A DNA stretch of 64,000 nt from assembly GCF_036194065.1 (NCBI RefSeq), contig NZ_CP108095.1, forward strand, positions 3,534,001 to 3,598,000, in the 5' to 3' direction. The stretch comes from Streptomyces sp. NBC_00239. Its GTDB lineage: Bacteria > Actinomycetota > Actinomycetes > Streptomycetales > Streptomycetaceae. Made by a program: the position numbers and the translations under genes. Of the stretch, positions 1 to 64,000 are shown one piece after another. The notes beneath the pieces are model-generated. The model saw only the letters and a program-made list of their open reading frames with translations. It had not been told where the DNA came from and did no database searches. Every line of letters begins with the position of its first letter. The stretch's first letter is position 1.

Positions 1-1309
1 TGTGGGTGAGACCCGACAGCGGGTTGTTCTGGTCCATGAACTGCGACAGCTGGCTGGTGCCGAAGAACTCCTTGATGGAGGCGACGACCGGCCGGATGTT
101 GATCAGGGTCTGCGGCGTGATCGCCTCGACGTCCTGGGTCGTCATGCGCTCACGCACGACGCGCTCCATACGAGCCAGACCCGTGCGGACCTGGTTCTGG
201 ATGAGCTCGCCGACGTTGCGCAGACGACGGTTGCCGAAGTGGTCGATGTCGTCGGTCTCGACGACGATCGAGTTGCCGTTCTCGCCGATCGTGTCGGTCT
301 CGCCGGCGTGCAGCTTGACCAGGTACTTGATCGTCGCGATCACGTCGTCGGTGGTGAGCACACCGGCGTCGAGCGGCTCGTCGGCCCCGAGCTTCTTGTT
401 GACCTTGTAGCGGCCGACCTTGGCGAGGTCGTAGCGCTTCGGGTTGAAGTACAGGTTCTCGAGCAGCGTCTGCGCGGCCTCACGGGTCGGCGGCTCGCCC
501 GGACGCAGCTTGCGGTAGATGTCGAGCAGCGCGTCGTCCTGGCCCTGGGTGTGGTCCTTCTCCAGGGTGGCGCGCATGGACTCGTACTCGCCGAACTCCT
601 CGAGGATCTGCTCGGTGGTCCAGCCGAGAGCCTTCAGGAGGACGGTGACGGACTGCTTGCGCTTGCGGTCGATGCGGACGCCGACCATGTCGCGCTTGTC
701 GACCTCCATCTCCAGCCAGGCACCCCGGGACGGGATGATCTTGGCGGAGAAGATGTCCTTGTCGGACGTCTTGTCGATGGAGGAGTCGAAGTAGACACCG
801 GGCGAACGCACGAGCTGGGACACGACGACACGCTCGGTGCCGTTGATGACGAACGTGCCCTTGTTGGTCATGAGCGGGAAGTCGCCCATGAAGACCGTCT
901 GAGACTTGATCTCGCCGGTCTCGTTGTTCGTGAACTCGGCCGTGACGAAGAGCGGCGCCGCGTACGTGAAGTCGCGGTCCTTGCACTCGTCGACGGAGTT
1001 CTTCGCGGGCTCGAAGCGGTGGTCGCGGAAGGTCAGCGACATCGACCCGGAGAAGTCCTCGATCGGCGAGATCTCCTCGAAGATCTCTTCCAGACCGGAC
1101 TTGGTGGGGACGTCCTGTCCACTCTCGAGAGCCGACTCGACGCGAGCCTTCCAGGCGGCATTGCCGAGCAGCCAGTCAAAGCTTTCGGTCTGCAGCGCCA
1201 GGAGGTTCGGAACCTCGAGGGGCTCCTTGATCTTTGCAAAGGAGATGCGCAGCGGGGCAGTGCTGGCGCCGTTGTTCATATTGGTCGAGGCGTTGCGCGA
1301 GGCGGCCAA
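1..1309 (-). CDS. rpoB: RNA polymerase beta subunit, N-terminal 436 codons (partial)
   Basis: Encodes the N-terminal part of the catalytic beta subunit of RNA polymerase; the gene runs off the left edge of the window. The start is a TTG at 1309, giving a protein beginning LAASRNAST, preceded by GGAAGGA seven bases upstream. An ATG ten codons further in is a weaker candidate. The visible part covers the protrusion and lobe regions and stops inside the rifampicin-resistance cluster. The last residues read [15 protein letters not shown], so the positions equivalent to E. coli Q513, D516, S522 and H526 are all of the drug-sensitive type. The gene lies downstream of rplJ-rplL but is separated from them by about 560 bases that contain a hairpin and a good promoter. 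Confidence 0.98.
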
Positions 1310-1490
1310 GAGGGGGTCCTTCCGAGGGCTCGGACTCACTACGCGCGTACCGGTCCCAGCCGTACACAGAAGACGGATGCCTCTTCGAGTGACCAAAAAG
1401 CCAGGTCAGAGGGGATCAATCAGGTGTGCTCTAGCGTGGGCATGCCCCTGGCGACGGGCAGGGGGCAGCTAACAGGCAGCGCAAAGGGTC

Positions 1491-1519
1491 AGTGTAGCCA
1501 CTTGGCTCACTGATGTCCA
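1491..1519 (-). promoter_or_regulatory. Probable rpoB promoter
   Basis: On the minus strand TGGACA (1519-1514) and TACACT (1496-1491) are separated by 17 bases, a strong match to the housekeeping sigma consensus. Transcription would begin near 1484, leaving a leader of about 175 bases before the rpoB TTG start. A weaker candidate, TTGACG-17-AATTCT, lies at 1661-1689. The rest of the 1310-1804 gap shows no convincing reading frame. This would let rpoBC be expressed separately from the rplJL transcript. Confidence 0.65.
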
Positions 1520-1804
1520 GACCAGGTTTCCGGAATCCGGCAACAGGCCTTCCCCTTGTTGTTCAACGCTGCGGCCCTCGTACACAGAGCGCGTATCGAT
1601 ACTGCCCTCTTCGTAGTCGATCCATGCCTCGGATTTTGGATCGACGTAGCGACGGTCCTGAGAATTGCGCGCCTCGTGCCGTTCGTCAAGGCCCCCTGCC
1701 CCGTGCGGATCATCACCGAGCCCGTTCGGAGGGGCAGCGAGGGCAACGAAGATCACCCTACTCCCCAACGAGACCGGGGCAAGTCAGGCACTGCGGGTAC
1801 GCCA

Positions 1805-1836
1805 AAGGGCGACCACCCATACGGGTGATCGCCCTT
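1805..1836 (-). terminator. Hairpin after rplL (terminator or attenuator)
   Basis: AAGGGCGA at 1805-1812 pairs with TCGCCCTT at 1829-1836, and CACCC with GGGTG inside it. The result is a stem of about 14 bp with one mismatch and an ATAC loop, beginning about 30 bases after the rplL stop. No long U run follows, so partial termination or RNA processing is as likely as full termination. Confidence 0.6.
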
Positions 1837-1867
1837 CGCAGGGACCTAGCAGGAGGCCCCAGAGGTG

Positions 1868-2251
1868 TTACTTGACCTCGACAGCCGCGCCGGCAGCCTT
1901 GAGGGACTCGGCAGCCTTCTCGGCGGCCTCCTTGTTGACCTTCTCGAGGACCGGCTTCGGGGTGCCGTCGACGAGGTCCTTGGCCTCCTTCAGGCCCAGG
2001 GAGGTCAGCTCACGCACGACCTTGATGACCTGGATCTTCTTGTCGCCCGCACCGGTGAGGATGACGTCGAACTCGTCCTTCTCCTCCTCGGCCTCGGCAA
2101 CGGCGCCCGGGCCGGCCGGACCGGCAACGGCGACGGCCGCGGCGGCGGTGACGTCGAACTTCTCCTCGAAGGCCTTCACGAACTCGGAGAGCTCGATGAG
2201 GGTCATCTCCTCGAACTGGGCGAGGAGGTCGTCCTGAGAGAGCTTCGCCAT
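1868..2251 (-). CDS. rplL: 50S ribosomal protein L7/L12
   Basis: Forms the flexible ribosomal stalk that recruits translational GTPases. The 127-residue product has the normal family layout. A helical N-terminal dimerisation domain (residues 1 to about 35, beginning [10 protein letters not shown]) is followed by an Ala/Gly/Pro-rich hinge (about 40-60). The C-terminal factor-binding domain contains the conserved EFDVIL and [10 protein letters not shown] segments. The start at 2251 has GGAAGGA upstream; an in-frame ATG six codons earlier overlaps that ribosome-binding site and was rejected. It is second in the rplJ-rplL operon, 110 bases after rplJ. Confidence 0.98.
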
Positions 2252-2361
2252 GATGGGCGATCCTTCCACTAAATCGGCAGGTGCCGGATGTATACAGAGG
2301 CGGGCGTGACGGCCCGCTACGACCCACGCACTAGGCGGCGTGGATCAGTGCGCGAGCCGAA

Positions 2362-2889
2362 TTACTCGGCACCGCCCTCGGCGAGCTTGACGCGAAGCGC
2401 TTCCGCAGTGCGGACGAACTTCGACGGCAGCGCCTGGAAGAGCGAGGCAGCCTGGGACTGCTTGCCCTTGAACGCGCCGGCCAGCTTGCTGAGCAGAACC
2501 TCGCGGGACTCGAGGTCCGCGAGCTTCTTGATCTCATCGGCGGTCAGCGCCTTACCGTCAAGGACACCGCCCTTGATGATGAGGTTCGGGTTTTCCTTGG
2601 CGAAGTCACGCAGACTCTTCGCCGACTCCACCGGGTCACCGGTGATGAAGGCGACCGCGGTCGGACCAGCGAAGTGCTCGTCCAGCGCGGTGATCCCGGC
2701 CTGGTTGGCCGCAATCTTGGTCAGCGTGTTCTTCACCACGGCGTACTGGGCGTTCTCACCGAGCGAACGACGCAGCGTCTTGAGCTGCGCCACGGTGAGA
2801 CCCCGGTACTCGGTCAGCACGGCGGCGTTCGAGCTCTGGAACGCGTCCGTGAGCTCGGCTACCGCGGCAGCCTTGTCGGGCCTTGCCAT
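2362..2889 (-). CDS. rplJ: 50S ribosomal protein L10
   Basis: Anchors the L7/L12 stalk to 23S rRNA and, with L7/L12, usually controls its own mRNA. The product has 175 residues and starts [13 protein letters not shown]. The N-terminal domain contains the family segment [10 protein letters not shown], and the helical C-terminus binds L12 dimers. The ATG at 2889 has GGAAGGAGG a suitable distance upstream; the frame is open for 26 more codons but lacks a better start. It lies directly downstream of a structured leader, and rplL follows. Confidence 0.97.
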
Positions 2890-3010
2890 GAGCGTCGGCC
2901 TCCTTCCGGGTGATGAGGACCGCTCAGAAGGGGCTGAACAAAACAAAACGCCCCGGCGCAGGCGCACGGGGCGTAGCTCGACCAGACGGTAAAGTCCGGG
3001 AGCTTTCCAC
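2890..3010 (-). promoter_or_regulatory. rplJ 5' leader with terminator-like hairpin (L10-leader type)
   Basis: About 120 bases precede rplJ. ACGCCCCG (2945-2952 on the plus strand) pairs with CGGGGCGT (2964-2971). On the transcribed minus strand this 8-bp stem is followed directly by UUUUGUUUUG, the shape of an intrinsic terminator placed before the ribosomal gene. In many bacteria an L10 leader RNA in this place binds L10-(L12)4 for autogenous control. A possible TTGACG -35 element lies at 3039-3034, but the matching -10 is poor. Attenuation is inferred from the layout. Confidence 0.6.
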
Positions 3011-3137
3011 AGTCACCTACGCGGGTCGTCCGTCGTCAACGGATCCTTCGGCCGCCGCACCCCGTGAAGGGCACGGCAACGACCAGCGGTCTTTGGCTTC
3101 TTCGGAAGAGTACGTGAACGGGATACGCGAAGGCAAA

Positions 3138-4013
3138 TCAGGCCTTGCCGGCGCCCTTCATCATCGCGGCCAGGTCCATGACCTCACCGGCCGGCGGGGC
3201 CGTGACCTGCACGGACTTGTTGTAGTCCAGGAACTTCACCGTCATGTCCACGGGGCCCTTGGTGCCCTTGGCGCGGATGCGGAACTGCTTGGTGGTGTCG
3301 TCCTTGCCGATCCACATGTCCATGTTCAGCGCCTTGATCCCGAGGTCCTCGTACTGCTTGAGGGACTTCTCCCGGCGCTCCTTGGTCTGCGGGTCGGCGG
3401 CGATGCCGGCGCGCATCTGGTCGAGGGTGACGGTGCCCGCGTAGTGCGTGGTCGGCTGCCCGTCGATGCTCTCGTCGCCGACCTTCTTGAGGTCCTTGGC
3501 GGCGGACAGCTCGCTGGCCTGGTCGGCCGGGTTCTGGCCGCTCTGCGAGCCGAGGGAGTCCAGCTGCTTGGGAGCCTGTCCGTTCAGCGCCTTCATGTCG
3601 AGCTTCATCCAGCGCTTGCCGCCGAGCTCCTTCGCGGTCTCCGCGCCGCCGCCGATGTACATCGCACCGTCGACGAGGCGCACCTCGAACTTCTCGCCCG
3701 GCTTCTCCGGCGACTCCATCTTCATGGACATGGCCACCTTGGGCTTGAGCACCAGACGGGCCTCGGCCGCGACCTTGCCCTCCGGCGTCTGCCCGCTCAT
3801 GGTGTACCGCAGCGAGCTGATGTCCTTGGACTTCTTCTTGGCCCGCTCCAGGGCGACGGCGGGCGAGGCGTTCACGGCGCCGCCTGCGGCCTTGGAGCCG
3901 TCGGCGGCCTTCCCGGCCCCCTCCTTGGCCCCGTCCTCGCAACCGGTCGCCGCTACGGCCAACAGTGCGGCGGCGAGCAGCGCCCCGGCGGTCTTCTTCT
4001 GGTACGCGTGCAT
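3138..4013 (-). CDS. Secreted lipoprotein, LppX/LprG- or LolA-like
   Basis: A 291-residue predicted lipoprotein. The ATG at 4013 has GGGGGGAA upstream. Residues 1-26 form a signal peptide with two lysines, a hydrophobic stretch and a lipobox ending ATGC, so the mature protein would start at that cysteine. An Ala/Gly/Lys-rich linker follows, then a beta-rich domain resembling the LppX/LprG and LolA folds that carry lipids or lipoproteins across the envelope. Family membership is judged by eye, and the ligand is unknown. The gene sits between rplA and rplJ, separated from rplA by a strong terminator, so it is probably transcribed alone. Confidence 0.75.
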   Translation of the reverse strand: MHAYQKKTAGALLAAALLAVAATGCEDGAKEGAGKAADGSKAAGGAVNASPAVALERAKKKSKDISSLRYTMSGQTPEGKVAAEARLVLKPKVAMSMKMESPEKPGEKFEVRLVDGAMYIGGGAETAKELGGKRWMKLDMKALNGQAPKQLDSLGSQSGQNPADQASELSAAKDLKKVGDESIDGQPTTHYAGTVTLDQMRAGIAADPQTKERREKSLKQYEDLGIKALNMDMWIGKDDTTKQFRIRAKGTKGPVDMTVKFLDYNKSVQVTAPPAGEVMDLAAMMKGAGKA

Positions 4014-4082
4014 GGTTCCCCCCAGAGTTTCGGCAAACGCGTTCGACCCTACCCGTGCATACGGACGGCGGGAAAACGAAAA

Positions 4083-4122
4083 AGCCCGGCCCCGCACCTC
4101 CGGAGAGGTGCGGGGCCGGGCT
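4083..4122 (-). terminator. Terminator of the rplK-rplA unit
   Basis: A perfect 18-bp stem (4083-4100 with 4105-4122) with a CGGA loop is followed, on the minus strand, by TTTTTCGTTTTC. It lies 24 bases after the rplA stop and is a textbook intrinsic terminator. Confidence 0.92.
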
Positions 4123-4145
4123 CGTGTTTCAGCGAGCCGTCAGGC

Positions 4146-4868
4146 TCAGACCGCGGCCGGGTCCTCTTCGACGAGGAGGTTCCGGGTGCGGTTGGAGTCC
4201 AGCTGGATGCCGGGGCCCATCGTGGTCGCCAGGGCGGCCTTCTTGATGTAGCGGCCCTTGGCGGCGGACGGCTTCAGACGGAGGATCTCGTCCAGGGCCG
4301 CGCCGTAGTTCTCGACCAGCTGCTCATCGGTGAAGGAGACCTTGCCGATGATGAAGTGCAGGTTCGAGTGCTTGTCGACGCGGAACTCGATCTTGCCGCC
4401 CTTGATGTCCGTGACAGCCTTCGCCACGTCCATGGTGACCGTGCCGGTCTTCGGGTTGGGCATCAGACCACGCGGACCGAGCACGCGGCCGAGGCGGCCG
4501 ACCTTGCCCATGAGGTCCGGGGTGGCGACGACCGCGTCGAAGTCCAGACGGCCCTTCGCGACCTCGTCGATCAGTTCGTCCGAGCCGACGATGTCGGCGC
4601 CGGCGGCTTCCGCGGCCGCAGCACGGTCACCGGTCGCGAAGACCAGGACCCGGGCGGTCTTACCGGTGCCGTGCGGGAGGTTCACGGTGCCACGGACCAT
4701 CTGGTCGGCCTTGCGCGGGTCGACACCCAGGCGGAAGGCAACCTCGACGGTCGCGTCGAACTTGACGGCGGAGGTCTCCTTGGCGAGACGGACGGCCTCG
4801 AGCGGGGCGTACAGCTTCTCCCGGTCGACCTTGGCGTCCGCAGCGCGGAGAGTCTTGCTGCGCTTCAC
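4146..4868 (-). CDS. rplA: 50S ribosomal protein L1
   Basis: Ribosomal protein of the L1 stalk, involved in release of deacylated tRNA. The product has 240 residues, the normal bacterial length. It carries the L1 signature around [20 protein letters not shown] and a typical [12 protein letters not shown] segment. It starts [13 protein letters not shown] at an ATG. It follows rplK by 85 bases and ends at a strong hairpin terminator. In other bacteria free L1 represses translation of the rplK-rplA message; the spacer was not examined for a matching site. Confidence 0.98.
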
Positions 4869-4953
4869 TTCTGCTCCTGTGTTGTTTCAGGCGTGGAGTC
4901 GTGGTGCGGACCAGCGCTTGGCCCTACCACTGGTGGTGCTGGGGGTGGCTGGA

Positions 4954-5388
4954 TCAGCCTTCGACGGTGATGCCCATCGAGCGCGCGGTGCCGGAAATGA
5001 TCTTCACGGCGGCGTCGATGTCGTTGGCGTTCAGGTCGGGCATCTTCAGCTCGGCGATCTCGCGGACCTGGGCGCCGGTGAGCTTGGCGACCTTGGTCTT
5101 GTGGGGCTCGCCGGAGCCCTTCTCCACGCCCGCGTGCTTCAGGATGAGGCGCGCCGCCGGCGGAGTCTTGGTGATGAAGGTGAAGGAGCGGTCCTCGTAG
5201 ACCGTGATCTCCACCGGCACGACCATGCCACGCTGCGACTCGGTCGCGGCGTTGTAGGCCTTGCAGAACTCCATGATGTTGACGCCGTGCTGACCGAGCG
5301 CGGGGCCGACCGGCGGAGCCGGGTTGGCCGCGCCGGCCTTGATCTGGAGCTTGATAAGCCCCGTGACCTTCTTCTTCTTGGGAGGCAT
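4954..5388 (-). CDS. rplK: 50S ribosomal protein L11
   Basis: Component of the GTPase-associated centre and the binding site of thiostrepton-class antibiotics. In Streptomyces it is also linked to RelA-dependent ppGpp signalling. The 144-residue product begins [16 protein letters not shown]. It has the proline-rich [16 protein letters not shown] motif of the N-terminal domain and an intact C-terminal rRNA-binding domain. It lies downstream of nusG, separated by a hairpin, and upstream of rplA. Confidence 0.98.
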
Positions 5389-5493
5389 TGCTCTCTCCGG
5401 GTCCTAGTGAGAGTTTTTCGCCGCCAGCCGGTCATCCGGATGGAGGCATACCGCACCACGATAACGGGTATGGGTGCGAGGCTGAAAACCGAG

Positions 5494-5528
5494 CAGGTCA
5501 GACCGCCCTCCAGGGCTGGTCTGACCTG
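5494..5528 (-). terminator. Hairpin between nusG and rplK
   Basis: CAGGTCAGACC (5494-5504) pairs with GGTCTGACCTG (5518-5528), and GCCCT with AGGGC extends the stem with one bulged base. On the minus strand it is followed by CTCGGTTTTC. It lies about 40 bases after the nusG stop and probably terminates or attenuates secE-nusG transcripts before rplK. Confidence 0.75.
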
Positions 5529-5566
5529 TCCGAAAGCTGCGCTTCAGAAGAGCCGGATCCGCCGGA

Positions 5567-6496
5567 TCAGTTCTTCTGGATCTGGTCGAAGCTGAGCTCG
5601 ACCGGGGTCTCGCGGCCGAAGATCTCGACGAGACCCTTGACCTTCTTCGAGTCCGGGTTGATCTCGTTGATCGTCGCCTGGAGCGTGGCGAACGGGCCGT
5701 CCGTGACGGTGACCGAGTCGCCGACCTCGAAGTCCAGGACCTCGATGGTGCGCTTGACGGCGGGCGCCGGCAGGCCGGCCTCCTCCGCGGCGGCCTTGGC
5801 GGCCTTCTCCTGCGCCTCCGGGGCGAGCATCTTGACGATCTCGTCCAGGGTCAGCGGGTACGGGTCGTACGCGTTGCCCACGAAGCCGGTGACGCCCGGC
5901 GTGTTGCGGACGACACCCCACGACTCGTTGGTGAGGTCCATGCGGACCAGGACGTAGCCGGGAAGCTTGTTCTGGCGGACGTTCTTGCGCTCGCCGTTCT
6001 TGATCTGGACGATCTCTTCCTCGGGCACTTCGGCCTGGTAGATGAACTCCTCGACGTTCAGCGAGACGGCACGCTGCTCCAGGTTCGCCTTCACGCGCTT
6101 CTCGTAGCCCGCGTAGGTGTGGATGACGTACCACTCACCCGGGAGCAGGCGCAGTTCGTCGCGCAGCGCCTGGATGGGGTCGACGGGCTCGGCGGGCTCC
6201 TCCGGGGCGGCCTCGGCCGCTTCCTCGGACTCGACCTCGGCGGCCTCTTCGTCGTCCTCGTCGTCGCCGGACTCGTCCTCGTCCTCGGACTCGTCGGCCG
6301 CGTCCTCGTCGGACTCGCCTTCGTCGTCCGCGTCGCCCTCGGCGTGCAGCGCGGCCTCCTCGGCCGGCTCACCCGCCTCGGCGTCGGCGGTCTCAACCTC
6401 GTCAGGGTCCACAGCGTCCGCCGCCTCGACGATGTCGAGCTCGTCCTCGACGGACTCGACGGAGTCGTGGCTCACGTTCAGGTTCGGGTCAGACAC
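5567..6496 (-). CDS. nusG: Transcription elongation/termination factor NusG
   Basis: Binds RNA polymerase, couples transcription to translation and supports Rho termination. The GTG at 6496 has GGAAGAAG upstream and gives 309 residues. Compact NusG proteins are about 180 residues. The extra length is an N-terminal extension of about 130 residues, very rich in Asp and Glu, before the NGN domain starts near [15 protein letters not shown]. The C-terminal KOW domain contains [15 protein letters not shown] and [15 protein letters not shown]. Acidic extensions of this kind are usual in Streptomyces NusG. The gene follows secE by 86 bases. Confidence 0.97.
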
Positions 6497-6582
6497 GGTG
6501 GCTGCTTCTTCCTGGATACAAAGTGTGGTGGAACATGCGAAAAGGGGCGGCAGCCCTGTCAAGGCGCCGCCCTCCGCGGGGA

Positions 6583-6864
6583 TCAGCCGAAGACGTACTT
6601 GATGGCTTCCTGGAACCCATAGTCAATCACGGTAACGAGACCGATCATGATGACGACGAAGACAATCACCACAGTGGTGTACGTCGTCAGCTGGTTACGG
6701 GTGGGCCATACGACCTTGCGGAGTTCCGCCACGATCTGGCGGTAGAACAGCGCGAGGCGGCCCAGGGGGCCCTTCTTACCGCGCTTGCCGCCCTTTCGGG
6801 CCTTCTTCTCGCGGGTGTCGTCATCGGCGTCAGGCATGTCGATGGAGCCCAGGGCGTCCGTCAC
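6583..6864 (-). CDS. secE: Preprotein translocase subunit SecE
   Basis: Small essential subunit of the SecYEG protein-export channel in the cytoplasmic membrane. The GTG at 6864 (AGGTGAG six bases before) gives 93 residues starting [11 protein letters not shown], which fits Streptomyces SecE. An upstream in-frame ATG at 6888 lacks a better site. The protein has a charged Lys/Arg-rich N-terminus, the conserved amphipathic [12 protein letters not shown] segment and a single C-terminal transmembrane helix. It lies between tRNA-Trp and nusG, the usual bacterial order. Confidence 0.95.
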
Positions 6865-6969
6865 GTCTCTCACCTGAATCCGGGTCATGGCCGTGCCGCG
6901 CCCGGTTGAGCCGCACGGCGTGGCATCGAAGTACGTACCTGCGCACACATCCGGAGAAGGAGTGTGGAG

Positions 6970-7042
6970 CAGGGCCGGAGGGACTCGAACCCCCAACCGC
7001 TGGTTTTGGAGACCAGTGCTCTACCAATTGAGCTACGACCCT
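6970..7042 (-). tRNA. tRNA-Trp (CCA anticodon)
   Basis: A complete cloverleaf on the minus strand. Acceptor arms AGGGTCG and CGGCCCT pair with one G-U, the D arm is normal, the anticodon loop CTCCAAA gives CCA for tryptophan, and GGTTCGAGTC marks the T arm. The discriminator is G and the 3' CCA is not encoded. It lies upstream of secE, as in other actinobacteria. Confidence 0.97.
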
Positions 7043-7127
7043 TTGTTGCGTCCCCAAACCTACCGCATCGGAGCGAGTGCACGGAGTGCACGCGTTCTGT
7101 GCGATCGGCGAGGGCCAACGACAGGTG

Positions 7128-7156
7128 AGTGTACGTGGTCTTGGTCCCGACGTCGA
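7128..7156 (-). promoter_or_regulatory. Promoter of tRNA-Trp/secE
   Basis: TCGACG (7156-7151) and TACACT (7133-7128) are 17 bases apart on the minus strand. Transcription would begin about 80 bases before the tRNA. The site lies in the divergent gap shared with the aminotransferase gene. Confidence 0.55.
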
Positions 7157-7236
7157 ACAGACGCGATCCGGACGGCTGACGTCCGGTCCCTGAAACGGTG
7201 TGCGGGCCCCGATTTCCTTCTGGGACGATGGGCCGC

Positions 7237-8463
7237 ATGACCTCTGCAACGCCTCCCTCCGAGCGCCGGGTGTCCGCCCGTATCGGCGCCATTTCCGAGT
7301 CCGCCACCCTCGCCGTCGACGCCAAGGCCAAGGCCCTCAAGGCCGCCGGGCGCCCGGTGATCGGCTTCGGTGCGGGCGAGCCCGACTTCCCGACCCCGGA
7401 CTACATCGTCGAGGCCGCGGTCGAGGCCTGCCGCGACCCGAAGTTCCACCGCTACACGCCGGCCGGCGGTCTGCCGGAGCTGAAGAAGGCGATCGCCGAG
7501 AAGACCCTGCGCGACTCCGGGTACGCGGTCGACCCGGCCCAGGTGCTGGTGACCAACGGCGGCAAGCAGGCGATCTACGAGGCCTTCGCCGCGATCCTGG
7601 ACCCGGGCGACGAGGTCATCGTCCCGGCCCCGTACTGGACCACCTACCCGGAGTCGATCCGGCTGGCGGGCGGCGTCCCCGTCGATGTCGTCGCCGACGA
7701 GACCACCGGCTACCGGGTGAGCGTCGAGCAGCTGGAGGCCGCGCGCACCGAGCGCACCAAGGTCGTCCTGTTCGTCTCCCCCTCGAACCCGACGGGTGCG
7801 GTCTACAGCGAGGACGACGCCCGCGCGATCGGCCGCTGGGCCGCCGAGCACGGCCTGTGGGTGCTGACCGACGAGATCTACGAGCACCTGGTCTACGGCG
7901 ACGCGACGTTCACCTCGCTGCCGGTGCTGGTCCCCGAGCTGGCCGACAAGTGCATCGTCGTGAACGGCGTCGCCAAGACGTACGCGATGACCGGCTGGCG
8001 CGTCGGGTGGGTCATCGGCCCCAAGGACGTGGTCAAGGCGGCGACGAACCTCCAGTCGCACGCGACCTCGAACGTCTCCAACGTGGCGCAGATCGCCGCG
8101 CTGGCCGCCGTCTCGGGCAACCTGGACGCCGTCGCGGAGATGCGCAAGGCCTTCGACCGCCGCCGCCAGACCATGGTGAAGATGCTCAACGAGATCGACG
8201 GCGTGTTCTGCCCGACCCCGGAGGGCGCGTTCTACGCCTACCCGTCGGTCAAGGAGCTGCTCGGCAAGGAGATCCGCGGCAAGCGCCCGCAGAGCTCCGT
8301 CGAGCTCGCCGCGCTGATCCTGGACGAGGCCGAGGTCGCGGTCGTCCCCGGTGAGGCCTTCGGCACCCCCGGCTACCTGCGCCTGTCGTACGCGCTCGGC
8401 GACGACGACCTGGTCGAGGGCGTCACCCGGATCCAGAACCTGCTGGCCGAGGCCAAGGCCTGA
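7237..8463 (+). CDS. aspC: Aspartate aminotransferase (class I, PLP-dependent)
   Basis: Interconverts aspartate and 2-oxoglutarate with oxaloacetate and glutamate in the cytosol. The chosen ATG at 7237 gives 408 residues, the normal length for the class I alpha family; other in-frame starts at 7198 and 7228 have no better ribosome-binding site. The PLP-binding lysine is Lys247 in the motif [14 protein letters not shown]. The [11 protein letters not shown] segment carries the cofactor-contacting asparagine, and [10 protein letters not shown] and YLRLSYA complete the fold type I pattern. It is transcribed alone and ends at a strong terminator. The substrate is assigned from family and conserved position, not from unique residues. 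Confidence 0.9.
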
Positions 8464-8499
8464 TCCGGTAGGACCCGCGGGTCCCGCAGCACACGAAAA

Positions 8500-8529
8500 C
8501 GGGCAGTGCCTCACTCGGGGCACTGCCCG
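8500..8529 (+). terminator. Terminator after the aminotransferase
   Basis: CGGGCAGTGCC (8500-8510) pairs with GGCACTGCCCG (8519-8529), an 11-bp stem followed by CTTTTGCG and preceded by GAAAA. It separates the aminotransferase from the deaminase gene. Confidence 0.9.
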
Positions 8530-8603
8530 CTTTTGCGTTCGGACGGCTCCACGATCGGGAAAACGCCCTCCCAAACCACCCGTTCGTGCGGCAGGATCAG
8601 CAA

Positions 8604-9623
8604 ATGGAGCACGTACGCGATCTCACGCTTCTGCCAAAAGCCCACCTGCACCTGCACTTCACCGGGTCGATGCGGCCCTCGACGCTGCTGGAGCTCGCCG
8701 ACAAGTACGGCGTGCGGCTGCCCGACGCGCTGACCGCGGACGAGCCGCCCAAGCTCCGTGCCACGGACGAGCGCGGCTGGTTCCGTTTCCAGCGCCTCTA
8801 CGACGCCGCCCGCGCCTGTCTGCGCGAGCCGGACGACATCCACCGGCTGGTCCGCGAGGCCGCCGAGGAGGACGTCCGGGACGGCGGCGGCTGGCTGGAG
8901 ATCCAGGTCGACCCCACCTCGTACGCCCCGCTGCTCGGCGGGATGATCCCGGCCATCGAGGTCATCCTCGACGCGGTCGACGCCGCGTCCCGGGACACCG
9001 GGCTCGGGATCCGGGTGCTGATCGCGGCGAACCGCATGAAGCACCCGCTCGACGCCCGCACCCTGGCCCGCCTCGCGGTGCGGTACGCGGACCGCGGCGT
9101 CGTCGGGTTCGGGCTGTCCAACGACGAGCGCCGGGGCATGGCCCGCGACTTCGACCGTGCCTTCGCCATCGCCCGGGAGGGCGGGCTGCTCGCCGCCCCG
9201 CACGGCGGGGAGCTGACCGGCCCCGCCTCGGTGCGGGACTGCCTGGACGATCTGCACGCCTCCCGGATCGGGCACGGCGTACGGGCGGCGGAGGACCCGC
9301 GGCTGCTGCGCAAGCTCGCGGAGCGCGGGGTGACCTGCGAGGTCTGTCCGGCGTCCAACGTGGCGCTGGGCGTCTACGAGAAGCCCGAGGACGTGCCGCT
9401 GCGGACGCTGTTCGACGCCGGGGTCCCGATGGCGCTGGGGGCGGACGACCCGCTGCTGTTCGGGTCGCGGCTGGCCGCGCAGTACGAGATCGCCCGCCGC
9501 CACCACGGGTTCACGGACCCGGAGCTGGCCGAGCTGGCACGGCAGTCGGTGCGAGGCTCAGCGGCGCCCGAGGGTGTCCGTGCGAAGCTCCTCGCGGGCA
9601 TCGACGACTGGCTCGCGGGCTGA
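8604..9623 (+). CDS. Adenosine deaminase family protein
   Basis: Predicted zinc hydrolase that deaminates adenosine or a related 6-aminopurine nucleoside. The ATG at 8604 has AGGA eight bases upstream and gives 339 residues; a GTG at 8586 is less likely. The metal motif AHLHLH (His14, 16, 18), HGGE (His200), the RIGHGVRA histidine and an Asp pair (Asp281-Asp282) are present. The usual SxxTDDP segment reads LGADDPLLF here. Streptomyces have several members of this family, including aminodeoxyfutalosine deaminases of menaquinone synthesis, so the exact substrate is open. Its last 66 bases overlap the convergent gene on the other strand. Confidence 0.82.
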   Translation: MEHVRDLTLLPKAHLHLHFTGSMRPSTLLELADKYGVRLPDALTADEPPKLRATDERGWFRFQRLYDAARACLREPDDIHRLVREAAEEDVRDGGGWLEIQVDPTSYAPLLGGMIPAIEVILDAVDAASRDTGLGIRVLIAANRMKHPLDARTLARLAVRYADRGVVGFGLSNDERRGMARDFDRAFAIAREGGLLAAPHGGELTGPASVRDCLDDLHASRIGHGVRAAEDPRLLRKLAERGVTCEVCPASNVALGVYEKPEDVPLRTLFDAGVPMALGADDPLLFGSRLAAQYEIARRHHGFTDPELAELARQSVRGSAAPEGVRAKLLAGIDDWLAG

Positions 9624-10082
9624 CGGGGGCCGGCCGGCGGGGGCGGGCGGCGCGCTGCCGATCCGGGTGAGGCGCAGGTCGCCCTCGTGGCAGTCGGCGC
9701 GCACCTGGCCGCCGGGGAAGCCGATCTCCAGGTGGGTGCGGCCGTGTTCGGGCAGGGCGAATTCGGCGACCGAGGAGATCGTTTCGCCGAGGTGGCGCAG
9801 GAGCGGGTGGTCGCCGAGGTCCTCGCCGATCTCGATGCGGCCCCAGGCGCCCATGTCGTGCGACTCGTAGGACTCGTGCGGGGCGGAGGCCTCGACGATC
9901 AGGCACCAGTCGGATCCGGTGGTGATGCGGGTGGCGTCGCCGAGGCCGTCGATCAGCCAGACGTCGAGGGGGACCTCGGAGCGTTCGCCCTCGTAGACGT
10001 GCCAGGACGCGACGATCCGCTCGATCGTCCGTCCCACCAGGCGTGTGGGATCCGTTCCGGTCCCGTGCAGGGGGCAGCGCAT
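9558..10082 (-). CDS. Conserved hypothetical protein downstream of murB
   Basis: A 174-residue soluble protein of unknown function. I do not recognise a named domain. The central part is well folded in appearance: it starts near RLVGRTIERIVASW, is rich in acidic residues, and includes WCLIVEASAPHESYE and a beta-rich HLEIGFPGGQVRADC segment. The last 30 residues are Pro/Ala-rich and overlap the end of the deaminase gene in the opposite direction. The ATG at 10082 has GGAGGA upstream at a long spacing of 12 bases. It follows murB by 47 bases on the same strand and is probably cotranscribed. Confidence 0.65.
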   Translation of the reverse strand: MRCPLHGTGTDPTRLVGRTIERIVASWHVYEGERSEVPLDVWLIDGLGDATRITTGSDWCLIVEASAPHESYESHDMGAWGRIEIGEDLGDHPLLRHLGETISSVAEFALPEHGRTHLEIGFPGGQVRADCHEGDLRLTRIGSAPPAPAGRPPSAREPVVDAREELRTDTLGRR

Positions 10083-10129
10083 GGCCGGCCGCGGTCCTCC
10101 GGTGTCCTCGGGTCTTCTCGGGTGTGTCC

Positions 10130-11185
10130 TCAGATGCTGACGCCGACCGTCACCGGTTCGTTGATCAGGGTGACGCCGAAGGCGGCGTGGACTCCCGCGA
10201 CGACCTCGCGGGCGAGTGCCAGGAGGTCCTCGGTGGTGGCCTCGCCGCGGTTGGTCAGGGCGAGGGGGTGCTTGGTGGAGATGCGGGCGGGTCCGCTGCC
10301 GTAGCCCTTGGTGAAGCCCGCCTTGTCGATGAGCCAGGCCGCGGAGGTCTTCGTACGGCCCTCGCCGGCGGGGTAGGCGGGCGGGGCGGTGTCGGCGCCG
10401 AGCCGGTCGTGGACGCGCGCGACGAAGGCGGCGTAGTCCTCGTCGGTCAGGATCGGGTTGGTGAAGAAGGAGCCGGCCGACCAGGTGTCGTGGTCGGCGG
10501 GGTCCAGCACCATGCCCTTGCCGGCGCGCAGCCGCAGGACGGTCTCGCGGGCGGCGGCGAGCGGGACCCGGTCGCCGGCCTCGACGCCGAGGGCGCGGGC
10601 CGTCTCGGGGTACCGGAGCGGGGCGGACAGGCCGTCGGCGTCCTCCAGGCCGAAGCGCACGCGCAGGACGACGTACCGGTCGGGCCGGTCCTTGAAGCGG
10701 CTGTGGCGGTAGGAGAACTCGCACTCGGCGTTGGTCAGGGTGACCGTTTCGCCGCGGCTGCGGTCGTAGGCGACGACCTCGGTGATGGTGCCGGAGACTT
10801 CCTGGCCGTAGGCGCCGACGTTCTGGATCGGGGTGGCGCCGGCCGAGCCGGGGATGCCGGCGAGGCATTCGAGGCCGGCCAGGCCTGCCTCGACGGTGCG
10901 GGCGACGGCGTCGCTCCAGTTCTCGCCGGCGGCGAGCTCCACGGTGGTGCCGTCGATGCGGACGCCGGTGGTCGCGATGCGCAGGGCGGTGCCCTCGAAG
11001 CCCTTGTCCCCGATGACGAGGTTGCTGCCGCCTCCGATGACCAGGAGCGGGGTGCCCTGGGAGTCGGCCGCGCGGACGGCGTCGACGACTTCTGCGTCGG
11101 TGGTCGCGGTGACCAGCCGGGTGGCCGGACCGCCGAGCCGGAAGGTGGTCAGCGGGGCGAGGGGGGCGTCGTGGAGTTCCTGCAC
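10130..11185 (-). CDS. murB: UDP-N-acetylenolpyruvoylglucosamine reductase
   Basis: FAD enzyme that reduces UDP-GlcNAc-enolpyruvate to UDP-MurNAc with NADPH in the cytosol, an essential step of peptidoglycan synthesis. The 351-residue product has the FAD-binding segments LVIGGGSNLVIGD and GIPGSAGATPIQNVGAYGQE, the catalytic-domain motif WSAGSFFTNP and AAWLIDKAG. It belongs to the longer class lacking the type II deletion. The start is a GTG at 11185 without a visible Shine-Dalgarno sequence. TACTCT lies eight bases before it, so the transcript may be leaderless. Conserved actinobacterial neighbour of the hadAB-rpmG-tRNA block. Confidence 0.95.
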   Translation of the reverse strand: MQELHDAPLAPLTTFRLGGPATRLVTATTDAEVVDAVRAADSQGTPLLVIGGGSNLVIGDKGFEGTALRIATTGVRIDGTTVELAAGENWSDAVARTVEAGLAGLECLAGIPGSAGATPIQNVGAYGQEVSGTITEVVAYDRSRGETVTLTNAECEFSYRHSRFKDRPDRYVVLRVRFGLEDADGLSAPLRYPETARALGVEAGDRVPLAAARETVLRLRAGKGMVLDPADHDTWSAGSFFTNPILTDEDYAAFVARVHDRLGADTAPPAYPAGEGRTKTSAAWLIDKAGFTKGYGSGPARISTKHPLALTNRGEATTEDLLALAREVVAGVHAAFGVTLINEPVTVGVSI

Positions 11186-11195
11186 GTGGACAAGA

Positions 11196-11240
11196 GTACG
11201 GTCCGTGGCCCTGCCTTCCCGGCGGGGCCACGGACCGTAC
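11196..11240 (-). terminator. Terminator after the MFS gene
   Basis: A 15-bp perfect stem (11196-11210 with 11226-11240) and a 15-base loop lie between the transporter stop and the murB start. No U run follows, so it could also be part of the murB control region. Confidence 0.6.
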
Positions 11241-11278
11241 GGGGGTTCCCGGTGCGCGGTTGCTCACACCGCGGCCGG

Positions 11279-12736
11279 TCATACGGCGGCCGGACGGCGC
11301 TCCTCGTCCTCCCGGGCACCGGCGGTCGTGCCCGCGGCGACCACGGTGGCGGCGGACCGGGACCTGGCGGGGATCAGGAGGGCGGCGAGGGCGGCGAGGG
11401 CGACCGCGCCGGCCCCGATCCAGAGGGCCGGGACGGTGCCGTCGGTGAACGCCTGGGGGCTCTCGTACCCGCCCTGGCCTGCGAAGACGGAGGACAGGAC
11501 GGCCACGCCGAGGGCTCCGCCGACTTCGCGCAGGGCGTTGTTGGCGCCGGAGGCCATGCCGTGGTCGGCGGGTCCGACGGTGGACATCAGCACGTTGGCG
11601 GCGGGGGCGATGAAGAGCGCCATGCCGATGCCGCCGAGGATCAGGGCGGGCAGCAGGAGGACGTAGGAGACGCCGGGCTCCAGGGTGGCGGCGAACCAGG
11701 ACAGTCCCGCGGCCTGGAGGGCGAGGCCGGCGACGACGACGGGGCGGCCGCCGATGCGGTCGGAGAGGATTCCGGCGAGCGGAGCGACGAGCATGGGCAT
11801 GGCGGTCCAGGGCAGCATCCGGATGCCGGCCTCGGTGGGCGAGAACCCGGCGACGCCCTGGAGGAACTGGGCGAGCAGGAAGATCGAGCCGAACATGCCG
11901 AGGAACATCAGCAGGCTGGCCGCGTTGATGCCGAAGAAGCCGCGGTTGCGGAAGAGCTTCATGGGCAGCAGGGGGTGTTTGCTGCGGAAGCCGTGGTGGA
12001 CGAACCCGCCGGTGAGCGCCGCGCCGCCGATCAGGCCGGTGAGTACGGGGGCGCTGGTCCAGCCCTCGGCGTTGGCGTTGACCAGGCCGTAGACGATGCC
12101 GAAGAGGCCGAAGCTGATCAGCAGGGTGCCGGGGACGTCGAGGCGGGCGCCGGGGGCGGTGGACTCGGCGAGCCGGAAGCGGGCGAGCGGCAGCAGGGCC
12201 AGGCCGATCGGCACGTTCAGCCAGAAGATCCACTGCCAGGAGATGTGCTCGGTGAGGGTGCCGCCGATGAGGGGGCCGCTGGCGATGGCGATGCCGGTGA
12301 CGGCTCCGTAGATGCCGAGGGCCATGCCCCGGCGGGCGGCGGGGACGGCGGCGGTCAGCAGGGTGAGGGTGAGCGGCATCATGATCGCGGCGCCGACGCC
12401 CTGGACCGCGCGGGCGGCGATCAGCTCGTCGATGCCCGGGGAGAGGGCGGCTGCCGCGGAGGCGCCGGTGAAGATGGTGAGGCCGGCCAGGAAGAGGCGG
12501 CGGCGGCCGAAGCGGTCGCCGAGGGCCGCGCCGAGCATCAGGAGGACGGCGAAGGTGAGCGTGTAGGCGTTCACCGTCCATTCGAGGTCCTCCAGCGCGC
12601 CGCCGAGGTCCGTGCGGATGGCGGGCAGGGCGGTGGTGACGACGAGGTTGTCGAGGGCCGCCATGAAGCTGGCGGCGCCGGTGATGACGAGGGCCCACAC
12701 GGCGGGTCCGCGCAGGGTGGTGGGCTGCTGGTTCAT
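11279..12736 (-). CDS. MFS drug exporter, DHA2 (EmrB/QacA) family
   Basis: Predicted 14-helix proton-coupled exporter of the cytoplasmic membrane, 485 residues. Typical features are the N-terminal ALDNLVVTTALP motif D1, the loop 2-3 motif GAALGDRFGRRR, the motif C-like segment GAVTGIAIASGPLIGGTL and the family pair SWQWIFWLNVPIG. The substrate is not predictable. The ATG at 12736 has GGGGAAG upstream. A TetR gene lies upstream on the same strand, and the operator between them matches the one in front of the regulator, so the exporter is very likely its repression target. Confidence 0.9.
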   Translation of the reverse strand: MNQQPTTLRGPAVWALVITGAASFMAALDNLVVTTALPAIRTDLGGALEDLEWTVNAYTLTFAVLLMLGAALGDRFGRRRLFLAGLTIFTGASAAAALSPGIDELIAARAVQGVGAAIMMPLTLTLLTAAVPAARRGMALGIYGAVTGIAIASGPLIGGTLTEHISWQWIFWLNVPIGLALLPLARFRLAESTAPGARLDVPGTLLISFGLFGIVYGLVNANAEGWTSAPVLTGLIGGAALTGGFVHHGFRSKHPLLPMKLFRNRGFFGINAASLLMFLGMFGSIFLLAQFLQGVAGFSPTEAGIRMLPWTAMPMLVAPLAGILSDRIGGRPVVVAGLALQAAGLSWFAATLEPGVSYVLLLPALILGGIGMALFIAPAANVLMSTVGPADHGMASGANNALREVGGALGVAVLSSVFAGQGGYESPQAFTDGTVPALWIGAGAVALAALAALLIPARSRSAATVVAAGTTAGAREDEERRPAAV

Positions 12737-12751
12737 CGCTTCCCCTTGGTT

Positions 12752-12771
12752 GTTAGTTATTGCTGACTAAC
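12752..12771 (-). promoter_or_regulatory. TetR operator at the MFS promoter
   Basis: Palindrome GTTAGT-N8-ACTAAC, 16-35 bases before the exporter start. The same half-sites and spacing occur in front of the TetR gene at 13393-13412. No clear -35 or -10 pair was recognised here. Confidence 0.8.
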
Positions 12772-12790
12772 TTTCTCGGGCAGAAAAACA

Positions 12791-12813
12791 CGCGCGCCAC
12801 CCCGTGGCGCGCG
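12791..12813 (-). terminator. Terminator of the TetR gene
   Basis: CGCGCGCCAC (12791-12800) pairs perfectly with GTGGCGCGCG (12804-12813) around a CCC loop and is followed on the minus strand by TGTTTTTCTG. It starts one base after the regulator stop, separating its transcript from the exporter. Confidence 0.88.
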
Positions 12814-12814
12814 C

Positions 12815-13384
12815 TCACTTCTCCAGGCGCCCCTTGGCCCGGGCCGAGGGGTACAGGCCCTCCCAGATGGGGTGGTCCGGCTTGAATCCCATGGCGGCGA
12901 GGGTGTTGATCAGCATCCCGAACGCCATGAACGTCGTGGTCTCCTTCTCGTCCGCGCCCAAGGGCACGTGAACGGTGTTCCACAGCTCCAGCCAGCCGGT
13001 GCGGACCATCTCGCCGAACTCGTGCTCGCCGGCGGCCTCGGCGGCCCCCACGGCGACGTACGTCTGGAGCTGCATCTGGAGCTTGTCGGGATCGTCGGCG
13101 ATCAGCTGCGTGTACGCGTTCGCCATCGCGTCCAGCGCCTCCTCGCCCTCCAGCCCCTCCGCGGCGTCGGCGAAGACCTCGCGGGTCTCCTCCATGCAGC
13201 GGGTGGCGGCGGCGAGGAAGATGGCCTGCTTGTTCGGGAAGAGCCGGAACAGGTACGGCTGCGACACGCCCACCCGCTTGGCGATCGCCTCGGTGGACGT
13301 GCCGTAGTACCCGCCGCGCGCGAATTCGTGCATCGCCGCGCGGATGACGCTCTCGCGCCGCTCTCCCGCACTCATCCTGACCAT
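12815..13384 (-). CDS. TetR family transcriptional regulator
   Basis: DNA-binding repressor of 189 residues. The N-terminal helix-turn-helix spans about residues 10-57, with the family pattern RVGVSQPYLFRLFPNKQAIF, and the C-terminal domain should bind an inducer. The start at 13384 has no Shine-Dalgarno sequence but lies six bases after a -10 element, so the message may be leaderless. A second ATG three codons in is possible. Identical palindromes sit in its own promoter and before the downstream MFS exporter. This points to autoregulation and control of efflux, with the pump substrate as the likely inducer. Confidence 0.93.
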   Translation of the reverse strand: MVRMSAGERRESVIRAAMHEFARGGYYGTSTEAIAKRVGVSQPYLFRLFPNKQAIFLAAATRCMEETREVFADAAEGLEGEEALDAMANAYTQLIADDPDKLQMQLQTYVAVGAAEAAGEHEFGEMVRTGWLELWNTVHVPLGADEKETTTFMAFGMLINTLAAMGFKPDHPIWEGLYPSARAKGRLEK

Positions 13385-13390
13385 GCATCG

Positions 13391-13420
13391 AAGTTAGTAC
13401 TCAATCACTAACTCCGTCAA
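13391..13420 (-). promoter_or_regulatory. TetR promoter with embedded operator
   Basis: On the minus strand TTGACG (13420-13415) and TAACTT (13396-13391) are 18 bases apart. The palindrome GTTAGT-N8-ACTAAC (13393-13412) fills the spacer and touches the -10. This is a classic autorepression layout, with the start codon six bases after the -10. Confidence 0.75.
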
Positions 13421-13498
13421 GGGTGGCTGTGCGCGGGCCGGAAGCGGCGGGGAGGGGGGTCGGAGGGCCGGGCGGGAACGGGCTCCCTGGCCGAGGGC

Positions 13499-13680
13499 GC
13501 GGGCTCCCGGGCCCGGGGGCGCGGGCTCCCGAGCCCGAGGGTGCGGGCTCCCGAGCCCGAGGGTGCGGGCTCCCGAGCCCGAGGGTGCGGGCTCCCGAGC
13601 CCGAGGGTGCGGGCTCCCGGGCCGAGGGTGCGGGCTCCCGGGCCGAGGGTGCGGGCTCCCGGGCCGAGGGCCGCGCGGGC
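13499..13680. repeat. Tandem array of eight 21-22-bp repeats
   Basis: GGGCTCCCG recurs at 13501, 13523, 13545, 13567, 13589, 13611, 13632 and 13653, giving five periods of 22 bp then two of 21 bp. The 22-bp units contain the small palindrome GGGCTC-CC-GAGCCC. The 21-bp units differ by one deleted base. There are no unique spacers, so this is a minisatellite, not CRISPR. The surrounding gap (13421-13768) has no convincing gene; its long open frame is produced by the repeats. Confidence 0.9.
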
Positions 13681-13768
13681 GGCCGCCGGCCCGGGAAGGG
13701 GCCGCCGTGAAGCGAGGGGGGCGCGGAGCCCCCGGCCCGACTGCCGGGCCGGGGCGGCCGCGGTGGGG

Positions 13769-14197
13769 CTAGGAGAGCTGTACGACCGCGCGCGACATGC
13801 CGAGGACCTTCTGGCCCGCGCTCATCGCGGTGAGGTCCACGCGGACCCGGTTGTCGTCCAGCTTGGCGGCCACCTTGGCGCTGACCTCGATCAGGGCGCC
13901 CTCGTCGTCGTTCGGGACCACGACCGGCTTGGTGAAGCGCACGCCGTACTCGACCACCGCGGCCGGGTCGCCGGCCCAGTCGGTGACGACGCGGATCGCC
14001 TCGGCCATGGTGAACATGCCGTGCGCGATGACGTCCGGCAGGCCCACCTCCTTGGCGAACTTCTCGTTCCAGTGGATCGGGTTGAAGTCGCCGGAGGCGC
14101 CCGCGTACTGCACCAGCGTGGCGCGGGTCACGGGGAAGCTCGCGGCCGGCAGCTCGGTGCCGACCTCGACCTCCTCGTACGAGATCTTGGCGGTCAT
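13769..14197 (-). CDS. MaoC-like hotdog dehydratase subunit (HadB-like)
   Basis: A 142-residue hotdog-fold protein resembling the catalytic HadB subunit of the actinobacterial (3R)-hydroxyacyl dehydratase. The hydratase 2 motif appears as ASGDFNPIHWNEKFAKEVGLPDVIAHGMFTM (residues about 34-64), with the catalytic Asp and His in GDFNPIH. The start lies one base after the stop of the partner gene (TGA-G-ATG), so translation is coupled. The pair sits beside rpmG and murB, the place of hadABC in mycobacteria. In a Streptomyces without mycolic acids the substrate is probably another acyl thioester. Role inferred. Confidence 0.85.
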   Translation of the reverse strand: MTAKISYEEVEVGTELPAASFPVTRATLVQYAGASGDFNPIHWNEKFAKEVGLPDVIAHGMFTMAEAIRVVTDWAGDPAAVVEYGVRFTKPVVVPNDDEGALIEVSAKVAAKLDDNRVRVDLTAMSAGQKVLGMSRAVVQLS

Positions 14198-14198
14198 C

Positions 14199-14654
14199 TC
14201 AGGCCTCCTCGGCGGCGGCGCGGGCGACGAGCTTCGTCCAGGCGGTCACGACGTGCTCGCCGGTCGCGTCGTGGACCTCGCCGCGGATGTCCAGGATGTC
14301 GTTGCCCGCCATCGACTTGATCGCCTCGATGGTGGACGTGACGGAGAGGCGGTCGCCCGCCCGCACCGGGCGGGTGTACGCGAACTTCTGGTCGCCGTGC
14401 ACGACGCGGTTGTAGTCGAGCCCCAGCTGCGGGTCCGCGATGACCTGGCCGGCCGCCTTGAACGTGATGGCAAACACAAAGGTCGGCGGAGCGATCACGT
14501 CGGGATGGCCGAGCGCCTTGGCCGCTTCCGGGTCGGTGTACGCGGCATTGGCGTCGCCCACCGCCTCCGCGAATTCCCGGATCTTCTCGCGGCCGACCTC
14601 GTAGGGCTCGGTGGGCGGATAGGCCCGCCCCACGAAGGACTGGTCGAGCGCCAT
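14199..14654 (-). CDS. MaoC-like N-terminal hotdog dehydratase subunit (HadA-like, UPF0336)
   Basis: A 151-residue hotdog protein that should pair with the next gene to form a heterodimeric enoyl hydratase/dehydratase. The HadA/UPF0336 pattern is present: FVGRAYPPTEPYEVGREKI at the N-terminus, GDANAAYTDPEAAKALGHPDVIAPPTF and a hotdog helix. It lacks the full catalytic Asp-His motif, as expected for the non-catalytic, substrate-binding subunit. The ATG at 14654 has AGGAGGAG upstream. It lies downstream of rpmG. Confidence 0.85.
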   Translation of the reverse strand: MALDQSFVGRAYPPTEPYEVGREKIREFAEAVGDANAAYTDPEAAKALGHPDVIAPPTFVFAITFKAAGQVIADPQLGLDYNRVVHGDQKFAYTRPVRAGDRLSVTSTIEAIKSMAGNDILDIRGEVHDATGEHVVTAWTKLVARAAAEEA

Positions 14655-14716
14655 GGCTCACTCCTCCTGGTCGAACTGATCAAGCCGATCGAATGATCGA
14701 CTGCCCCAAACGCCAC

Positions 14717-14745
14717 GAGGCCGCCCCCTGAATGGGGACGACCTC
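14717..14745 (-). terminator. Terminator after rpmG
   Basis: GAGGCCGCCCCC (14717-14728) and GGGGACGACCTC (14734-14745) form a 12-bp stem with two G-U pairs in the minus-strand RNA and a 5-base loop, followed by GUGGCGUUUG. It lies 33 bases after rpmG. Confidence 0.7.
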
Positions 14746-14778
14746 ATGACTAAGCCTGTATACGAAGACTCGCTAGGG

Positions 14779-14943
14779 TCAGCGGGTCTCGCGGTGCGCG
14801 GTGTGCGAGTTGCAGCGCGGGCAGTGCTTCTTCATCTCCATGCGATCCGGGTTGTTACGCCGGTTCTTCTTGGTGATGTAGTTCCGCTCCTTGCACTCCA
14901 CGCAGGCCAGCGTGATCTTCGGGCGGACGTCGGTGGCAGCCAC
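14779..14943 (-). CDS. rpmG: 50S ribosomal protein L33
   Basis: Small 54-residue ribosomal protein. The GTG at 14943 has AAGGAG at good spacing, and the product starts [20 protein letters not shown]. The two CxxC pairs (CVEC and CPRC) are intact, so this is the zinc-binding (C+) form. Streptomyces often also have a zinc-independent copy, not seen here. It follows tRNA-Met and precedes the hotdog dehydratase pair. Confidence 0.96.
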
Positions 14944-15041
14944 GTGAGTGCTCCTTGACGGACGGGTGGACGGATGAACGCATAAAAGAGTAGCCGATCG
15001 GGAGACCGACCCCACAATCGGCTACTTTGGTGCTGCTTGAG

Positions 15042-15114
15042 TAGCGGTGACCGGACTTGAACCGGTGACACAGCGATTATGAGCCGCTTGCTCTACCAAC
15101 TGAGCTACACCGCT
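15042..15114 (-). tRNA. tRNA-Met (CAT anticodon, elongator type)
   Basis: Acceptor arms AGCGGTG and CACCGCT pair fully and the anticodon loop CTCATAA gives CAT. The paired first acceptor position argues against the initiator, which usually has an unpaired base there. Discriminator A; CCA not encoded. A tRNA-Ile with lysidine is an unlikely alternative. Confidence 0.93.
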
Positions 15115-15164
15115 TTGATGTGATCTGCCCCTCACCGCAAGCAGTGAGGGACCGTTCACACCAG

Positions 15165-15237
15165 AGCCCCAATGCGGAATCGAACCGCAGACCTTCTCCT
15201 TACCATGGAGACGCTCTACCGACTGAGCTATTGGGGC
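15165..15237 (-). tRNA. tRNA-Thr (GGT anticodon)
   Basis: Acceptor arms GCCCCAA and TTGGGGC pair perfectly, the anticodon stem TCTCC/GGAGA holds the loop ATGGTAA with anticodon GGT, and the T arm is normal. It lies 50 bases upstream of tRNA-Met and is probably cotranscribed with it and rpmG. Confidence 0.95.
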
Positions 15238-15248
15238 GAGCGATGAAG

Positions 15249-15278
15249 ACATTACACGGTTGCCCGCCGATCGCCCAA
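15249..15278 (-). promoter_or_regulatory. Possible promoter of tRNA-Thr/tRNA-Met
   Basis: TTGGGC (15278-15273) and TAATGT (15254-15249) are 18 bases apart on the minus strand, about 12 bases before the tRNA-Thr 5' end. The -35 match is only partial. Confidence 0.4.
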
Positions 15279-15829
15279 ATCCTTTGCGGCAAGGGGCCTC
15301 GGGGGCCTCTCGCGGGGAGCTTTTCGACCGTCCCGGAGCCCTCCCGAACCCCCTCCGAAACCCCTTCCGAACCCCCCTCACCAGGCCGCTCACCAGCCCC
15401 TCTGCGGTCTCCCGGCGGGCCCTTGACGGGCCTTCGGCGAGGCGCCGCCGGCCCCTCCCGGAGCTCCCCCGGGACCGCCGCCACGAGGTCCCCGGAGGGG
15501 CGTTCCGCACGCCGGCGAAACCCCCGCAGAAGCCTCAACCGGATCGCGGCGGAACCTGTCCCGAAAGCCCCCTGAGCGGGTCCGTCCGCGGCCCTTCCGC
15601 GGCACCATCGGGGGTCGCCCGAAGGCTGCCCGAGGGTCGCTCCGCGAGCCCCTCCGCACCCCGGCCCGCCGGGGCACCACACCGGTACGACTATTGCCCT
15701 CCTCCGCGATCGGGGACCCGGCGCGCCCTAGGCTCGGGTCACGCTGTGTGATCTTGGGCCGCGCCCGCCATCCGCGCAGCACCCCCCGCCGCCGACGTCG
15801 CCAGGAACGCCGAGCCCCGCAGGAGCGCG
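15279..15829. other. Gene-free gap of about 550 bases
   Basis: Several long open frames exist but have low-complexity Pro/Arg/Gly products and no ribosome-binding sites. At 15339-15377 the minus strand has four closely spaced G tracts with short loops, a possible G-quadruplex. Nothing else was recognised. Confidence 0.6.
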
Positions 15830-17110
15830 ATGCCCGACAGTCACCCGCAGCAGCCGCCCCACTCCCCGCGCAGCGGCGGCGAGGGCGCAGGTTCCGGCGT
15901 GCCCGCCGAGCCGGCCACCACCCTGCTGCTCGCCGGCCCCCGGCTCACCGACGGCCGCACCGTCGACGTACGGCTCAGTGGCGGCCGGATCGAGGCCGTC
16001 GGCGCCGCGGGCAGCCTGGCGGCCCCCACCGCGTCCCGGGTGGACCTCAGCGGCTACCTGCTGCTGCCCGCCCCCGCCGAGCCGCACGCCCACGGGGACA
16101 CCGCCCTGACCGCCGACATCGAGGGCCCGGTCTCGTACGCCCCCGAGGAGGTCCAGCGGCGGGCCACCGAGGCCGCCCTGCTGCAGCTCGGCCACGGCGC
16201 GACGGCGGTCCGCTCGCACGTGCGGATCGGCGACGCGCACGGGCTCCGGCCTCTGGAGGCGGTGCTGCAGGCCCGGCGCTCGCTGTTCGGGCTGACCGAC
16301 CTGACCGCCGTCGCGGTGCCCCGGCTGCTGACCGGACGGGCGGGCGCGGACGGGCGGGCGATGCTCCGGGACGCGCTCAAGATGGGCGCGGCGGTCGTCG
16401 GCGGCTGCCCCGACCTCGACCCGGACCCCCACGGCTACGCGCAGGCCGTTCTGGAGCTCGCCGCGGAACACGGCTGTCCCGTGGATCTGCACACGGACGG
16501 TGACGATCCGGCCCGGCTGGCAGGGCTGGCGGCGATGGCCCGCGGGGTGCGGCCGGGGGTGACCATCGGGCCGTGCGGCGGACTGTCCCGGCTGCCGCTG
16601 AGCGTCGCGACCCGGGCCGCCGACCAACTGGCCGCCGCCGGGGTGACCGTGGTCTGCCTGCCGCAGGGCGACTGCGCGGCCCTGGAGCGGCGCGGGCTGC
16701 GCACCGCTCCGGTCCGGCTGCTCCGCTCGGCCGGCGTACGGGTCGCGGCGGGCAGCGGCGCGCTGCGCGACGCGGGGAACCCGGTCGGGCGCGGGGACCC
16801 CCTGGAGGCCGCGTACCTGCTGGCCTCGCAGGGCGGGCTGCGGGCCGCGGAAGCCTACGAGACGGTCGGTTCGGCCGCGCGGGAGGCGATGGGGCTGCCG
16901 CGGGTCCGGGTGGAGGCGGGCTGTCCCGCCGAGCTGCTCGCGGTCCGCGGCGACCGGATCTCCGGGGTGCTGTCGCTGGGGTACAGCCGGATCGTGATCC
17001 ACCGCGGGCGGGTGGTGGCCCGGACGAGTGCCGTGCGCGAGTACTGCGATTCGGCGGTCGCGGTCGCCCTCGACCTGCCCCGGCAGGGCCGGATGGAGCC
17101 AGGTCCCTGA
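15830..17110 (+). CDS. Amidohydrolase-fold protein, cytosine deaminase-like but lacking catalytic residues
   Basis: A 426-residue member of the cytosine deaminase branch of amidohydrolases. The ATG at 15830 has GCAGGAG upstream. An N-terminal beta domain (about 30-80) is followed by the metal motif EPHAHGD with His86 and His88, the MGAAVVGGCP segment and His221 in DLHTDGD. The remaining expected residues are changed. The general-acid Glu after His221 is Gly, the fourth metal His is Pro248 (in GPCGGL) and the metal Asp is Gly310 (in GSGALRD). It is therefore probably inactive as a canonical deaminase or has another role. Downstream is an NAD(P)-binding protein on the same strand. Confidence 0.75.
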   Translation: MPDSHPQQPPHSPRSGGEGAGSGVPAEPATTLLLAGPRLTDGRTVDVRLSGGRIEAVGAAGSLAAPTASRVDLSGYLLLPAPAEPHAHGDTALTADIEGPVSYAPEEVQRRATEAALLQLGHGATAVRSHVRIGDAHGLRPLEAVLQARRSLFGLTDLTAVAVPRLLTGRAGADGRAMLRDALKMGAAVVGGCPDLDPDPHGYAQAVLELAAEHGCPVDLHTDGDDPARLAGLAAMARGVRPGVTIGPCGGLSRLPLSVATRAADQLAAAGVTVVCLPQGDCAALERRGLRTAPVRLLRSAGVRVAAGSGALRDAGNPVGRGDPLEAAYLLASQGGLRAAEAYETVGSAAREAMGLPRVRVEAGCPAELLAVRGDRISGVLSLGYSRIVIHRGRVVARTSAVREYCDSAVAVALDLPRQGRMEPGP

Positions 17111-17153
17111 GCGTTTGCGGGCAGCGGCGCCCGGCGCGACGTACGGTCGGGTC

Positions 17154-17810
17154 ATGCGCATCGTCATTGCTGGTGGTCACGGTCAGATCGCGCTGCGGCT
17201 GGAGCGGTTGCTCGCCGCGCGCGGGTACGAGGTCGCGGGGATCATCCGTGATCCCGCGCAGGGCAACGACCTTCGGGAGGCGGGGGCCGAACCGGTCCTG
17301 TGCGACCTGGAGACGGCGTCCGTCGAGCACGTCGCGGGGATCCTGCAGGGCGCGCACGTGGCCGTGTTCGCGGCCGGCGCGGGCCCGGGCAGCGGTTACG
17401 CCCGGAAGGACACGGTGGACCGCGGGGCGGGCGTGCTGTTCGCCGACGCGGCGGAACGGGCGCGCGTGCGCCGCTTCGTGATGGTGTCCTCGATGGGCGC
17501 GGACCCCGACCGGGCGGGCGACGAGGTCTTCGACGCGTACCTGCGGGCCAAGGGCGAGGCCGACGCGCACGTACGGACCCGGCTGGGGCTGGAGTGGACG
17601 ATCCTGCGGCCCGGCGCGCTGAACGACGAACCGGGCACCGGCCTGGTCCGGCTGGAGGCCTCCACGGACCGCGGGCCGGTCAGCCGCGACGACGTCGCGC
17701 TGGTGCTGGCGGAGCTGATCGACACCCCGGCCACGGCGGGCCTCACCCTGGAGCTGGTCTCCGGTTCGACTCCGGCGGGCGTGGCGGTCAAGGACGTGGC
17801 GGGGAACTGA
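17154..17810 (+). CDS. NAD(P)-binding protein, atypical short-chain dehydrogenase (NmrA/YwnB type)
   Basis: A 218-residue Rossmann-fold protein. The N-terminus RIVIAGGHGQIALRL carries the glycine-rich nucleotide loop GGHGQIA, followed by VAVFAAGAG and a RFVMVSSMGAD segment typical of atypical SDRs. The usual catalytic Tyr-x-x-x-Lys appears as YLRAKGEAD (Tyr followed by Lys after three residues). The substrate is unknown; members act as NADPH-dependent reductases or redox sensors. The ATG at 17154 has only a weak GGTCGGG upstream. It lies 43 bases after the amidohydrolase-like gene and may be cotranscribed. Confidence 0.8.
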   Translation: MRIVIAGGHGQIALRLERLLAARGYEVAGIIRDPAQGNDLREAGAEPVLCDLETASVEHVAGILQGAHVAVFAAGAGPGSGYARKDTVDRGAGVLFADAAERARVRRFVMVSSMGADPDRAGDEVFDAYLRAKGEADAHVRTRLGLEWTILRPGALNDEPGTGLVRLEASTDRGPVSRDDVALVLAELIDTPATAGLTLELVSGSTPAGVAVKDVAGN

Positions 17811-17967
17811 GCCCCGCCCGGCCCCTCGACCGCCCGGCCGCCGACCGACCGGCCGCCGACCGCCCGGCCACCGAGGCGCGCCCCGCCCGCACCGCGCCGG
17901 GGCGCCGGCCGCACGCCCGCCGTGCCGAACGGGCCCTGAAGGGCCGCCCAGCCGGTCTCAGGGGCCG

Positions 17968-18414
17968 TCAGAACTCCGCGTACATAGCGTCGTCGGCGCG
18001 GCCGACGGACTCCTGCGCGTACTGCTTCACGTAACTGGCGCGGATCCGCTCGATCCGGGAGTCGCGGGCCTCGGCGTCCTTCTCCGGGTACAGCAGCACG
18101 AGGACGTACGAGCGCTCCCGCTCGATGGCGCCGCTGCGGTCGCGCCACTGGCCGCGCCCCTCCTGGACGGTGAGGCCCTCGGGGAACGAGGGCGTCACCA
18201 TGCGGTCGACGAAACGCATGAACTGCCGGTCCGTCACCTCCGGTCCCCCGTCCGGCCGTGCGGTCCCGAAGAACAGCCGGGTCTCGACGTACGCGGTCCC
18301 GCGCGCGGCGGGCTGGTCCTGGAGCGTGGCGTGGGCGGCGGGCACGGCGGTCGCCAGCGCGGCCACGAGGGCCCCGCCGGCCAGCAGCGCACGCGGCTGG
18401 GAAAGTCGCATCAT
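17968..18414 (-). CDS. Secreted DUF3574 family protein
   Basis: A 148-residue exported protein. It starts MMRLSQPRALLAGG and has a signal peptide ending near AAHA (about residue 30). The mature part has the DUF3574 pattern: VETRLFFGTARPDG, DRQFMRFVDRMVTPSFPEGLTV, a conserved GQW and RSYVLVLLYPE. The function of the family is not known to me. There are two adjacent ATG codons (18414 and 18411), and the ribosome-binding site is weak. It is convergent with the NAD(P)-binding gene and lies just past the tRNA-Tyr terminator. Confidence 0.8.
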   Translation of the reverse strand: MMRLSQPRALLAGGALVAALATAVPAAHATLQDQPAARGTAYVETRLFFGTARPDGGPEVTDRQFMRFVDRMVTPSFPEGLTVQEGRGQWRDRSGAIERERSYVLVLLYPEKDAEARDSRIERIRASYVKQYAQESVGRADDAMYAEF

Positions 18415-18538
18415 GCCCGGACAACGACCCGCCCGGCCTACCGGCACGGCCCCACCGGCACTCCGCCCACGGCCACCCGGGCGCGCGCCGGGCCACCCGC
18501 CGCGGAGCCCGGCCGGGGGGCGCGACGGGGACGACGAA

Positions 18539-18580
18539 GAGGCCCCCGTCCACTGCGTTTCCGCAGTGGACGGGGGCCTC
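18539..18580 (-). terminator. Terminator of tRNA-Tyr
   Basis: A perfect 19-bp stem (18539-18557 with 18562-18580) with a TTTC loop lies eight bases beyond the tRNA 3' end. The following bases on the minus strand are TTCGTCG, a weak U tract. Confidence 0.85.
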
Positions 18581-18588
18581 ACATCGTG

Positions 18589-18670
18589 TGGCGGCGCCAG
18601 GATTCGAACCTGGGTAGGCAGAGCCGACGGATTTACAGTCCGTTCCCATTGGCCACTCGGGCACACCGCC
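18589..18670 (-). tRNA. tRNA-Tyr (GTA anticodon)
   Basis: An 82-base class II tRNA. Acceptor arms GGCGGTG and CGCCGCC pair with one G-U. The anticodon stem ACGGA/TCCGT holds the loop CTGTAAA with anticodon GTA. There is a long variable arm as expected for bacterial tRNA-Tyr, and GGTTCGAATC in the T arm. CCA is not encoded. Confidence 0.96.
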
Positions 18671-18872
18671 ATGGGATGTGTTGCTTTGGTCGGCCGCTTT
18701 CGCGGTGTTCCGTGGCAACGACGTAAACGATACCTGATGCTCGGGGGTGCTTCGCCACCGGATTGATCAGCGCTTCGGGCAGTGGCGGTGGCTAGGCTTT
18801 GCGGAGTGGTCCGGGCAGCTCCGGTCCGCACCCCTTTGAGCAATCGCAGCCGACATCAAGGAGCCACAGGAC

Positions 18873-19361
18873 ATGGCCGACTCCAGTTTCGACATCGTCT
18901 CGAAGGTCGAGCGGCAGGAGGTCGACAACGCCCTCAACCAGACCGCCAAGGAACTCTCGCAGCGCTACGACTTCAAGGGCACCGGCGCCACGATCGCCTG
19001 GTCGGGCGACAAGATCCTCATGGAGGCCAGCGGCGAGGAGCGGGTCAAGGCCATCCTCGACGTCTTCGAGACCAAGCTGGTCAAGCGCGGCATCTCCCTG
19101 AAGGCGCTCGACGCCGGCGAGCCGCAGCTCTCCGGCAAGGAGTACAAGATCTTCGCCTCGATCGAGGAGGGCATCTCCCAGGAGAACGCCAAGAAGGTCG
19201 CCAAGATCATCCGCGACGAGGGCCCCAAGGGCGTCAAGGCCCAGGTGCAGGGCGACGAGCTCCGCGTGAGCTCCAAGAGCCGCGACGACCTGCAGGCCGT
19301 CCAGGCGCTCCTCAAGGGCAAGGACCTGGACTTCGCGATCCAGTTCGTGAACTACCGCTAG
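18873..19361 (+). CDS. YajQ family nucleotide-binding protein
   Basis: A 162-residue cytosolic protein of the YajQ family (two ferredoxin-like folds). Family members bind nucleotides, and some bind cyclic di-GMP. The N-terminus [18 protein letters not shown] and segments [27 protein letters not shown] and [27 protein letters not shown] are the family core; the end QFVNYR is characteristic. The ATG at 18873 has AAGGAG upstream. It is transcribed alone on the plus strand, divergent from tRNA-Tyr. Its role in actinomycetes is not established. Confidence 0.93.
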
Positions 19362-19522
19362 GCACTGCCGGCGCCGCCGCCCGGCCGCGTGCGGACGCCT
19401 GTTTCGCGCCCCCCGGGTACGCCCTCGGCGCGGGACGGCCGTACGCGGCGTGCGTGCGGCGTGTGATCCGTGATCCACCCCCTGTGGGCCCTTGGGGCCG
19501 GGCCCGTGCGCCCACCACGCTG

Positions 19523-19538
19523 GGTGACGAACGTCACC
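19523..19538. promoter_or_regulatory. Palindrome before the SulP gene
   Basis: GGTGACG-AA-CGTCACC is a perfect 16-bp palindrome ending 20 bases before the transporter start. It could be an operator; no regulator gene is adjacent. Confidence 0.4.
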
Positions 19539-19558
19539 GCGTGGGCAGGGGGTTTCAC

Positions 19559-21073
19559 ATGTCTGGGGCAGGCAATCTGCGAGACGACTTCGGGGCGTCT
19601 GTGGTCGTCGCGCTCGTCGCGCTGCCGCTGTGTGTCGGGGTGGCCGTCGCCTCCGGTGTGCCGGCCGAGCTGGGGCTGGTCACGGGGGTGGTGGGCGGGC
19701 TGGTCACCGGCTGGTTCCGGGGAAGTTCCCTCCAGGTCAGCGGGCCCGCCGCCGGCCTCACGGTGCTCGTCTACGAGGCCGTGCAGGCGTACGGGGTGCG
19801 GGCTCTGGGCGTGCTCGTGTGCGCGGCCGGGCTGCTCCAGGTGGGCATGGGCGTGCTGCGGCTCGGGCGGTGGTTCCGGGCGATCTCGGTGGCCGTCGTA
19901 CAGGGCATGCTGGCGGGGATCGGCCTGGTCCTGATCTCCGGCCAGCTGTACGCGCTGGGTGACGTGTCCGCGCCCGGCGCGACCCTGGACAAGCTGGCCG
20001 GGCTGGCGCGGCTGGGCGGGCAGCTGGAATGGGCGGCCGTGGCGCTGGGCGTGGGCACCATCGCCGTGACGGCCGCGTGGCGGCGGCTGCCGCCGACGGC
20101 CCGCGCCGTGCCGGGCGCCCTGGTCGGGGTGGCGGCGGCCACGACGGTCAGCGCACTGTTCGCCCTGCCGGTCGCGAAGGTCGAGGTCACCGGGGTGCTG
20201 GCGGCGGTGTCCCCGCCCGGGCCGGCCGAGCTGGCCGAGCTGTGGTCCCCCGGCGTACCCGCGACCGTCCTCGCGCTGGCACTCATCGCCTCCGCGGAGA
20301 CCCTGTTCAGCGCGGCGGCCGTGGACCGGCTGCACGACGGCCCGCGCACCGACTACGACCGCGAACTCGTCGCGCAGGGCGCCGGGAACACGCTGTGCGG
20401 GCTGCTCGGCGCGCTGCCGATGACCGCCGTCATCGTGCGCAGCGCCGCCAATGTGGAGGCCGGGGCCCGGACCCGGGCCTCACGGGTGCTGCACGGGCTG
20501 TGGCTGCTGCTCTTCGCGGTGCTGGTGCCGCAGGCCCTGGGGGTGGTGCCGCTCGCCGCGCTGGCCGGGGTGCTGCTGCACGCCGGCTGGAAGCTGCTCC
20601 CGGCGCGGGCCGTGGTCGCGCTGTGGCGCTCGCACCGCGGCGAGGCGGTGGTGCTGGTGGTGACGGCCTCCGCCATCGTGACCACGAACCTCTTCGACGG
20701 GGTGCTGGTGGGCCTGGGGCTGGCCGTGGCCAAGTCGGCGTGGGAGACCTCGCACGTGCACATCGAGACGGCCGTCGAGCCGGACCCGGACGGCGGGGTG
20801 CTGCGGGTGCGGGTGCTGGGGAACGCGACCTTCCTGCGGCTGCCGAAGCTCCTCGACGCGCTGGAGGCGTTGCCGCCCGGCCGGCCGGTGCACCTGGATC
20901 TGAGCGGGCTGCGGCATCTGGACCACGCGTGCCTGACGGCGCTGGACGCGTGGGAGCGGCGGCACGGCGCGCTCGAACGGGCCGGGGCGGGGTCCGCGGG
21001 CGCCGTGGGGCCCACGGGACCCGTCGAGGGGGACCTGATGGCCGGGCGGGAGGCGTCGCCCGAGCCGGGCTAG
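19559..21073 (+). CDS. SulP family anion transporter
   Basis: Predicted multi-pass membrane protein of 504 residues, transporting sulfate, bicarbonate or another anion. The N-terminal SulP region is clear: DDFGASVVVALVALPLCVGVAVASGVPAELGLVTGVVGG, SLQVSGPAAGLTVLVYEAV, and SAETLFSAAAVDRLHDG. About 12 hydrophobic segments are followed by a cytoplasmic C-terminal domain of about 100 residues. This has STAS-like features (VHLDLSGLRHLDHACLTALDAW), where the conserved serine position reads His. The ATG at 19559 has CAGGGGG upstream. Substrate unknown. A palindrome lies just upstream. Confidence 0.88.
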   Translation: MSGAGNLRDDFGASVVVALVALPLCVGVAVASGVPAELGLVTGVVGGLVTGWFRGSSLQVSGPAAGLTVLVYEAVQAYGVRALGVLVCAAGLLQVGMGVLRLGRWFRAISVAVVQGMLAGIGLVLISGQLYALGDVSAPGATLDKLAGLARLGGQLEWAAVALGVGTIAVTAAWRRLPPTARAVPGALVGVAAATTVSALFALPVAKVEVTGVLAAVSPPGPAELAELWSPGVPATVLALALIASAETLFSAAAVDRLHDGPRTDYDRELVAQGAGNTLCGLLGALPMTAVIVRSAANVEAGARTRASRVLHGLWLLLFAVLVPQALGVVPLAALAGVLLHAGWKLLPARAVVALWRSHRGEAVVLVVTASAIVTTNLFDGVLVGLGLAVAKSAWETSHVHIETAVEPDPDGGVLRVRVLGNATFLRLPKLLDALEALPPGRPVHLDLSGLRHLDHACLTALDAWERRHGALERAGAGSAGAVGPTGPVEGDLMAGREASPEPG

Positions 21074-21279
21074 TGCTGCGACCGGAACGGTTCGCCGGGG
21101 TGGGCGGGCGTCCGGTGCGGTGCGTCGCGAGGCGGCGGGCCGCAGCTCGTACTCGACGTACTCGCGCGGTCCGACAACGCAGCGAGGTGCCGTACCTGGG
21201 GGCACCTCCCGGCGGTCGCTGGGGGGAGGGGCGCAATCCGGTGAACCTTGCCGTCACAGCACTGGCTAGGGTCCACCCC
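21074..21279. repeat. Intergenic repeat-like segment with hairpins
   Basis: The gap between the two transporters holds the direct repeat CTCGTACTCGACGTACTCG near 21147-21165. It also holds a hairpin with arms AGGTGCC (21185-21191) and GGCACCT (21201-21207), followed by a CCC/GGGG-flanked stretch. This composition resembles intergenic repeats common in Streptomyces genomes, but I could not compare it. No gene is seen. Confidence 0.4.
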
Positions 21280-22518
21280 ATGGTGCAGGAGTTGCGGCGG
21301 TCGCTGGGCGTGTCCGATGCGGTGGTGATCGGGCTGGGTTCCATGGTGGGCGCGGGCATCTTCGCCGCGCTGGGGCCCGCGGCGCGTGCGGCGGGCCCGG
21401 CGCTGCTTCCGGCATTGGCCCTGGCCGCCGTCGTGGCCTACTGCAACGCCTCCTCGTCCGCGCGGCTGGCCGTGCGGCACCCCGCCTCCGGTGGCACGTA
21501 CGTGTACGGGCGCGAGCAGCTGGGGCCGTTCTGGGGGTACCTGGCCGGGTGGAGCTTCGTGGTCGGCAAGACGGCCTCGTGTGCGGCGATGGCGCTGACG
21601 GTGGGCGCGTACCTGTGGCCGGGGCGGGCGCACGCCGTGGCGGTGGCGGCGGTGGTCGCCCTGACGGCCGTGAACTACGGGGGCGTACAGAAGTCCGCCC
21701 GTCTGACGCGGGTGATCGTGGCGGCGGTGCTGGCCGTGCTGGCCGCGGTCGTGACGGGGTGCCTGACCTCGGCGGCGGCGGATCCGGACCGGCTCTCCGC
21801 GGGTCTCGGGGAGGCCGGCTGGAGCGGCCTGTTGCAGGGCGCGGGCCTGCTCTTCTTCGCGTTCGCGGGGTACGCCCGGATCACCACGCTGGGCGAGGAG
21901 GTGCGGGATCCGCAGCGGACGATCCCGCGGGCCGTGCCGCTGGCGCTCGGTATCGCCCTGGCGGTGTACGCCGCGGTGGCGGTCGCGGCGCTGTCGGTGC
22001 TGGGCCCCGGCGGACTGGCCGGGGCCGCGGCCCCGCTGGCCGACGCCGTACGGGCGGCCGGGCTGCCGGGGCTGGTGCCGGTGGTGCGCATCGGTGCGGC
22101 GCTCGCCGCCCTCGGTGCGCTGCTCTCGCTGATCCTCGGGGTGTCGCGGACCGCCCTGGCCATGGCGCGCGACGGGCACCTCCCCCGCGCGCTGTCCGCC
22201 GTACACCCGCGGTTCGGGGTGCCGCACCGTGCGGAGCTCGCCGTGGGCGGGGTGGTGGCCGTGCTCGCGGCCACCGTGGACGTGCGCGGCGCGATCGGTT
22301 TCTCGTCCTTCGGCGTGCTGGTGTACTACGCGATCGCGAACGCTTCCGCGTGGGCTCTCGATTCGGCTGTCACGGTGCGCGCCGTGGCGGCGGTCGGGCT
22401 GTCCGGCTGTGTGCTGCTGGCGTGTGCGCTGCCGGTCGCGTCGGTGCTCGCGGGCGCGTCGGTGGTGGGGCTCGGGGTGGTCGTCTTCGGTGTGCGGCGG
22501 GTCGGACGCGGGACCTGA
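21280..22518 (+). CDS. APC family amino acid permease
   Basis: Predicted amino acid/polyamine/organocation transporter of 412 residues with about 11-12 membrane segments. The signature of helix 1 is present (VVIGLGSMVGAGIFAALGP), as are SGGTYVYGREQLGPFWGYLAGWSFVVGKT and the FFAFAGYARITTLGEEVRDPQRTIPRA consensus. The ATG at 21280 is chosen. TAGGGT lies seven bases before it, the spacing of a leaderless transcript. A GTG at 21241 is the alternative. Substrate not predictable; the length is somewhat shorter than typical 450-500-residue members. Confidence 0.87.
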   Translation: MVQELRRSLGVSDAVVIGLGSMVGAGIFAALGPAARAAGPALLPALALAAVVAYCNASSSARLAVRHPASGGTYVYGREQLGPFWGYLAGWSFVVGKTASCAAMALTVGAYLWPGRAHAVAVAAVVALTAVNYGGVQKSARLTRVIVAAVLAVLAAVVTGCLTSAAADPDRLSAGLGEAGWSGLLQGAGLLFFAFAGYARITTLGEEVRDPQRTIPRAVPLALGIALAVYAAVAVAALSVLGPGGLAGAAAPLADAVRAAGLPGLVPVVRIGAALAALGALLSLILGVSRTALAMARDGHLPRALSAVHPRFGVPHRAELAVGGVVAVLAATVDVRGAIGFSSFGVLVYYAIANASAWALDSAVTVRAVAAVGLSGCVLLACALPVASVLAGASVVGLGVVVFGVRRVGRGT

Positions 22519-22650
22519 GGCCGGGTCACCCCACGGACAACGGGCCTGACCTGCCAATTGTTGGGTCCGGCGCTGCCGATTTGCTGGGTCCCGGGCTGTC
22601 GAACCGGGGGCCGGCGCCGGGGATTCGGCGGCCGGCGCCGGGTCGGCGGG

Positions 22651-23043
22651 TCAGCGCGAGGCGAACGGGGCGTCCGTCGGGACGATTTCGCGGCCCAGCG
22701 GGAGCAGGGAGATCGGGATCATCTTGAAGTTTGCGATGCCGAACGGGATGCCGATGATCGTGATGCACAGGGCGATGCCGGTGACGATGTGGCCCAGGGC
22801 CAGCCACCAGCCCGCCAGCACCAGCCAGAGCACGTTGCCGACGCACGAGGGCGCGCCCGCGTCGCGGCGCTCGACGGTGGTGTAGCCGAACGGCCAGAGC
22901 GCGTACACGGCGATGCGGAACGCCGCGATGCCGAACGGGATTCCGATGACGGTGATGCAGAGGATCAGGCCCGCGAGGCAGTAGCCGAGGAACAGCCAGA
23001 AGCCGCTGAGCACGAGCCATATGACATTCAGGATTGTCTTCAT
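22651..23043 (-). CDS. YccF family inner membrane protein
   Basis: A 130-residue membrane protein built of two copies of the YccF (DUF307) domain. Each copy has a hydrophobic helix followed by an ITVIGIPFGIA or ITIIGIPFGIA motif (about residues 31-41 and 94-104), with the conserved VLWLVLAGWWLALGH region between. The function is unknown. The start is an ATG at 23043 reading MKTILNVIWLVLSG. It lies next to htpX on the same strand, 58 bases after it. Confidence 0.92.
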   Translation of the reverse strand: MKTILNVIWLVLSGFWLFLGYCLAGLILCITVIGIPFGIAAFRIAVYALWPFGYTTVERRDAGAPSCVGNVLWLVLAGWWLALGHIVTGIALCITIIGIPFGIANFKMIPISLLPLGREIVPTDAPFASR

Positions 23044-23101
23044 CGGTCCATCTTCACTGGTGGCGGCGGTGACGGAGCTGAGGGGCCCTACGGGTGAGGC
23101 C

Positions 23102-23965
23102 TTACGGGTGACGGCCCGCCATCTCTTCGAGCCGGGCGATCCGCTCGGCCATCGGCGGGTGGGTCGAGAACATCCGGGAGAGTCCCTGTCCGGGGCGGAA
23201 GGGGTTCGCGATCATGAGGTGGCTCGCGGTTTCCAGCCGTGGTTCGGGGGGCAGCGGGAGCGCTTTGGTGCCCGCGTCGAGCTTGCGCAGGGCGCTGGCC
23301 AGGGCGAGCGGGTCGCCGGTGAGCTGGGCTCCGGAGGCGTCCGCCTCGTACTCCCGGGAGCGGCTGACGGCCAGCTGGATGATCGAGGCGGCCACCGGGC
23401 CCAGGATCATGATCAGGAGCATGCCGAGGAGGCCGGGGCCCTCGTCGTCGCTGGACCGCCCGACCGGGATCAGCCAGGCGAAGTTGACCAGGAACATGAC
23501 CACCGAGGCGAGGGCGCCGGCGACCGAGGAGATGAGGATGTCCCGGTTGTAGACGTGGCTCAGCTCGTGGCCGATGACGCCGCGCAGTTCGCGTTCGTCG
23601 AGGATGCGCAGGATGCCGTCGGTGCAGCAGACGGCGGCGTTGCGCGGATTGCGACCGGTGGCGAAGGCGTTCGGCGCCTCCGTCGGGGAGATGTAGAGGC
23701 GGGGCATGGGCTGGCGCGCGGACGTCGAGAGCTCGCGCACCATGCGGTAGAGCTCGGGGGCCTCGAACTCGCTGACCGGGCGGGCCCGCATGGCGCGCAG
23801 GGCCAGCTTGTCGCTGTTCCAGTAGGCGTACGCAGTCGTCCCGAGCGCCACGACGAGCGCGACGATCAGGCCTCCGCGCCCGAAGAAGCTTCCGATGAAG
23901 ATGATGAGTGCGGACAGACCGCCGAGGAGTACGGCGGTCTTCAGCCCGTTGTGCCGGCGGTGCAC
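23102..23965 (-). CDS. htpX: Membrane zinc metalloprotease HtpX
   Basis: Membrane-bound M48 peptidase involved in quality control of membrane proteins under stress. The GTG at 23965 has GGAGGG seven bases upstream and gives 287 residues. Two N-terminal membrane helices are followed by the catalytic HELSH motif (residues 133-137) and a second pair of hydrophobic segments. The third zinc ligand is in [10 protein letters not shown], and the end [17 protein letters not shown] is typical. A long imperfect inverted repeat (23985-24002 with 24056-24073) lies upstream, between it and the nuo2 operon. It may terminate that operon or control htpX. Confidence 0.95.
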
Positions 23966-24147
23966 GGTACGCCCTCCAAATGGTGCAGCAGGGGAACCCT
24001 GGAGAGGGTCTACGGTCCAGTGGACCCTCCCTTTCCGGTCAACGCCAGGCGAGGACCAGGGGTTCCCTGCTGCCGCCCGGGGGCCGCGCGGGGCGGCGGG
24101 CGGGCGTTGCTCCGTACGGGCGACACGGCCCGTACGGGGCGCCGGTG

Positions 24148-25719
24148 CTACTGCGGGAACAGGCTGCCGTCGGCGAAGCGGAGCACCAGCTGCGGGGCGC
24201 CGGACAGGACCACGGCCACGGCGGCCGTGAGGCCGATCGCGACGGTGACCGGCAGCGGCACCGCCGGGCGGACGGCGGGAACGGGACCGGCGGGAGCGGA
24301 AGCGGCGGGAACCGGTGCGGCTTCGCCGGCCCCGTCCTCCTGCGGGGCGCGGAAGAGCACGGCCGTCCACTGGAGGTAGTAGTAGAGGGCCATGACGACG
24401 TTCACGGCCATGACCACGGCGAGCCAGCCCAGCCCGGCGTCGACGGCGGAGCGGAAGACGGCGACCTTGGCGAACAGGCCGACGATGCCGGGCGGCAGGC
24501 CGGCCAGGCAGAGCAGGAAGAAGGCCAGCGACAGGGCCGCGAACGGGCTGCGGTGGTAGAGCCCGCGGTAGTCGGCGATCCGGTTGAGCGGGGCGCTGCG
24601 GGCGACGAGGGCGGCGACGGCGAACGCGCCGAGGTTCACGGCCGCGTACATGAGCGCGTACGCGACGGTCGCGCCGATCTGGTCGCGGCCGGAGTACGCG
24701 GCGGCGGCGATCGGCACCAGCAGGTAGCCGGCCTGGCCGACCGAGGACCAGGCGAGCAGCCGTACGGCGCTGTGCTCGCGGCCGGGTGCCTGGCGCAGGG
24801 CCGCGGCGTTGCCGAGGGTCATCGTCAGGGCCGCGATGACCGCCAGCGCGGGGCCCCAGATGTCGGAGTACGCGGGGAAGGCGAGCACCGTGACGAGGAT
24901 CAGGCCGGTGAAGCCGACGGCCTTGCCGATCACCGACAGGTACGCGGCGATGGGCAGCGGCGCTCCGACGTAGGTGTCCGGCACCCAGAAGTGGAAGGGG
25001 ACGGCGGCCGTCTTGAAGGCGAAGCCGACGAGGGTCAGGGCGACGCCCGCCATGGCGAGGGTGTCGAGCTGCCCGGGCACCTCCTCCAGGCCGTCCGCGA
25101 TGCGGTTCAGGTACAGGCTGCCGGTGGCGGCGTAGACGAAGCTGACGCCGAGCAGCGAGACGGCCGTGGCGGTGACGGAGGACAGGAAGAACTTGAGGGC
25201 CGCCTCGGAGGACATCCGGTCGCCGCGGCGCATGCCGACGAGGGCGAACGCGGGCAGCGAGGCGACTTCGAGGGCCACGACGAGGGTGGCGAGGTCGCGG
25301 GCGGCGGCCAGCAGGCCGGCGCCGGCGGTCGCCGAGAGCAGCAGGAACCAGAACTCGCCGGCGGGCAGCTCGCCGTCGCGGGCCGCGGACACGGACAGCA
25401 GGGCGGTCAGCAGTGCGCCCGCGAGCACCAGGAACTGGATGACCAGCGCGAAGTGGTCGGCGGCGTAGCTGCAGGCGGCCGGGTCGGTGGTCAGGCAGAA
25501 GGTGGTGCGGTCGCCCGCCCGCAGGGGCAGCAGGGCGAGGGTCGCGGCGGCGAGGCCGGCGATGGAGATCCAGCCGAGGAGGTGCTTGTTCCGGTCGGGC
25601 AGGAACAGGTCGGCGACCAGCACGAGGAGGCCGACGACGGCGGCGGTCAGCGGCGGGGCGATGGCCGTCCAGTCGACGGACTGGACCAGGTCGGCGGCCA
25701 GGGGGAGCTGGGCCGTCAT
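24148..25719 (-). CDS. nuoN2: Complex I-like subunit N, second copy
   Basis: Antiporter-like membrane subunit of 523 residues, last gene of the second complex I operon. The key charged residues of the proton channel are kept: the helix 5 glutamate in [10 protein letters not shown] and the helix 7 lysine in [17 protein letters not shown], plus the [18 protein letters not shown] segment. The ATG at 25719 overlaps the nuoM2 stop (ATGA). An Ala/Pro-rich cytoplasmic loop lies near residues 465-490. It differs clearly from the housekeeping NuoN at 56.7-58.4 kb and is not a recent duplicate. Confidence 0.93.
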
Positions 25720-27329
25720 GAGTTGCCTCCTGCGAGGAGCTTCTGGACGGCCGGGTCGGTGAGGCCGAGGAGGACCGCGGGCCACAGGCCGGCGAGGACG
25801 GTGAGGGCGACGAGCGGGGTCCAGGCGGCGAATTCGTAGCCGTGGACGTCGGCGAGGGGCGCCGGCAGGTCGTCCGGCTTCGCCTCGGGGTGGGCTTCGG
25901 GGTCGGCCGCGAGGTGCTCGCCCATGCAGACCCGGCGGACGACGACGAGGAGGTACGCGGCGGTCAGCAGGGTGCCGATGCCGCCGATCACCATGTACGT
26001 CAGGAACGCGGGCCGGCTGAGGCCGTCGGCCGGGTCGAACGCGCCGAACAGGGCGAGCATCTCGCCCCAGAACCCGGCGAGGCCGGGCAGTCCGAGGGAG
26101 GCGACGGCGGCGAACGCGAGCAGGGCGCCGAGACGGGGGGCGCGGCCGTAGAGGGCGGCGCCGGTGGCCCCGGCGAGGGTGTCGAGGTCGCTGGTGCCGT
26201 AGCGGTCCTTGAGCGCGCCGACCAGGAAGAAGAGGAGGCCGGTGATCAGGCCGTGGCCGATGTTGGCGAACAGCGCGCCGTTGACGCCGGTGGGGGTCAT
26301 CGTCGCGATGCCGAGCAGTACGAAGCCCATGTGGCCGACGGACGAGTACGCGATGAGGCGCTTGAGGTCGCCCTTGGCGCCCTTGCGGGCCAGCGCGAGG
26401 CAGGCCAGGGACCCGTAGACGATCCCGACCGCGGCGAAGGCGCCGAGGTAGGGGGCGAAGGTGTGCATGCCGTCGGGGGTGACGGGCAGCAGGATCCGCA
26501 CGAACCCGTACGTGCCCATCTTGAGGAGCACGCCGGCGAGGAGGACCGAGCCGACGGTCGGGGCGGCGGTGTGGGCCGCGGGGAGCCAGCTGTGCAGGGG
26601 CCACATCGGGGTCTTGACGGCGAGTCCGATGCCGATGGCGAGGACCGCCAGGACCTGGGTGCTGTGGCTCAGTCCGCGGCCGTTGTCGGTGGCGAGTGCC
26701 ACCATGTCGAACGTGCCCGCGCTCAGGCCGATGAGCAGCAGGCCGAGCAGCATGACCACGGAGCCGAGCAGCGTGTAGAGGATGAACTTCCAGGCGGCGG
26801 CGCGCCGCTGGTCACCGCCCCAGCGGGCGATGAGGAAGTACATCGGGATGAGGACCATCTCGAAGGCGAGGAAGAAGAGCAGCAGGTCGAGGACGGCGAA
26901 GGTCGCGAGGGTGCCGGACTCCAGGACCAGGAGCAGCGCGACGAAGGCCTTGGGGGACGGGCCTGCGGGGAGCTTGAAGTAGCTGTAGAGCGCGCAGAGG
27001 AAGAACAGCAGCGCGGTCATCAGGAGGAGGGGGAGCGAGATGCCGTCGATGCCGAGGTGGATCCGGACGTTCAGCGCCTGGATCCAGCTGATGTCCGTCG
27101 TCGCCTGGAAGCGGGACGGGGCGTCGTGGTCGAAGCCGAGGGCCAGGACCACCGCGGCGGCGAGGATCGCGCCGGTGACGGTGACGCCGTGGCGCAGGAC
27201 GGCCTGCTCGGGGCCACGGCCCTTGAGTCCGGGCGGGGCCGGGAGGAGGGCCGCGGCGGCGCCGAGCAGAGGGGCCGCCACGATGAACGCCAGAAGGAAC
27301 TGCATCACGGATGCGCTGATATCAATCAC
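25716..27329 (-). CDS. nuoM2: Complex I-like subunit M, second copy
   Basis: Antiporter-like subunit of 537 residues. The chosen GTG at 27329 starts [15 protein letters not shown]. An alternative GTG at 27347 would overlap the nuoL2 stop and add six residues. Proton-channel residues are conserved: Glu in [15 protein letters not shown], Lys in [19 protein letters not shown] and the Lys of VLLKMGTYG. It lies between nuoL2 and nuoN2, overlapping the latter by four bases. Confidence 0.92.
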
Positions 27330-27343
27330 GGCTGACTCACGGC

Positions 27344-29233
27344 TCACGATCCGGCGTTGACGTTGGCAAGGACGGCGGCGGCGACCGCGAGGACCACGGA
27401 ACCCGCGAGCAGGGCGCTCAGGTAGGTCTGCACGTTGCCGGTCTGGGACCGGCGGACGAGGGTGCCGAGCAGCCGGGGTCCGGCGCCGGCGCCGCGTACG
27501 TACGTGTCGACGACCTCGCGGTCGAGGAAGCGGACGAGTGTCGCGGCGGCCTCTACGGGGCGTACGAACAGCGCGGCGTAGACGGCGTCGAGGTGGAATC
27601 CGGCGGCCGCGTGGGGGTGGAGCGGTCCGAGCAGGGCGCGGCCGGGGTCGGGGGCGGTGGTCGCGAGGGCGGCGGCGCGCTGCCACATGCCGTACGTGAG
27701 CACCGCTCCGAGTACCGCGGCGCCCGTGCCGAGCACGGAGGTGAGCAGGGTCGGGCTCAGCTCGTGGCCGTCGAACCAGTCGGGGAGCAGCCCGGCGGTG
27801 AGGCCGAAGCCGACGGTCGGCACGGCGAGCAGCCACAGCACGCCGGTCATGGCGAAGGGCTGGCGGCCGTGGTCGGGGGCCTGTTCGCCGCGGCCGCGGA
27901 AGGCCAGCAGCCACAGGCGGGTGGCGTAGGCGGCGGTCAGCAGGGCGGTGAGGACGCCGGCGACGAGGACGGTCCAGCCGGCCGCCGAGGGGGCGATGTC
28001 CGAGTGGCCGACGGCCGTCTGCTCGGCGGCGACGAGGACGGCTTCCTTGGAGAAGAAGCCGGCGAAGGGCGGCAGGGCGGCGAGGGCGAGCAGCGCGATC
28101 GTCATCGTCCAGAAGACGTCGGGGACGCGCTTGGCCAGGCCGTCCATGCGGGACATGGCGGCCAGGGAGTTCGTCCCCGCGGCGTGGATGATCACGCCGG
28201 CGCCGAGGAAGAGCAGCGCCTTGAAGAAGCCGTGGGACAGGAGGTGGAAGACGGCGGCGCCGCGGTCGCCGACGGCCAGCGCGCCGGTCATGTAGCCGAG
28301 CTGGCCGACCGTGGAGTAGGCGAGGACGCGCTTGATGTCGTCCTGGGCGAGGGCGGCCAGCGCCGAACCGACCATCGTCACGGCCGCCATGACGGCCATG
28401 ACCACGAGTGCGGCCTGGGAGGCCGCGAAGACCGGGAGGAGGCGGGCGATGAAGTAGACGCCGGCGGCGACCATCGTCGCGGCGTGGATCAGCGCGGAGA
28501 CCGGGGTGGGGCCCGCCATGGCGTCCGGGAGCCAGGTGTGCAGCGGGAACTGCGCGGACTTGCCCGCGACGCCGGCCAGCAGCAGGAGGGCGATCAGGGT
28601 CGGGTGGTCGAGGCCGCCCGAGGCCACGGCGCCCAGGATCTTGGTGATCTGGAAGGAGCCGGCGTCCACGGCGAGCGCGAACATGCCGAAGAGGAAGGGC
28701 ACGTCGCCGAGCTTGGTGACCAGGAAGGCCTTGAGGGAGGCGGCGCGGGCCGCCTCGGTCTCCCAGTAGTGGCCGACCAGGAAGTACGAGCAGATGCCCA
28801 TGATCTCCCAGCCGACCAGCAGCACCATCAGGTCGCCGGAGTAGACGACGAGCAGCATGGCGGCGGTGAAGAGGGACACCAGGGCCGCGTACGAGGAGTA
28901 GCGCGGGTCCTCGCGGAGGTACGCCGTGGAGTACAGCTGGACGCAGGTGGCGACGATGCCGACGAGGACCGCCACGAGGACGGCGAAGCCGTCGAGGTGG
29001 AGGGAGAGCTCGATCGGCACCGAGCCGGTCGGGGTCAGCTCGGTCGCGGCGTCGATCGCCTTGCCGCCGCCTTGGCGGGCGGCGACGAGGACGGCCAGGA
29101 CTGCGGCCGCCAGGGTGGGCAGCACGGCGAGCGGGCGCACGTAGCCGGGGGCCTTGCGGCCGAGCAGCAGTCCGGTCACCGCGCCCAGGAACGGCAGGAC
29201 GGGGACGAGGACGGCGAGGGTCGTGGTGGTCAC
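27344..29233 (-). CDS. nuoL2: Complex I-like subunit L, second copy
   Basis: Largest antiporter-like subunit, 629 residues, with the long C-terminal lateral helix region expected of NuoL. Conserved sites are [19 protein letters not shown] (helix 5 Glu), [32 protein letters not shown] (helix 7 Lys) and [13 protein letters not shown]. The GTG at 29233 overlaps the nuoK2 stop (GTGA). The proton-pumping machinery looks intact although the complex lacks its NADH module genes. Confidence 0.94.
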
Positions 29234-29610
29234 GCGGCGGCTCCGGTGGCGCGGTCGACCTCGCCGACGGGCTGGGCGGTCTCGGTGGTCGGGGCGGGCT
29301 CGTGGCTCTCGGCGGTGTCGCGCAGCCGGTCGATGTCGGCGGTGCCGCGGTTGCGGTACACCATCAGCACGATCGCCATGCCGATGCCGATTTCGGCGGC
29401 GGCGATGGCGATGGTGAAGAGGGTGAGGGCCTGGCCGGCGTGCAGGGTGTCGCGGAGCCAGACGTCGAAGGCCACCAGGTTGAGGTTGACGGCGTTGAGC
29501 ATCAGCTCGACGGACATCAGCACCAGGATGGCGTTGCGGCGGGCGAGCACTCCGTAGAGGCCGGTGCAGAAGAGGAGGGCCGCGAGGACGGCGGGGTAGG
29601 CGAGGTGCAT
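29230..29610 (-). CDS. nuoK2: Complex I-like subunit K, second copy
   Basis: Small three-helix membrane subunit, 126 residues, about 25 longer than the housekeeping NuoK because of a hydrophilic C-terminal tail. Both membrane glutamates needed for proton transfer are present ([12 protein letters not shown] and [11 protein letters not shown]). The ATG at 29610 shares one base with the nuoJ2 stop (TGATG), and the end overlaps nuoL2 by four bases. Confidence 0.95.
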
Positions 29611-30188
29611 CAGCGCTGCTCCTTACCGGAGCCGTCGGTGGCCGGGCTCTTGCGGGACAGGACGATCGCGCCGACGAGCGCCGCCAACAGCAGGACGCTC
29701 AGCGCCTCGAAGGGCAGGACCCAGTGGCGGAACAGGATCTCGCCGGTGACCTTGGTGCTGCCCTGGGCGGGCCCGTCGAGGTCGATCCAGGTGGTGCGGA
29801 AGGCGTCGACGACCACCCAGACGAGCGCGCCCGCGGCGGGCAGGGCCACGGCGAGGGCGGCCGGGCGGTTGCCCGAGTCGGCGTCCGGGGACCGGCCGAT
29901 GGGCGCCTTGGTGAGCATCAGGCCGAAGAGGAGGAGGACGACCACGGAACCGACGTAGATCAGTACCTGGACCCAGGCGATGAACTCCGCGGTCAGGAGG
30001 ACGTACTCGACGGCGATGCCGCCGAGGGCCATGACCAGCCAGAGGGCCGCGTGGACCAGCTGCTTGGTGGTGACGGTGACCAGGGCGGCGCCGAGGGTGG
30101 CGATGCCGACGAGGACGAAGGCGATCTCGACACCGGTCGGGGAGAGGAAACCGGGGCCGGCGGTGGCGGCGAGGGTGAACGCGCTCAT
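29610..30188 (-). CDS. nuoJ2: Complex I-like subunit J, second copy
   Basis: Membrane subunit of 192 residues with five predicted helices. The helix 3 region [23 protein letters not shown] is typical of NuoJ, where a pi-bulge acts in coupling. It starts [17 protein letters not shown] at 30188, overlapping the nuoI2 stop by four bases (ATGA). The hydrophilic C-terminus is much shorter than in the housekeeping copy (273 residues). Confidence 0.93.
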
Positions 30189-30919
30189 CGGTCGGCACCT
30201 CCCTCCGGGGCGGAGCCGGACGGGCTCTCGGGCGGGCTCGCGGGCGGGGTCTCGGCTTGGGGCTCGGCCGGGGTCGCGGCCCGGGTGGTCCCGGGTGAGG
30301 CCTCCGGCCGGGATCCCGGCTGGGCTTCCCGCTGGGCTTCCGGCCGGGCTTCCGGCCGGGCTTCCGGCTGGACTGCTGCCGCGGCGGCCGCGGCCGCGGC
30401 GGCGGCCTCCAGCTTCTCGGCGGTCTTGCGGGCGGCTGCGATCTCCTTGGGCTCCTCGGCGGCCGGGTCGAGGGCGGGCGGCGCCGGGACCGTCCACATC
30501 CACTCGCGCAGCTTGTCGCGCTCGTGGGTGAGTTCGAGGATGTCCGTCTCCGCGTACTCGAACTCCGGCGACCAGAAGAGGGCGTCGAAGGGACACACCT
30601 CGATGCAGATGCCGCAGTACATGCAGAGGGAGAAGTCGATGGCGAACCGGTCGAGGACGTTGCGGCTGCGCTCGCGGCCGCCGGGTGCGGCCGCCGGCAC
30701 CGTCTCCTTGTGGGAGTCGATGTAGATGCACCAGTCGGGGCACTCGCGCGCGCACAGCATGCAGACCGTGCAGTTCTCCTCGAACAGTCCGATGACGCCG
30801 CGGCTGCGCGGCGGCAGTTCGGGCTGGACGTCGGGGTACTGGGCGGTGTGCGACCTCTTGGTCATCGTCCGCAGCGTGACGGCGAGGCCCTTGGCCAGGC
30901 CGGATCCGGGGATGGGCAT
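30185..30919 (-). CDS. nuoI2: Complex I-like 2[4Fe-4S] subunit I with long disordered tail, second copy
   Basis: Peripheral-arm iron-sulfur subunit of 244 residues. Both ferredoxin motifs are complete: Cys50, 53, 56, 60 and Cys99, 102, 105, 109, so clusters N6a and N6b can form. After about residue 150 an unusual tail begins. It holds a run of alanines and repeated PEARPEA-type units rich in Pro, Glu, Arg and Ala, and is much longer than in the housekeeping NuoI. The ATG at 30919 shares a base with the nuoH2 stop (TAATG). Confidence 0.93.
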
Positions 30920-31887
30920 TATCCGATCGCCACCTTCACGATGCCGGTGAGCGCGATCTGAGCGAGCGCGAGCGGGATGAGTGTGGTCCAGGCGAGCTTC
31001 TGGAGCTGGTCCTCGCGCAGGCGGGGGTAGGTCACCCGCAGCCAGATCACGCCGAAGGCGAGGATCGCGACCTTCAGGAGGGTCCAGACCCAGCCGAGGC
31101 CGTCGCCGCCGAAGGGGCCGTGCCAACCGCCGAGGAACAGGACGGTGGTCAGGCCGCAGAGGATGACGATGCCGGCGTACTCGGCGAGCAGGAACAGCGC
31201 GAAGCGCAGGCCGGTGTACTCGGTGTACGCGCCGAAGATGATCTCCGAGTCGGCGACCGGCATGTCGAAGGGCGGACGCTGGAGTTCGGCGAGGCCCGCG
31301 GTGAAGAAGACCAGGGCGCCGACGATCTGCCAGGGCAGCCACCACCATTCGAACGCCTCGACGATGCCGGGGAGGGACACGGTCCCGGCGGCCATGGCGA
31401 CGGAGGCGGCGGCGAGCAGCATGGGCAGCTCGTACGCGAGCAGCTGGGCGGCCGTGCGCAGGCCGCCGAGCAGGGAGAACTTGTTGGCGGAGGCCCAGCC
31501 GGCCATGAGGCTGCCGAGGACTCCGACGCCCATCACGGCGAGCGCGAAGAACACGCCCGCGTCGACGACCTCGCCGACGGCGCCCTCGCCGGGGCCGATC
31601 GGGATGACGAGGAGGACCAGGAGGTAGGGCAGCAGCGCGACGGCGGGCGCGAGCTGGAAGATCCGCCGGTCGGCGTTGGCCGGGACGATGTCTTCCTTCT
31701 GCGCGAACTTCACGCCGTCGGCGACGAGCTGGGCCCAGCCGTGGAAGCCGCCTGCGTACATGGGGCCGAGGCGGCCCTGCATGTGGGCCATGACCTTGTG
31801 TTCGGTCTGCCCGATGACGAGGGGCAGCACAAGGAAGACCACGAAGACGACGATGAGTCGCAGCGCGACGTCGAGGACGTCGTTCAC
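30919..31887 (-). CDS. nuoH2: Complex I-like quinone-chamber subunit H, second copy
   Basis: Membrane subunit of 322 residues that normally forms the quinone-access chamber with NuoB and NuoD. Family segments are [53 protein letters not shown], and [34 protein letters not shown]. The glutamates of the conserved coupling loops are kept. The GTG at 31887 overlaps the nuoC2 stop. A D subunit, which should complete the chamber, is not encoded nearby. Confidence 0.95.
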
Positions 31888-33464
31888 GCGGTGCCTCCGG
31901 TGTCGGGTTCGGGGTGGGGGTCGGTGCCGGTGCCGGTGTCCGAGTCGGTGCCGGTGTCCGAGTCGGTGCCGGTGTCCGAGTCGGCGTCCGCCGGGGCCGC
32001 CGGGGCCGCCTTCGGGCGGCGGGGCGCGGAGGTCTCGGGGGCGGCTGCCGCCTCGTCCTGTCCGGGCGCGGGCTCGGTCTCGGCGGGCGAGGCCGGTTCG
32101 ACGGCGGGCTCGGCCTCGGGCTCCGCCGCGGGCGCGGCGGGCGAGGCGGTTTCGGCGGCGGGCGCCGCCGGGGCCGGTCGTTCCGCGGCCGGGGCCGCTT
32201 CGGCCGCCGGGGGCGGGGCCGGTTCGGTGGCCTCGGCCGGGGTGGGGGCGTCGTAGGCGGGGCGGGCGTGGTGCCAGGGGGCGTCCGCGCTGCGGGGAGC
32301 CGGGCGGGCGGGCTGCGCGGCCGGAGCCGGGGCGGCCTGGCTGGCCGAGCCGTCCGCGGCCGAGCGGCTGCGCCGCGGCGGACGGGCCGCGGGCGTCGCC
32401 GGGGCCCCCGCCGCGTCCGGGGTCGTCGGAACGGACGGAGCCGCTTCCGTCGACGGGCCGGATTCCGTGCCCGGGGCGGATTCCGTGGCCGGGCCGGATT
32501 CCGTGGCCGCGGCGGATTCCGTGGCTGCGGCGGATTCCGTGGCCGGGGCCGCCTGGCTGGCGGAGCCGTCCGCGGTGGTGCGGGAACGGCGCGCGGGAGC
32601 GCCCTCGGCCGTGGTGGTGCCTTCGGCCGCGGTGGCGCCGGGCGTGCCTTCGGCGGCTGCGGCGCGCGGGGTGCGGCGGGGCGGGGTGCCCTCGGCGGCG
32701 GCCGCGCGCGGGGTACGGGCGGGGGCGCCCTCGGCGGCCGGGGCGCCCTCGGCGGCCGGGGCGCCCTCGGCGGCCGGGGCGCCCTCGGCGGCCGGGGCGC
32801 CCTCGGCGGCGGCGCGCGGGGTACGGCGGGCCGGGGCGTCGCCCGCGGCGCGCGGGGTGCGGGCCGGGCGGGCCGGGGCCGGCGGGAGCTGGCCCTTCAT
32901 CGGACCCCAGTCGTTGGGGTCCGGGACGCCCGGCGGCAGCATCTGGCGGCGCTTCGGGCCGCCGTGGTCCGCGCCCTCGCCCGGCTCCTTCGCGCCCGGC
33001 CACGCCTTGGCCACGCGCGCCGCGAGGACGAAGTCCTTGCGCAGCGGGTGCCCTTCGAAGTTCTCGGGGAGCAGCAGCGGGACCAGGTTCGGGTGGTCGG
33101 TGAAGGTGACGCCGAACATCTCGTACGTCTCGCGCTCGTGCCAGGCCGCGCCCGCGTAGACGGGGATGGCGGTCGGCAGCGAGGGGGCGGAGTGCGGGAC
33201 GGTCGTACGGAGCAGCAGGCGGCGGACGCGGCCGCCTTCCAGGGCGGCGACGTGCGCGCACACCCGGAAGCCGGTGCCCGGTTCGTCGACCGCGCTCAGC
33301 CAGTCGAAGTAGGTGCAGCCCAGCTTGTCGCGGGCGATTTCGAGCGCGGCGATCCAGCTGCCGACGGGCACGTCGACGGTCAGCAGGTCGTAGGCGGACT
33401 CGGCGGTCGCCTCGACTCCGAAGATCTCGGTGACGTTGCCGGGGAGTTCGTCGTACTGGTTCAC
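31884..33464 (-). CDS. nuoC2: Complex I-like subunit C with a ~330-residue low-complexity tail, second copy
   Basis: A 526-residue protein. Residues 1 to about 155 are a NuoC (30 kDa) domain with the signature [13 protein letters not shown] (109-121) and GHPLRKDF (138-145). The rest, from about residue 195, is Ala/Pro/Glu/Thr-rich low complexity. It holds five near-identical AAEGAP units (18-bp DNA period near 32724-32813), ATES units and a C-terminal DSDTGT triple repeat. Normal NuoC proteins have about 200-250 residues. The GTG at 33464 overlaps the nuoB2 stop. The tail is in frame and ends in an overlap with nuoH2, so it is part of the translated product. Confidence 0.9.
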
Positions 33465-34171
33465 GGCCGGTTCTCCCCCGGGGTGTCGCCGGCGGACGGC
33501 GCCTGGTCGTCGTCGGCGGACGGCGCGGCTTCGGCGGCCGCCGCGGACGGCTCTGCCGAACCGGCGGACCCGGCCGGTGCAGCCGACCCTGCAGAGCCGC
33601 CCGGCGGGGGCGGCGGGGTGACCAGGCCGCTGGTCAGGGCGGCGACGGAAGGAGTTGCCGAGCTGTAGCGCTCTTCGAGCGACTCTCGGGCGATCTTCTC
33701 CTGGAGCTTGAGAATTCCCTGGAGCAGGGCCTCCGGGCGGGGCGGGCAGCCGGGTACGTAGACGTCGACCGGAATGATCTGGTCCACGCCCTTCGTGACG
33801 GAATACGAGTCCCAGTACGGGCCGCCGCAGTTGGAGCAGGCGCCGAAGGAAATCACGTATTTCGGCTCGGGCATCTGCTCGTAGAGCCGCTTCACGGCGG
33901 GTGCCATCTTGTCCGTGACCGTGCCGGACACGATCATCAGGTCGGCCTGCCGGGGACCGGGCGCGAACGGGATCACGCCGAGGCGGATGAAGTCGTGCCG
34001 GGCCATGGAAGCCGCGATGAACTCGATCGCGCAGCAGGCGAGCCCGAAGTTGAAGACCCACAGGCTGTAGCGGCGGCCCCAGTTGAGGACCACTTTCATC
34101 GGCTCCGGGGCGAGGCGGGAGAGCACTCCCAGCCTCTTGGGCTCGGGCAGCAGTTCCGGTGTCACGTCCAT
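33461..34171 (-). CDS. nuoB2: Complex I-like [4Fe-4S] N2 subunit B, second copy
   Basis: Peripheral-arm subunit of 236 residues carrying the terminal cluster N2. All ligands are visible: the Cys46-Cys47 pair in [10 protein letters not shown], Cys112 in GACSNCGG and Cys142 in [11 protein letters not shown]. Residues after about 180 form a Pro/Ser/Ala/Gly-rich tail. The ATG at 34171 lies inside the end of nuoA2 (10-base overlap). With intact N2 the complex should be able to reduce quinone if a NuoD partner is supplied. Confidence 0.95.
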
Positions 34172-34572
34172 TCGAGGACGCCCTTCTTCCATGCGTAGAG
34201 CAGGCCGACGGCCAGGAAGCCCAGGAAGATGAACATCTCCACCAGGGTCGTGGCGCCGTATCCGGCGGCGGCGAACACGGTCGCCCACGGGAACAGGAAG
34301 ATCGAGTCCACGGCGAAGATGACGTAGAGGAACGCGTAGACGTAGTAGCGGACCTGGGTGTGCGCCCAGCCCTCGCCGACGGGGTCCACACCGCATTCGT
34401 ACGTCAGCAGCTTCTCGGGGGTCGGCACCATCGGCCGCAGCAGCCGGCCGGCGCCGAACGCCACGGCGACGAAGAGCACGCCGATCACGGCGAGTACGCC
34501 GACGACCGAATAGCTCCGGAAATATTCGGCTGCGAGCACCGTCACGGTCGAAACCGTCGGGTCGTCCGGCAC
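34162..34572 (-). CDS. nuoA2: Complex I-like subunit A, second copy
   Basis: First gene of the nuo2 operon: a 136-residue, three-helix membrane subunit. The conserved loop [12 protein letters not shown] and the [12 protein letters not shown] segment with its membrane Asp are present. The GTG at 34572 has GAGGAG seven bases before it. The gene is divergent from a sensor kinase gene, with 145 bases between the start codons, containing a probable -10 and a GGGG/CCCC palindrome. Confidence 0.94.
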
Positions 34573-34617
34573 GTCCGCTCCTCGCTCCCTGCCCTGTCCA
34601 CGATCGTTACGGACGGG

Positions 34618-34657
34618 AGTCTAGGGCCTGCCTCACACGGGGTGGGGTTATCCCCCG
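34618..34657 (-). promoter_or_regulatory. nuoA2 promoter region with GGGG-TTAT-CCCC motif
   Basis: TAGACT (34623-34618 on the minus strand) fits a -10 element. At the -35 position lies the motif GGGTGGGGTTATCCCCCG (34640-34657). The same motif in the other orientation lies upstream of the second kinase gene (36341-36358). It is a candidate binding site for the response regulator of this locus and would also serve the divergent kinase gene. Confidence 0.5.
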
Positions 34658-34717
34658 TTCACCGTCCCCTGGCCACCCCATGGCACGAGCCGCGCAGGAC
34701 ACGGCAGGCTGTCCCGC

Positions 34718-35917
34718 ATGACCGCGACCATCCTCGTCCCCGACGACTCCCGCAGCGACGACCGGCTGCCGCCCGTACGACCCGTGTTCGCCGCGGCGAC
34801 GGTGCGCGAGATGACGTACCTCTTGACCAACCTTCCAATGACGATCATCGGATTTGTTTACGTAGTTGTCATGATTGGCGTCGCGGGCGCGCTGTCCGTG
34901 ACCGCAGTCGGTCTGCCCCTGCTCGCATTCGGTCTGCTCGGGTCACGGCAGCTGGGCAAGCTCGAACGGGCGCGGGCCCGCGTACTGCTCGGCGTCCGCG
35001 TCGACGAGCCGACGCCTATCCCGGCGCGCGGGGGTTTCGCGGGCCTCCTCCCCTGGCTGTGGACGAGCCTGAAGGACCCGGTGGCCTGGCGGACCGTGCT
35101 GTACGACGCGATCCGGCTGCCCTGGGGCGTGCTCTGCTTCGCGGTGGTGACCTGCGGGGTGTTCGTCGCCTGGCCGGTGCTGCCGTACGTGATGCGGGGG
35201 ATGACGCAGCTGGACCGGGCGATGGTGCGCGGGCTGCTCTCGCCGTCGGACGAGCTGGAACGGCGCATCGCGGAGCTGGAGTCGGACCGGGGCGTGGTCG
35301 TGGACACCGCCGCCGCCGACCTGCGCCGCATCGAACGCGACCTGCACGACGGCGCGCAGGCCCGGCTGGTCGCACTCGCGATGGGGCTGGGCATGGCCAA
35401 GGAGAAGCTGCTGGAGGACCCGGACGCGGCGGCGCGGATGGTCGACGAGGCGCACGGCGAGGTGAAGATCGCCCTCCAGGAGCTGCGCGACCTGGCCCGC
35501 GGCATCCACCCGGCCGTGCTCACCGACCGCGGACTGGACGCCGCGCTGTCCGCGGTGGCCTCGCGGTGCACGGTGCCGGGCGGGGTGCGCGTCTCGGTGG
35601 ACCTGCCGGCGCGGCCGGCGGAGGCGATCGAGGGGATCGCGTACTTCACCGTCTCCGAGCTGCTCCAGAACATCAGCAAGCACGCGCGGGCCGGCACCGC
35701 GAGCGTCGAGGTGTGGCGGGCCGGGCCGCGGGTGCTGATCAGGGTGTCGGACGACGGGCGCGGGGGCGCGCGGACGGACCGCGGGTCCGGGCTGGCCGGC
35801 CTCGCGGAACGGCTGGGTGCGGTGGACGGCGTCTTCTTCGTCGACTCTCCCGAGGGCGGCGGCACCGTGGTCACGGCGGAGCTGCCGTGGCGCGACCGCC
35901 CTGCGGTGCGCGCCTGA
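34718..35917 (+). CDS. Sensor histidine kinase, NarL-type (first of a tandem pair)
   Basis: Membrane two-component kinase of 399 residues. An N-terminal putative sensor domain has four hydrophobic segments (about 30-175), close to the Streptomyces sensor-domain family. It is followed by a HisKA_3 dimerisation helix with the phosphorylated His210 in ERDLHDGAQARL. A HATPase domain follows with N box LLQNISKHA and G boxes DDGRGG and GSGLAGLAERLGAV. The ATG at 34718 is divergent from nuoA2. Its catalytic half is nearly identical at DNA level to the second kinase, with 101 bases (35273-35373) matching exactly. The signal is unknown. Confidence 0.92.
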   Translation: MTATILVPDDSRSDDRLPPVRPVFAAATVREMTYLLTNLPMTIIGFVYVVVMIGVAGALSVTAVGLPLLAFGLLGSRQLGKLERARARVLLGVRVDEPTPIPARGGFAGLLPWLWTSLKDPVAWRTVLYDAIRLPWGVLCFAVVTCGVFVAWPVLPYVMRGMTQLDRAMVRGLLSPSDELERRIAELESDRGVVVDTAAADLRRIERDLHDGAQARLVALAMGLGMAKEKLLEDPDAAARMVDEAHGEVKIALQELRDLARGIHPAVLTDRGLDAALSAVASRCTVPGGVRVSVDLPARPAEAIEGIAYFTVSELLQNISKHARAGTASVEVWRAGPRVLIRVSDDGRGGARTDRGSGLAGLAERLGAVDGVFFVDSPEGGGTVVTAELPWRDRPAVRA

Positions 35918-36074
35918 GCCGTACGGGGTCGCGCGCCTGAGCCGTACGGGGTCGCGCGCCTGAGCCGTACGGGGTCGCGCGCCTGAGCCGTACGGGGTCG
36001 CGCCCCTGACCCGTAGGGGGTCACGCCCCCGACCCGTACGGAGTCGCGCCCCTGACCGGTACGGGGCCGAGGCC
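35914..36074. repeat. 23-bp tandem repeat, seven copies, starting at the kinase stop codon
   Basis: CTGAGCCGTACGGGGTCGCG-type units recur at 35914, 35937, 35960, 35983, 36006, 36029 and 36052, an exact 23-bp period. The first four are almost identical and the last three diverge. The first copy includes the stop codon of the kinase gene, so the array grew from the end of the coding sequence. Each unit contains GCCGTACGG. The region has no gene. Confidence 0.9.
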
Positions 36075-36094
36075 CGCGACCCCTTTCCGGACGT

Positions 36095-36208
36095 CAGCCT
36101 CGCCGGCGTTTGAGGCGCGGGTCCGGGCGGAGCCCGGTGCCCGGCGTCAGCCGGGTTGGTCGTTGGGGCTCCGCCCCAAACCCCGCGCCTCAAACGCCGG
36201 CGAGGCTG
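36095..36208. repeat. Dispersed inverted-repeat element, copy A
   Basis: Two perfect 26-bp arms (36095-36120 and 36183-36208), built around CCTCGCCGGCGTTTGAGG, flank a 62-base spacer. The spacer is itself self-complementary (GGCGGAGCC and GGCTCCGCC). The same element occurs at 48479-48590 in reverse orientation, with identical arms and a closely matching spacer. Partial copies of the arm follow at about 36229-36300. Confidence 0.9.
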
Positions 36209-36340
36209 GAAGTCGCCCCAGTGCCCCGCTTCAAACGCCGGTGAGGCCGGGACGGGCGCCGCCCGAGGCCGGGCCTCAAACGCCGGCGGGGCCGGCAGTG
36301 GCTCGCTCAGGCCGAAGGCGCGCCGCACACGCCGTCCCCA

Positions 36341-36358
36341 GGGTGGGGATAACCCCCG
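36341..36358 (+). promoter_or_regulatory. GGGG-ATAA-CCCC motif before the second kinase
   Basis: GGGTGGGGATAACCCCCG lies 131 bases before the kinase start. Its core GGGGATAACCCC is the exact reverse complement of the core at 34645-34656, upstream of nuoA2 and the first kinase. Likely a shared regulator site; no clear -35/-10 pair was recognised next to it. Confidence 0.5.
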
Positions 36359-36488
36359 ATCGGGACACCGACGTGCTCCATGGCCCCGGAAGGGTGCCGG
36401 CGGCGAGGCTTGGTGCAGGCAGGAAACGGCAGATCAAGCAGACCAAGCGGACCGGGCAGATCAGACGCACGGACGGACGGGCGGACTC

Positions 36489-37799
36489 ATGGACAGCAAC
36501 AAGGGCGGGGCCCTCCACCGGCTCCCCGCGGCGCTCCGCGCCCCGGTCGAGGCACGGACCTGGCGGGAGTTCGGGCACCTGATGCTCGGCCTGCCACTGA
36601 GCGTCGTGTACTTCTCGCTCGCGATCGTCGCGCTCAGCGCCGGAGCGGGGCTGCTGGTCACCTTCCTGGGGATCCCGGTGCTCGCCGCGGGGCTGGCGAT
36701 GTGCCGCGGGTTCGGGTCGGTCGAGCGGGCCCGGGCGCGGGCGCTGCTGCGGACCGAGGTGGAGCCGCCGGAGCCGGTGCGGGCCCGCAAGGGCGGTGCG
36801 TTCGGCTGGATGGGCGCGATGCTCAAGAGCGGCGCCTCGTGGCGGCACATGCTCTACGCGGTGATCCACTTCCCGTGGGCGGTGTTCACGTTCACGGTCG
36901 CCCTGGTCTTCATGGTCTACGGCTGGGCGCTGCTGTTGTACCCGCTCTGGCACTGGGTGTTCCCGACCTTCACGGACCAGCCGGGACTCCAGCTGTTCCA
37001 GAACGGCGACTACAGCTTCTACCTCGACTCCCCCGCCCGGATCGCCCTGACCTCGTTGATCGGCCTGGGGTTCACCCTGGTCACGCCGTGGCTGGTACGC
37101 GGCTTCGCGGGGGTGGACCGGGCGCTGATCCGCGGGCTGCTCGGGCCGTCCCGGCTGGCGACCCGTGTGACCGAGCTGGAGTCGGACCGGGGCGTGGTCG
37201 TGGACACCGCCGCCGCCGACCTGCGCCGCATCGAACGCGACCTGCACGACGGCGCGCAGGCCCGGCTGGTCGCCCTCGCCATGGACCTGGGCCTGGCGAA
37301 GGAGAAGCTCGCGGAGGACCCGCAGGCCGCGGCGCGGATGGTCGACGAGGCGCACGGCGAGGTGAAGATCGCCCTCCAGGAGCTGCGCGACCTGGCCCGC
37401 GGCATCCACCCGGCCGTTCTGACCGACCGCGGACTGGACGCCGCGCTGTCCGCGGTGGCGTCCCGGTGCACGGTGCCGGGCGGGGTGCGCGTCTCGGTGG
37501 ACCTGCCGGTGCGGCCCGCTCCGGCGATCGAGGGGATCGCGTACTTCACCGTCTCCGAGCTGCTCCAGAACATCAGCAAGCACGCGCGGGCCCGCACCGC
37601 GAGCATCGAGGTGTGGCGGGCGGCCGACCGGCTGCTGATCCAGGTCGCCGACGACGGGCGCGGGGGTGCGGCGGCCGGGGCGGGCAGCGGGCTGTCGGGG
37701 CTGGCGGAGCGGATCGGCGCGGTGGACGGGGTGCTGGTGGTGGAGTCGCCTGAGGCCGGCGGCACCCGGGTGACCGCCGAGCTCCCCTGGCGCGGCTGA
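36489..37799 (+). CDS. Sensor histidine kinase, NarL-type (second of a tandem pair)
   Basis: Membrane kinase of 436 residues with the same layout as its upstream neighbour. It has a sensor domain with four membrane segments (about 30-215) and a larger extracytoplasmic loop including NGDYSFYLDSPARI. A HisKA_3 helix follows with His253 in ERDLHDGAQ, then an ATPase domain with LLQNISKHA, DDGRGG and GSGLSGLAERIGAV. The kinase halves of the two proteins are almost identical while the sensor halves differ. Both may therefore phosphorylate the same response regulator in answer to different signals. The ATG at 36489 has GGACGGGCGGA upstream. Confidence 0.92.
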   Translation: MDSNKGGALHRLPAALRAPVEARTWREFGHLMLGLPLSVVYFSLAIVALSAGAGLLVTFLGIPVLAAGLAMCRGFGSVERARARALLRTEVEPPEPVRARKGGAFGWMGAMLKSGASWRHMLYAVIHFPWAVFTFTVALVFMVYGWALLLYPLWHWVFPTFTDQPGLQLFQNGDYSFYLDSPARIALTSLIGLGFTLVTPWLVRGFAGVDRALIRGLLGPSRLATRVTELESDRGVVVDTAAADLRRIERDLHDGAQARLVALAMDLGLAKEKLAEDPQAAARMVDEAHGEVKIALQELRDLARGIHPAVLTDRGLDAALSAVASRCTVPGGVRVSVDLPVRPAPAIEGIAYFTVSELLQNISKHARARTASIEVWRAADRLLIQVADDGRGGAAAGAGSGLSGLAERIGAVDGVLVVESPEAGGTRVTAELPWRG

Positions 37800-37979
37800 G
37801 CCCGCCCCTGCGGCCGGGACCGGCACTCCGCCGCACCGTTACGGACTCGGCGCCTGCGCGTGCGGACGCGTACCGGCCCCCGCAGGTGCGGACCCCGCCC
37901 TTCCGCCCCGGACCGTCACTTCCCCGCCATGTGCGGACCGGGCGCCTCCGCGTCCGGCCCCGTTCACACGCCCGTCCGT

Positions 37980-38009
37980 GAGCCCGGATCCGACCCCGGA
38001 TCCGGGCTC
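37980..38009 (+). terminator. Possible terminator after the second kinase
   Basis: GAGCCCGGATC (37980-37990) pairs with GATCCGGGCTC (37999-38009), an 11-bp stem with an 8-base loop, 180 bases after the kinase stop and without a T run. The rest of the 37800-38162 gap shows no gene. Confidence 0.45.
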
Positions 38010-38162
38010 CGACGCGCACCCCCACAACCCCTCTGACCTGCGAATTCGCTACCCCCGACCGGACTCCGCCCACCCGGTGGGTCGATCTGCGCTCCGTCCC
38101 GCCTCGAGACTGGGATGCTTTGCTCTGCCAGGTAAGAACGAGCGAATGCGGGGCGCGAAATC

Positions 38163-38834
38163 GTGGACGACAGGGTGCGGGTGGTCATCGCCGAAGATTC
38201 GGTGCTGCTCCGTGATGGCCTGACCCGGCTGCTGACCGACCGGGGGCACGACGTCGTCGCCGGCGTCGGCGATGCCGACGCGCTGATCAAGACGATCGAC
38301 GGGCTGGCCGCGGACGGCGCGCTGCCGGACGTGGTGGTGGCCGATGTCCGGATGCCCCCCACGCACACCGACGAGGGGGTGCGGGCAGCGGTGCGGCTGC
38401 GCGCCACGCACCCCGGCATAGGCGTGCTCGTGCTGTCGCAGTACGTGGAGGAGCAGTACGCCACCGAGCTGCTGGCAGGGTCCAGCACCGGGGTGGGCTA
38501 CCTCCTCAAGGACCGGGTGGCCGACGTGCGCGAGTTCGTCGACGCCGTGGTCCGCGTGGCGCGGGGCGGCACGGCGCTCGACCCGGAGGTCGTGGCCCAG
38601 CTGCTGGGCCGCAGCCGCAAGCAGGACGTACTCGCGGGTCTGACCCCCCGCGAGCGCGAGGTGCTGGGCCTGATGGCCGAGGGCCGTACGAATTCCGCGG
38701 TCGCGAAGCAGCTGGTCGTGAGCGACGGAGCGGTCGAGAAGCACGTGAGCAACATCTTCATGAAGCTCGGCCTGTCGCCCAGTGACGGGGATCACCGGCG
38801 TGTGCTGGCCGTGCTCACCTATCTGAATTCCTAG
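38163..38834 (+). CDS. Response regulator, NarL/LuxR family
   Basis: DNA-binding response regulator of 223 residues. The receiver domain has the acidic pair Glu11-Asp12, the phosphorylation site Asp61 in VVADVRMP, Ser92 and Lys116 in GYLLKDR. The C-terminal LuxR-type helix-turn-helix starts at LTPREREVLGLMAEGRTNSAVAKQL (about residue 155). The start is a GTG at 38163 with a weak ribosome-binding site. It follows the two kinases on the same strand and precedes korA, so it is the natural partner of both kinases and a candidate regulator of nuo2 and korAB. Confidence 0.94.
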   Translation: MDDRVRVVIAEDSVLLRDGLTRLLTDRGHDVVAGVGDADALIKTIDGLAADGALPDVVVADVRMPPTHTDEGVRAAVRLRATHPGIGVLVLSQYVEEQYATELLAGSSTGVGYLLKDRVADVREFVDAVVRVARGGTALDPEVVAQLLGRSRKQDVLAGLTPREREVLGLMAEGRTNSAVAKQLVVSDGAVEKHVSNIFMKLGLSPSDGDHRRVLAVLTYLNS

Positions 38835-38838
38835 ACAC

Positions 38839-38853
38839 CTGACACCCTGTCAG
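38839..38853. promoter_or_regulatory. Palindrome before korA
   Basis: CTGACA-CCC-TGTCAG lies five bases after the response regulator stop and about 190 bases before korA. It may be a weak terminator or an operator. A TAGGGT at 38994-38999, about 40 bases before the korA start, is a possible -10. Confidence 0.35.
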
Positions 38854-39039
38854 ATATCGGCGCCGGAGGGCTGCCGGCGGCTGACCGGAGTGGCGCAGAA
38901 TCCACCGCCAGGGCAAGCCGCACCCGGGGGCCGCGAGGTCTCAAAGTGCGGTCCAGAAAATGAGCGACCCGGGGAAGGACACCCTTACCGACGTAGGGTT
39001 GGCCTTGGGACGCCGTCGCCTCGAAGGAGGTCCAGTTCA

Positions 39040-40983
39040 GTGACCAGCCAGGTCAGTAGCCCGGCCGAGCAGGCCGGCGGGGCAGCAGGGGCTGTCGTCG
39101 GCGAGCAGCGGACGCCCGCGGCCTCCGGCGAGAAGGAAGTCCGCCGCCTCGACCGCGTGATCATCCGTTTCGCGGGTGACTCCGGTGACGGCATGCAGCT
39201 CACCGGTGACCGCTTCACCTCGGAGACCGCGTCGTTCGGGAACGACCTCTCGACGCTGCCGAACTTCCCCGCCGAGATCCGTGCGCCCGCCGGCACGCTG
39301 CCGGGCGTTTCCTCCTTCCAGCTGCACTTCGCCGACCACGACATCCTCACTCCGGGTGACGCCCCGAACGTGCTGGTCGCCATGAACCCGGCCGCGCTGA
39401 AGGCGAACATCGCCGACGTGCCGCGCGGCGCGGAGATCATCGTCAACACCGACGAGTTCACCAAGCGGCCGATGGCCAAGGTGGGCTACGAGACCTCCCC
39501 GCTGGAAGACGGCTCGCTGGAGGCGTACAACGTCCACCCGGTGCCGCTGACCACGCTGACGGTCGAGGCCCTGAAGGACTTCGGGCTGTCCCGCAAGGAG
39601 GCCGAGCGCAGCAAGAACATGTTCGCGCTGGGCCTGCTCAGCTGGATGTACCACCGGCCGACCGAGGGCACCGAGAAGTTCCTGCGGGCGAAGTTCGCGA
39701 AGAAGCCCGAGATCGCCGAGGCGAACGTCGCGGCCTTCCGCGCGGGCTGGAACTTCGGCGAGACCACCGAGGACTTCGCGGTCTCGTACGAGGTCGCCCC
39801 CGCGACCAAGGCGTTCCCCACCGGCACGTACCGCAACATCTCCGGGAACCTGGCCCTGTCCTACGGCCTGATCGCGGCCGGCCGTCAGGCCGACCTGCCG
39901 CTCTACCTGGGCTCCTACCCGATCACCCCGGCCTCGGACATCCTGCACGAGCTGTCGAAGCACAAGAACTTCGGCGTGCGCACCTTCCAGGCCGAGGACG
40001 AGATCGCGGGCATCGGCGCGGCGCTCGGCGCCGCCTTCGGCGGCTCCCTCGCGGTGACCACCACCTCCGGCCCCGGCGTGGCGCTGAAGTCGGAGGCCAT
40101 CGGCCTGGCGGTCTCCCTGGAGCTGCCGCTGCTGATCGTGGACATCCAGCGCGGCGGCCCGTCCACCGGTCTGCCGACCAAGACAGAGCAGGCCGACCTG
40201 CTGCAGGCCATGTACGGGCGCAACGGCGAGGCCCCGGTCCCGGTGGTCGCCCCGAAGACGCCCGGCGACTGCTTCGACGCGGCGCTGGACGCGGCCCGGA
40301 TCGCGCTGACCTACCGGACGCCGGTCTTCCTGCTGTCCGACGGCTACCTCGCCAACGGCTCCGAGCCGTGGCGGATCCCGGACCTGGACGACCTGCCCGA
40401 CCTGCGGGTCCAGTTCGCGACCGGCCCGAACCACGAGCTCGCGGACGGCACCGAGGTCTTCTGGCCGTACAAGCGGGACCCGCAGACCCTGGCCCGCCCC
40501 TGGGCGGTGCCGGGCACTCCGGGCCTGGAGCACCGGATCGGCGGCATCGAGAAGCAGGACGGCACGGGCAACATCTCCTACGACCCGGCCAACCACGAGT
40601 TCATGGTCCGCACCCGGCAGGCCAAGATCGACGGCATCGACGTCCCGGACGTCGAGGTCGACGACCCCGACAACGCCCGGACCCTGGTCATCGGCTGGGG
40701 CTCCACGTACGGCCCGATCACGGCGGCCGTGCGCCGGCTGCGGCTCGCCGGGGCCCCCATCGCGCAGGCCCACCTGCGCCACCTCAACCCGTTCCCCCGG
40801 AATCTGGGCGAGGTCCTGAAGCGTTACGACAAGGTAGTGGTTCCGGAGATGAACCTCGGCCAGCTCGCCACCCTGATCAGGGCGAAGTACCTGGTCGACG
40901 CGCAGTCGTACAACCAGGTCAACGGAATGCCGTTCAAGGCGGAGCAGCTCGCGACGGTTCTCAAGGAGGCCATCGATGTCTGA
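39040..40983 (+). CDS. korA: 2-oxoacid:ferredoxin oxidoreductase, alpha subunit (fused gamma-alpha)
   Basis: Large subunit of the enzyme that oxidatively decarboxylates 2-oxoglutarate to succinyl-CoA and passes electrons to ferredoxin. The GTG at 39040 has a perfect AAGGAGG and gives 647 residues. The N-terminal gamma domain (about 40-230) contains RFAGDSGDGMQLTGDRF. The alpha domain follows with GSYPITPASDILHELSKH and the EDEIAG glutamate that contacts thiamine diphosphate. No ferredoxin domain is fused. It overlaps korB by eight bases. The actinobacterial KorAB is the closest known type. Confidence 0.95.
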   Translation: MTSQVSSPAEQAGGAAGAVVGEQRTPAASGEKEVRRLDRVIIRFAGDSGDGMQLTGDRFTSETASFGNDLSTLPNFPAEIRAPAGTLPGVSSFQLHFADHDILTPGDAPNVLVAMNPAALKANIADVPRGAEIIVNTDEFTKRPMAKVGYETSPLEDGSLEAYNVHPVPLTTLTVEALKDFGLSRKEAERSKNMFALGLLSWMYHRPTEGTEKFLRAKFAKKPEIAEANVAAFRAGWNFGETTEDFAVSYEVAPATKAFPTGTYRNISGNLALSYGLIAAGRQADLPLYLGSYPITPASDILHELSKHKNFGVRTFQAEDEIAGIGAALGAAFGGSLAVTTTSGPGVALKSEAIGLAVSLELPLLIVDIQRGGPSTGLPTKTEQADLLQAMYGRNGEAPVPVVAPKTPGDCFDAALDAARIALTYRTPVFLLSDGYLANGSEPWRIPDLDDLPDLRVQFATGPNHELADGTEVFWPYKRDPQTLARPWAVPGTPGLEHRIGGIEKQDGTGNISYDPANHEFMVRTRQAKIDGIDVPDVEVDDPDNARTLVIGWGSTYGPITAAVRRLRLAGAPIAQAHLRHLNPFPRNLGEVLKRYDKVVVPEMNLGQLATLIRAKYLVDAQSYNQVNGMPFKAEQLATVLKEAIDV

Positions 40984-42055
40984 GACGACGGCGGAACCCG
41001 CCTCCCACCACTCCCTGCTCTCCCTCGTGCCCAAGGCCGAGGCCAAGCAGTCGATGAAGGACTTCAAGTCCGACCAGGAAGTCCGCTGGTGCCCGGGCTG
41101 CGGCGACTACGCGGTGCTCGCCGCGGTCCAGGGCTTCATGCCCGAGCTGGGCCTGGCGAAGGAGAACATCGTCTTCGTCTCGGGCATCGGCTGCTCGTCG
41201 CGTTTCCCGTACTACATGAACACGTACGGGATGCACTCGATCCACGGCCGCGCCCCGGCCATCGCGACGGGCCTCGCGTCCTCGCGCCGGGACCTGAGCG
41301 TGTGGGTGGTCACCGGTGACGGCGACGCGCTGTCCATCGGCGGCAACCACCTGATCCACGCCCTGCGCCGGAACGTCAACCTCAAGATCCTGCTGTTCAA
41401 CAACCGGATCTACGGTCTGACCAAGGGCCAGTACTCGCCGACCTCCGAGGTCGGCAAGCTCACCAAGTCCTCCCCGATGGGCTCGCTGGACGCGCCCTTC
41501 AACCCGGTGTCCCTCGCGATCGGCGCCGAGGCCTCCTTCGTGGCCCGGACCGTGGACTCCGACCGCAAGCACCTCACCGAGGTGCTGCGCGCCGCCGCCG
41601 ACCACAACGGCACGGCGCTGGTCGAGATCTACCAGAACTGCAACATCTTCAACGACGGCGCGTTCGAGGTCCTCAAGGACAACGAGCAGGCGCAGGAGGC
41701 CGTGATCCGGCTGGAGCACGGGCAGCCGATCCGCTTCGGCGTGGACCTGCACAAGGGTGTGGTGCGGGACCCGGCCACCGGCGACCTCCAGGTCGTCGAG
41801 GTGACCCCGGAGAACGAGTCGCGGATCCTGGTCCACGACGCGCACACGGCCAGCCCGACCACCGCGTTCGCCTTGTCCCGGCTGGCCGACCCGGACACCC
41901 TGCACCACACGCCGATCGGTGTGTTCCGCAGCGTGGAGCGGGCCGTCTACGACACGCAGATGTCGGACCAGCTGGACACCGCCATCGAGCAGAACGGCAA
42001 GGGCGACCTGAGCCGGCTCCTCACCGGCAACGACACGTGGACGGTCGTCGGCTGA
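40976..42055 (+). CDS. korB: 2-oxoacid:ferredoxin oxidoreductase, beta subunit
   Basis: Thiamine diphosphate and iron-sulfur subunit, 359 residues. Cys39 and Cys42 (WCPGCGDY), Cys73 (GIGCSSR) and Cys222 (YQNCNIF) match the four ligands of the single [4Fe-4S] cluster. The cofactor motif GDGDALSIGGN lies at 114-124, ending in the expected Asn in LFNNRIYG. There is no separate delta (ferredoxin) subunit, so a free ferredoxin must take the electrons. It overlaps korA by eight bases (ATGTCTGA) and ends at a bidirectional hairpin. Confidence 0.96.
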   Translation: MSETTAEPASHHSLLSLVPKAEAKQSMKDFKSDQEVRWCPGCGDYAVLAAVQGFMPELGLAKENIVFVSGIGCSSRFPYYMNTYGMHSIHGRAPAIATGLASSRRDLSVWVVTGDGDALSIGGNHLIHALRRNVNLKILLFNNRIYGLTKGQYSPTSEVGKLTKSSPMGSLDAPFNPVSLAIGAEASFVARTVDSDRKHLTEVLRAAADHNGTALVEIYQNCNIFNDGAFEVLKDNEQAQEAVIRLEHGQPIRFGVDLHKGVVRDPATGDLQVVEVTPENESRILVHDAHTASPTTAFALSRLADPDTLHHTPIGVFRSVERAVYDTQMSDQLDTAIEQNGKGDLSRLLTGNDTWTVVG

Positions 42056-42080
42056 CGCCGCACCGCCCGCACGGCGCACG

Positions 42081-42112
42081 AGGCCCGGATCTCCCTCAGG
42101 AGGTCCGGGCCT
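42081..42112. terminator. Bidirectional terminator between korB and the HxlR gene
   Basis: AGGCCCGGA (42081-42089) pairs with TCCGGGCCT (42104-42112), with inner pairing CTCC/GGAG. It overlaps the last codons of the convergent HxlR gene. Confidence 0.7.
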
Positions 42113-42563
42113 GGCCGCGTGCCGTCCCGGCCCCGCCGTCCGGTGTCACGGCCTCGCCCTTCGCCGTCCCGGCCCCGCCGTCCGGTGTCACGGCCTCGCC
42201 GGGTGCCGTCCGGACCCCGTCGTACGCCGCCCGGGCCCGCTGCACGTCGGCGGTGCGGTGCTCGGTCCAGCGGGCCAGCGCCCAGACCTGCTCGGCGGCC
42301 TCCCGGCCCATGGCGGTGAGCGAGTAGTCCACCCGGGGCGGGATCACCGGCTTGGCGTCGCGCAGCACGAAGCCGTCGCGCTCCAGCGTGCGGAGGGTCT
42401 GGGCCAGCATCTTCTCGCTGACCCCGCCGACCTCGCGGCGCAGCTCGCTGAAGCGGTACGAGCGCTCGAAGAGCGCGGCCAGCACCAGCACGCCCCAGCG
42501 GCTGGTGACGTGTTCGAGCACGCCGCGCGAGGGGCACATCGGGGCCTTCACACTTACTTCCAC
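42096..42563 (-). CDS. HxlR family transcriptional regulator
   Basis: A 155-residue winged-helix regulator. The HxlR core (about 8-110) contains CPSRGVLEHVTSRWGVLVLAALFER with the single N-terminal Cys9 often used for redox or electrophile sensing. GGVSEKMLAQTLRTLERDGFVLRD follows as recognition region. The C-terminal 40 residues hold a tandem repeat of GEAVTPDGGAGTA, coded by a 42-bp DNA duplication (42121-42200). The GTG at 42563 faces the divergent NmrA-type gene, and a palindrome lies between, so it probably represses that gene and itself. Confidence 0.9.
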   Translation of the reverse strand: MEVSVKAPMCPSRGVLEHVTSRWGVLVLAALFERSYRFSELRREVGGVSEKMLAQTLRTLERDGFVLRDAKPVIPPRVDYSLTAMGREAAEQVWALARWTEHRTADVQRARAAYDGVRTAPGEAVTPDGGAGTAKGEAVTPDGGAGTARGQARTS

Positions 42564-42566
42564 ACC

Positions 42567-42619
42567 AGTACCTTACTTCAAAGTGGGTACTTACGAATGG
42601 ATAGCGCTCTCCGTAGGGT
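42567..42619 (+). promoter_or_regulatory. HxlR operator and promoter of the divergent oxidoreductase
   Basis: AGTACC (42567-42572) and GGTACT (42586-42591) form an inverted repeat with a 13-base spacer, next to the HxlR start. TTACGA (42591-42596) and TAGGGT (42614-42619), 17 bases apart, form a promoter for the oxidoreductase gene whose -35 touches the repeat. Confidence 0.6.
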
Positions 42620-42661
42620 GGTGCCCACCACGAGAACACGCCCTCGACACGGGAGACAACC

Positions 42662-43528
42662 ATGAGCATCGTCGTCACCGGAGCCACCGGAGCCCTCGGC
42701 CGCCTCGTCATCCGGGAGCTGCTGGCCACCGTCCCCGCCGCCGGCATCGCCGCGGTCGTACGCGACGAGAAGAAGGCCGCGGACCTGGCCGCGCAGGGCG
42801 TGGAGCTGCGGGTGGCCGACTACGGCGACCCGGCCGCCCTCGCCGGCGCCTTCCGGGCCGGCGACCGGGTGCTGCTGATCTCCGGCAGCGAGGTCGGCCG
42901 GCGGATCCCCCAGCACACCGCCGTGATCGAGGCCGCGAAGGCGGCCGGGGTGGCCCAGCTCGCGTACACCGGGATCCTCGGCGGCCCCGAGGCCGACTTC
43001 GAGCTGGCCGCCGAGCACCGGGCCACCGAGCGGGCGGTCCTCGACTCGGGCCTGCCCCACACCTTCCTGCGCAACGGCTGGTACCACGAGAACTACACGG
43101 CCCAGCTGGGCCCGGTGCTGGCGCACGGCGCGGTGGTGGGCAGCGCCGGCGAGGGCCGGATCGCCTCCGCGGCCCGCGCCGACTACGCGGCCGCCGCGGC
43201 CGCGGTGCTGACCGGCGAGGGCCACCTGGGCCGGGCGTACGAACTCAGCGGTGACACCGCCTGGAGCCTGGCGGAGTACGCGGCCGAGGTCGCGGCCCGC
43301 TCCGGCCGGGAGGTCTCGTACGCGAACGTGTCGGCCGACGCGCACCTGTCGGTCCTGACCGGTGTCGGGGTCCCCGAGCCGATGGCCGCGATCCTCGTCG
43401 ACGTGGACGCCGCGATCGCGCGCGGGCGGCTCGCCGGCACCAGCGGGGACCTGTCCCGGCTGATCGGCCGCCCGACGACCCCGGTCACGGACGCGATCGA
43501 CGAGGCACTCACCGCGGCGGCCCTCTGA
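42662..43528 (+). CDS. NmrA-type NAD(P)H-dependent oxidoreductase (QorB-like)
   Basis: A 288-residue Rossmann protein close to the quinone oxidoreductase 2 (QorB/YtfG) group, which reduces quinones with NADPH. It starts SIVVTGATGALGRLVIREL with the GATGALGR nucleotide loop. VVRDEKKAADL follows, then the YTGILGG and HRATERAVLDSGLPHTFLRNGWYHENY segments typical of the group. The ATG at 42662 follows GGAGACAACC. It is divergent from an HxlR regulator, the common arrangement for quinone- or electrophile-induced reductases. Confidence 0.88.
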   Translation: MSIVVTGATGALGRLVIRELLATVPAAGIAAVVRDEKKAADLAAQGVELRVADYGDPAALAGAFRAGDRVLLISGSEVGRRIPQHTAVIEAAKAAGVAQLAYTGILGGPEADFELAAEHRATERAVLDSGLPHTFLRNGWYHENYTAQLGPVLAHGAVVGSAGEGRIASAARADYAAAAAAVLTGEGHLGRAYELSGDTAWSLAEYAAEVAARSGREVSYANVSADAHLSVLTGVGVPEPMAAILVDVDAAIARGRLAGTSGDLSRLIGRPTTPVTDAIDEALTAAAL

Positions 43529-43557
43529 GTGTCATGAGCATCTCGCTACTTTGGGCA

Positions 43558-43586
43558 TGACAGAAGGGCCTTCGCGGCGCTACGGT
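43558..43586 (+). promoter_or_regulatory. Possible rarD promoter
   Basis: TGACAG (43558-43563) and TACGGT (43581-43586) are 17 bases apart, about 35 bases before the rarD start. Confidence 0.45.
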
Positions 43587-43620
43587 CGTCAGGTTGGCTT
43601 GAAGTCGTCCAGGAGGGCCC

Positions 43621-44703
43621 GTGAAGTCAGGCAGCGAGCAGCGGGCAGGTTTGCTCTACGGATTCGGCGCGTACGGAATGTGGGGGCTGGTCCCCCTGTT
43701 CTGGCCACTGCTCAAGCCGTCCGGCGCGATCGAGATCCTCGCCCACCGGATGGTGTGGTCGCTCGGCTTCGTCGCCGTCGCCCTGCTGGTGATGCGGCGC
43801 TGGGGGTGGATACGCGACCTGCTGCGCCAGCCCCGCAAGCTCGCCCTGACCGCGGTCGCGGCCTCCGTGATCACCGTCAACTGGGGCGTGTACATCTGGG
43901 CGGTCAACGCGGGCCAGGTGGTCGAGGCCTCCCTCGGCTACTTCATCAACCCGCTGGTCACCATCGCGATGGGCGTCCTGATCCTCGGCGAACGACTGCG
44001 GCCCGCCCAGTGGACCGCGGTCGGCATCGGCTTCGCGGCGGTGCTCGTGCTCGCCGTCGGATACGGCCGGCCGCCGTGGATCTCGCTGGTCCTGGCCTTC
44101 TCGTTCGCCACGTACGGCCTGATCAAGAAGAAGATCAACATCGGCGGCGTGGAATCGCTGGCCGCCGAGACCGCCGTCCAGTTCCTGCCCGCCCTGGGCT
44201 ACCTGCTGTGGCTGGGCTCCACCGGCGAGTCCACCTTCACCAGCCAGGGCGGCGGGCACCTGGCCCTGCTCGCCGCGACCGGCATCGTCACGGCCGTGCC
44301 GCTGGTCTGCTTCGGGGCGGCCGCGATCCGGGTGCCGCTGTCCACGCTGGGCCTGCTCCAGTACCTCGCCCCGGTCTTCCAGTTCGCCCTGGGCGTCGTC
44401 TACTTCCACGAGGCGATGCCGCCGGAGCGGTGGGCGGGCTTCGGCCTGGTCTGGGCCGCGCTGGTACTGCTCACCTGGGACGCCCTGCGCACGGCCCGGC
44501 GGAACCGCGCGGCGGCCGCCGCCCTCGCGGCCCGAACGGCGGACACCGCCGGGGCCGGGGCCACCGCAGCCACAGCCACCGGAGCCGTCACGGGCGAAGC
44601 CGCCGCCGGAACCGCGACTCAAGCCGTGGCCGAAACCGCGTCGACGGGTGTCGCCGCACCCGGAAGCGGGACCTCCGTGTCCGCCGCCCGGGAACCCGCG
44701 TAA
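43621..44703 (+). CDS. rarD: RarD-type EamA transporter
   Basis: A 360-residue membrane protein of the RarD branch of the drug/metabolite transporter superfamily, with about ten helices in two EamA halves. The segments GLLYGFGAYGMWGLVPLFWPLLK, EILAHRMVWSLGFV, NWGVYIWAVNAGQVVEASLGYFINPL and GLLQYLAPVFQFALGV are diagnostic. The GTG at 43621 has GGAGGG upstream. The last 70 residues are an Ala/Thr/Gly-rich hydrophilic tail of low complexity. The substrate is unknown; the chloramphenicol link of the family name is not proof of drug transport. Confidence 0.92.
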   Translation: MKSGSEQRAGLLYGFGAYGMWGLVPLFWPLLKPSGAIEILAHRMVWSLGFVAVALLVMRRWGWIRDLLRQPRKLALTAVAASVITVNWGVYIWAVNAGQVVEASLGYFINPLVTIAMGVLILGERLRPAQWTAVGIGFAAVLVLAVGYGRPPWISLVLAFSFATYGLIKKKINIGGVESLAAETAVQFLPALGYLLWLGSTGESTFTSQGGGHLALLAATGIVTAVPLVCFGAAAIRVPLSTLGLLQYLAPVFQFALGVVYFHEAMPPERWAGFGLVWAALVLLTWDALRTARRNRAAAAALAARTADTAGAGATAATATGAVTGEAAAGTATQAVAETASTGVAAPGSGTSVSAAREPA

Positions 44704-44722
44704 CCACCCCATATACCCCAGC

Positions 44723-44754
44723 AGTCGCCCGCACCCCCAGGGGTGCGGGCGACT
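44723..44754 (+). terminator. Terminator after rarD
   Basis: AGTCGCCCGCACCCC (44723-44737) pairs perfectly with GGGGTGCGGGCGACT (44740-44754), a 15-bp stem with a two-base connector, followed by GTCCGTTTG. Confidence 0.85.
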
Positions 44755-44794
44755 GTCCGTTTGACGAACAAGGCTGACCGGATTCCGCTCTTGA

Positions 44795-46608
<1,814 letters not shown>

Positions 46609-46616
46609 GGTGATCT

Positions 46617-46820
46617 TCAATTCCCGAACCGCTCCTGGAAGTAGCCCCAGTGGTCCGCGAACTCCTCGACACCGGTGAGGAAACTGCGCCGGTCCTCGTC
46701 AAGTTCGCGCTCGGTGACCTCGGTGATCAGCGCGGTGACGGTCGTCCCCAGCGCCGCCGCACGCGCCTTGAGGCGGTCGTGGAACTCTTCGTCCAGGCGG
46801 ATGGTGACGTGTCTCGACAT
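46617..46820 (-). CDS. Ribbon-helix-helix antitoxin/regulator
   Basis: A 67-residue protein starting MSRHVTIRLDEEFHDRLK, a ribbon-helix-helix DNA-binding fold (beta strand residues 3-9, helices 10-45). The C-terminal part, ending FADHWGYFQERFGN, would bind the partner. It lies upstream of the Fic-like gene, with the stop next to or overlapping the partner start, the usual type II toxin-antitoxin order. A 20-bp palindrome lies nine bases upstream of the start, suiting autorepression. Confidence 0.85.
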   Translation of the reverse strand: MSRHVTIRLDEEFHDRLKARAAALGTTVTALITEVTERELDEDRRSFLTGVEEFADHWGYFQERFGN

Positions 46821-46829
46821 GACGTCACC

Positions 46830-46849
46830 GTACAGCGGGCGCGCTGTAC
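46830..46849 (-). promoter_or_regulatory. Operator of the toxin-antitoxin pair
   Basis: GTACAGCG-N4-CGCTGTAC, a perfect 20-bp palindrome, ends nine bases before the antitoxin start. A second palindrome, TGACGTCA, lies at the start codon. Placement suggests binding by the ribbon-helix-helix protein. Confidence 0.6.
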
Positions 46850-46917
46850 GCAGGACCGGAACGGCGCCGGGGTGGCCGGGGACACACTGCCCCGGGCCAC
46901 CCCCGCGCCGCGCCGGG

Positions 46918-48189
46918 TCACTTGGCGGAGTCGGCCGCCTTCACGAGTGCGTCCTTGGTGACGGCGCCGACGTAGACGGTGCCGTCGTCCGTGATCAGCG
47001 CGTTGACCAGGCGGGTCGAGAAGACCCGGCCCTCGCCGAACTTCCCGGAGACCTTGTCGCCGAGCGCGTCCAGGAACTGCTGGGCCTCCTTGGGGACGTC
47101 CTTGCTCTCCTCGACCGCGTTCAGGCCCTTGCCGCCCGGCACCTGGATCCGCGCGACGGACGCCCAGCCCTCGCCGAGGACCTTCACGTCCTTGGGGCCC
47201 TCGCCGGCCGCGCCGCCGGCGATGCCGCCCAGGCCCGGCAGGGAGTCGAGCATGCCCGGGCCCGTCCACTCCTCGTGGCCGGCGCCGTCGCCCTCCTCGC
47301 CGCCCTCGGTCACCTCGGCGCCCTTGGGCGGGGTGAAGGCGAAGGTGTCCGCGGCCGGCTTGCCGAAGTCGACCTTGGTGAAGCCCGCGTCCACGATCGG
47401 CTTGCCGCCGCCGGACGACAGCAGCCGGAAGCGCAGCGGCACGCCGTTCTTCGCGTCCACCGCGATCTGTACGGAGCCGACGGTGGAGCCGCTCTGCTTG
47501 GGCGTCAGGACCAGCTGGTAGGCGTCCCGGCCGGCCACCTGCGCGGTGTCGCCGACGCTCACGGTGGTGGTCGTGCCGGCGGCCTTCAGCACCTCCTGGG
47601 CGAGCTGCTGCGGGGTGCCCGGCATCCGGTCGGCGGTCTTCTTCTCCGCCCGGTGTTCCGGGGCGCCGTCCTGGCGCTCGTGGAAGACCTGGTTCGACTT
47701 GCTGTCCCAGCCCCACACGTCGCGGCCGTTGTGGACGAGGCTGTACTGGTCCTTGCCGTCCAGGAAGGTGAGCTTCTGGCGGTCCGGGCCGTCGGCCGCG
47801 ACCCGGATGGTGTGGGTGCCGGTGGCCAGCTCGGTGAGCTTCTGCTCGGGGCTCGCGGAGCCGGAGCCGCCGGCGCCCGACCCGCCGCCCAGGCCGCCGA
47901 GCAGACCGCCCGCCAGGGACGGCAGGCCCAGGTCCGTGCTGATCTTCGCGGTGCCCGACAGCTGCTCCACGTCCGAGGCGGCGATCTTCTCGATGAGCTG
48001 CTGCGCGGTGACCTTGGGGAGGTCGGGGCCGCCGGCGTTGGCCAGGGCCGGGACGGCCGCGATGGTCGCCGCGGCCACACCCGCGACCGCGATCGGTACG
48101 ACGTACCGTGCTGCCTTGCGGCGGCCCGCGCGGAGGTCTGCGACCGCTTCGGGGCCGTCGACCGGAGTCTGTGCGTCGTTCGGTGCCAT
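46918..48189 (-). CDS. LolA/DUF2092-like membrane-anchored envelope protein
   Basis: A 423-residue protein with a short cytoplasmic N-terminus (about 30 residues, Arg/Lys-rich), one hydrophobic segment (YVVPIAVAGVAAATIAAVPALA, written in part) and a large extracytoplasmic domain. That domain has a LolA/RseB-like beta fold: residues about 60-330 include KLTFLDGKDQYSLVHNGRDVW and QLVLTPKQSGSTVGSVQIAV. A Gly/Ser-rich loop lies near residue 105. The role may be lipid or lipoprotein binding, or signalling to an anti-sigma system; the sequence does not decide. The ATG at 48189 has GTAGGG upstream. Confidence 0.75.
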   Translation of the reverse strand: MAPNDAQTPVDGPEAVADLRAGRRKAARYVVPIAVAGVAAATIAAVPALANAGGPDLPKVTAQQLIEKIAASDVEQLSGTAKISTDLGLPSLAGGLLGGLGGGSGAGGSGSASPEQKLTELATGTHTIRVAADGPDRQKLTFLDGKDQYSLVHNGRDVWGWDSKSNQVFHERQDGAPEHRAEKKTADRMPGTPQQLAQEVLKAAGTTTTVSVGDTAQVAGRDAYQLVLTPKQSGSTVGSVQIAVDAKNGVPLRFRLLSSGGGKPIVDAGFTKVDFGKPAADTFAFTPPKGAEVTEGGEEGDGAGHEEWTGPGMLDSLPGLGGIAGGAAGEGPKDVKVLGEGWASVARIQVPGGKGLNAVEESKDVPKEAQQFLDALGDKVSGKFGEGRVFSTRLVNALITDDGTVYVGAVTKDALVKAADSAK

Positions 48190-48478
48190 GTCTGCTGCCC
48201 TACCTCTGTGTACGGCGGCGCCTGCCCGTATGTACGTGTGCGTGTGCACGTCCACCCCGCGCCGCCTGCTTCACCCGATGTGGTGGGGATGGTGTGGTTC
48301 CATCTGACCAAATCGGGCGCGGCAAAGCGTCAGACCGCGGAATCAACTCCGCGTACTACGCAGGGATGACAACCAACACCCCCAGCTCCCCCATCCCGTA
48401 GGGGAAACCCCACCCCCAAAGGCCCACCCCGGGCCTCGCCGGCCCTTGAGGCGAACCTCAGCCCGAGCGGGCCATCTT

Positions 48479-48590
48479 CAGCCTCGCCGGCGTTTGAGGC
48501 GCGGGGTTTGAGGCGGAGCCCCAAGAGCAACCCGGCTCCGCCGGGCACCGGGCTCCGCCCGGACCCGCGCCTCAAACGCCGGCGAGGCTG
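48479..48590. repeat. Dispersed inverted-repeat element, copy B
   Basis: Two perfect 26-bp arms (48479-48504 and 48565-48590), identical to those at 36095-36208, flank a 60-base spacer. The spacer is nearly the reverse complement of that in copy A, so the two copies are inverted relative to each other. The 48190-48478 stretch upstream holds no gene. Confidence 0.9.
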
Positions 48591-48824
48591 GGAGTTGCCC
48601 CTCGGCCAGCCGGCGAGGCTGGGAGTTGCCACCCGGGCAGCCGGCGAAGCTGAAGGCGGCGCCAGGTCAGCCGGCGAGGCTGAAGGTGGCGCAGGGTCAG
48701 ACGGCGAGGCTGGGAGTTGCCCCTCGGCCAGCCGGCGAGGCTGGGAGTTGTCACCCGGGCAGCCGGCGAGGCTGAAGGCGGCGCCAGGTCAGCCGGCGAG
48801 GCTGAAGGTGGCGCAGGGTCAGAC
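48581..48824. repeat. 122-bp tandem duplication built of ~30-bp subunits
   Basis: GGCGAGGCTGGGAGTTGCCC occurs at 48581 and again at 48703, and the following bases repeat with the same 122-base offset. Within each copy GGCGAGGCTG recurs about every 30 bases (48581, 48612, 48673, 48704, 48734, 48765, 48795), one unit altered to GGCGAAGCTG near 48643. The units derive from the right arm of the adjoining dispersed element. No gene is present. Confidence 0.85.
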
Positions 48825-48861
48825 GGCGGAGCCGGGGGGCAGCCGGTCGGGCGGGGGGGGT

Positions 48862-49872
48862 TCAGCCGGCTCGGTGGACTACGGCGTCGCAGAGTTCCAC
48901 GAGCGCGGACTTGGCGAAGCACTCGGGGAGCGGGGCCAGCGCAGCACGCGCCTCCTGCGCATAGCGGACCGTGTCCCGCCGGGCCATGTCCAGCGCCGGA
49001 TGCACCCGCAGCCGCGCCAGCGCCTCCGCGTGCCGCGCATCGTCGGTCAGGTCCCCGTCGAGGAGTTCGAGGAGTTCGAGGTCCTCGGCCCGGCCGTCCC
49101 GCTCCGCGATCTCGCGCAGCCGCAGCACCGGCAGCGTGGGGATGCCCTCGCGCAGGTCGGTGCCGGGGGTCTTGCCGGACTCGTGCGAGTCGGAGGCGAT
49201 GTCCAGGACGTCGTCGGCCAGCTGGAAGGCGACGCCGAGCCGCTCGCCGTACTGGGTGAGGACGTCGACGACGCCCTCGTCGGCGCCGGCCATCATCGCG
49301 CCGAACCGGCAGGAGACGGCGACCAGGGAGCCGGTCTTGCCCGCCATCACGTCGAGGTAGTGCTCGACCGGGTCGCGACCGTCGCGCGGGCCGGCGGTCT
49401 CCAGGATCTGGCCGGTGACGAGCCGTTCGAAGGCCTCGGCCTGGATGCGGACGGCCTCCGGGCCGAGGTCGGCCAGGATGTGCGAGGCGCGCGCGAAGAG
49501 GAAGTCGCCGGTCAGGACGGCGACGGAGTTGCCCCAGCGGGTGTTGGCGCTGGGCACCCCGCGCCGCACGTCGGCCTCGTCCATGACGTCGTCGTGGTAC
49601 AGCGTCGCCAGGTGCGTGAGCTCCACCACGACGGCGGAGGGCACGATCCTGGGCGCGTACGGGTCGCCGAACCGGGCCGCGAGCATCACCAGCAGCGGCC
49701 GGAAGCGCTTGCCGCCGGCGCGGATCAGGTGCTGGGCCGCCTCCGTGATGAAGGGGACCTCGCTCTTGGTGGCTTCGAGCAGACCCTCCTCGACGGCGGC
49801 CAGTCCGGCCTGGACATCGGTCTCAAGAGCCTGGTCCCGCACGCTCAGTCCGAACGGCCCGACGACGGTCAC
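48862..49872 (-). CDS. Long-chain polyprenyl diphosphate synthase
   Basis: All-trans polyprenyl synthase of 336 residues that elongates allylic diphosphates with isopentenyl diphosphate. The first Asp-rich motif is DDVMD (94-98), with LYH upstream where chain length is set, and the second is DDVLD (220-224). GGKRFRPLL and GKTGSLVA are further signatures. In menaquinone-using Streptomyces the product is probably the octa- or nonaprenyl side chain; chain length cannot be read safely. The GTG/ATG start at 49872 gives MTVVGPFGLSVRD. It lies between the two complex I loci and is divergent from a peptide transporter. Confidence 0.93.
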   Translation of the reverse strand: MTVVGPFGLSVRDQALETDVQAGLAAVEEGLLEATKSEVPFITEAAQHLIRAGGKRFRPLLVMLAARFGDPYAPRIVPSAVVVELTHLATLYHDDVMDEADVRRGVPSANTRWGNSVAVLTGDFLFARASHILADLGPEAVRIQAEAFERLVTGQILETAGPRDGRDPVEHYLDVMAGKTGSLVAVSCRFGAMMAGADEGVVDVLTQYGERLGVAFQLADDVLDIASDSHESGKTPGTDLREGIPTLPVLRLREIAERDGRAEDLELLELLDGDLTDDARHAEALARLRVHPALDMARRDTVRYAQEARAALAPLPECFAKSALVELCDAVVHRAG

Positions 49873-50050
49873 GAGGGGTACTCCTGTCTGCTGACGATCA
49901 CACGGATTGTCGATGTGTCGCTGCCATCACTCAAGGCAGCGTATCCGGTCCATTTTCGATCACCGAGAGCACCCGGGCGCCACCTCCCGCGCAATGCCCG
50001 AACAGCCCCGGTATGTTCATGGGCAGCCCATAAATACGGGAGAGAGAGTT

Positions 50051-51577
50051 TTGTCCAGAATTACGACCGACCTACAGCCCGGTGAACCGGAGCCGGATCC
50101 GGCGGCGGACCAGCCGCCGGCGGCCGACGACCACGCCTTCCTCGGGCACCCCCGGGGCCTGGCGACCCTCTCCGGGCTGGAGGTCTGGGAGCGGTTCTCG
50201 TTCCTCGGCATGCAGGCCATCCTCGTCCTCTACTTCGCGGACACCGTCGCACACGGCGGGCTGGGGATGTCTCCCGGAACCGCGGCCTCCGTAGCGGCGG
50301 CCTACGGAACCATGGTCTACCTCGTGTCCGTCGCCGGCGGCTGGCTCGCCGACCGGATCCTCGGCTCGTACCGCGCCGTCCTCTGGGGCGGCGTCCTGAT
50401 CGCCTGCGGCCACTACACGATGGCCGTGCCGAGCGCCGCCGCCACCTGGGCCGGCCTCGGCCTGATCAGCGCCGGCACCGGCCTGCTCAAGCCCAACGTC
50501 GCCACCATGGTCGGCAAGCTGTACCGCACCGACGACGACCGCCGGGACGCCGGCTTCGCCCTCTACTACATGGGCATCAACATCGGCGCCTTCGCGGGCC
50601 CGCTGATCACCGGCTGGCTCGGCGACCACAAGGGCTGGCACTGGGGCTTCTCCGCGGCCGCCGTCGGCATGACGGCCGGCCTGGTCCAGTACGTGGCCGG
50701 CCGCCGCCACCTCGCCGGGCGCAAGCACTCCGCCGAGTTCGCGCTCGCCCCGGACGCCATGCGGCGCGCCGTCCGGCTGATCGTCGGCGGGCTGCTGGCC
50801 CTCGCGGTGCTGTGCGGGCTGCTGGCCGCCGCCGGCTGGCTGACCATGGACCGGTTCGTGGACGTGCTCACCCTCGTCTCGGTGATCGCCCCGGTCGCGT
50901 ACTTCACGGTGATGTTCCGCAGCCCCCGGGTGACTCCCGAGGAGCGCGGCCGGCTGCGCCCGTACGTGGTGCTCTTCCTCGCCTCCGTCGCCTTCAACTT
51001 CATCCTCTTCCAGGCGTACTCGACGATGATGCTGCTCGCCTCGACGAACGCCCGGACCACGATCCTCGGCTTCGACTTCCCGGCGAGCTGGTACGCCTCC
51101 GCGCTCGGCGCGTTCGAGGTGGCGCTCGCCCCGGTGGTCGCGGCCGTCTGGGCGCGGATGGGCCCGCGCCAGCCGCACGCCTCCAACAAGATCGCCATCG
51201 GCGTGATCCTCGGCGGCCTGTCGTTCCTGCTGATGGTCCTGCCCACCTCGGGGCACCCCGACGACTCGTACACGATGGCGGCCTGGTGGATCGTCGGCTC
51301 GTACCTGCTGCTCGGCCTCGGCGACATCCTGCTGGAGACCTCGGGCATGTCGGCGACGACCAAGCTGGCGCCCAAGGCCTTCGGCAGCCAGACCATGGCC
51401 CTGTGGTTCCTCTCGCTGGCCCTCGCGAACGGCATCCAGGCCCAGGTCGTGAAGCTCTACGGCGAGGTCTCCACGCCCGCCTACTTCGGCGTCAACGGCG
51501 CCATCGCGATCGCCGCCGGCCTGGCCGTCATCGCCCTCGCGCCGTGGCTGCGGCGCACGATGCACCCCGTCCACTGA
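50051..51577 (+). CDS. Proton-coupled oligopeptide transporter (POT/PTR2 family)
   Basis: Di/tripeptide-proton symporter of the cytoplasmic membrane, 508 residues, 14 predicted helices. The helix 1 signature GHPRGLATLSGLEVWERFSFLGMQAILVLYF holds the conserved ERF motif, where the family has ExxER. The PTR2 pattern GGWLADRILGSYRAVLWGG and FALYYMGINIGAFAGPLITG follow. The TTG at 50051 is chosen because GGGAGAGAG lies upstream; an ATG at 49994 has no ribosome-binding site. Its downstream neighbour, 28 bases away, is a CocE-type hydrolase on the same strand. Confidence 0.93.
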   Translation: MSRITTDLQPGEPEPDPAADQPPAADDHAFLGHPRGLATLSGLEVWERFSFLGMQAILVLYFADTVAHGGLGMSPGTAASVAAAYGTMVYLVSVAGGWLADRILGSYRAVLWGGVLIACGHYTMAVPSAAATWAGLGLISAGTGLLKPNVATMVGKLYRTDDDRRDAGFALYYMGINIGAFAGPLITGWLGDHKGWHWGFSAAAVGMTAGLVQYVAGRRHLAGRKHSAEFALAPDAMRRAVRLIVGGLLALAVLCGLLAAAGWLTMDRFVDVLTLVSVIAPVAYFTVMFRSPRVTPEERGRLRPYVVLFLASVAFNFILFQAYSTMMLLASTNARTTILGFDFPASWYASALGAFEVALAPVVAAVWARMGPRQPHASNKIAIGVILGGLSFLLMVLPTSGHPDDSYTMAAWWIVGSYLLLGLGDILLETSGMSATTKLAPKAFGSQTMALWFLSLALANGIQAQVVKLYGEVSTPAYFGVNGAIAIAAGLAVIALAPWLRRTMHPVH

Positions 51578-51605
51578 GGACCCGTCCACCGACAAGGCGC
51601 CGACG

Positions 51606-53609
51606 ATGATCATCCGTACCGCGTTCCCGTACGAGACCACCCACGACGACGTCCGCATCCCCATGCCCGACGGGGCCCGGCTGTACGCGCGGATCTGGCG
51701 GCCGCTGACGGACGAACCCGTTCCCGCGCTGCTGGAGTACCTGCCGTACCGGCTGACCGACTGGACCGCGCCCCGCGACGCGCAGCGCCACCCCTGGTAC
51801 GCCGGCCACGGCTACGCCTCCGTGCGCGTCGACGTGCGCGGGCACGGCAACAGCGAAGGCCGCCCCGGCGACGAGTACGACGCCCGGGAACTCGCCGACG
51901 GCGTCGCGGTCGTGGAGTGGCTGGCGGCGCAGCCCTGGTGCACGGGCTCCGTCGGCATGTTCGGCATCTCCTGGGGCGGCTTCAACTCCCTCCAGATCGC
52001 CGCCCTGGCCCCCGAGCCGCTGAAGGCCGTCGTGACGGTCTGCTCCACCGACGACCGCTACGACAACGACGTGCACTACATGGGCGGGTCGGTGCTGGCC
52101 GTCGACATGCACGCGTGGGCGGCGACGATGCTGGCCTTCGCGGCCCGGCCGCCGGACCCGCGCCACGTCGGCGACGGCTGGCGGGAGCAGTGGCTGGCGC
52201 GGCTGGACGCCGTCGAGCCGCTCGTCGACACCTGGCTGGCCCACCAGACCCGCGACGCCTACTGGAAGCACGGCAGCGTCTGCGAGGACTACGCCGCGAT
52301 CGGCGCCGCGGTGCTGGCCGTGGGCGGCTGGCACGACCCGTACCGGGACACCGTCCTGCGGCTGGTCGAGCACCTGCCGAAGGACCGGGTGCGCGGGCTG
52401 ATCGGCCCCTGGTCGCACCAGTACCCGGACCGCGGGCTGCCGCCGGGCCCGGCGATCGGCTTCCTCCAGGAGACCCTGCGCTGGTGGGACCACTGGCTGA
52501 AGGGCGAGGACACCGGGGTGCTGGCCGAGCCGCTGCTGCGGTCCTGGATCAGCGACCCGCACCCGCCCGCGACCAGCTACGCCGAGCTGCCCGGCCGCTG
52601 GGTCGGCGACGACGCCTGGCCCTCCCCCGCGGTCACCCCGGTCCGGTACGCGCTCCAGGGCCCGCCCGTCGTCGTCGCCTCGCCGCAGCACACCGGGGTG
52701 GACGCGGGCCGCTTCTTCCCCTTCGGCAACGACGCCGACCTGCCGCCCGACCAGCGCGAGGAGGACGCCAGGTCGGCGTGTTTCGAGTTCCCGGTCACGG
52801 ACGCCCCGGTGGAGGTGCTGGGACGGCCCCGGGTGACGGTCCGGCTGCGGATGGACGTGCCGCACGGCCAGGTGATCGCCCGGCTCTGCGACGTCGCCCC
52901 CGACGGGTCGTCCACGCTCGTCACCCGTGGCGCGCTCAACCTGTCCGCCCGGGAGGGCCGCGACCGGGCGCGGTCCTGGCCGCCCGGCGCCGTCCAGGAC
53001 GTCTCCTTCGAGCTCAACGGCATCGGGCACGCCTTCCCGCCCGGCCACCGGATCCGGCTCGCGCTGTCCTCCGCGTACTGGCCGTGGATCTGGCCGCGGC
53101 CCGGCTCCGAGGCCGGCTGGACCGTGGACCCGGCCGGCAGCTCCCTGGACCTGCCGGTGCGCGATCCGGCGGCCGGCCCCGGACCCGGCACCCCTTTCGA
53201 GCCGCCCGAGCAGTCCGCACCGCTGGGCGTGTCCTTCCCGGAGACCCTGGACGAGCCGCGCCCCGAACGGCTGGTCGTACGGGACGTGGCGCGCGGGGTG
53301 TGGCGGCTGGAGGTCGACCCCCGGTACGGCGGCACCCGGGTCTACCCGGACGGGCTGGAGTTCTCCGAGGACGCGCTGGAGACCTACACGATCCAGGAGG
53401 CCGACCCGCTGTCGGCGCGGACCCGGTCCGAGTGGCGGATCCGGCTGCACCGGCCGGACCTGGGCTGGGACACGCGGATCGAGACCCGTTCGGAGATCGG
53501 CTGCGACGAGGGGGCGTTCCTCACCTCGAACGAGCTGGTCTGCCGGGACGGCGAGGAGGTCGTCTTCCACCGCACCTGGGAGCGCCGGATCCCCCGCGAG
53601 GCGGGCTGA
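51606..53609 (+). CDS. CocE/NonD family hydrolase
   Basis: Alpha/beta hydrolase of 667 residues. The N-terminal catalytic domain carries the nucleophile Ser122 in GISWGG, with Asp and His likely in GGWHDPYRDT and GPWSHQYPDRG. The C-terminal X-Pro dipeptidyl-peptidase-like jelly-roll domain (about 410-660) includes GALNLSAREG and FPPGHRIRLALSSAYWPWIWP. Members cleave esters or acyl-peptide bonds. No signal peptide, so cytosolic. The position just after a peptide transporter suggests a peptidase role on imported peptides, which is inference. The ATG at 51606 is chosen. Confidence 0.88.
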   Translation: MIIRTAFPYETTHDDVRIPMPDGARLYARIWRPLTDEPVPALLEYLPYRLTDWTAPRDAQRHPWYAGHGYASVRVDVRGHGNSEGRPGDEYDARELADGVAVVEWLAAQPWCTGSVGMFGISWGGFNSLQIAALAPEPLKAVVTVCSTDDRYDNDVHYMGGSVLAVDMHAWAATMLAFAARPPDPRHVGDGWREQWLARLDAVEPLVDTWLAHQTRDAYWKHGSVCEDYAAIGAAVLAVGGWHDPYRDTVLRLVEHLPKDRVRGLIGPWSHQYPDRGLPPGPAIGFLQETLRWWDHWLKGEDTGVLAEPLLRSWISDPHPPATSYAELPGRWVGDDAWPSPAVTPVRYALQGPPVVVASPQHTGVDAGRFFPFGNDADLPPDQREEDARSACFEFPVTDAPVEVLGRPRVTVRLRMDVPHGQVIARLCDVAPDGSSTLVTRGALNLSAREGRDRARSWPPGAVQDVSFELNGIGHAFPPGHRIRLALSSAYWPWIWPRPGSEAGWTVDPAGSSLDLPVRDPAAGPGPGTPFEPPEQSAPLGVSFPETLDEPRPERLVVRDVARGVWRLEVDPRYGGTRVYPDGLEFSEDALETYTIQEADPLSARTRSEWRIRLHRPDLGWDTRIETRSEIGCDEGAFLTSNELVCRDGEEVVFHRTWERRIPREAG

Positions 53610-53679
53610 CGCGGGCGCGGGCGGGCCGACACGGGCGTGGGCTGACGCGGCCGGGGCGGGGCTTCCCGCTCCGGCCCCA

Positions 53680-54474
53680 CTAGCCGTAGAGGCGTTCCAG
53701 GACGGTCGCGATGCCGTCCTGCTCGTTCGAGAGGGTGATCTCGTCCGCGACCGCCTTCAGCTCGTCGTGCGCGTTCGCCATCGCCACCCCGTGGGCCGCC
53801 CAGGCGAACATCGGGATGTCGTTGGGCATGTCGCCGAAGGCGATCGTGGCGGCGGCGGGCAGGCCCAGCTCGGCCGCCGCGATGGCCAGCCCGCTGGCCT
53901 TGTCGATGCCGGGCGGCTGGAGCTCCACCGTGTGCTCGCCCGCCATCGTCACGTTCACCAGGTCGCCGACCACCGCGCGCGCCACCCGGGTCAGTTCGTC
54001 GTCGTCGAGCCGCGGGTGCTGGAGCAGCACCTTGTTGATGGAGGCCGACCACAGGTCGGCGCGCCGGGGCACCCGGACCGTCGGCAGGTGCGGGTGCCAC
54101 ATCCGGTAGCCGGGCCCTATCAGCATCTCCGCGTCGATGCCCTCGCGGTTGACGGCCGCGTACACCTCGCCGATCTCCGCCTCGATCTTCCCGAGGGCCA
54201 CCTCGGCGAGCTCCCGGTCCATCGGCACGGAGTGCAGCATCCGGTCGGCCGCCGCGTCGTAGACCTGCGCGCCCTGCGCGCAGACCGCGAGGCCGGTGTA
54301 CCCGAGGCCGTCGAGCACGTGGCGGACCTGCGGGACGGGCCGGCCGGTGACCACGATGTGCTGTGCGCCCGTAGCGCGCGCCCGCGCGAGCGCCTCGTAC
54401 GAGCGGGGTGAGACGGTGTCTCCGGCGCGGAGCAGGGTGCCGTCGAGGTCGGTGGCGATCAAGGCGTATGACAC
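53680..54474 (-). CDS. HAD superfamily phosphatase, Cof type
   Basis: A 264-residue HAD phosphatase of subfamily IIB. Motif I is DLDGTLL with nucleophile Asp9 and general acid Asp11. Motif II is VVTGRP, and motif III/IV is the Lys of GIDKASGL with FGDMPNDIPMF. A cap domain lies between. The substrate is probably a sugar phosphate or similar but cannot be named. The GTG at 54474 starts VSYALIATDLDG. It is divergent from the fumarylacetoacetase gene. Confidence 0.92.
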   Translation of the reverse strand: MSYALIATDLDGTLLRAGDTVSPRSYEALARARATGAQHIVVTGRPVPQVRHVLDGLGYTGLAVCAQGAQVYDAAADRMLHSVPMDRELAEVALGKIEAEIGEVYAAVNREGIDAEMLIGPGYRMWHPHLPTVRVPRRADLWSASINKVLLQHPRLDDDELTRVARAVVGDLVNVTMAGEHTVELQPPGIDKASGLAIAAAELGLPAAATIAFGDMPNDIPMFAWAAHGVAMANAHDELKAVADEITLSNEQDGIATVLERLYG

Positions 54475-54666
54475 GCGCCAAGGATACGGACGGAGATCAG
54501 GATCCGTCGGTACAAGTCCTATAAATAGGGCGCGAATCCGGCCTCCCGTGCGCCCCGCCGGCCACGTAACCTATGGTCTCGCACAGGAATCGCCGGGACA
54601 CCCGGGATCCGGCGCCCCGCAAGCGCGGAGACCACCGCGGACACCATGGAAGCGAGGCAGCACCCC

Positions 54667-55893
54667 ATGCCCCAGCAGAGCCCCCTCGACCTCCCCGAGG
54701 GCGACCCGTTCGGGCCGCACAACCTCCCCTACGGCGTGTTCACCACCGCGGACGAGCCGCAGCGCCGGCGCATCGGGGTGCGGATCGGCGGCCACGTGCT
54801 CGACGCGGGCGCCGCCGCGGCCGCCCTCGGCTCCCCGCACGCCGCGCTGCTCGCCGAGCCCTCCCTCAACCCGCTGCTCGCCGCCGGACGCCCGGTGTGG
54901 ACCGCGGTGCGCGCCGAGCTCACCGCCTGGGTGACCGACCCGGCCCACCGCGCCGCCGTCGAGCCGCTGCTGGTGCCCCTCGACGCGGCGGTCATGCACC
55001 TGCCGTACGAGGTCGCCGACTACGTCGACTTCTACGCGAGCGAGTACCACGCCACCAACGTCGGGAAGATGTTCCGGCCGGACGGCGACGCCCTCACCCC
55101 GAACTGGAAGCACCTGCCGATCGGCTACCACGGCCGCGCCGGCACCCTCGTGGTCTCGGGCACCGACGTCGTACGCCCCTCCGGGCAGCGCAAGACGCCC
55201 GCGGACCCGGCCCCGGTCTTCGGCCCCAGCATCAAGCTCGACATCGAGGCCGAGGTCGGCTTCGTCGTCGGCACCCCCTCCGAGCTGGGCCGCCCGGTGC
55301 CGCTGGACGCCTTCGAGGACCACGTCTTCGGACTGTTCCTCCTCAACGACTGGTCCGCCCGCGACATCCAGGCCTGGGAGTACGTGCCCCTGGGCCCCTT
55401 CCTCGGCAAGTCCTTCTCGACGTCGGTGTCCGCGTGGGTGACCCCGCTGGAGGCCCTGGACGCGGCCCGGGTGACCCCGCCCGCGCGCGACTTCCCGCTG
55501 CTGCCCTACCTCGACGACGCCGACGCCCGCCCCGGCGGCTTCGACGTACGGATCTCCGTGGCGATCAACGGCGAGGAGGTCGCGACCCCGCCGTTCGAGA
55601 CCATGTACTGGACCGCGGCCCAGCAGCTGGCGCACATGACCGTCAACGGCGCCTCGCTGCGCACCGGCGACGTCTACGGCTCGGGCACCGTGAGCGGCCC
55701 CGAGACGGGCCAGCGCGGCTCGCTGCTGGAGCTGACCTGGAACGGCCGGGACGCGATCGAGCTGGCCGACGGCAAGCGCACCTTCCTGGAGGACGGCGAC
55801 ACGGTGACCATGACCGCCTGGGCCCCGGGCCCGGACGGCACCCGCATCGGCCTCGGCGAGGTCACGGGCACCATCACCCCGGCGGTCGGCTGA
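54667..55893 (+). CDS. fahA: Fumarylacetoacetase
   Basis: Last enzyme of tyrosine and phenylalanine breakdown, hydrolysing fumarylacetoacetate to fumarate and acetoacetate. The product has 408 residues from the ATG at 54667 (an ATG seven codons earlier is possible). The N-terminal domain starts PEGDPFGPHNLPYGVF. Catalytic-domain segments are DYVDFYASEYHATNVGKMFRP (catalytic His within), PIGYHGRAGT, IEAEVGFVVG with metal-binding glutamates, and LLNDWSARDIQAWEYVPLGPFLGKSF. It is transcribed alone here; other tyrosine genes are not in the window. Confidence 0.95.
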   Translation: MPQQSPLDLPEGDPFGPHNLPYGVFTTADEPQRRRIGVRIGGHVLDAGAAAAALGSPHAALLAEPSLNPLLAAGRPVWTAVRAELTAWVTDPAHRAAVEPLLVPLDAAVMHLPYEVADYVDFYASEYHATNVGKMFRPDGDALTPNWKHLPIGYHGRAGTLVVSGTDVVRPSGQRKTPADPAPVFGPSIKLDIEAEVGFVVGTPSELGRPVPLDAFEDHVFGLFLLNDWSARDIQAWEYVPLGPFLGKSFSTSVSAWVTPLEALDAARVTPPARDFPLLPYLDDADARPGGFDVRISVAINGEEVATPPFETMYWTAAQQLAHMTVNGASLRTGDVYGSGTVSGPETGQRGSLLELTWNGRDAIELADGKRTFLEDGDTVTMTAWAPGPDGTRIGLGEVTGTITPAVG

Positions 55894-56065
55894 CACCGGT
55901 CTTCCGGCCCTTCCGGCCCGCCCGCCTCCGGGCGAGCGAGCCGGAAGGGCCGCTCCCTCACACGGGAACGCGCATATGCCATTCACACATGCGGGCGAGG
56001 TGCGGGCGATTCCCGGCGATACGCTGGACACACCCGCGAGACTCCGTGGCATGGGAGCACCACCT

Positions 56066-56659
56066 ATGAGCGTCGATCCCCAGTACCACTGGCCGATCCC
56101 CCCGGAGGGCGGCTGGACCGCTGACGACCTGGACACGCTTCCGAACCTGCCTCCGCATACGGAGCTGATCGACGGGAGCCTCGTCTTCGTGAGTCCACAG
56201 ACCCGATTCCACCTGCGCGCGGTGGGTTTCTTCGAGTGGCAGCTCCGCTCCCTCGCACCGGAGGGGCTGGAGGTGCTCCGGGAGTTCACCATCGACATCG
56301 ACCGCCGCAACCGGCCCGAGCCGGACGTGATCGTCATTCCTGACGAGGACGACCTGGACCTCGATCAGACACGGGTCCCGGCCCAGACCGTCCAGTTGGC
56401 GATCGAAGTGGTCTCCGCCGAGTCCGTCGACCGCGACCGCGAGACCAAGCCGCTGAAGTACGCCCGGGCCAAGATCCCCCACTACTGGCGGGTCGAGAAC
56501 TCGGGCGGCCGGGCAGTCGTCTACGTCTTCGAGCTCGAACCGACCACCGGCGTCTACGTCGCCACCGGGATCTTCCACGACCGCCTGAAGGTCTCCGTGC
56601 CCTTCCCGATCGACCTCGACCTCGACGACATCACCGCGAAGCGCGGTCGGCCGCAGTAG
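56066..56659 (+). CDS. Uma2 family protein (PD-(D/E)XK nuclease fold)
   Basis: A 197-residue member of the Uma2/DUF820 family, which is greatly expanded in Streptomyces and has a restriction-endonuclease-like fold. Core motifs are ELIDGSLVFVSP, RPEPDVIVI with the active-site Asp, LAIEVVSAESVDRDRETKPLKYARAKIPHYWRV with the Glu and Lys, and a C-terminal beta part. All predicted catalytic residues are kept. The ATG at 56066 has GGGAG nine bases upstream; an upstream ATG at 56051 lies over that site. Biological role unknown. It ends at a bidirectional terminator facing nuoN. Confidence 0.88.
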   Translation: MSVDPQYHWPIPPEGGWTADDLDTLPNLPPHTELIDGSLVFVSPQTRFHLRAVGFFEWQLRSLAPEGLEVLREFTIDIDRRNRPEPDVIVIPDEDDLDLDQTRVPAQTVQLAIEVVSAESVDRDRETKPLKYARAKIPHYWRVENSGGRAVVYVFELEPTTGVYVATGIFHDRLKVSVPFPIDLDLDDITAKRGRPQ

Positions 56660-56664
56660 CCACA

Positions 56665-56716
56665 CACGCCGAAGGGCCCGGCTCCCCGAACAACAGGGGC
56701 CGGGCCCTTCGGCGTG
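56665..56716. terminator. Bidirectional terminator between Uma2 and nuoN
   Basis: A perfect 18-bp stem, CACGCCGAAGGGCCCGGC (56665-56682) with its complement at 56699-56716, and a 16-base loop. It lies between the stops of two convergent genes and should end both transcripts, including the long nuo operon. Confidence 0.88.
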
Positions 56717-56727
56717 GATGAAAGCGG

Positions 56728-58389
56728 TCAGCGGGCGAAGGTGCTCGCCTGACCCGCCAGGTCCAGGAAGTACTGCGGCGCCACACCGAGCACCACCGTG
56801 ACCGCGACGCCGATCGCGATGGTCGTCATGGTCAGCGGCGAGGGGACGGTCACGGTCGGGCCGTCCGCCTTCGGCTCGCTGAAGAACATCAGGACGATCA
56901 CCCGGATGTAGAAGAACGCGGCGATCGCGGACGAGATGACACCGACCACGACCAGTGCGCCCGCGCCGCCTTCCGCCGCGGCCTTGAACACCGCGAACTT
57001 GCCCGCGAAGCCCGAGGTCAGCGGGATGCCGGCGAAGGCCAGCAGGAAGACCGCGAAGACCGCCGCGGTGAGCGGCGAACGCCGGCCCAGCCCCGCCCAC
57101 TTGGACAGGTGCGTGGCCTCGCCGCCCGCGTCGCGCACCAGCGTGACCACTGCGAACGCGCCGATCGTCACGAAGGAGTACGCGGCGAGGTAGAACAGCA
57201 CCGACGACACGCCCTCCTCGGAGGTGGCGATCACACCGGCCAGGATGAAACCGGCGTGCGCGATGGAGGAGTAGGCGAGCAGCCGCTTGACGTCGGTCTG
57301 GGTGACGGCGATGACCGCACCGGCCAGCATGGTGACGATGGCGACGCCCCACATGACCGGCCGCCAGTCCCAGCGCAGCCCGGGCAGCACCACGTACAGC
57401 AGCCGCAGCAGCGCGCCGAACGCGGCGACCTTGGTGGCGGCGGCCATGAAGCCGGTGACCGGGGTGGGCGCGCCCTGGTACACGTCCGGGGTCCACATGT
57501 GGAACGGCACCGCGCCGACCTTGAAGAGCAGGCCCATCAGGATCAGCGCGCTGCCGATCAGCAGCAGCGCGTCGTTGCCCATGGTGGTGGCCAGCGCCGG
57601 GTCGATGTTCGTGACCGTGCCGTCGACCACGTCGGCGATGCGCGCGTACGAGACCGAGCCCGCGTACCCGTAGAGCAGCGCGATTCCGAAGAGGAGGAAG
57701 GCCGAGGAGAACGCGCCGAGCAGGAAGTACTTCACCGCGGCCTCCTGCGACATCAGCCGCTGGCGGCGGGCGACGGCGCAGAGCAGGTACAGCGGGAGGG
57801 AGAAGACCTCCAGCGCGACGAACAGGGTCAGCAGGTCGTTGGCCGCCGGGAAGATCAGCATGCCGGCGACCGCGAACAGGGCGAGCGGGAACACCTCGGT
57901 GGTGGTGAAGCCCGCCTTGACCGCGGCCTTCTCGCTGTCACTGCCCGGGACGGAGGCCGCCTGGGCGGCGAAGGAGTCGACCCGGTTGCCGTGCGCCGCC
58001 GGGTCGAGCCGGCGCTCGGCGAAGGTGAACACGGCGACCACGGACGCCAGGATGATGACGCCCTGGAGGAAGAGCGCCGGGCCGTCCACGGCGACGGCGC
58101 CCATCGCGGCGATGTGCGCCTTGGTGGAGCCGTACCCGCCGGCGGCCAGCCCCACCACGGCCGCGAAGGCCGAGGCGAGGGCGGCGACCGTCAGGAACAC
58201 CTGGACGTGGTAGCGGGACCTGCGCGGTACGAAGGCCTCGACGAGGACGCCCAGGATCGCCGCGCCGATCACGATCAGCGTGGGTGAGAGCTGGGCGTAT
58301 TCGATGTGCGGGGCCGGGATCCGCTCGATCGGGTCGGCAGCGGCCGACCAGAGGCCCGTCATGTGTTGGACAGCAGTCACGGTGCTCAC
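56728..58389 (-). CDS. nuoN: NADH-quinone oxidoreductase subunit N
   Basis: Last gene of the housekeeping complex I operon: an antiporter-like proton-pumping membrane subunit of 553 residues. The channel residues are kept (Glu in VALEVFSLPLYLL, Lys in LLFKVGAVPFHMWTPDVYQGAPTPVTGFMAAATK, Lys in TDVKRLLAYSSIAHAG). The GTG at 58389 overlaps the nuoM stop (GTGA). The operon continues upstream beyond the window. Confidence 0.97.
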   Translation of the reverse strand: MSTVTAVQHMTGLWSAAADPIERIPAPHIEYAQLSPTLIVIGAAILGVLVEAFVPRRSRYHVQVFLTVAALASAFAAVVGLAAGGYGSTKAHIAAMGAVAVDGPALFLQGVIILASVVAVFTFAERRLDPAAHGNRVDSFAAQAASVPGSDSEKAAVKAGFTTTEVFPLALFAVAGMLIFPAANDLLTLFVALEVFSLPLYLLCAVARRQRLMSQEAAVKYFLLGAFSSAFLLFGIALLYGYAGSVSYARIADVVDGTVTNIDPALATTMGNDALLLIGSALILMGLLFKVGAVPFHMWTPDVYQGAPTPVTGFMAAATKVAAFGALLRLLYVVLPGLRWDWRPVMWGVAIVTMLAGAVIAVTQTDVKRLLAYSSIAHAGFILAGVIATSEEGVSSVLFYLAAYSFVTIGAFAVVTLVRDAGGEATHLSKWAGLGRRSPLTAAVFAVFLLAFAGIPLTSGFAGKFAVFKAAAEGGAGALVVVGVISSAIAAFFYIRVIVLMFFSEPKADGPTVTVPSPLTMTTIAIGVAVTVVLGVAPQYFLDLAGQASTFAR

Positions 58390-59960
58390 TTCGCCGCCTC
58401 CACCTCGGGCTCGGGGTCATGCTGCTTGACATCGGACATCGTGTGCTCGACGGCCGGGTTGACGATCTCGGTGAGCGGCTTGGGGTAGACGCCCAGGCCG
58501 ATCAGGAGCGCGATCAGCGGTGCGACGACCAGCACTTCGCGCAGCTTCAGGTCGGGCATCGAGCCGATCGACTCGTCCTTGACGGGGCCGGTCATCGTGC
58601 GCTGGTAGAGCACCAGCGTGTAGAGCGCGGCGAGGACGATGCCGAGGGTGGCGACGATGCCGGCCACCGGGTACCGGGCGAAGGTGCCGACCAGGACCAG
58701 GAACTCGCTGACGAACGGGGCGAGGCCGGGCAGCGACAGGGTGGCGAGGCCGCCGATCAGGAAGGTGCCGGCGAGGACCGGGGCCACCTTCTGCACGCCG
58801 CCGTAGTCGGCGATGAGCCGCGAGCCGCGCCGCGAGATCAGGAAACCGGCGACCAGCATCAGGGCGGCGGTGCTCAGTCCGTGGTTGACCATGTAGAGGG
58901 TCGCGCCGGACTGGCCCTGGGAGGTCATCGCGAAGATGCCCAGGATGATGAAGCCGAAGTGCGAGATGGAGGCGTAGGCCACCAGCCGCTTGATGTCCCG
59001 CTGGCCGACCGCGAGCAGCGCGCCGTAGACGATGCTGATCAGGGCCAGGACCAGGACCACCGGGGTGGCCCACTTGCTGGCCTCGGGGAACAGGCCCAGG
59101 CAGAAGCGGAGCATCGCGAACGTGCCGACCTTGTCGACCACCGCGGTGATGAGCACGGCCACCGGTGCGGTGGCCTCGCCCATCGCGTTGGGCAGCCAGG
59201 TGTGCAGCGGCCACAGCGGGGCCTTCACCGCGAAGGCGAAGAAGAAGCCGAGGAACAGCAGGCGTTCGGTGTTGGTCGCGATGTCGAGGGTGCCGGCGGC
59301 GCGGGCCGCGGTGATGTCCTGGAGCGAGAAGCTCCCGGCGACCACGTACAGCCCGATGACGGCGGCCAGCATGATGAGGCCGCCGGCCAGGTTGTAGAGG
59401 AGGAACTTGACCGCCGCGTACGAGCGCTGCGCGGCCGCGTTCTCGTCGGAGCCCGCGTGAGCCCGGTCGCCGAAGCCCCCGATGAGGAAGTACATCGGGA
59501 TCAGCATGGCTTCGAAGAAGATGTAGAAGACGAAGACGTCGGTGGCGGCGAAGGAGATGATCACCATCGCCTCGACCATCAGGATCAGGGCGAAGAAGCC
59601 CTGCGTCGGCCGCCAGCGGGAGCTGGACGTCTCCAGCGGGTCGGCGTCGTGCCAGCCGGCAGCGATGACGAACGGGATCAGCAGCGCGGTCAGCGCGATC
59701 AGCGCCACCCCGATGCCGTCGACGCCCAGTTCATACCGGACGCCGAAGTCCTTGATCCAGGAGTGCGACTCGGTGAGCTGGTAGCGGTCGCCGCCCGGTT
59801 CGAAGCGGACGGCCACGACGACCGCGAGTGCGAGCGTGGCCAGCGAGAAGAACAGCGCGAGCCACTTGGCGGCGGTCCGGCGGGCGGCCGGTACGGCCGC
59901 CGTCAGGATCGCTCCGGCCGCGGGCAGCGCGGCCGTCGCCGTCAGAAGCGGGAAACTCAT
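58386..59960 (-). CDS. nuoM: NADH-quinone oxidoreductase subunit M
   Basis: Antiporter-like membrane subunit of 524 residues. Conserved are the helix 5 Glu in [20 protein letters not shown], the helix 7 Lys in AFAVKAPLWPLHTWLPNAMGEATAPVAV and RDIKRLVAYASISHFGF. The ATG at 59960 starts MSFPLLTATAALPAAG, one base after the nuoL stop. The last 20 residues are acidic and cytoplasmic. Confidence 0.97.
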   Translation of the reverse strand: MSFPLLTATAALPAAGAILTAAVPAARRTAAKWLALFFSLATLALAVVVAVRFEPGGDRYQLTESHSWIKDFGVRYELGVDGIGVALIALTALLIPFVIAAGWHDADPLETSSSRWRPTQGFFALILMVEAMVIISFAATDVFVFYIFFEAMLIPMYFLIGGFGDRAHAGSDENAAAQRSYAAVKFLLYNLAGGLIMLAAVIGLYVVAGSFSLQDITAARAAGTLDIATNTERLLFLGFFFAFAVKAPLWPLHTWLPNAMGEATAPVAVLITAVVDKVGTFAMLRFCLGLFPEASKWATPVVLVLALISIVYGALLAVGQRDIKRLVAYASISHFGFIILGIFAMTSQGQSGATLYMVNHGLSTAALMLVAGFLISRRGSRLIADYGGVQKVAPVLAGTFLIGGLATLSLPGLAPFVSEFLVLVGTFARYPVAGIVATLGIVLAALYTLVLYQRTMTGPVKDESIGSMPDLKLREVLVVAPLIALLIGLGVYPKPLTEIVNPAVEHTMSDVKQHDPEPEVEAAK

Positions 59961-59961
59961 T

Positions 59962-61857
59962 TCACACCGCCCTCATCAGCAGGGTCGCGGCGATGAGGAT
60001 CGCCGTGCCCCCGAACATCGAGACCGCGTAGCTGCGGGCGTAGCCGTTCTGCAGCTTGCGGAGCCGGCCGGAGAGTCCGCCGACCGAGGCGGCCGTGCCG
60101 TTGACCACTCCGTCGACCACCGTGTGGTCCACGTAGACGAGCGAGCGGGTCAGGTGCTCGCCGCCGCGCACCAGCACGACGTGGTTGAAGTCGTCCTGGA
60201 ACAGGTCCCGGCGGGCCGCCCGGGTGAGGACCGACCCGCGCGGCGCGGTCACCGGGACCGGCTTGCGGCCGTACATCGACCAGGCCACGGCCACGCCGAG
60301 GACCAGGACCACCATGGTGGCCAGGGTCACCGTGAGCGCGCTCACCGGCGGGTTCCCGTGGCTGTACCCGGTGACGGGCTCCAGCCAGTGCAGGAACCGG
60401 TCGCCGATGCTGAAGAAGCCGCCGGCGAAGACCGATCCGAAGGCCAGCACGATCATCGGGACGGTCATGGTCTTCGGGGACTCGTGCGGGTGCGGCTGGT
60501 TGCCGTCCGCGTCGTTCTGCCAGCGCTTCTCGCCGAAGAAGGTCATCAGCATCACGCGGGTCATGTAGAACGCGGTGATGGCCGCGCCCAGCAGGGCCGC
60601 GCCGCCGAGGATCCAGCCCTCGGTGCCGCCCTTCGCGAAGGCCGCCTCGATGATCTTGTCCTTGGAGAAGAAGCCCGACAGGCCCGGGAAGCCGATGATG
60701 GCGAGGTAGCCGAGGCCGAAGGTGACGAAGGTGACCGGCATGTACGAGCGCAGGGCGCCGTACTTGCGCATGTCGACCTCGTCGTTCATCCCGTGCATGA
60801 CGGAGCCCGCGCCGAGGAAGAGCCCGGCCTTGAAGAAGCCGTGGGTCACCAGGTGCATGATCGCGAACACGTAGCCGATCGGGCCGAGGCCCGCCGCCAG
60901 GATCATGTAGCCGATCTGCGACATCGTGGAGCCCGCGAGGGCCTTCTTGATGTCGTCCTTCGCGCAACCGACGATCGCACCGAAGAGCAGCGTGACCGCG
61001 CCGACCACGACCACCGCGGTCTGCGCGTCCGGTGCCCCGTTGAAGATCGCGCCCGAGCGGACGATCAGGTACACGCCCGCGGTCACCATCGTCGCCGCGT
61101 GGATCAGGGCCGAGACCGGGGTCGGGCCCTCCATCGCGTCGCCGAGCCAGGACTGCAGCGGCACCTGGGCCGACTTGCCGCACGCGGCCAGCAGCAGCAT
61201 CAGGCCGATGGCCGTCAGCGTGCCCTCGCCGGCCTCGTCCGCCGCGCCCAGCACCGGCCCGAAGGCGAAGGTCCCGAACGTGGTGAACATCAGCATGATC
61301 GCGATCGACAGGCCCATGTCGCCGACCCGGTTGACCAGGAAGGCCTTCTTGGCGGCGGTGGCCGCGCTGGGCTTGTGCTGCCAGAAGCCGATGAGCAGGT
61401 ACGAGGCGAGGCCCACGCCCTCCCAGCCGACGTACAGCAGCAGGTAGTTGTCGGCGATGACGAGGAGCAGCATCGCCGCGAGGAACAGGTTCAGGTAGCC
61501 GAAGAAGCGGCGGCGGCGCTCGTCGTGCTCCATGTACCCGATCGAGTACAGGTGGATGAGCGTGCCCACCCCTGAGATCAGCAGGACGAACGTCATGGAC
61601 AGCTGGTCGAGCTGGAAGGCGAGGTCCGCCTGGAAGCCCTCCACCGGGATCCAGCTGAACAGGTACTGGTGCACGGCGCGGTCGTCCGCGTCCCGGCCCA
61701 GCATGTCGGCGAACAGCACCAGTCCGACGGCGAACGACGCGCCCGAGAGCAGGGTGCCGAGCCAGTGGCCGGTCTTGTCGAGACGCCGGCCGCCGCAGAG
61801 CAGCACCGCCGCTCCGAGCAGTGGCGCCGCGACGAGCAGCGCGATCAGGTTCTCCAC
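59962..61857 (-). CDS. nuoL: NADH-quinone oxidoreductase subunit L
   Basis: Largest antiporter-like subunit, 631 residues, with the long lateral helix at the C-terminus. The family segments [48 protein letters not shown] and [21 protein letters not shown] are intact. The GTG at 61857 lies ten bases after the nuoK stop. It is only distantly similar to nuoL2 at 27.3-29.2 kb. Confidence 0.97.
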
Positions 61858-61866
61858 AGCGACCCC

Positions 61867-62166
61867 TTACAGCTTCATCAGGCTGGCGTCGTCGACCGAG
61901 GCCGAGTGGCGGGTACGGAACAGCGACACGATGATCGCGAGGCCCACCACGACCTCCGCGGCGGCCACGACCATCGTGAAGAAGGCGATGATCTGGCCGT
62001 CGAGGTTGCCGTGCATGCGGGAGAAGGTCACGAGCGCGAGGTTGCAGGCGTTGAGCATCAGCTCCACGCACATGAACAGGACGATCGCATTCCGCCGGAT
62101 CAGGACCCCGGACGCGCCGATGGTGAACAGCAGGGCGGCCAGGTAGAGGTAGTTGACCGGATTCAC
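61867..62166 (-). CDS. nuoK: NADH-quinone oxidoreductase subunit K
   Basis: Three-helix membrane subunit of 99 residues, the standard length. The two buried glutamates are in [16 protein letters not shown] and [11 protein letters not shown]. The ATG at 62166 overlaps the nuoJ stop (ATGA). Confidence 0.97.
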
Positions 62167-62984
62167 TTCGCCGCCTCCTCACGGCCGAGGTCGCGCCCGA
62201 GCCGTTCCGCCGAGCGCTGGTCCAGCGCCTTGAGGTCGTCCATCGCCTGCGGGGACACGTCGCGGATCTGGCCCCGGTCCCGCAGCGTCTTGCTGACGGT
62301 CAGGTCGGACGGGGTGCCGTCCGGCAGCAGGCCGGCGACGTCCACCGCGTTGTGCCGGGCGTAGACGCCGGGGGCGGGCAGCGGCGGCAGCTGGACGCCG
62401 TCGCGGACCCGCCGCTCGGCCAGCTCGCGCTGGGTGGCGGCGCGCTCCGTGCGCTCCTTGTGCGTCAGCACCATCGCGCCGACGGCCGCCGTGATGAGCA
62501 GCGCGCCGGTGATCTCGAAGGCGAAGACGTACTTGGTGAAGATGAGCTGGGCCAGCGCCTCGACGTGGCCGCCGGAGTTGACCCGGCCCAGCCCGTTGAA
62601 GGACTTCAGGCCCGCGTTGCCGATGCCGGCGATCAGCAGGATGCCGAAGCCGAGCCCGCAGGCGGCGGCCAGCCAGCGCTGTCCCTTGAGCGTCTCCGTC
62701 AGGGAGTCCGCCGCGGTGACGCCGACCAGCATGACCACGAAGAGGAACAGCATCATGATCGCGCCGGTGTAGACGACGACCTGGACCACGCCGAGGAAGT
62801 ACGCGCCGTTGGCGAGGTAGAAGACGGCCAGGATGACCATCGTCCCGGCCAGGCACAGCGCGCTGTGCACGGCCCGCTTCATCAGGATCGTGCAGAGCGC
62901 CCCGATGACGGCGGTGACGCCCAGCACCCAGAACTGGACGGCCTCGCCCGTCGAGGTGAGCGAGGCGGCGGCGACGGTGCTCAC
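62163..62984 (-). CDS. nuoJ: NADH-quinone oxidoreductase subunit J
   Basis: Membrane subunit with five helices and a long cytoplasmic C-terminal part, 273 residues. [26 protein letters not shown] is the conserved helix 3 region. From about residue 175 a hydrophilic extension of about 100 residues follows. Such extensions are usual in actinobacterial NuoJ and absent from nuoJ2. The GTG at 62984 overlaps the nuoI stop. Confidence 0.96.
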
Positions 62985-63616
62985 GCGCCCACCCCCTCGG
63001 CGCCGTTCGCGGCCACCGCGGGCTCGGCCGTACCGGATCCGGCCGCACCGGATCCGGGGGTCTCGCCCTGGGAGACGGCCACCTGGCGGACCGTGCCGGG
63101 AGCCGCCCCGGTGACCAGTCCGCGGTAGTAGTCCTGGTCGTCCATGCCCGGGAAGATGGAGTGCGGGGTCTCGACCATGTCCTCGGTGAGGCCGGCGAGC
63201 AGCTGCTCCTTGGTGTAGATGAGCGATTCGCGGCTGGAGTCGGCCAGTTCGAACTCGTTGGTCATCGTGAGCGCCCGGGTCGGGCAGGCCTCGATGCACA
63301 GCCCGCACAGGATGCAGCGGGCGTAGTTGATCTGGTAGACGCGGCCGTACCGCTCGCCCGGGGAGTAGCGCTCCTCCTCCGTGTTGTCCGCGCCCTCCAC
63401 GTAGATCGCGTCGGCGGGACAGGCCCAGGCGCACAGCTCGCAGCCGATGCACTTCTCCAGGCCGTCGGGGTGGCGGTTGAGCTGGTGCCGTCCGTGGAAG
63501 CGCGGGGCAGTGGTCTTCTCCTGCTCCGGGTACTGCTCGGTGAGCCGCTTCTTGAACATGGCCTTGAAGGTCACGCCGAAGCCGGCGACCGGGTTCTGCC
63601 ACTTGTCCTCAGACAT
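62981..63616 (-). CDS. nuoI: NADH-quinone oxidoreductase subunit I
   Basis: Peripheral-arm subunit with two [4Fe-4S] clusters, 211 residues. Ligands are Cys56, 59, 62, 66 and Cys101, 104, 107, 111. The ATG at 63616 has GGAGGG upstream and overlaps the nuoH end by eight bases (ATGTCTGA). The C-terminal 35 residues are Gly/Ala-rich but far shorter than the tail of nuoI2. Confidence 0.97.
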
Positions 63617-64000
63617 TGCCGGCACCCTCCTCTCGGTCACTGTCAGTATTGGTGCCGCCACTGACAATCAGCTCCCGCTCGTGGCGGGGCCGTCGGCGCG
63701 GTACCGGCGGAAGGGTCTGGCCGGGCAGCGGCGGGACGGGGAAGCCGCCCGCCATCGGGTCGAACCCGGCCTCCGGGGCGGCCTGTCCGGCGCCGGCCGC
63801 CTTGGACCGGCGGTCGCGGAACACGTCGGCGACGAAGGACAGCAGCAGGATGGCGATCACGGCGCCGCCGACGTAGAGCACGATCTGCTGGAAGTCGTAG
63901 TTCTCGTTGCGCAGCGCGCGGACGCTCGCGACGAGCATCAGCCACACCACGGAGACCGGGATGAGGACCTTCCAGCCGAGCTTCATCAGCTGGTCGTAGC
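63609..64000 (-). CDS. nuoH: NADH-quinone oxidoreductase subunit H, C-terminal part (partial)
   Basis: The last 130 or so codons of the quinone-chamber membrane subunit; the gene continues past the right edge. Visible are [24 protein letters not shown], the C-terminal helix ending NuoH homology, one further hydrophobic segment ([20 protein letters not shown]) and a Pro/Arg-rich cytoplasmic tail. The tail after the last helix is longer than in E. coli NuoH. It overlaps nuoI by eight bases. Confidence 0.93.

Follow-up and report, generated by a model that had tools for sequence, protein, structure and literature searches.

The window analysed here, a 64,000-nucleotide stretch of the Streptomyces sp. 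NBC_00239 genome, carries a ten-gene nuo2 operon that, together with an unlinked second nuoD gene (nuoD2), probably encodes a complete 11-subunit complex I lacking NuoE, NuoF and NuoG. Judging from sequence, this enzyme would be fed by ferredoxin, in this genome probably through the 2-oxoacid oxidoreductase KorAB, with a PF02636 methyltransferase as a putative assembly factor. The predicted proteins include all Q- and P-module subunits, with no Fe-S ligand missing from I2 or B2. One cell would have two complex I enzymes, one fed by NADH and the other apparently by ferredoxin.

Table 1 The nuo2 operon and neighbouring genes in the window
Feature	Coordinates	Strand	Basis
nuoA2 (136 aa)	34162..34572	-	PF00507 E=1.1e-32
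nuoB2 (236 aa), four N2-cluster Cys	33461..34171	-	PF01058 E=8.6e-29; alignment
nuoC2 (526 aa), NuoC domain and long tail	31884..33464	-	PF00329 E=1.2e-31
nuoH2 (322 aa)	30919..31887	-	PF00146 E=3.4e-99
nuoI2 (244 aa), two CxxCxxCxxxCP motifs	30185..30919	-	Fer4 families; NuoI models
nuoJ2 (192 aa)	29610..30188	-	PF00499 E=1.7e-35
nuoK2 (126 aa)	29230..29610	-	PF00420 E=2.7e-28
nuoL2 (629 aa)	27344..29233	-	PF00361/PF00662; TIGR01974 over cut-off
nuoM2, start GTG 27347 or 27308	25716..27347	-	PF00361; TIGR01972 over cut-off
nuoN2 (523 aa)	24148..25719	-	PF00361 E=1.5e-51
M48-family peptidase, just downstream of nuoN2	23102..23965	-	PF01435 E=1.9e-35
Probable sensor kinase, abrC1 position, divergent from nuoA2	34718..35917	+	ORF and position; name by synteny with SCO4598 (PMC9739823)
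Sensor kinase, abrC2 position	36489..37799	+	PF13796, HisKA_3, HATPase_c; name by synteny
LuxR-type response regulator, abrC3 position	38163..38834	+	Response_reg, GerE; name by synteny
korA, 2-oxoacid:acceptor oxidoreductase alpha, probable 2-oxoglutarate:ferredoxin oxidoreductase	39040..40983	+	TIGR03710 665 bits, over cut-off; PF01558/PF01855/PF17147
korB, 2-oxoacid:acceptor oxidoreductase beta	40976..42055	+	PF02775; TIGR02177 245.6 bits, just under cut-off 261.9

A Pfam scan placed all ten genes in their expected families, in the order A2-B2-C2-H2-I2-J2-K2-L2-M2-N2 on the minus strand, confirming the operon and gene order described in an earlier note. The overlaps of 1–10 nt that it described at the junctions were also found, with the one between nuoL2 and nuoM2 depending on the start chosen for nuoM2 (4 nt for the GTG at 27347, none for 27308). 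Position 27350 is an Ile codon rather than a nuoM2 start, and 27308 is the choice of the ORF caller. The Cys ligands of B2 (cluster N2) and I2 (N6a and N6b) and the Glu/Lys motifs of K2, L2, M2 and N2 are present as claimed, at the positions that we take to matter. In I2 of this genome, 49 residues precede the first Cys. The length of C2 had raised the suspicion of a NuoCD fusion, which was rejected since the extra sequence, a repetitive tail of roughly 350 residues, is Pro/Ala-rich by composition and repeat analysis and has no Pfam match. A2 reads FAVD where NuoA of the housekeeping operon (nuo1) of the same genome reads FDIE. With NuoE, NuoF and NuoG all absent, the operon does not encode a 14-subunit NADH complex I.

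The earlier note had also listed NuoD as missing, which holds for the operon (no PF00346 match inside) but not for the genome. Exactly two NuoDs are encoded, that of nuo1 and NuoD2. The nuoD2 gene sits outside the window, 187 kb past its edge and about 216 kb away from nuo2. All 11 of NuoA–D and NuoH–N are encoded, ten in the operon and nuoD2 elsewhere; the usual location of the D subunit inside the operon, which is not essential for an 11-subunit complex I, is absent here. Aligned NuoD2 starts with the complex I motifs GPQHPSTHG and RHDWL, and its three Cys include none in a CxxC pair (the NiFe-ligand Cys pairs are absent), which excludes it from the [NiFe] energy-converting hydrogenases. On the strength of its sequence, D2 is a dedicated NuoD paralogue.

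We surveyed 267 good-quality genomes of the class (101 with NuoD2 and 166 without, among the matches listed). The counts ignore relatedness, so Fisher values computed from them are too strong as evidence, and they may miss some very divergent second NuoDs: in G003, G023, G076, G124, G144 and G217 a second match was weak or not listed. NuoH2 was scored absent when there was no match at E ≤ 1e-30. Among the matches listed, NuoD2 was present in 60/60 genomes with NuoH2, and two or more NuoBs were found in 97 of the 101 genomes with NuoD2 versus 4 of the 166 without. The complete genome G128 contains the ten-gene nuo2 operon and a separate nuoD2; its single NuoB, NuoD and NuoH are all nuo2-type, and it has no nuo1. 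That NuoD would be supplied by the housekeeping operon, as first supposed, was suggested by an operon without nuoD and by the nearby nuo1. However, the search for a second nuoD found the separate nuoD2, NuoD2 is present in every one of the 60 genomes with NuoH2, and G128 has no nuo1-type NuoD; we rejected this explanation as largely refuted and now highly improbable.

Hybrid complexes, in which subunits encoded by nuo2 (such as L2 or M2) take the place of their nuo1 counterparts, have been proposed in two reports (PMC9239103, PMC3765725). Two full sets in one cell would allow such swapping, and opposite expression changes in a gbn mutant (PMC9239103) are consistent with it. However, nuo2 plus nuoD2 is a complete set that stands alone in G128, and B2, D2 and A2 are unlike their nuo1 counterparts at interface and quinone-site positions, which makes hybrids an unlikely alternative to a self-contained 11-subunit enzyme.

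An electron donor other than NADH had been proposed for nuo2. This is supported by the own-genome NuoF matches, of which only that of nuo1 is over the TIGR01959 cut-off, and by G128, which has a full nuo2 and no match to NuoF. In the 11-subunit complex, electrons may enter at I2 from reduced ferredoxin, which in this genome would probably be reduced by KorAB from 2-oxoglutarate. They would then pass through N6a and N6b to N2 in B2 and on to menaquinone at the B2-D2-H2 site, whose reduction would drive proton pumping. No ferredoxin gene was identified, which counts against the ferredoxin-fed reading. The complex I of Campylobacter and Helicobacter is reportedly fed by flavodoxin from a 2-oxoglutarate oxidoreductase (Weerakoon and Olson 2008). 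There, too, a 2-oxoacid oxidoreductase is said to feed a complex I without NuoE and NuoF, but, unlike nuo2, with NuoD inside the operon, flavodoxin as carrier and no NuoD/NuoB paralogue pair.

Where korA and B2 were on the same contig (among the matches listed), they were at most 10 kb apart in 45/46 non-Streptomyces and 24/25 Streptomyces genomes, and on opposite strands in 45/46 and 25/25, respectively. As korA also lies 10–32 kb from nuoH1 in 25/25 measurable NuoD2-negative genomes, its proximity to nuo2 is partly an inherited neighbourhood and is weakened as independent evidence. No PF01558 oxidoreductase was found in G128 or G246, both with a full nuo2. Among the matches listed, B2 and korA were on different contigs in 8/79 genomes, and in G095 a distance of 1.56 Mb separated them. 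KorAB therefore cannot be the universal donor, and an obligatory role was rejected. The physiological electron acceptor of Mycobacterium tuberculosis KorAB was reported as unidentified (PMC2773412). The family of M. tuberculosis appears to be without nuo2; where nuo2 exists, the I2-B2 chain is a candidate acceptor of actinobacterial KorAB.

Quinone-site positions of NuoD2 were assigned from a Thermus sequence and from NuoD1 of this genome. In the alignment of 70 NuoD2 loci (68 genomes, with G043 and G241 each counted twice), the presumed quinone-site His is kept in 69/70, while Trp replaces the presumed Tyr of NuoD1 in 70/70. Quinone reduction by Nuo2 is thus not assured.

Relatives without the membrane arm bear on the same question. 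NuoH2 is absent from 41 of the 101 nuoD2 genomes (among the matches listed), and 27 of 32 such genomes inspected keep a bare B2-C2-I2 block, usually divergent from korAB. The Fe-S ligands of this block are intact, and its membrane- and quinone-facing parts are degenerate. The N-terminal extension of I2 is lost, with 13–32 residues before the first Cys in 29/30 stripped loci versus at least 49 in 8/8 full ones. Identity to the sequence of this genome was 0.84 (16 full) versus 0.33 (22 minimal) for the quinone-facing loop of D2 and 0.94 (8 full) versus 0.22 (30 minimal) for the B2 loop, and the N-terminal helix of stripped B2 is degenerate as well. Two B2 proteins fell outside the motif used for counting, L136 with all four Cys and L142 with Cys seen in the alignment only. 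Of 31 genomes from which B2 loci were fetched, 9 yielded either a nuo1-type locus alone or no B2 locus, and no second NuoB was seen in G190. The stripped proteins seem to have lost the membrane half of the complex, and the D2 tree, which has long branches among the stripped forms and groups G052 weakly with the root, suggests that they arose at least twice from the full complex. They give an ordered series from membrane pump to bare Q-module, and no account of these stripped forms was found in the literature searched. The genomes with a stripped module also carry nuo1, and the block of L085-L088 sits near its end. Docking of the stripped module on the nuo1 membrane arm was judged less likely because the I2 extension is lost and the helix and loop of B2 are degenerate.

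The Tyr-to-Trp replacement, and the repeated loss of the membrane arm while the N2 ligands were kept, could also mean that ferredoxin electrons go to an acceptor other than quinone at the D2/B2 site, with the membrane arm still coupled to the reaction (comparable to membrane-bound sulfane reductase). However, full-operon genomes keep the His, NuoH2 and the quinone-facing loops of D2 and B2, and we consider a non-quinone acceptor improbable in the full complex. On a more novel reading, which we consider less likely than not, the core of the system would be a KorAB-coupled NuoBCDI electron-transfer unit rather than a proton pump. At least two lineages would have shed the whole membrane arm, leaving a Q-module that works as a soluble enzyme independent of quinone. 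It would retain N6a, N6b, N2 and the Arg85-type Arg, and I2 would stand in for the ferredoxin-like delta subunit found in 2-oxoacid oxidoreductases. If true, complex I would here have evolved in reverse into a soluble redox enzyme, one that might account for the missing electron acceptor of actinobacterial KorAB.

The PF02636 methyltransferase (NDUFAF7/MidA family; E=1.5e-11, 44.7 bits versus a cut-off of 23.3) was found in 90/101 NuoD2 genomes and 2/166 others, and not found in 11/101 NuoD2 genomes (all among the matches listed). In 35/40 fetched loci its gene is no more than about 7 kb away from nuoD2. The position of NDUFS2 Arg85 is Arg in 70/70 NuoD2 loci and Thr in 21/21 NuoD1. We suggest that the methyltransferase methylates this Arg of NuoD2 as an assembly factor. 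NDUFAF7/MidA is reported to be the arginine methylase of NDUFS2 (PMC3829151); the likeness here consists of the PF02636 family and the substrate position, an Arg in an HRG motif that is conserved in NuoD2. However, the Streptomyces protein, known here from its sequence, is only distantly like NDUFAF7 (structure 5ztz, E=0.0012) and matched no NCBIfam model. Neither its link to nuoD2 nor the Arg/Thr split between NuoD2 and NuoD1 was found in the literature searched. Because it accompanies just one of the two NuoD paralogues, the methyltransferase gives a clean way to study the effect of Arg85 methylation.

Both the nuo2 operon and a nuoD2 apart from it have been published before (PMC3765725, PMC8388888). 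Transcription of nuo2 as a single operon has been reported (PMC3765725), and nuo2 proteins have been detected in proteomes (PMC9739823). The published SCO4599-SCO4608 (PMC3765725, PMC8388888, PMC9239103) is probably the same locus, by synteny rather than alignment. The excerpts considered describe nuo2 without nuoC2 and without a donor, whereas C2 was found here, and they make no mention of the methyltransferase link or stripped forms. The nuoABCDHIJKLMN of Desulfitobacterium hafniense, as described in PMC11238625, has the same 11 subunits, no NADH module and ferredoxin or another donor presumed. In contrast, nuo2 has an unlinked nuoD2, Trp for the quinone-site Tyr in D2 and korAB next door, and shares its aerobic actinomycete hosts with a 14-subunit enzyme.

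Downstream of nuo2, gene cluster cl1, which from position and size is probably the M48-family peptidase, follows at the same place in 11/20 fetched loci.

Ten ORFs on the minus strand, each matching its expected Pfam family and lying in the order A2-B2-C2-H2-I2-J2-K2-L2-M2-N2, bear out the second complex I operon (nuo2) that the earlier note had read from the DNA. Neighboring genes overlap by 1-10 nt, the overlap of L2 and M2 depending on which M2 start is used. The NuoA2 motif FAVD, versus FDIE in NuoA1 of the housekeeping complex (nuo1) in the same genome, also occurred in three further A2 proteins, counting only those caught by the sequence pattern.

Features of nuo2 and the NuoD2-associated methyltransferase
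Feature	Location	Remark
nuo2 operon	window:24148-34572	
C2 repetitive Pro/Ala-rich tail	window:31884-32960	18-nt-spaced repeats
M48-family peptidase gene	window:23102-23965	directly after nuoN2
PF02636 methyltransferase gene, same genome	L007:1794-2729, outside window	~4 kb from nuoD2

The proposal that nuo2 shares the NuoD of the housekeeping complex proved wrong. A PF00346 search of the genome found two NuoDs, that of nuo1 (NuoD1) and a 382-aa protein (NuoD2; 240 bits to PF00346) encoded 187 kb past the window end and ~216 kb from nuo2. Raw genome tallies were made on 296 genomes of the class Actinomycetes, with a quality subset of 267 (≥90% complete, ≤5% contaminated). In the subset, NuoD2 was present in all 60 genomes with NuoH2, and two or more NuoBs were found in 97 of 101 genomes with NuoD2 versus 4 of 166 without it. 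Among the matches listed for all 296 genomes, NuoD2 occurred in at least 117, NuoH2 in 72, and two or more NuoBs in 119; 70 of the 72 NuoH2 genomes had NuoD2, the exceptions (G014 and G108) being 72% and 80% complete. The 100% complete genome G128, which has no nuo1, has a single NuoD, NuoB and NuoH, every one of nuo2 type, and its loci showed the ten-gene operon (L097) and a separate nuoD2; its sole NuoD is NuoD2. In 40 NuoD2 neighborhoods, nuoD2 never adjoined nuo2. One locus (L076, genome G028) differs from the remaining NuoD2 loci in that nuoD2 lies near two antiporter genes, one L-like (41% to L2) and one M-like (29% to M2), with NuoH2 on a different contig. The operon with a detached nuoD2 is already known, having been noted in the available text for S. 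coelicolor and relatives (PMC3765725) and for S. ambofaciens (PMC8388888); the portion of PMC9239103 at hand describes nuo2 as being of unclear function and proposes that it forms hybrids with nuo1.

NuoH2 was absent (no match at E ≤ 1e-30) from 41 of the 101 complete NuoD2 genomes. The B2 locus was read for 32 of these, and in 27 it held B2, C2 and I2 in a row. Among the other five, G016 and G229 are cut off by the end of a contig; in G161, I2 follows after a further 4 kb, and in G070 the contig ends after A2. The fifth, G030 (L083), retains shortened remnants of A2 (80 aa) and H2 (123 aa) beside intact B2, C2 and I2, has no J-N, and looks like a membrane arm in process of loss. Because only ~3.4 kb was fetched at some stripped loci, absence of the membrane arm is read there from the missing H2. 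We did not find this stripped B2-C2-D2-I2 form in the open-access literature.

Thirty-two stripped loci were compared, with G042 and G060 (less complete genomes) added and G030 and G070 left out. The four N2 ligands of B2 were kept in 31 by pattern or inspection and in the last (L142) in alignment, and both four-Cys motifs of I2 were kept in all 30 loci where I2 was found, two more lying past contig ends. Identity to the B2 of the window (8 full and 30 stripped loci) was 0.98 in full versus 0.35 in stripped loci for the N-terminal helix and 0.94 versus 0.22 for loop 55-78. For the residues surrounding the last ligand, the values were 0.95 and 0.82. For NuoD2 (16 full non-Streptomyces, 22 stripped), identity was 0.84 versus 0.33 in loop 127-147 and 0.99 versus 0.97 in RHDWL. 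Ahead of its first Cys, I2 has at least 49 residues in 8/8 full loci (49 in the window) and 13-32 in 29 of 30 stripped loci, with 50 in G161. The compared segments of B2, D2 and I2 presumably face the membrane arm and quinone in complex I structures. On a NuoD2 tree of 57 rows with NuoD1 as reference, the stripped proteins require two changes, and two are also forced by the starred branches. G016 and G161 nest among full Streptosporangiaceae, adjoining G087 (99% like Microbispora siamensis); stripped G079 matches Motilibacter deserti (100%), and a stripped G211 query has its best matches in Friedmanniella/Microlunatus (85-87%).

A PF02636 methyltransferase gene lies within ~7 kb of nuoD2, often adjoining it, in 35 of 40 neighborhoods, and the enzyme was found in 90/101 complete NuoD2 genomes versus 2/166 others (G069 and G078). 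It shows weak similarity to the NDUFAF7 structure (E = 0.0012) and matched no NCBIfam model. At the Arg85 position, Arg was found in 70/70 NuoD2 loci (68 genomes) and Thr in 21/21 NuoD1s (that of the window's genome and 20 fetched, 8 of the latter from genomes without NuoD2). All 70 NuoD2s also have Trp at the position of a NuoD1 Tyr that we take to be a quinone ligand. The Yarrowia Tyr is called conserved in the available part of PMC8119997. As far as the text at hand goes, the PF02636 member NDUFAF7/MidA dimethylates Arg85 of NDUFS2, the mitochondrial NuoD (PMC3829151), and a conserved arginine is reported critical for N2 stability (PMC8042128). Since NuoD2 has Arg and NuoD1 Thr, and given the distribution of the enzyme, the predicted methylation target is found only in the paralogue whose genomes have the PF02636 enzyme. 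Neither the methyltransferase-NuoD2 link nor the Arg/Thr and Trp/Tyr split was found in the open-access literature.

The earlier suggestion of an electron donor other than NADH is reasonable, as a search of the complete G128 genome, with its full nuo2, gave no NuoF match. The korA and korB genes (2-oxoacid:acceptor oxidoreductase, KorAB) lie 4.9 kb from B2, beyond a sensor/regulator set that is, by synteny, AbrC. Distances were measured in genomes with korA and B2 on one contig, among the korA matches listed. The two genes were <10 kb apart on opposite strands in 45/46 non-Streptomyces genomes (24 within 500 bp), divergent in 22/22 stripped genomes (17 within 500 bp), and within 10 kb in 24/25 Streptomyces genomes, divergent in all. 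A special link between korAB and nuo2 is weakened because korA is common (at least 228/296 genomes among the matches listed) and, in 25/25 measured genomes without NuoD2, is separated from nuoH1 by 10-32 kb. For these reasons, and because G128 and G246, both with full nuo2, gave no match for the PF01558 enzyme (2-oxoacid:ferredoxin oxidoreductase family), ferredoxin is likely the general donor, with KorAB among its suppliers. The donor of the 11-subunit enzyme is an open question elsewhere too, according to the available text of PMC11238625. Next to B2 at L133 (G194) are short sequences resembling korA and korB, possibly a remnant, where neighbors have the whole genes.

In the window, C2 has a NuoC domain and, after it, ~350 residues of repeats rich in Pro and Ala. 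This tail looks lineage-specific, since C2 is 173-247 aa long in the remaining full loci where a gene call was made; most other loci read have no long repetitive tail in C2. The M48-family peptidase may act as a protease in quality control of the complex. Of 20 fetched loci, 11 have a gene in this position, behind either nuo2 or the stripped block.
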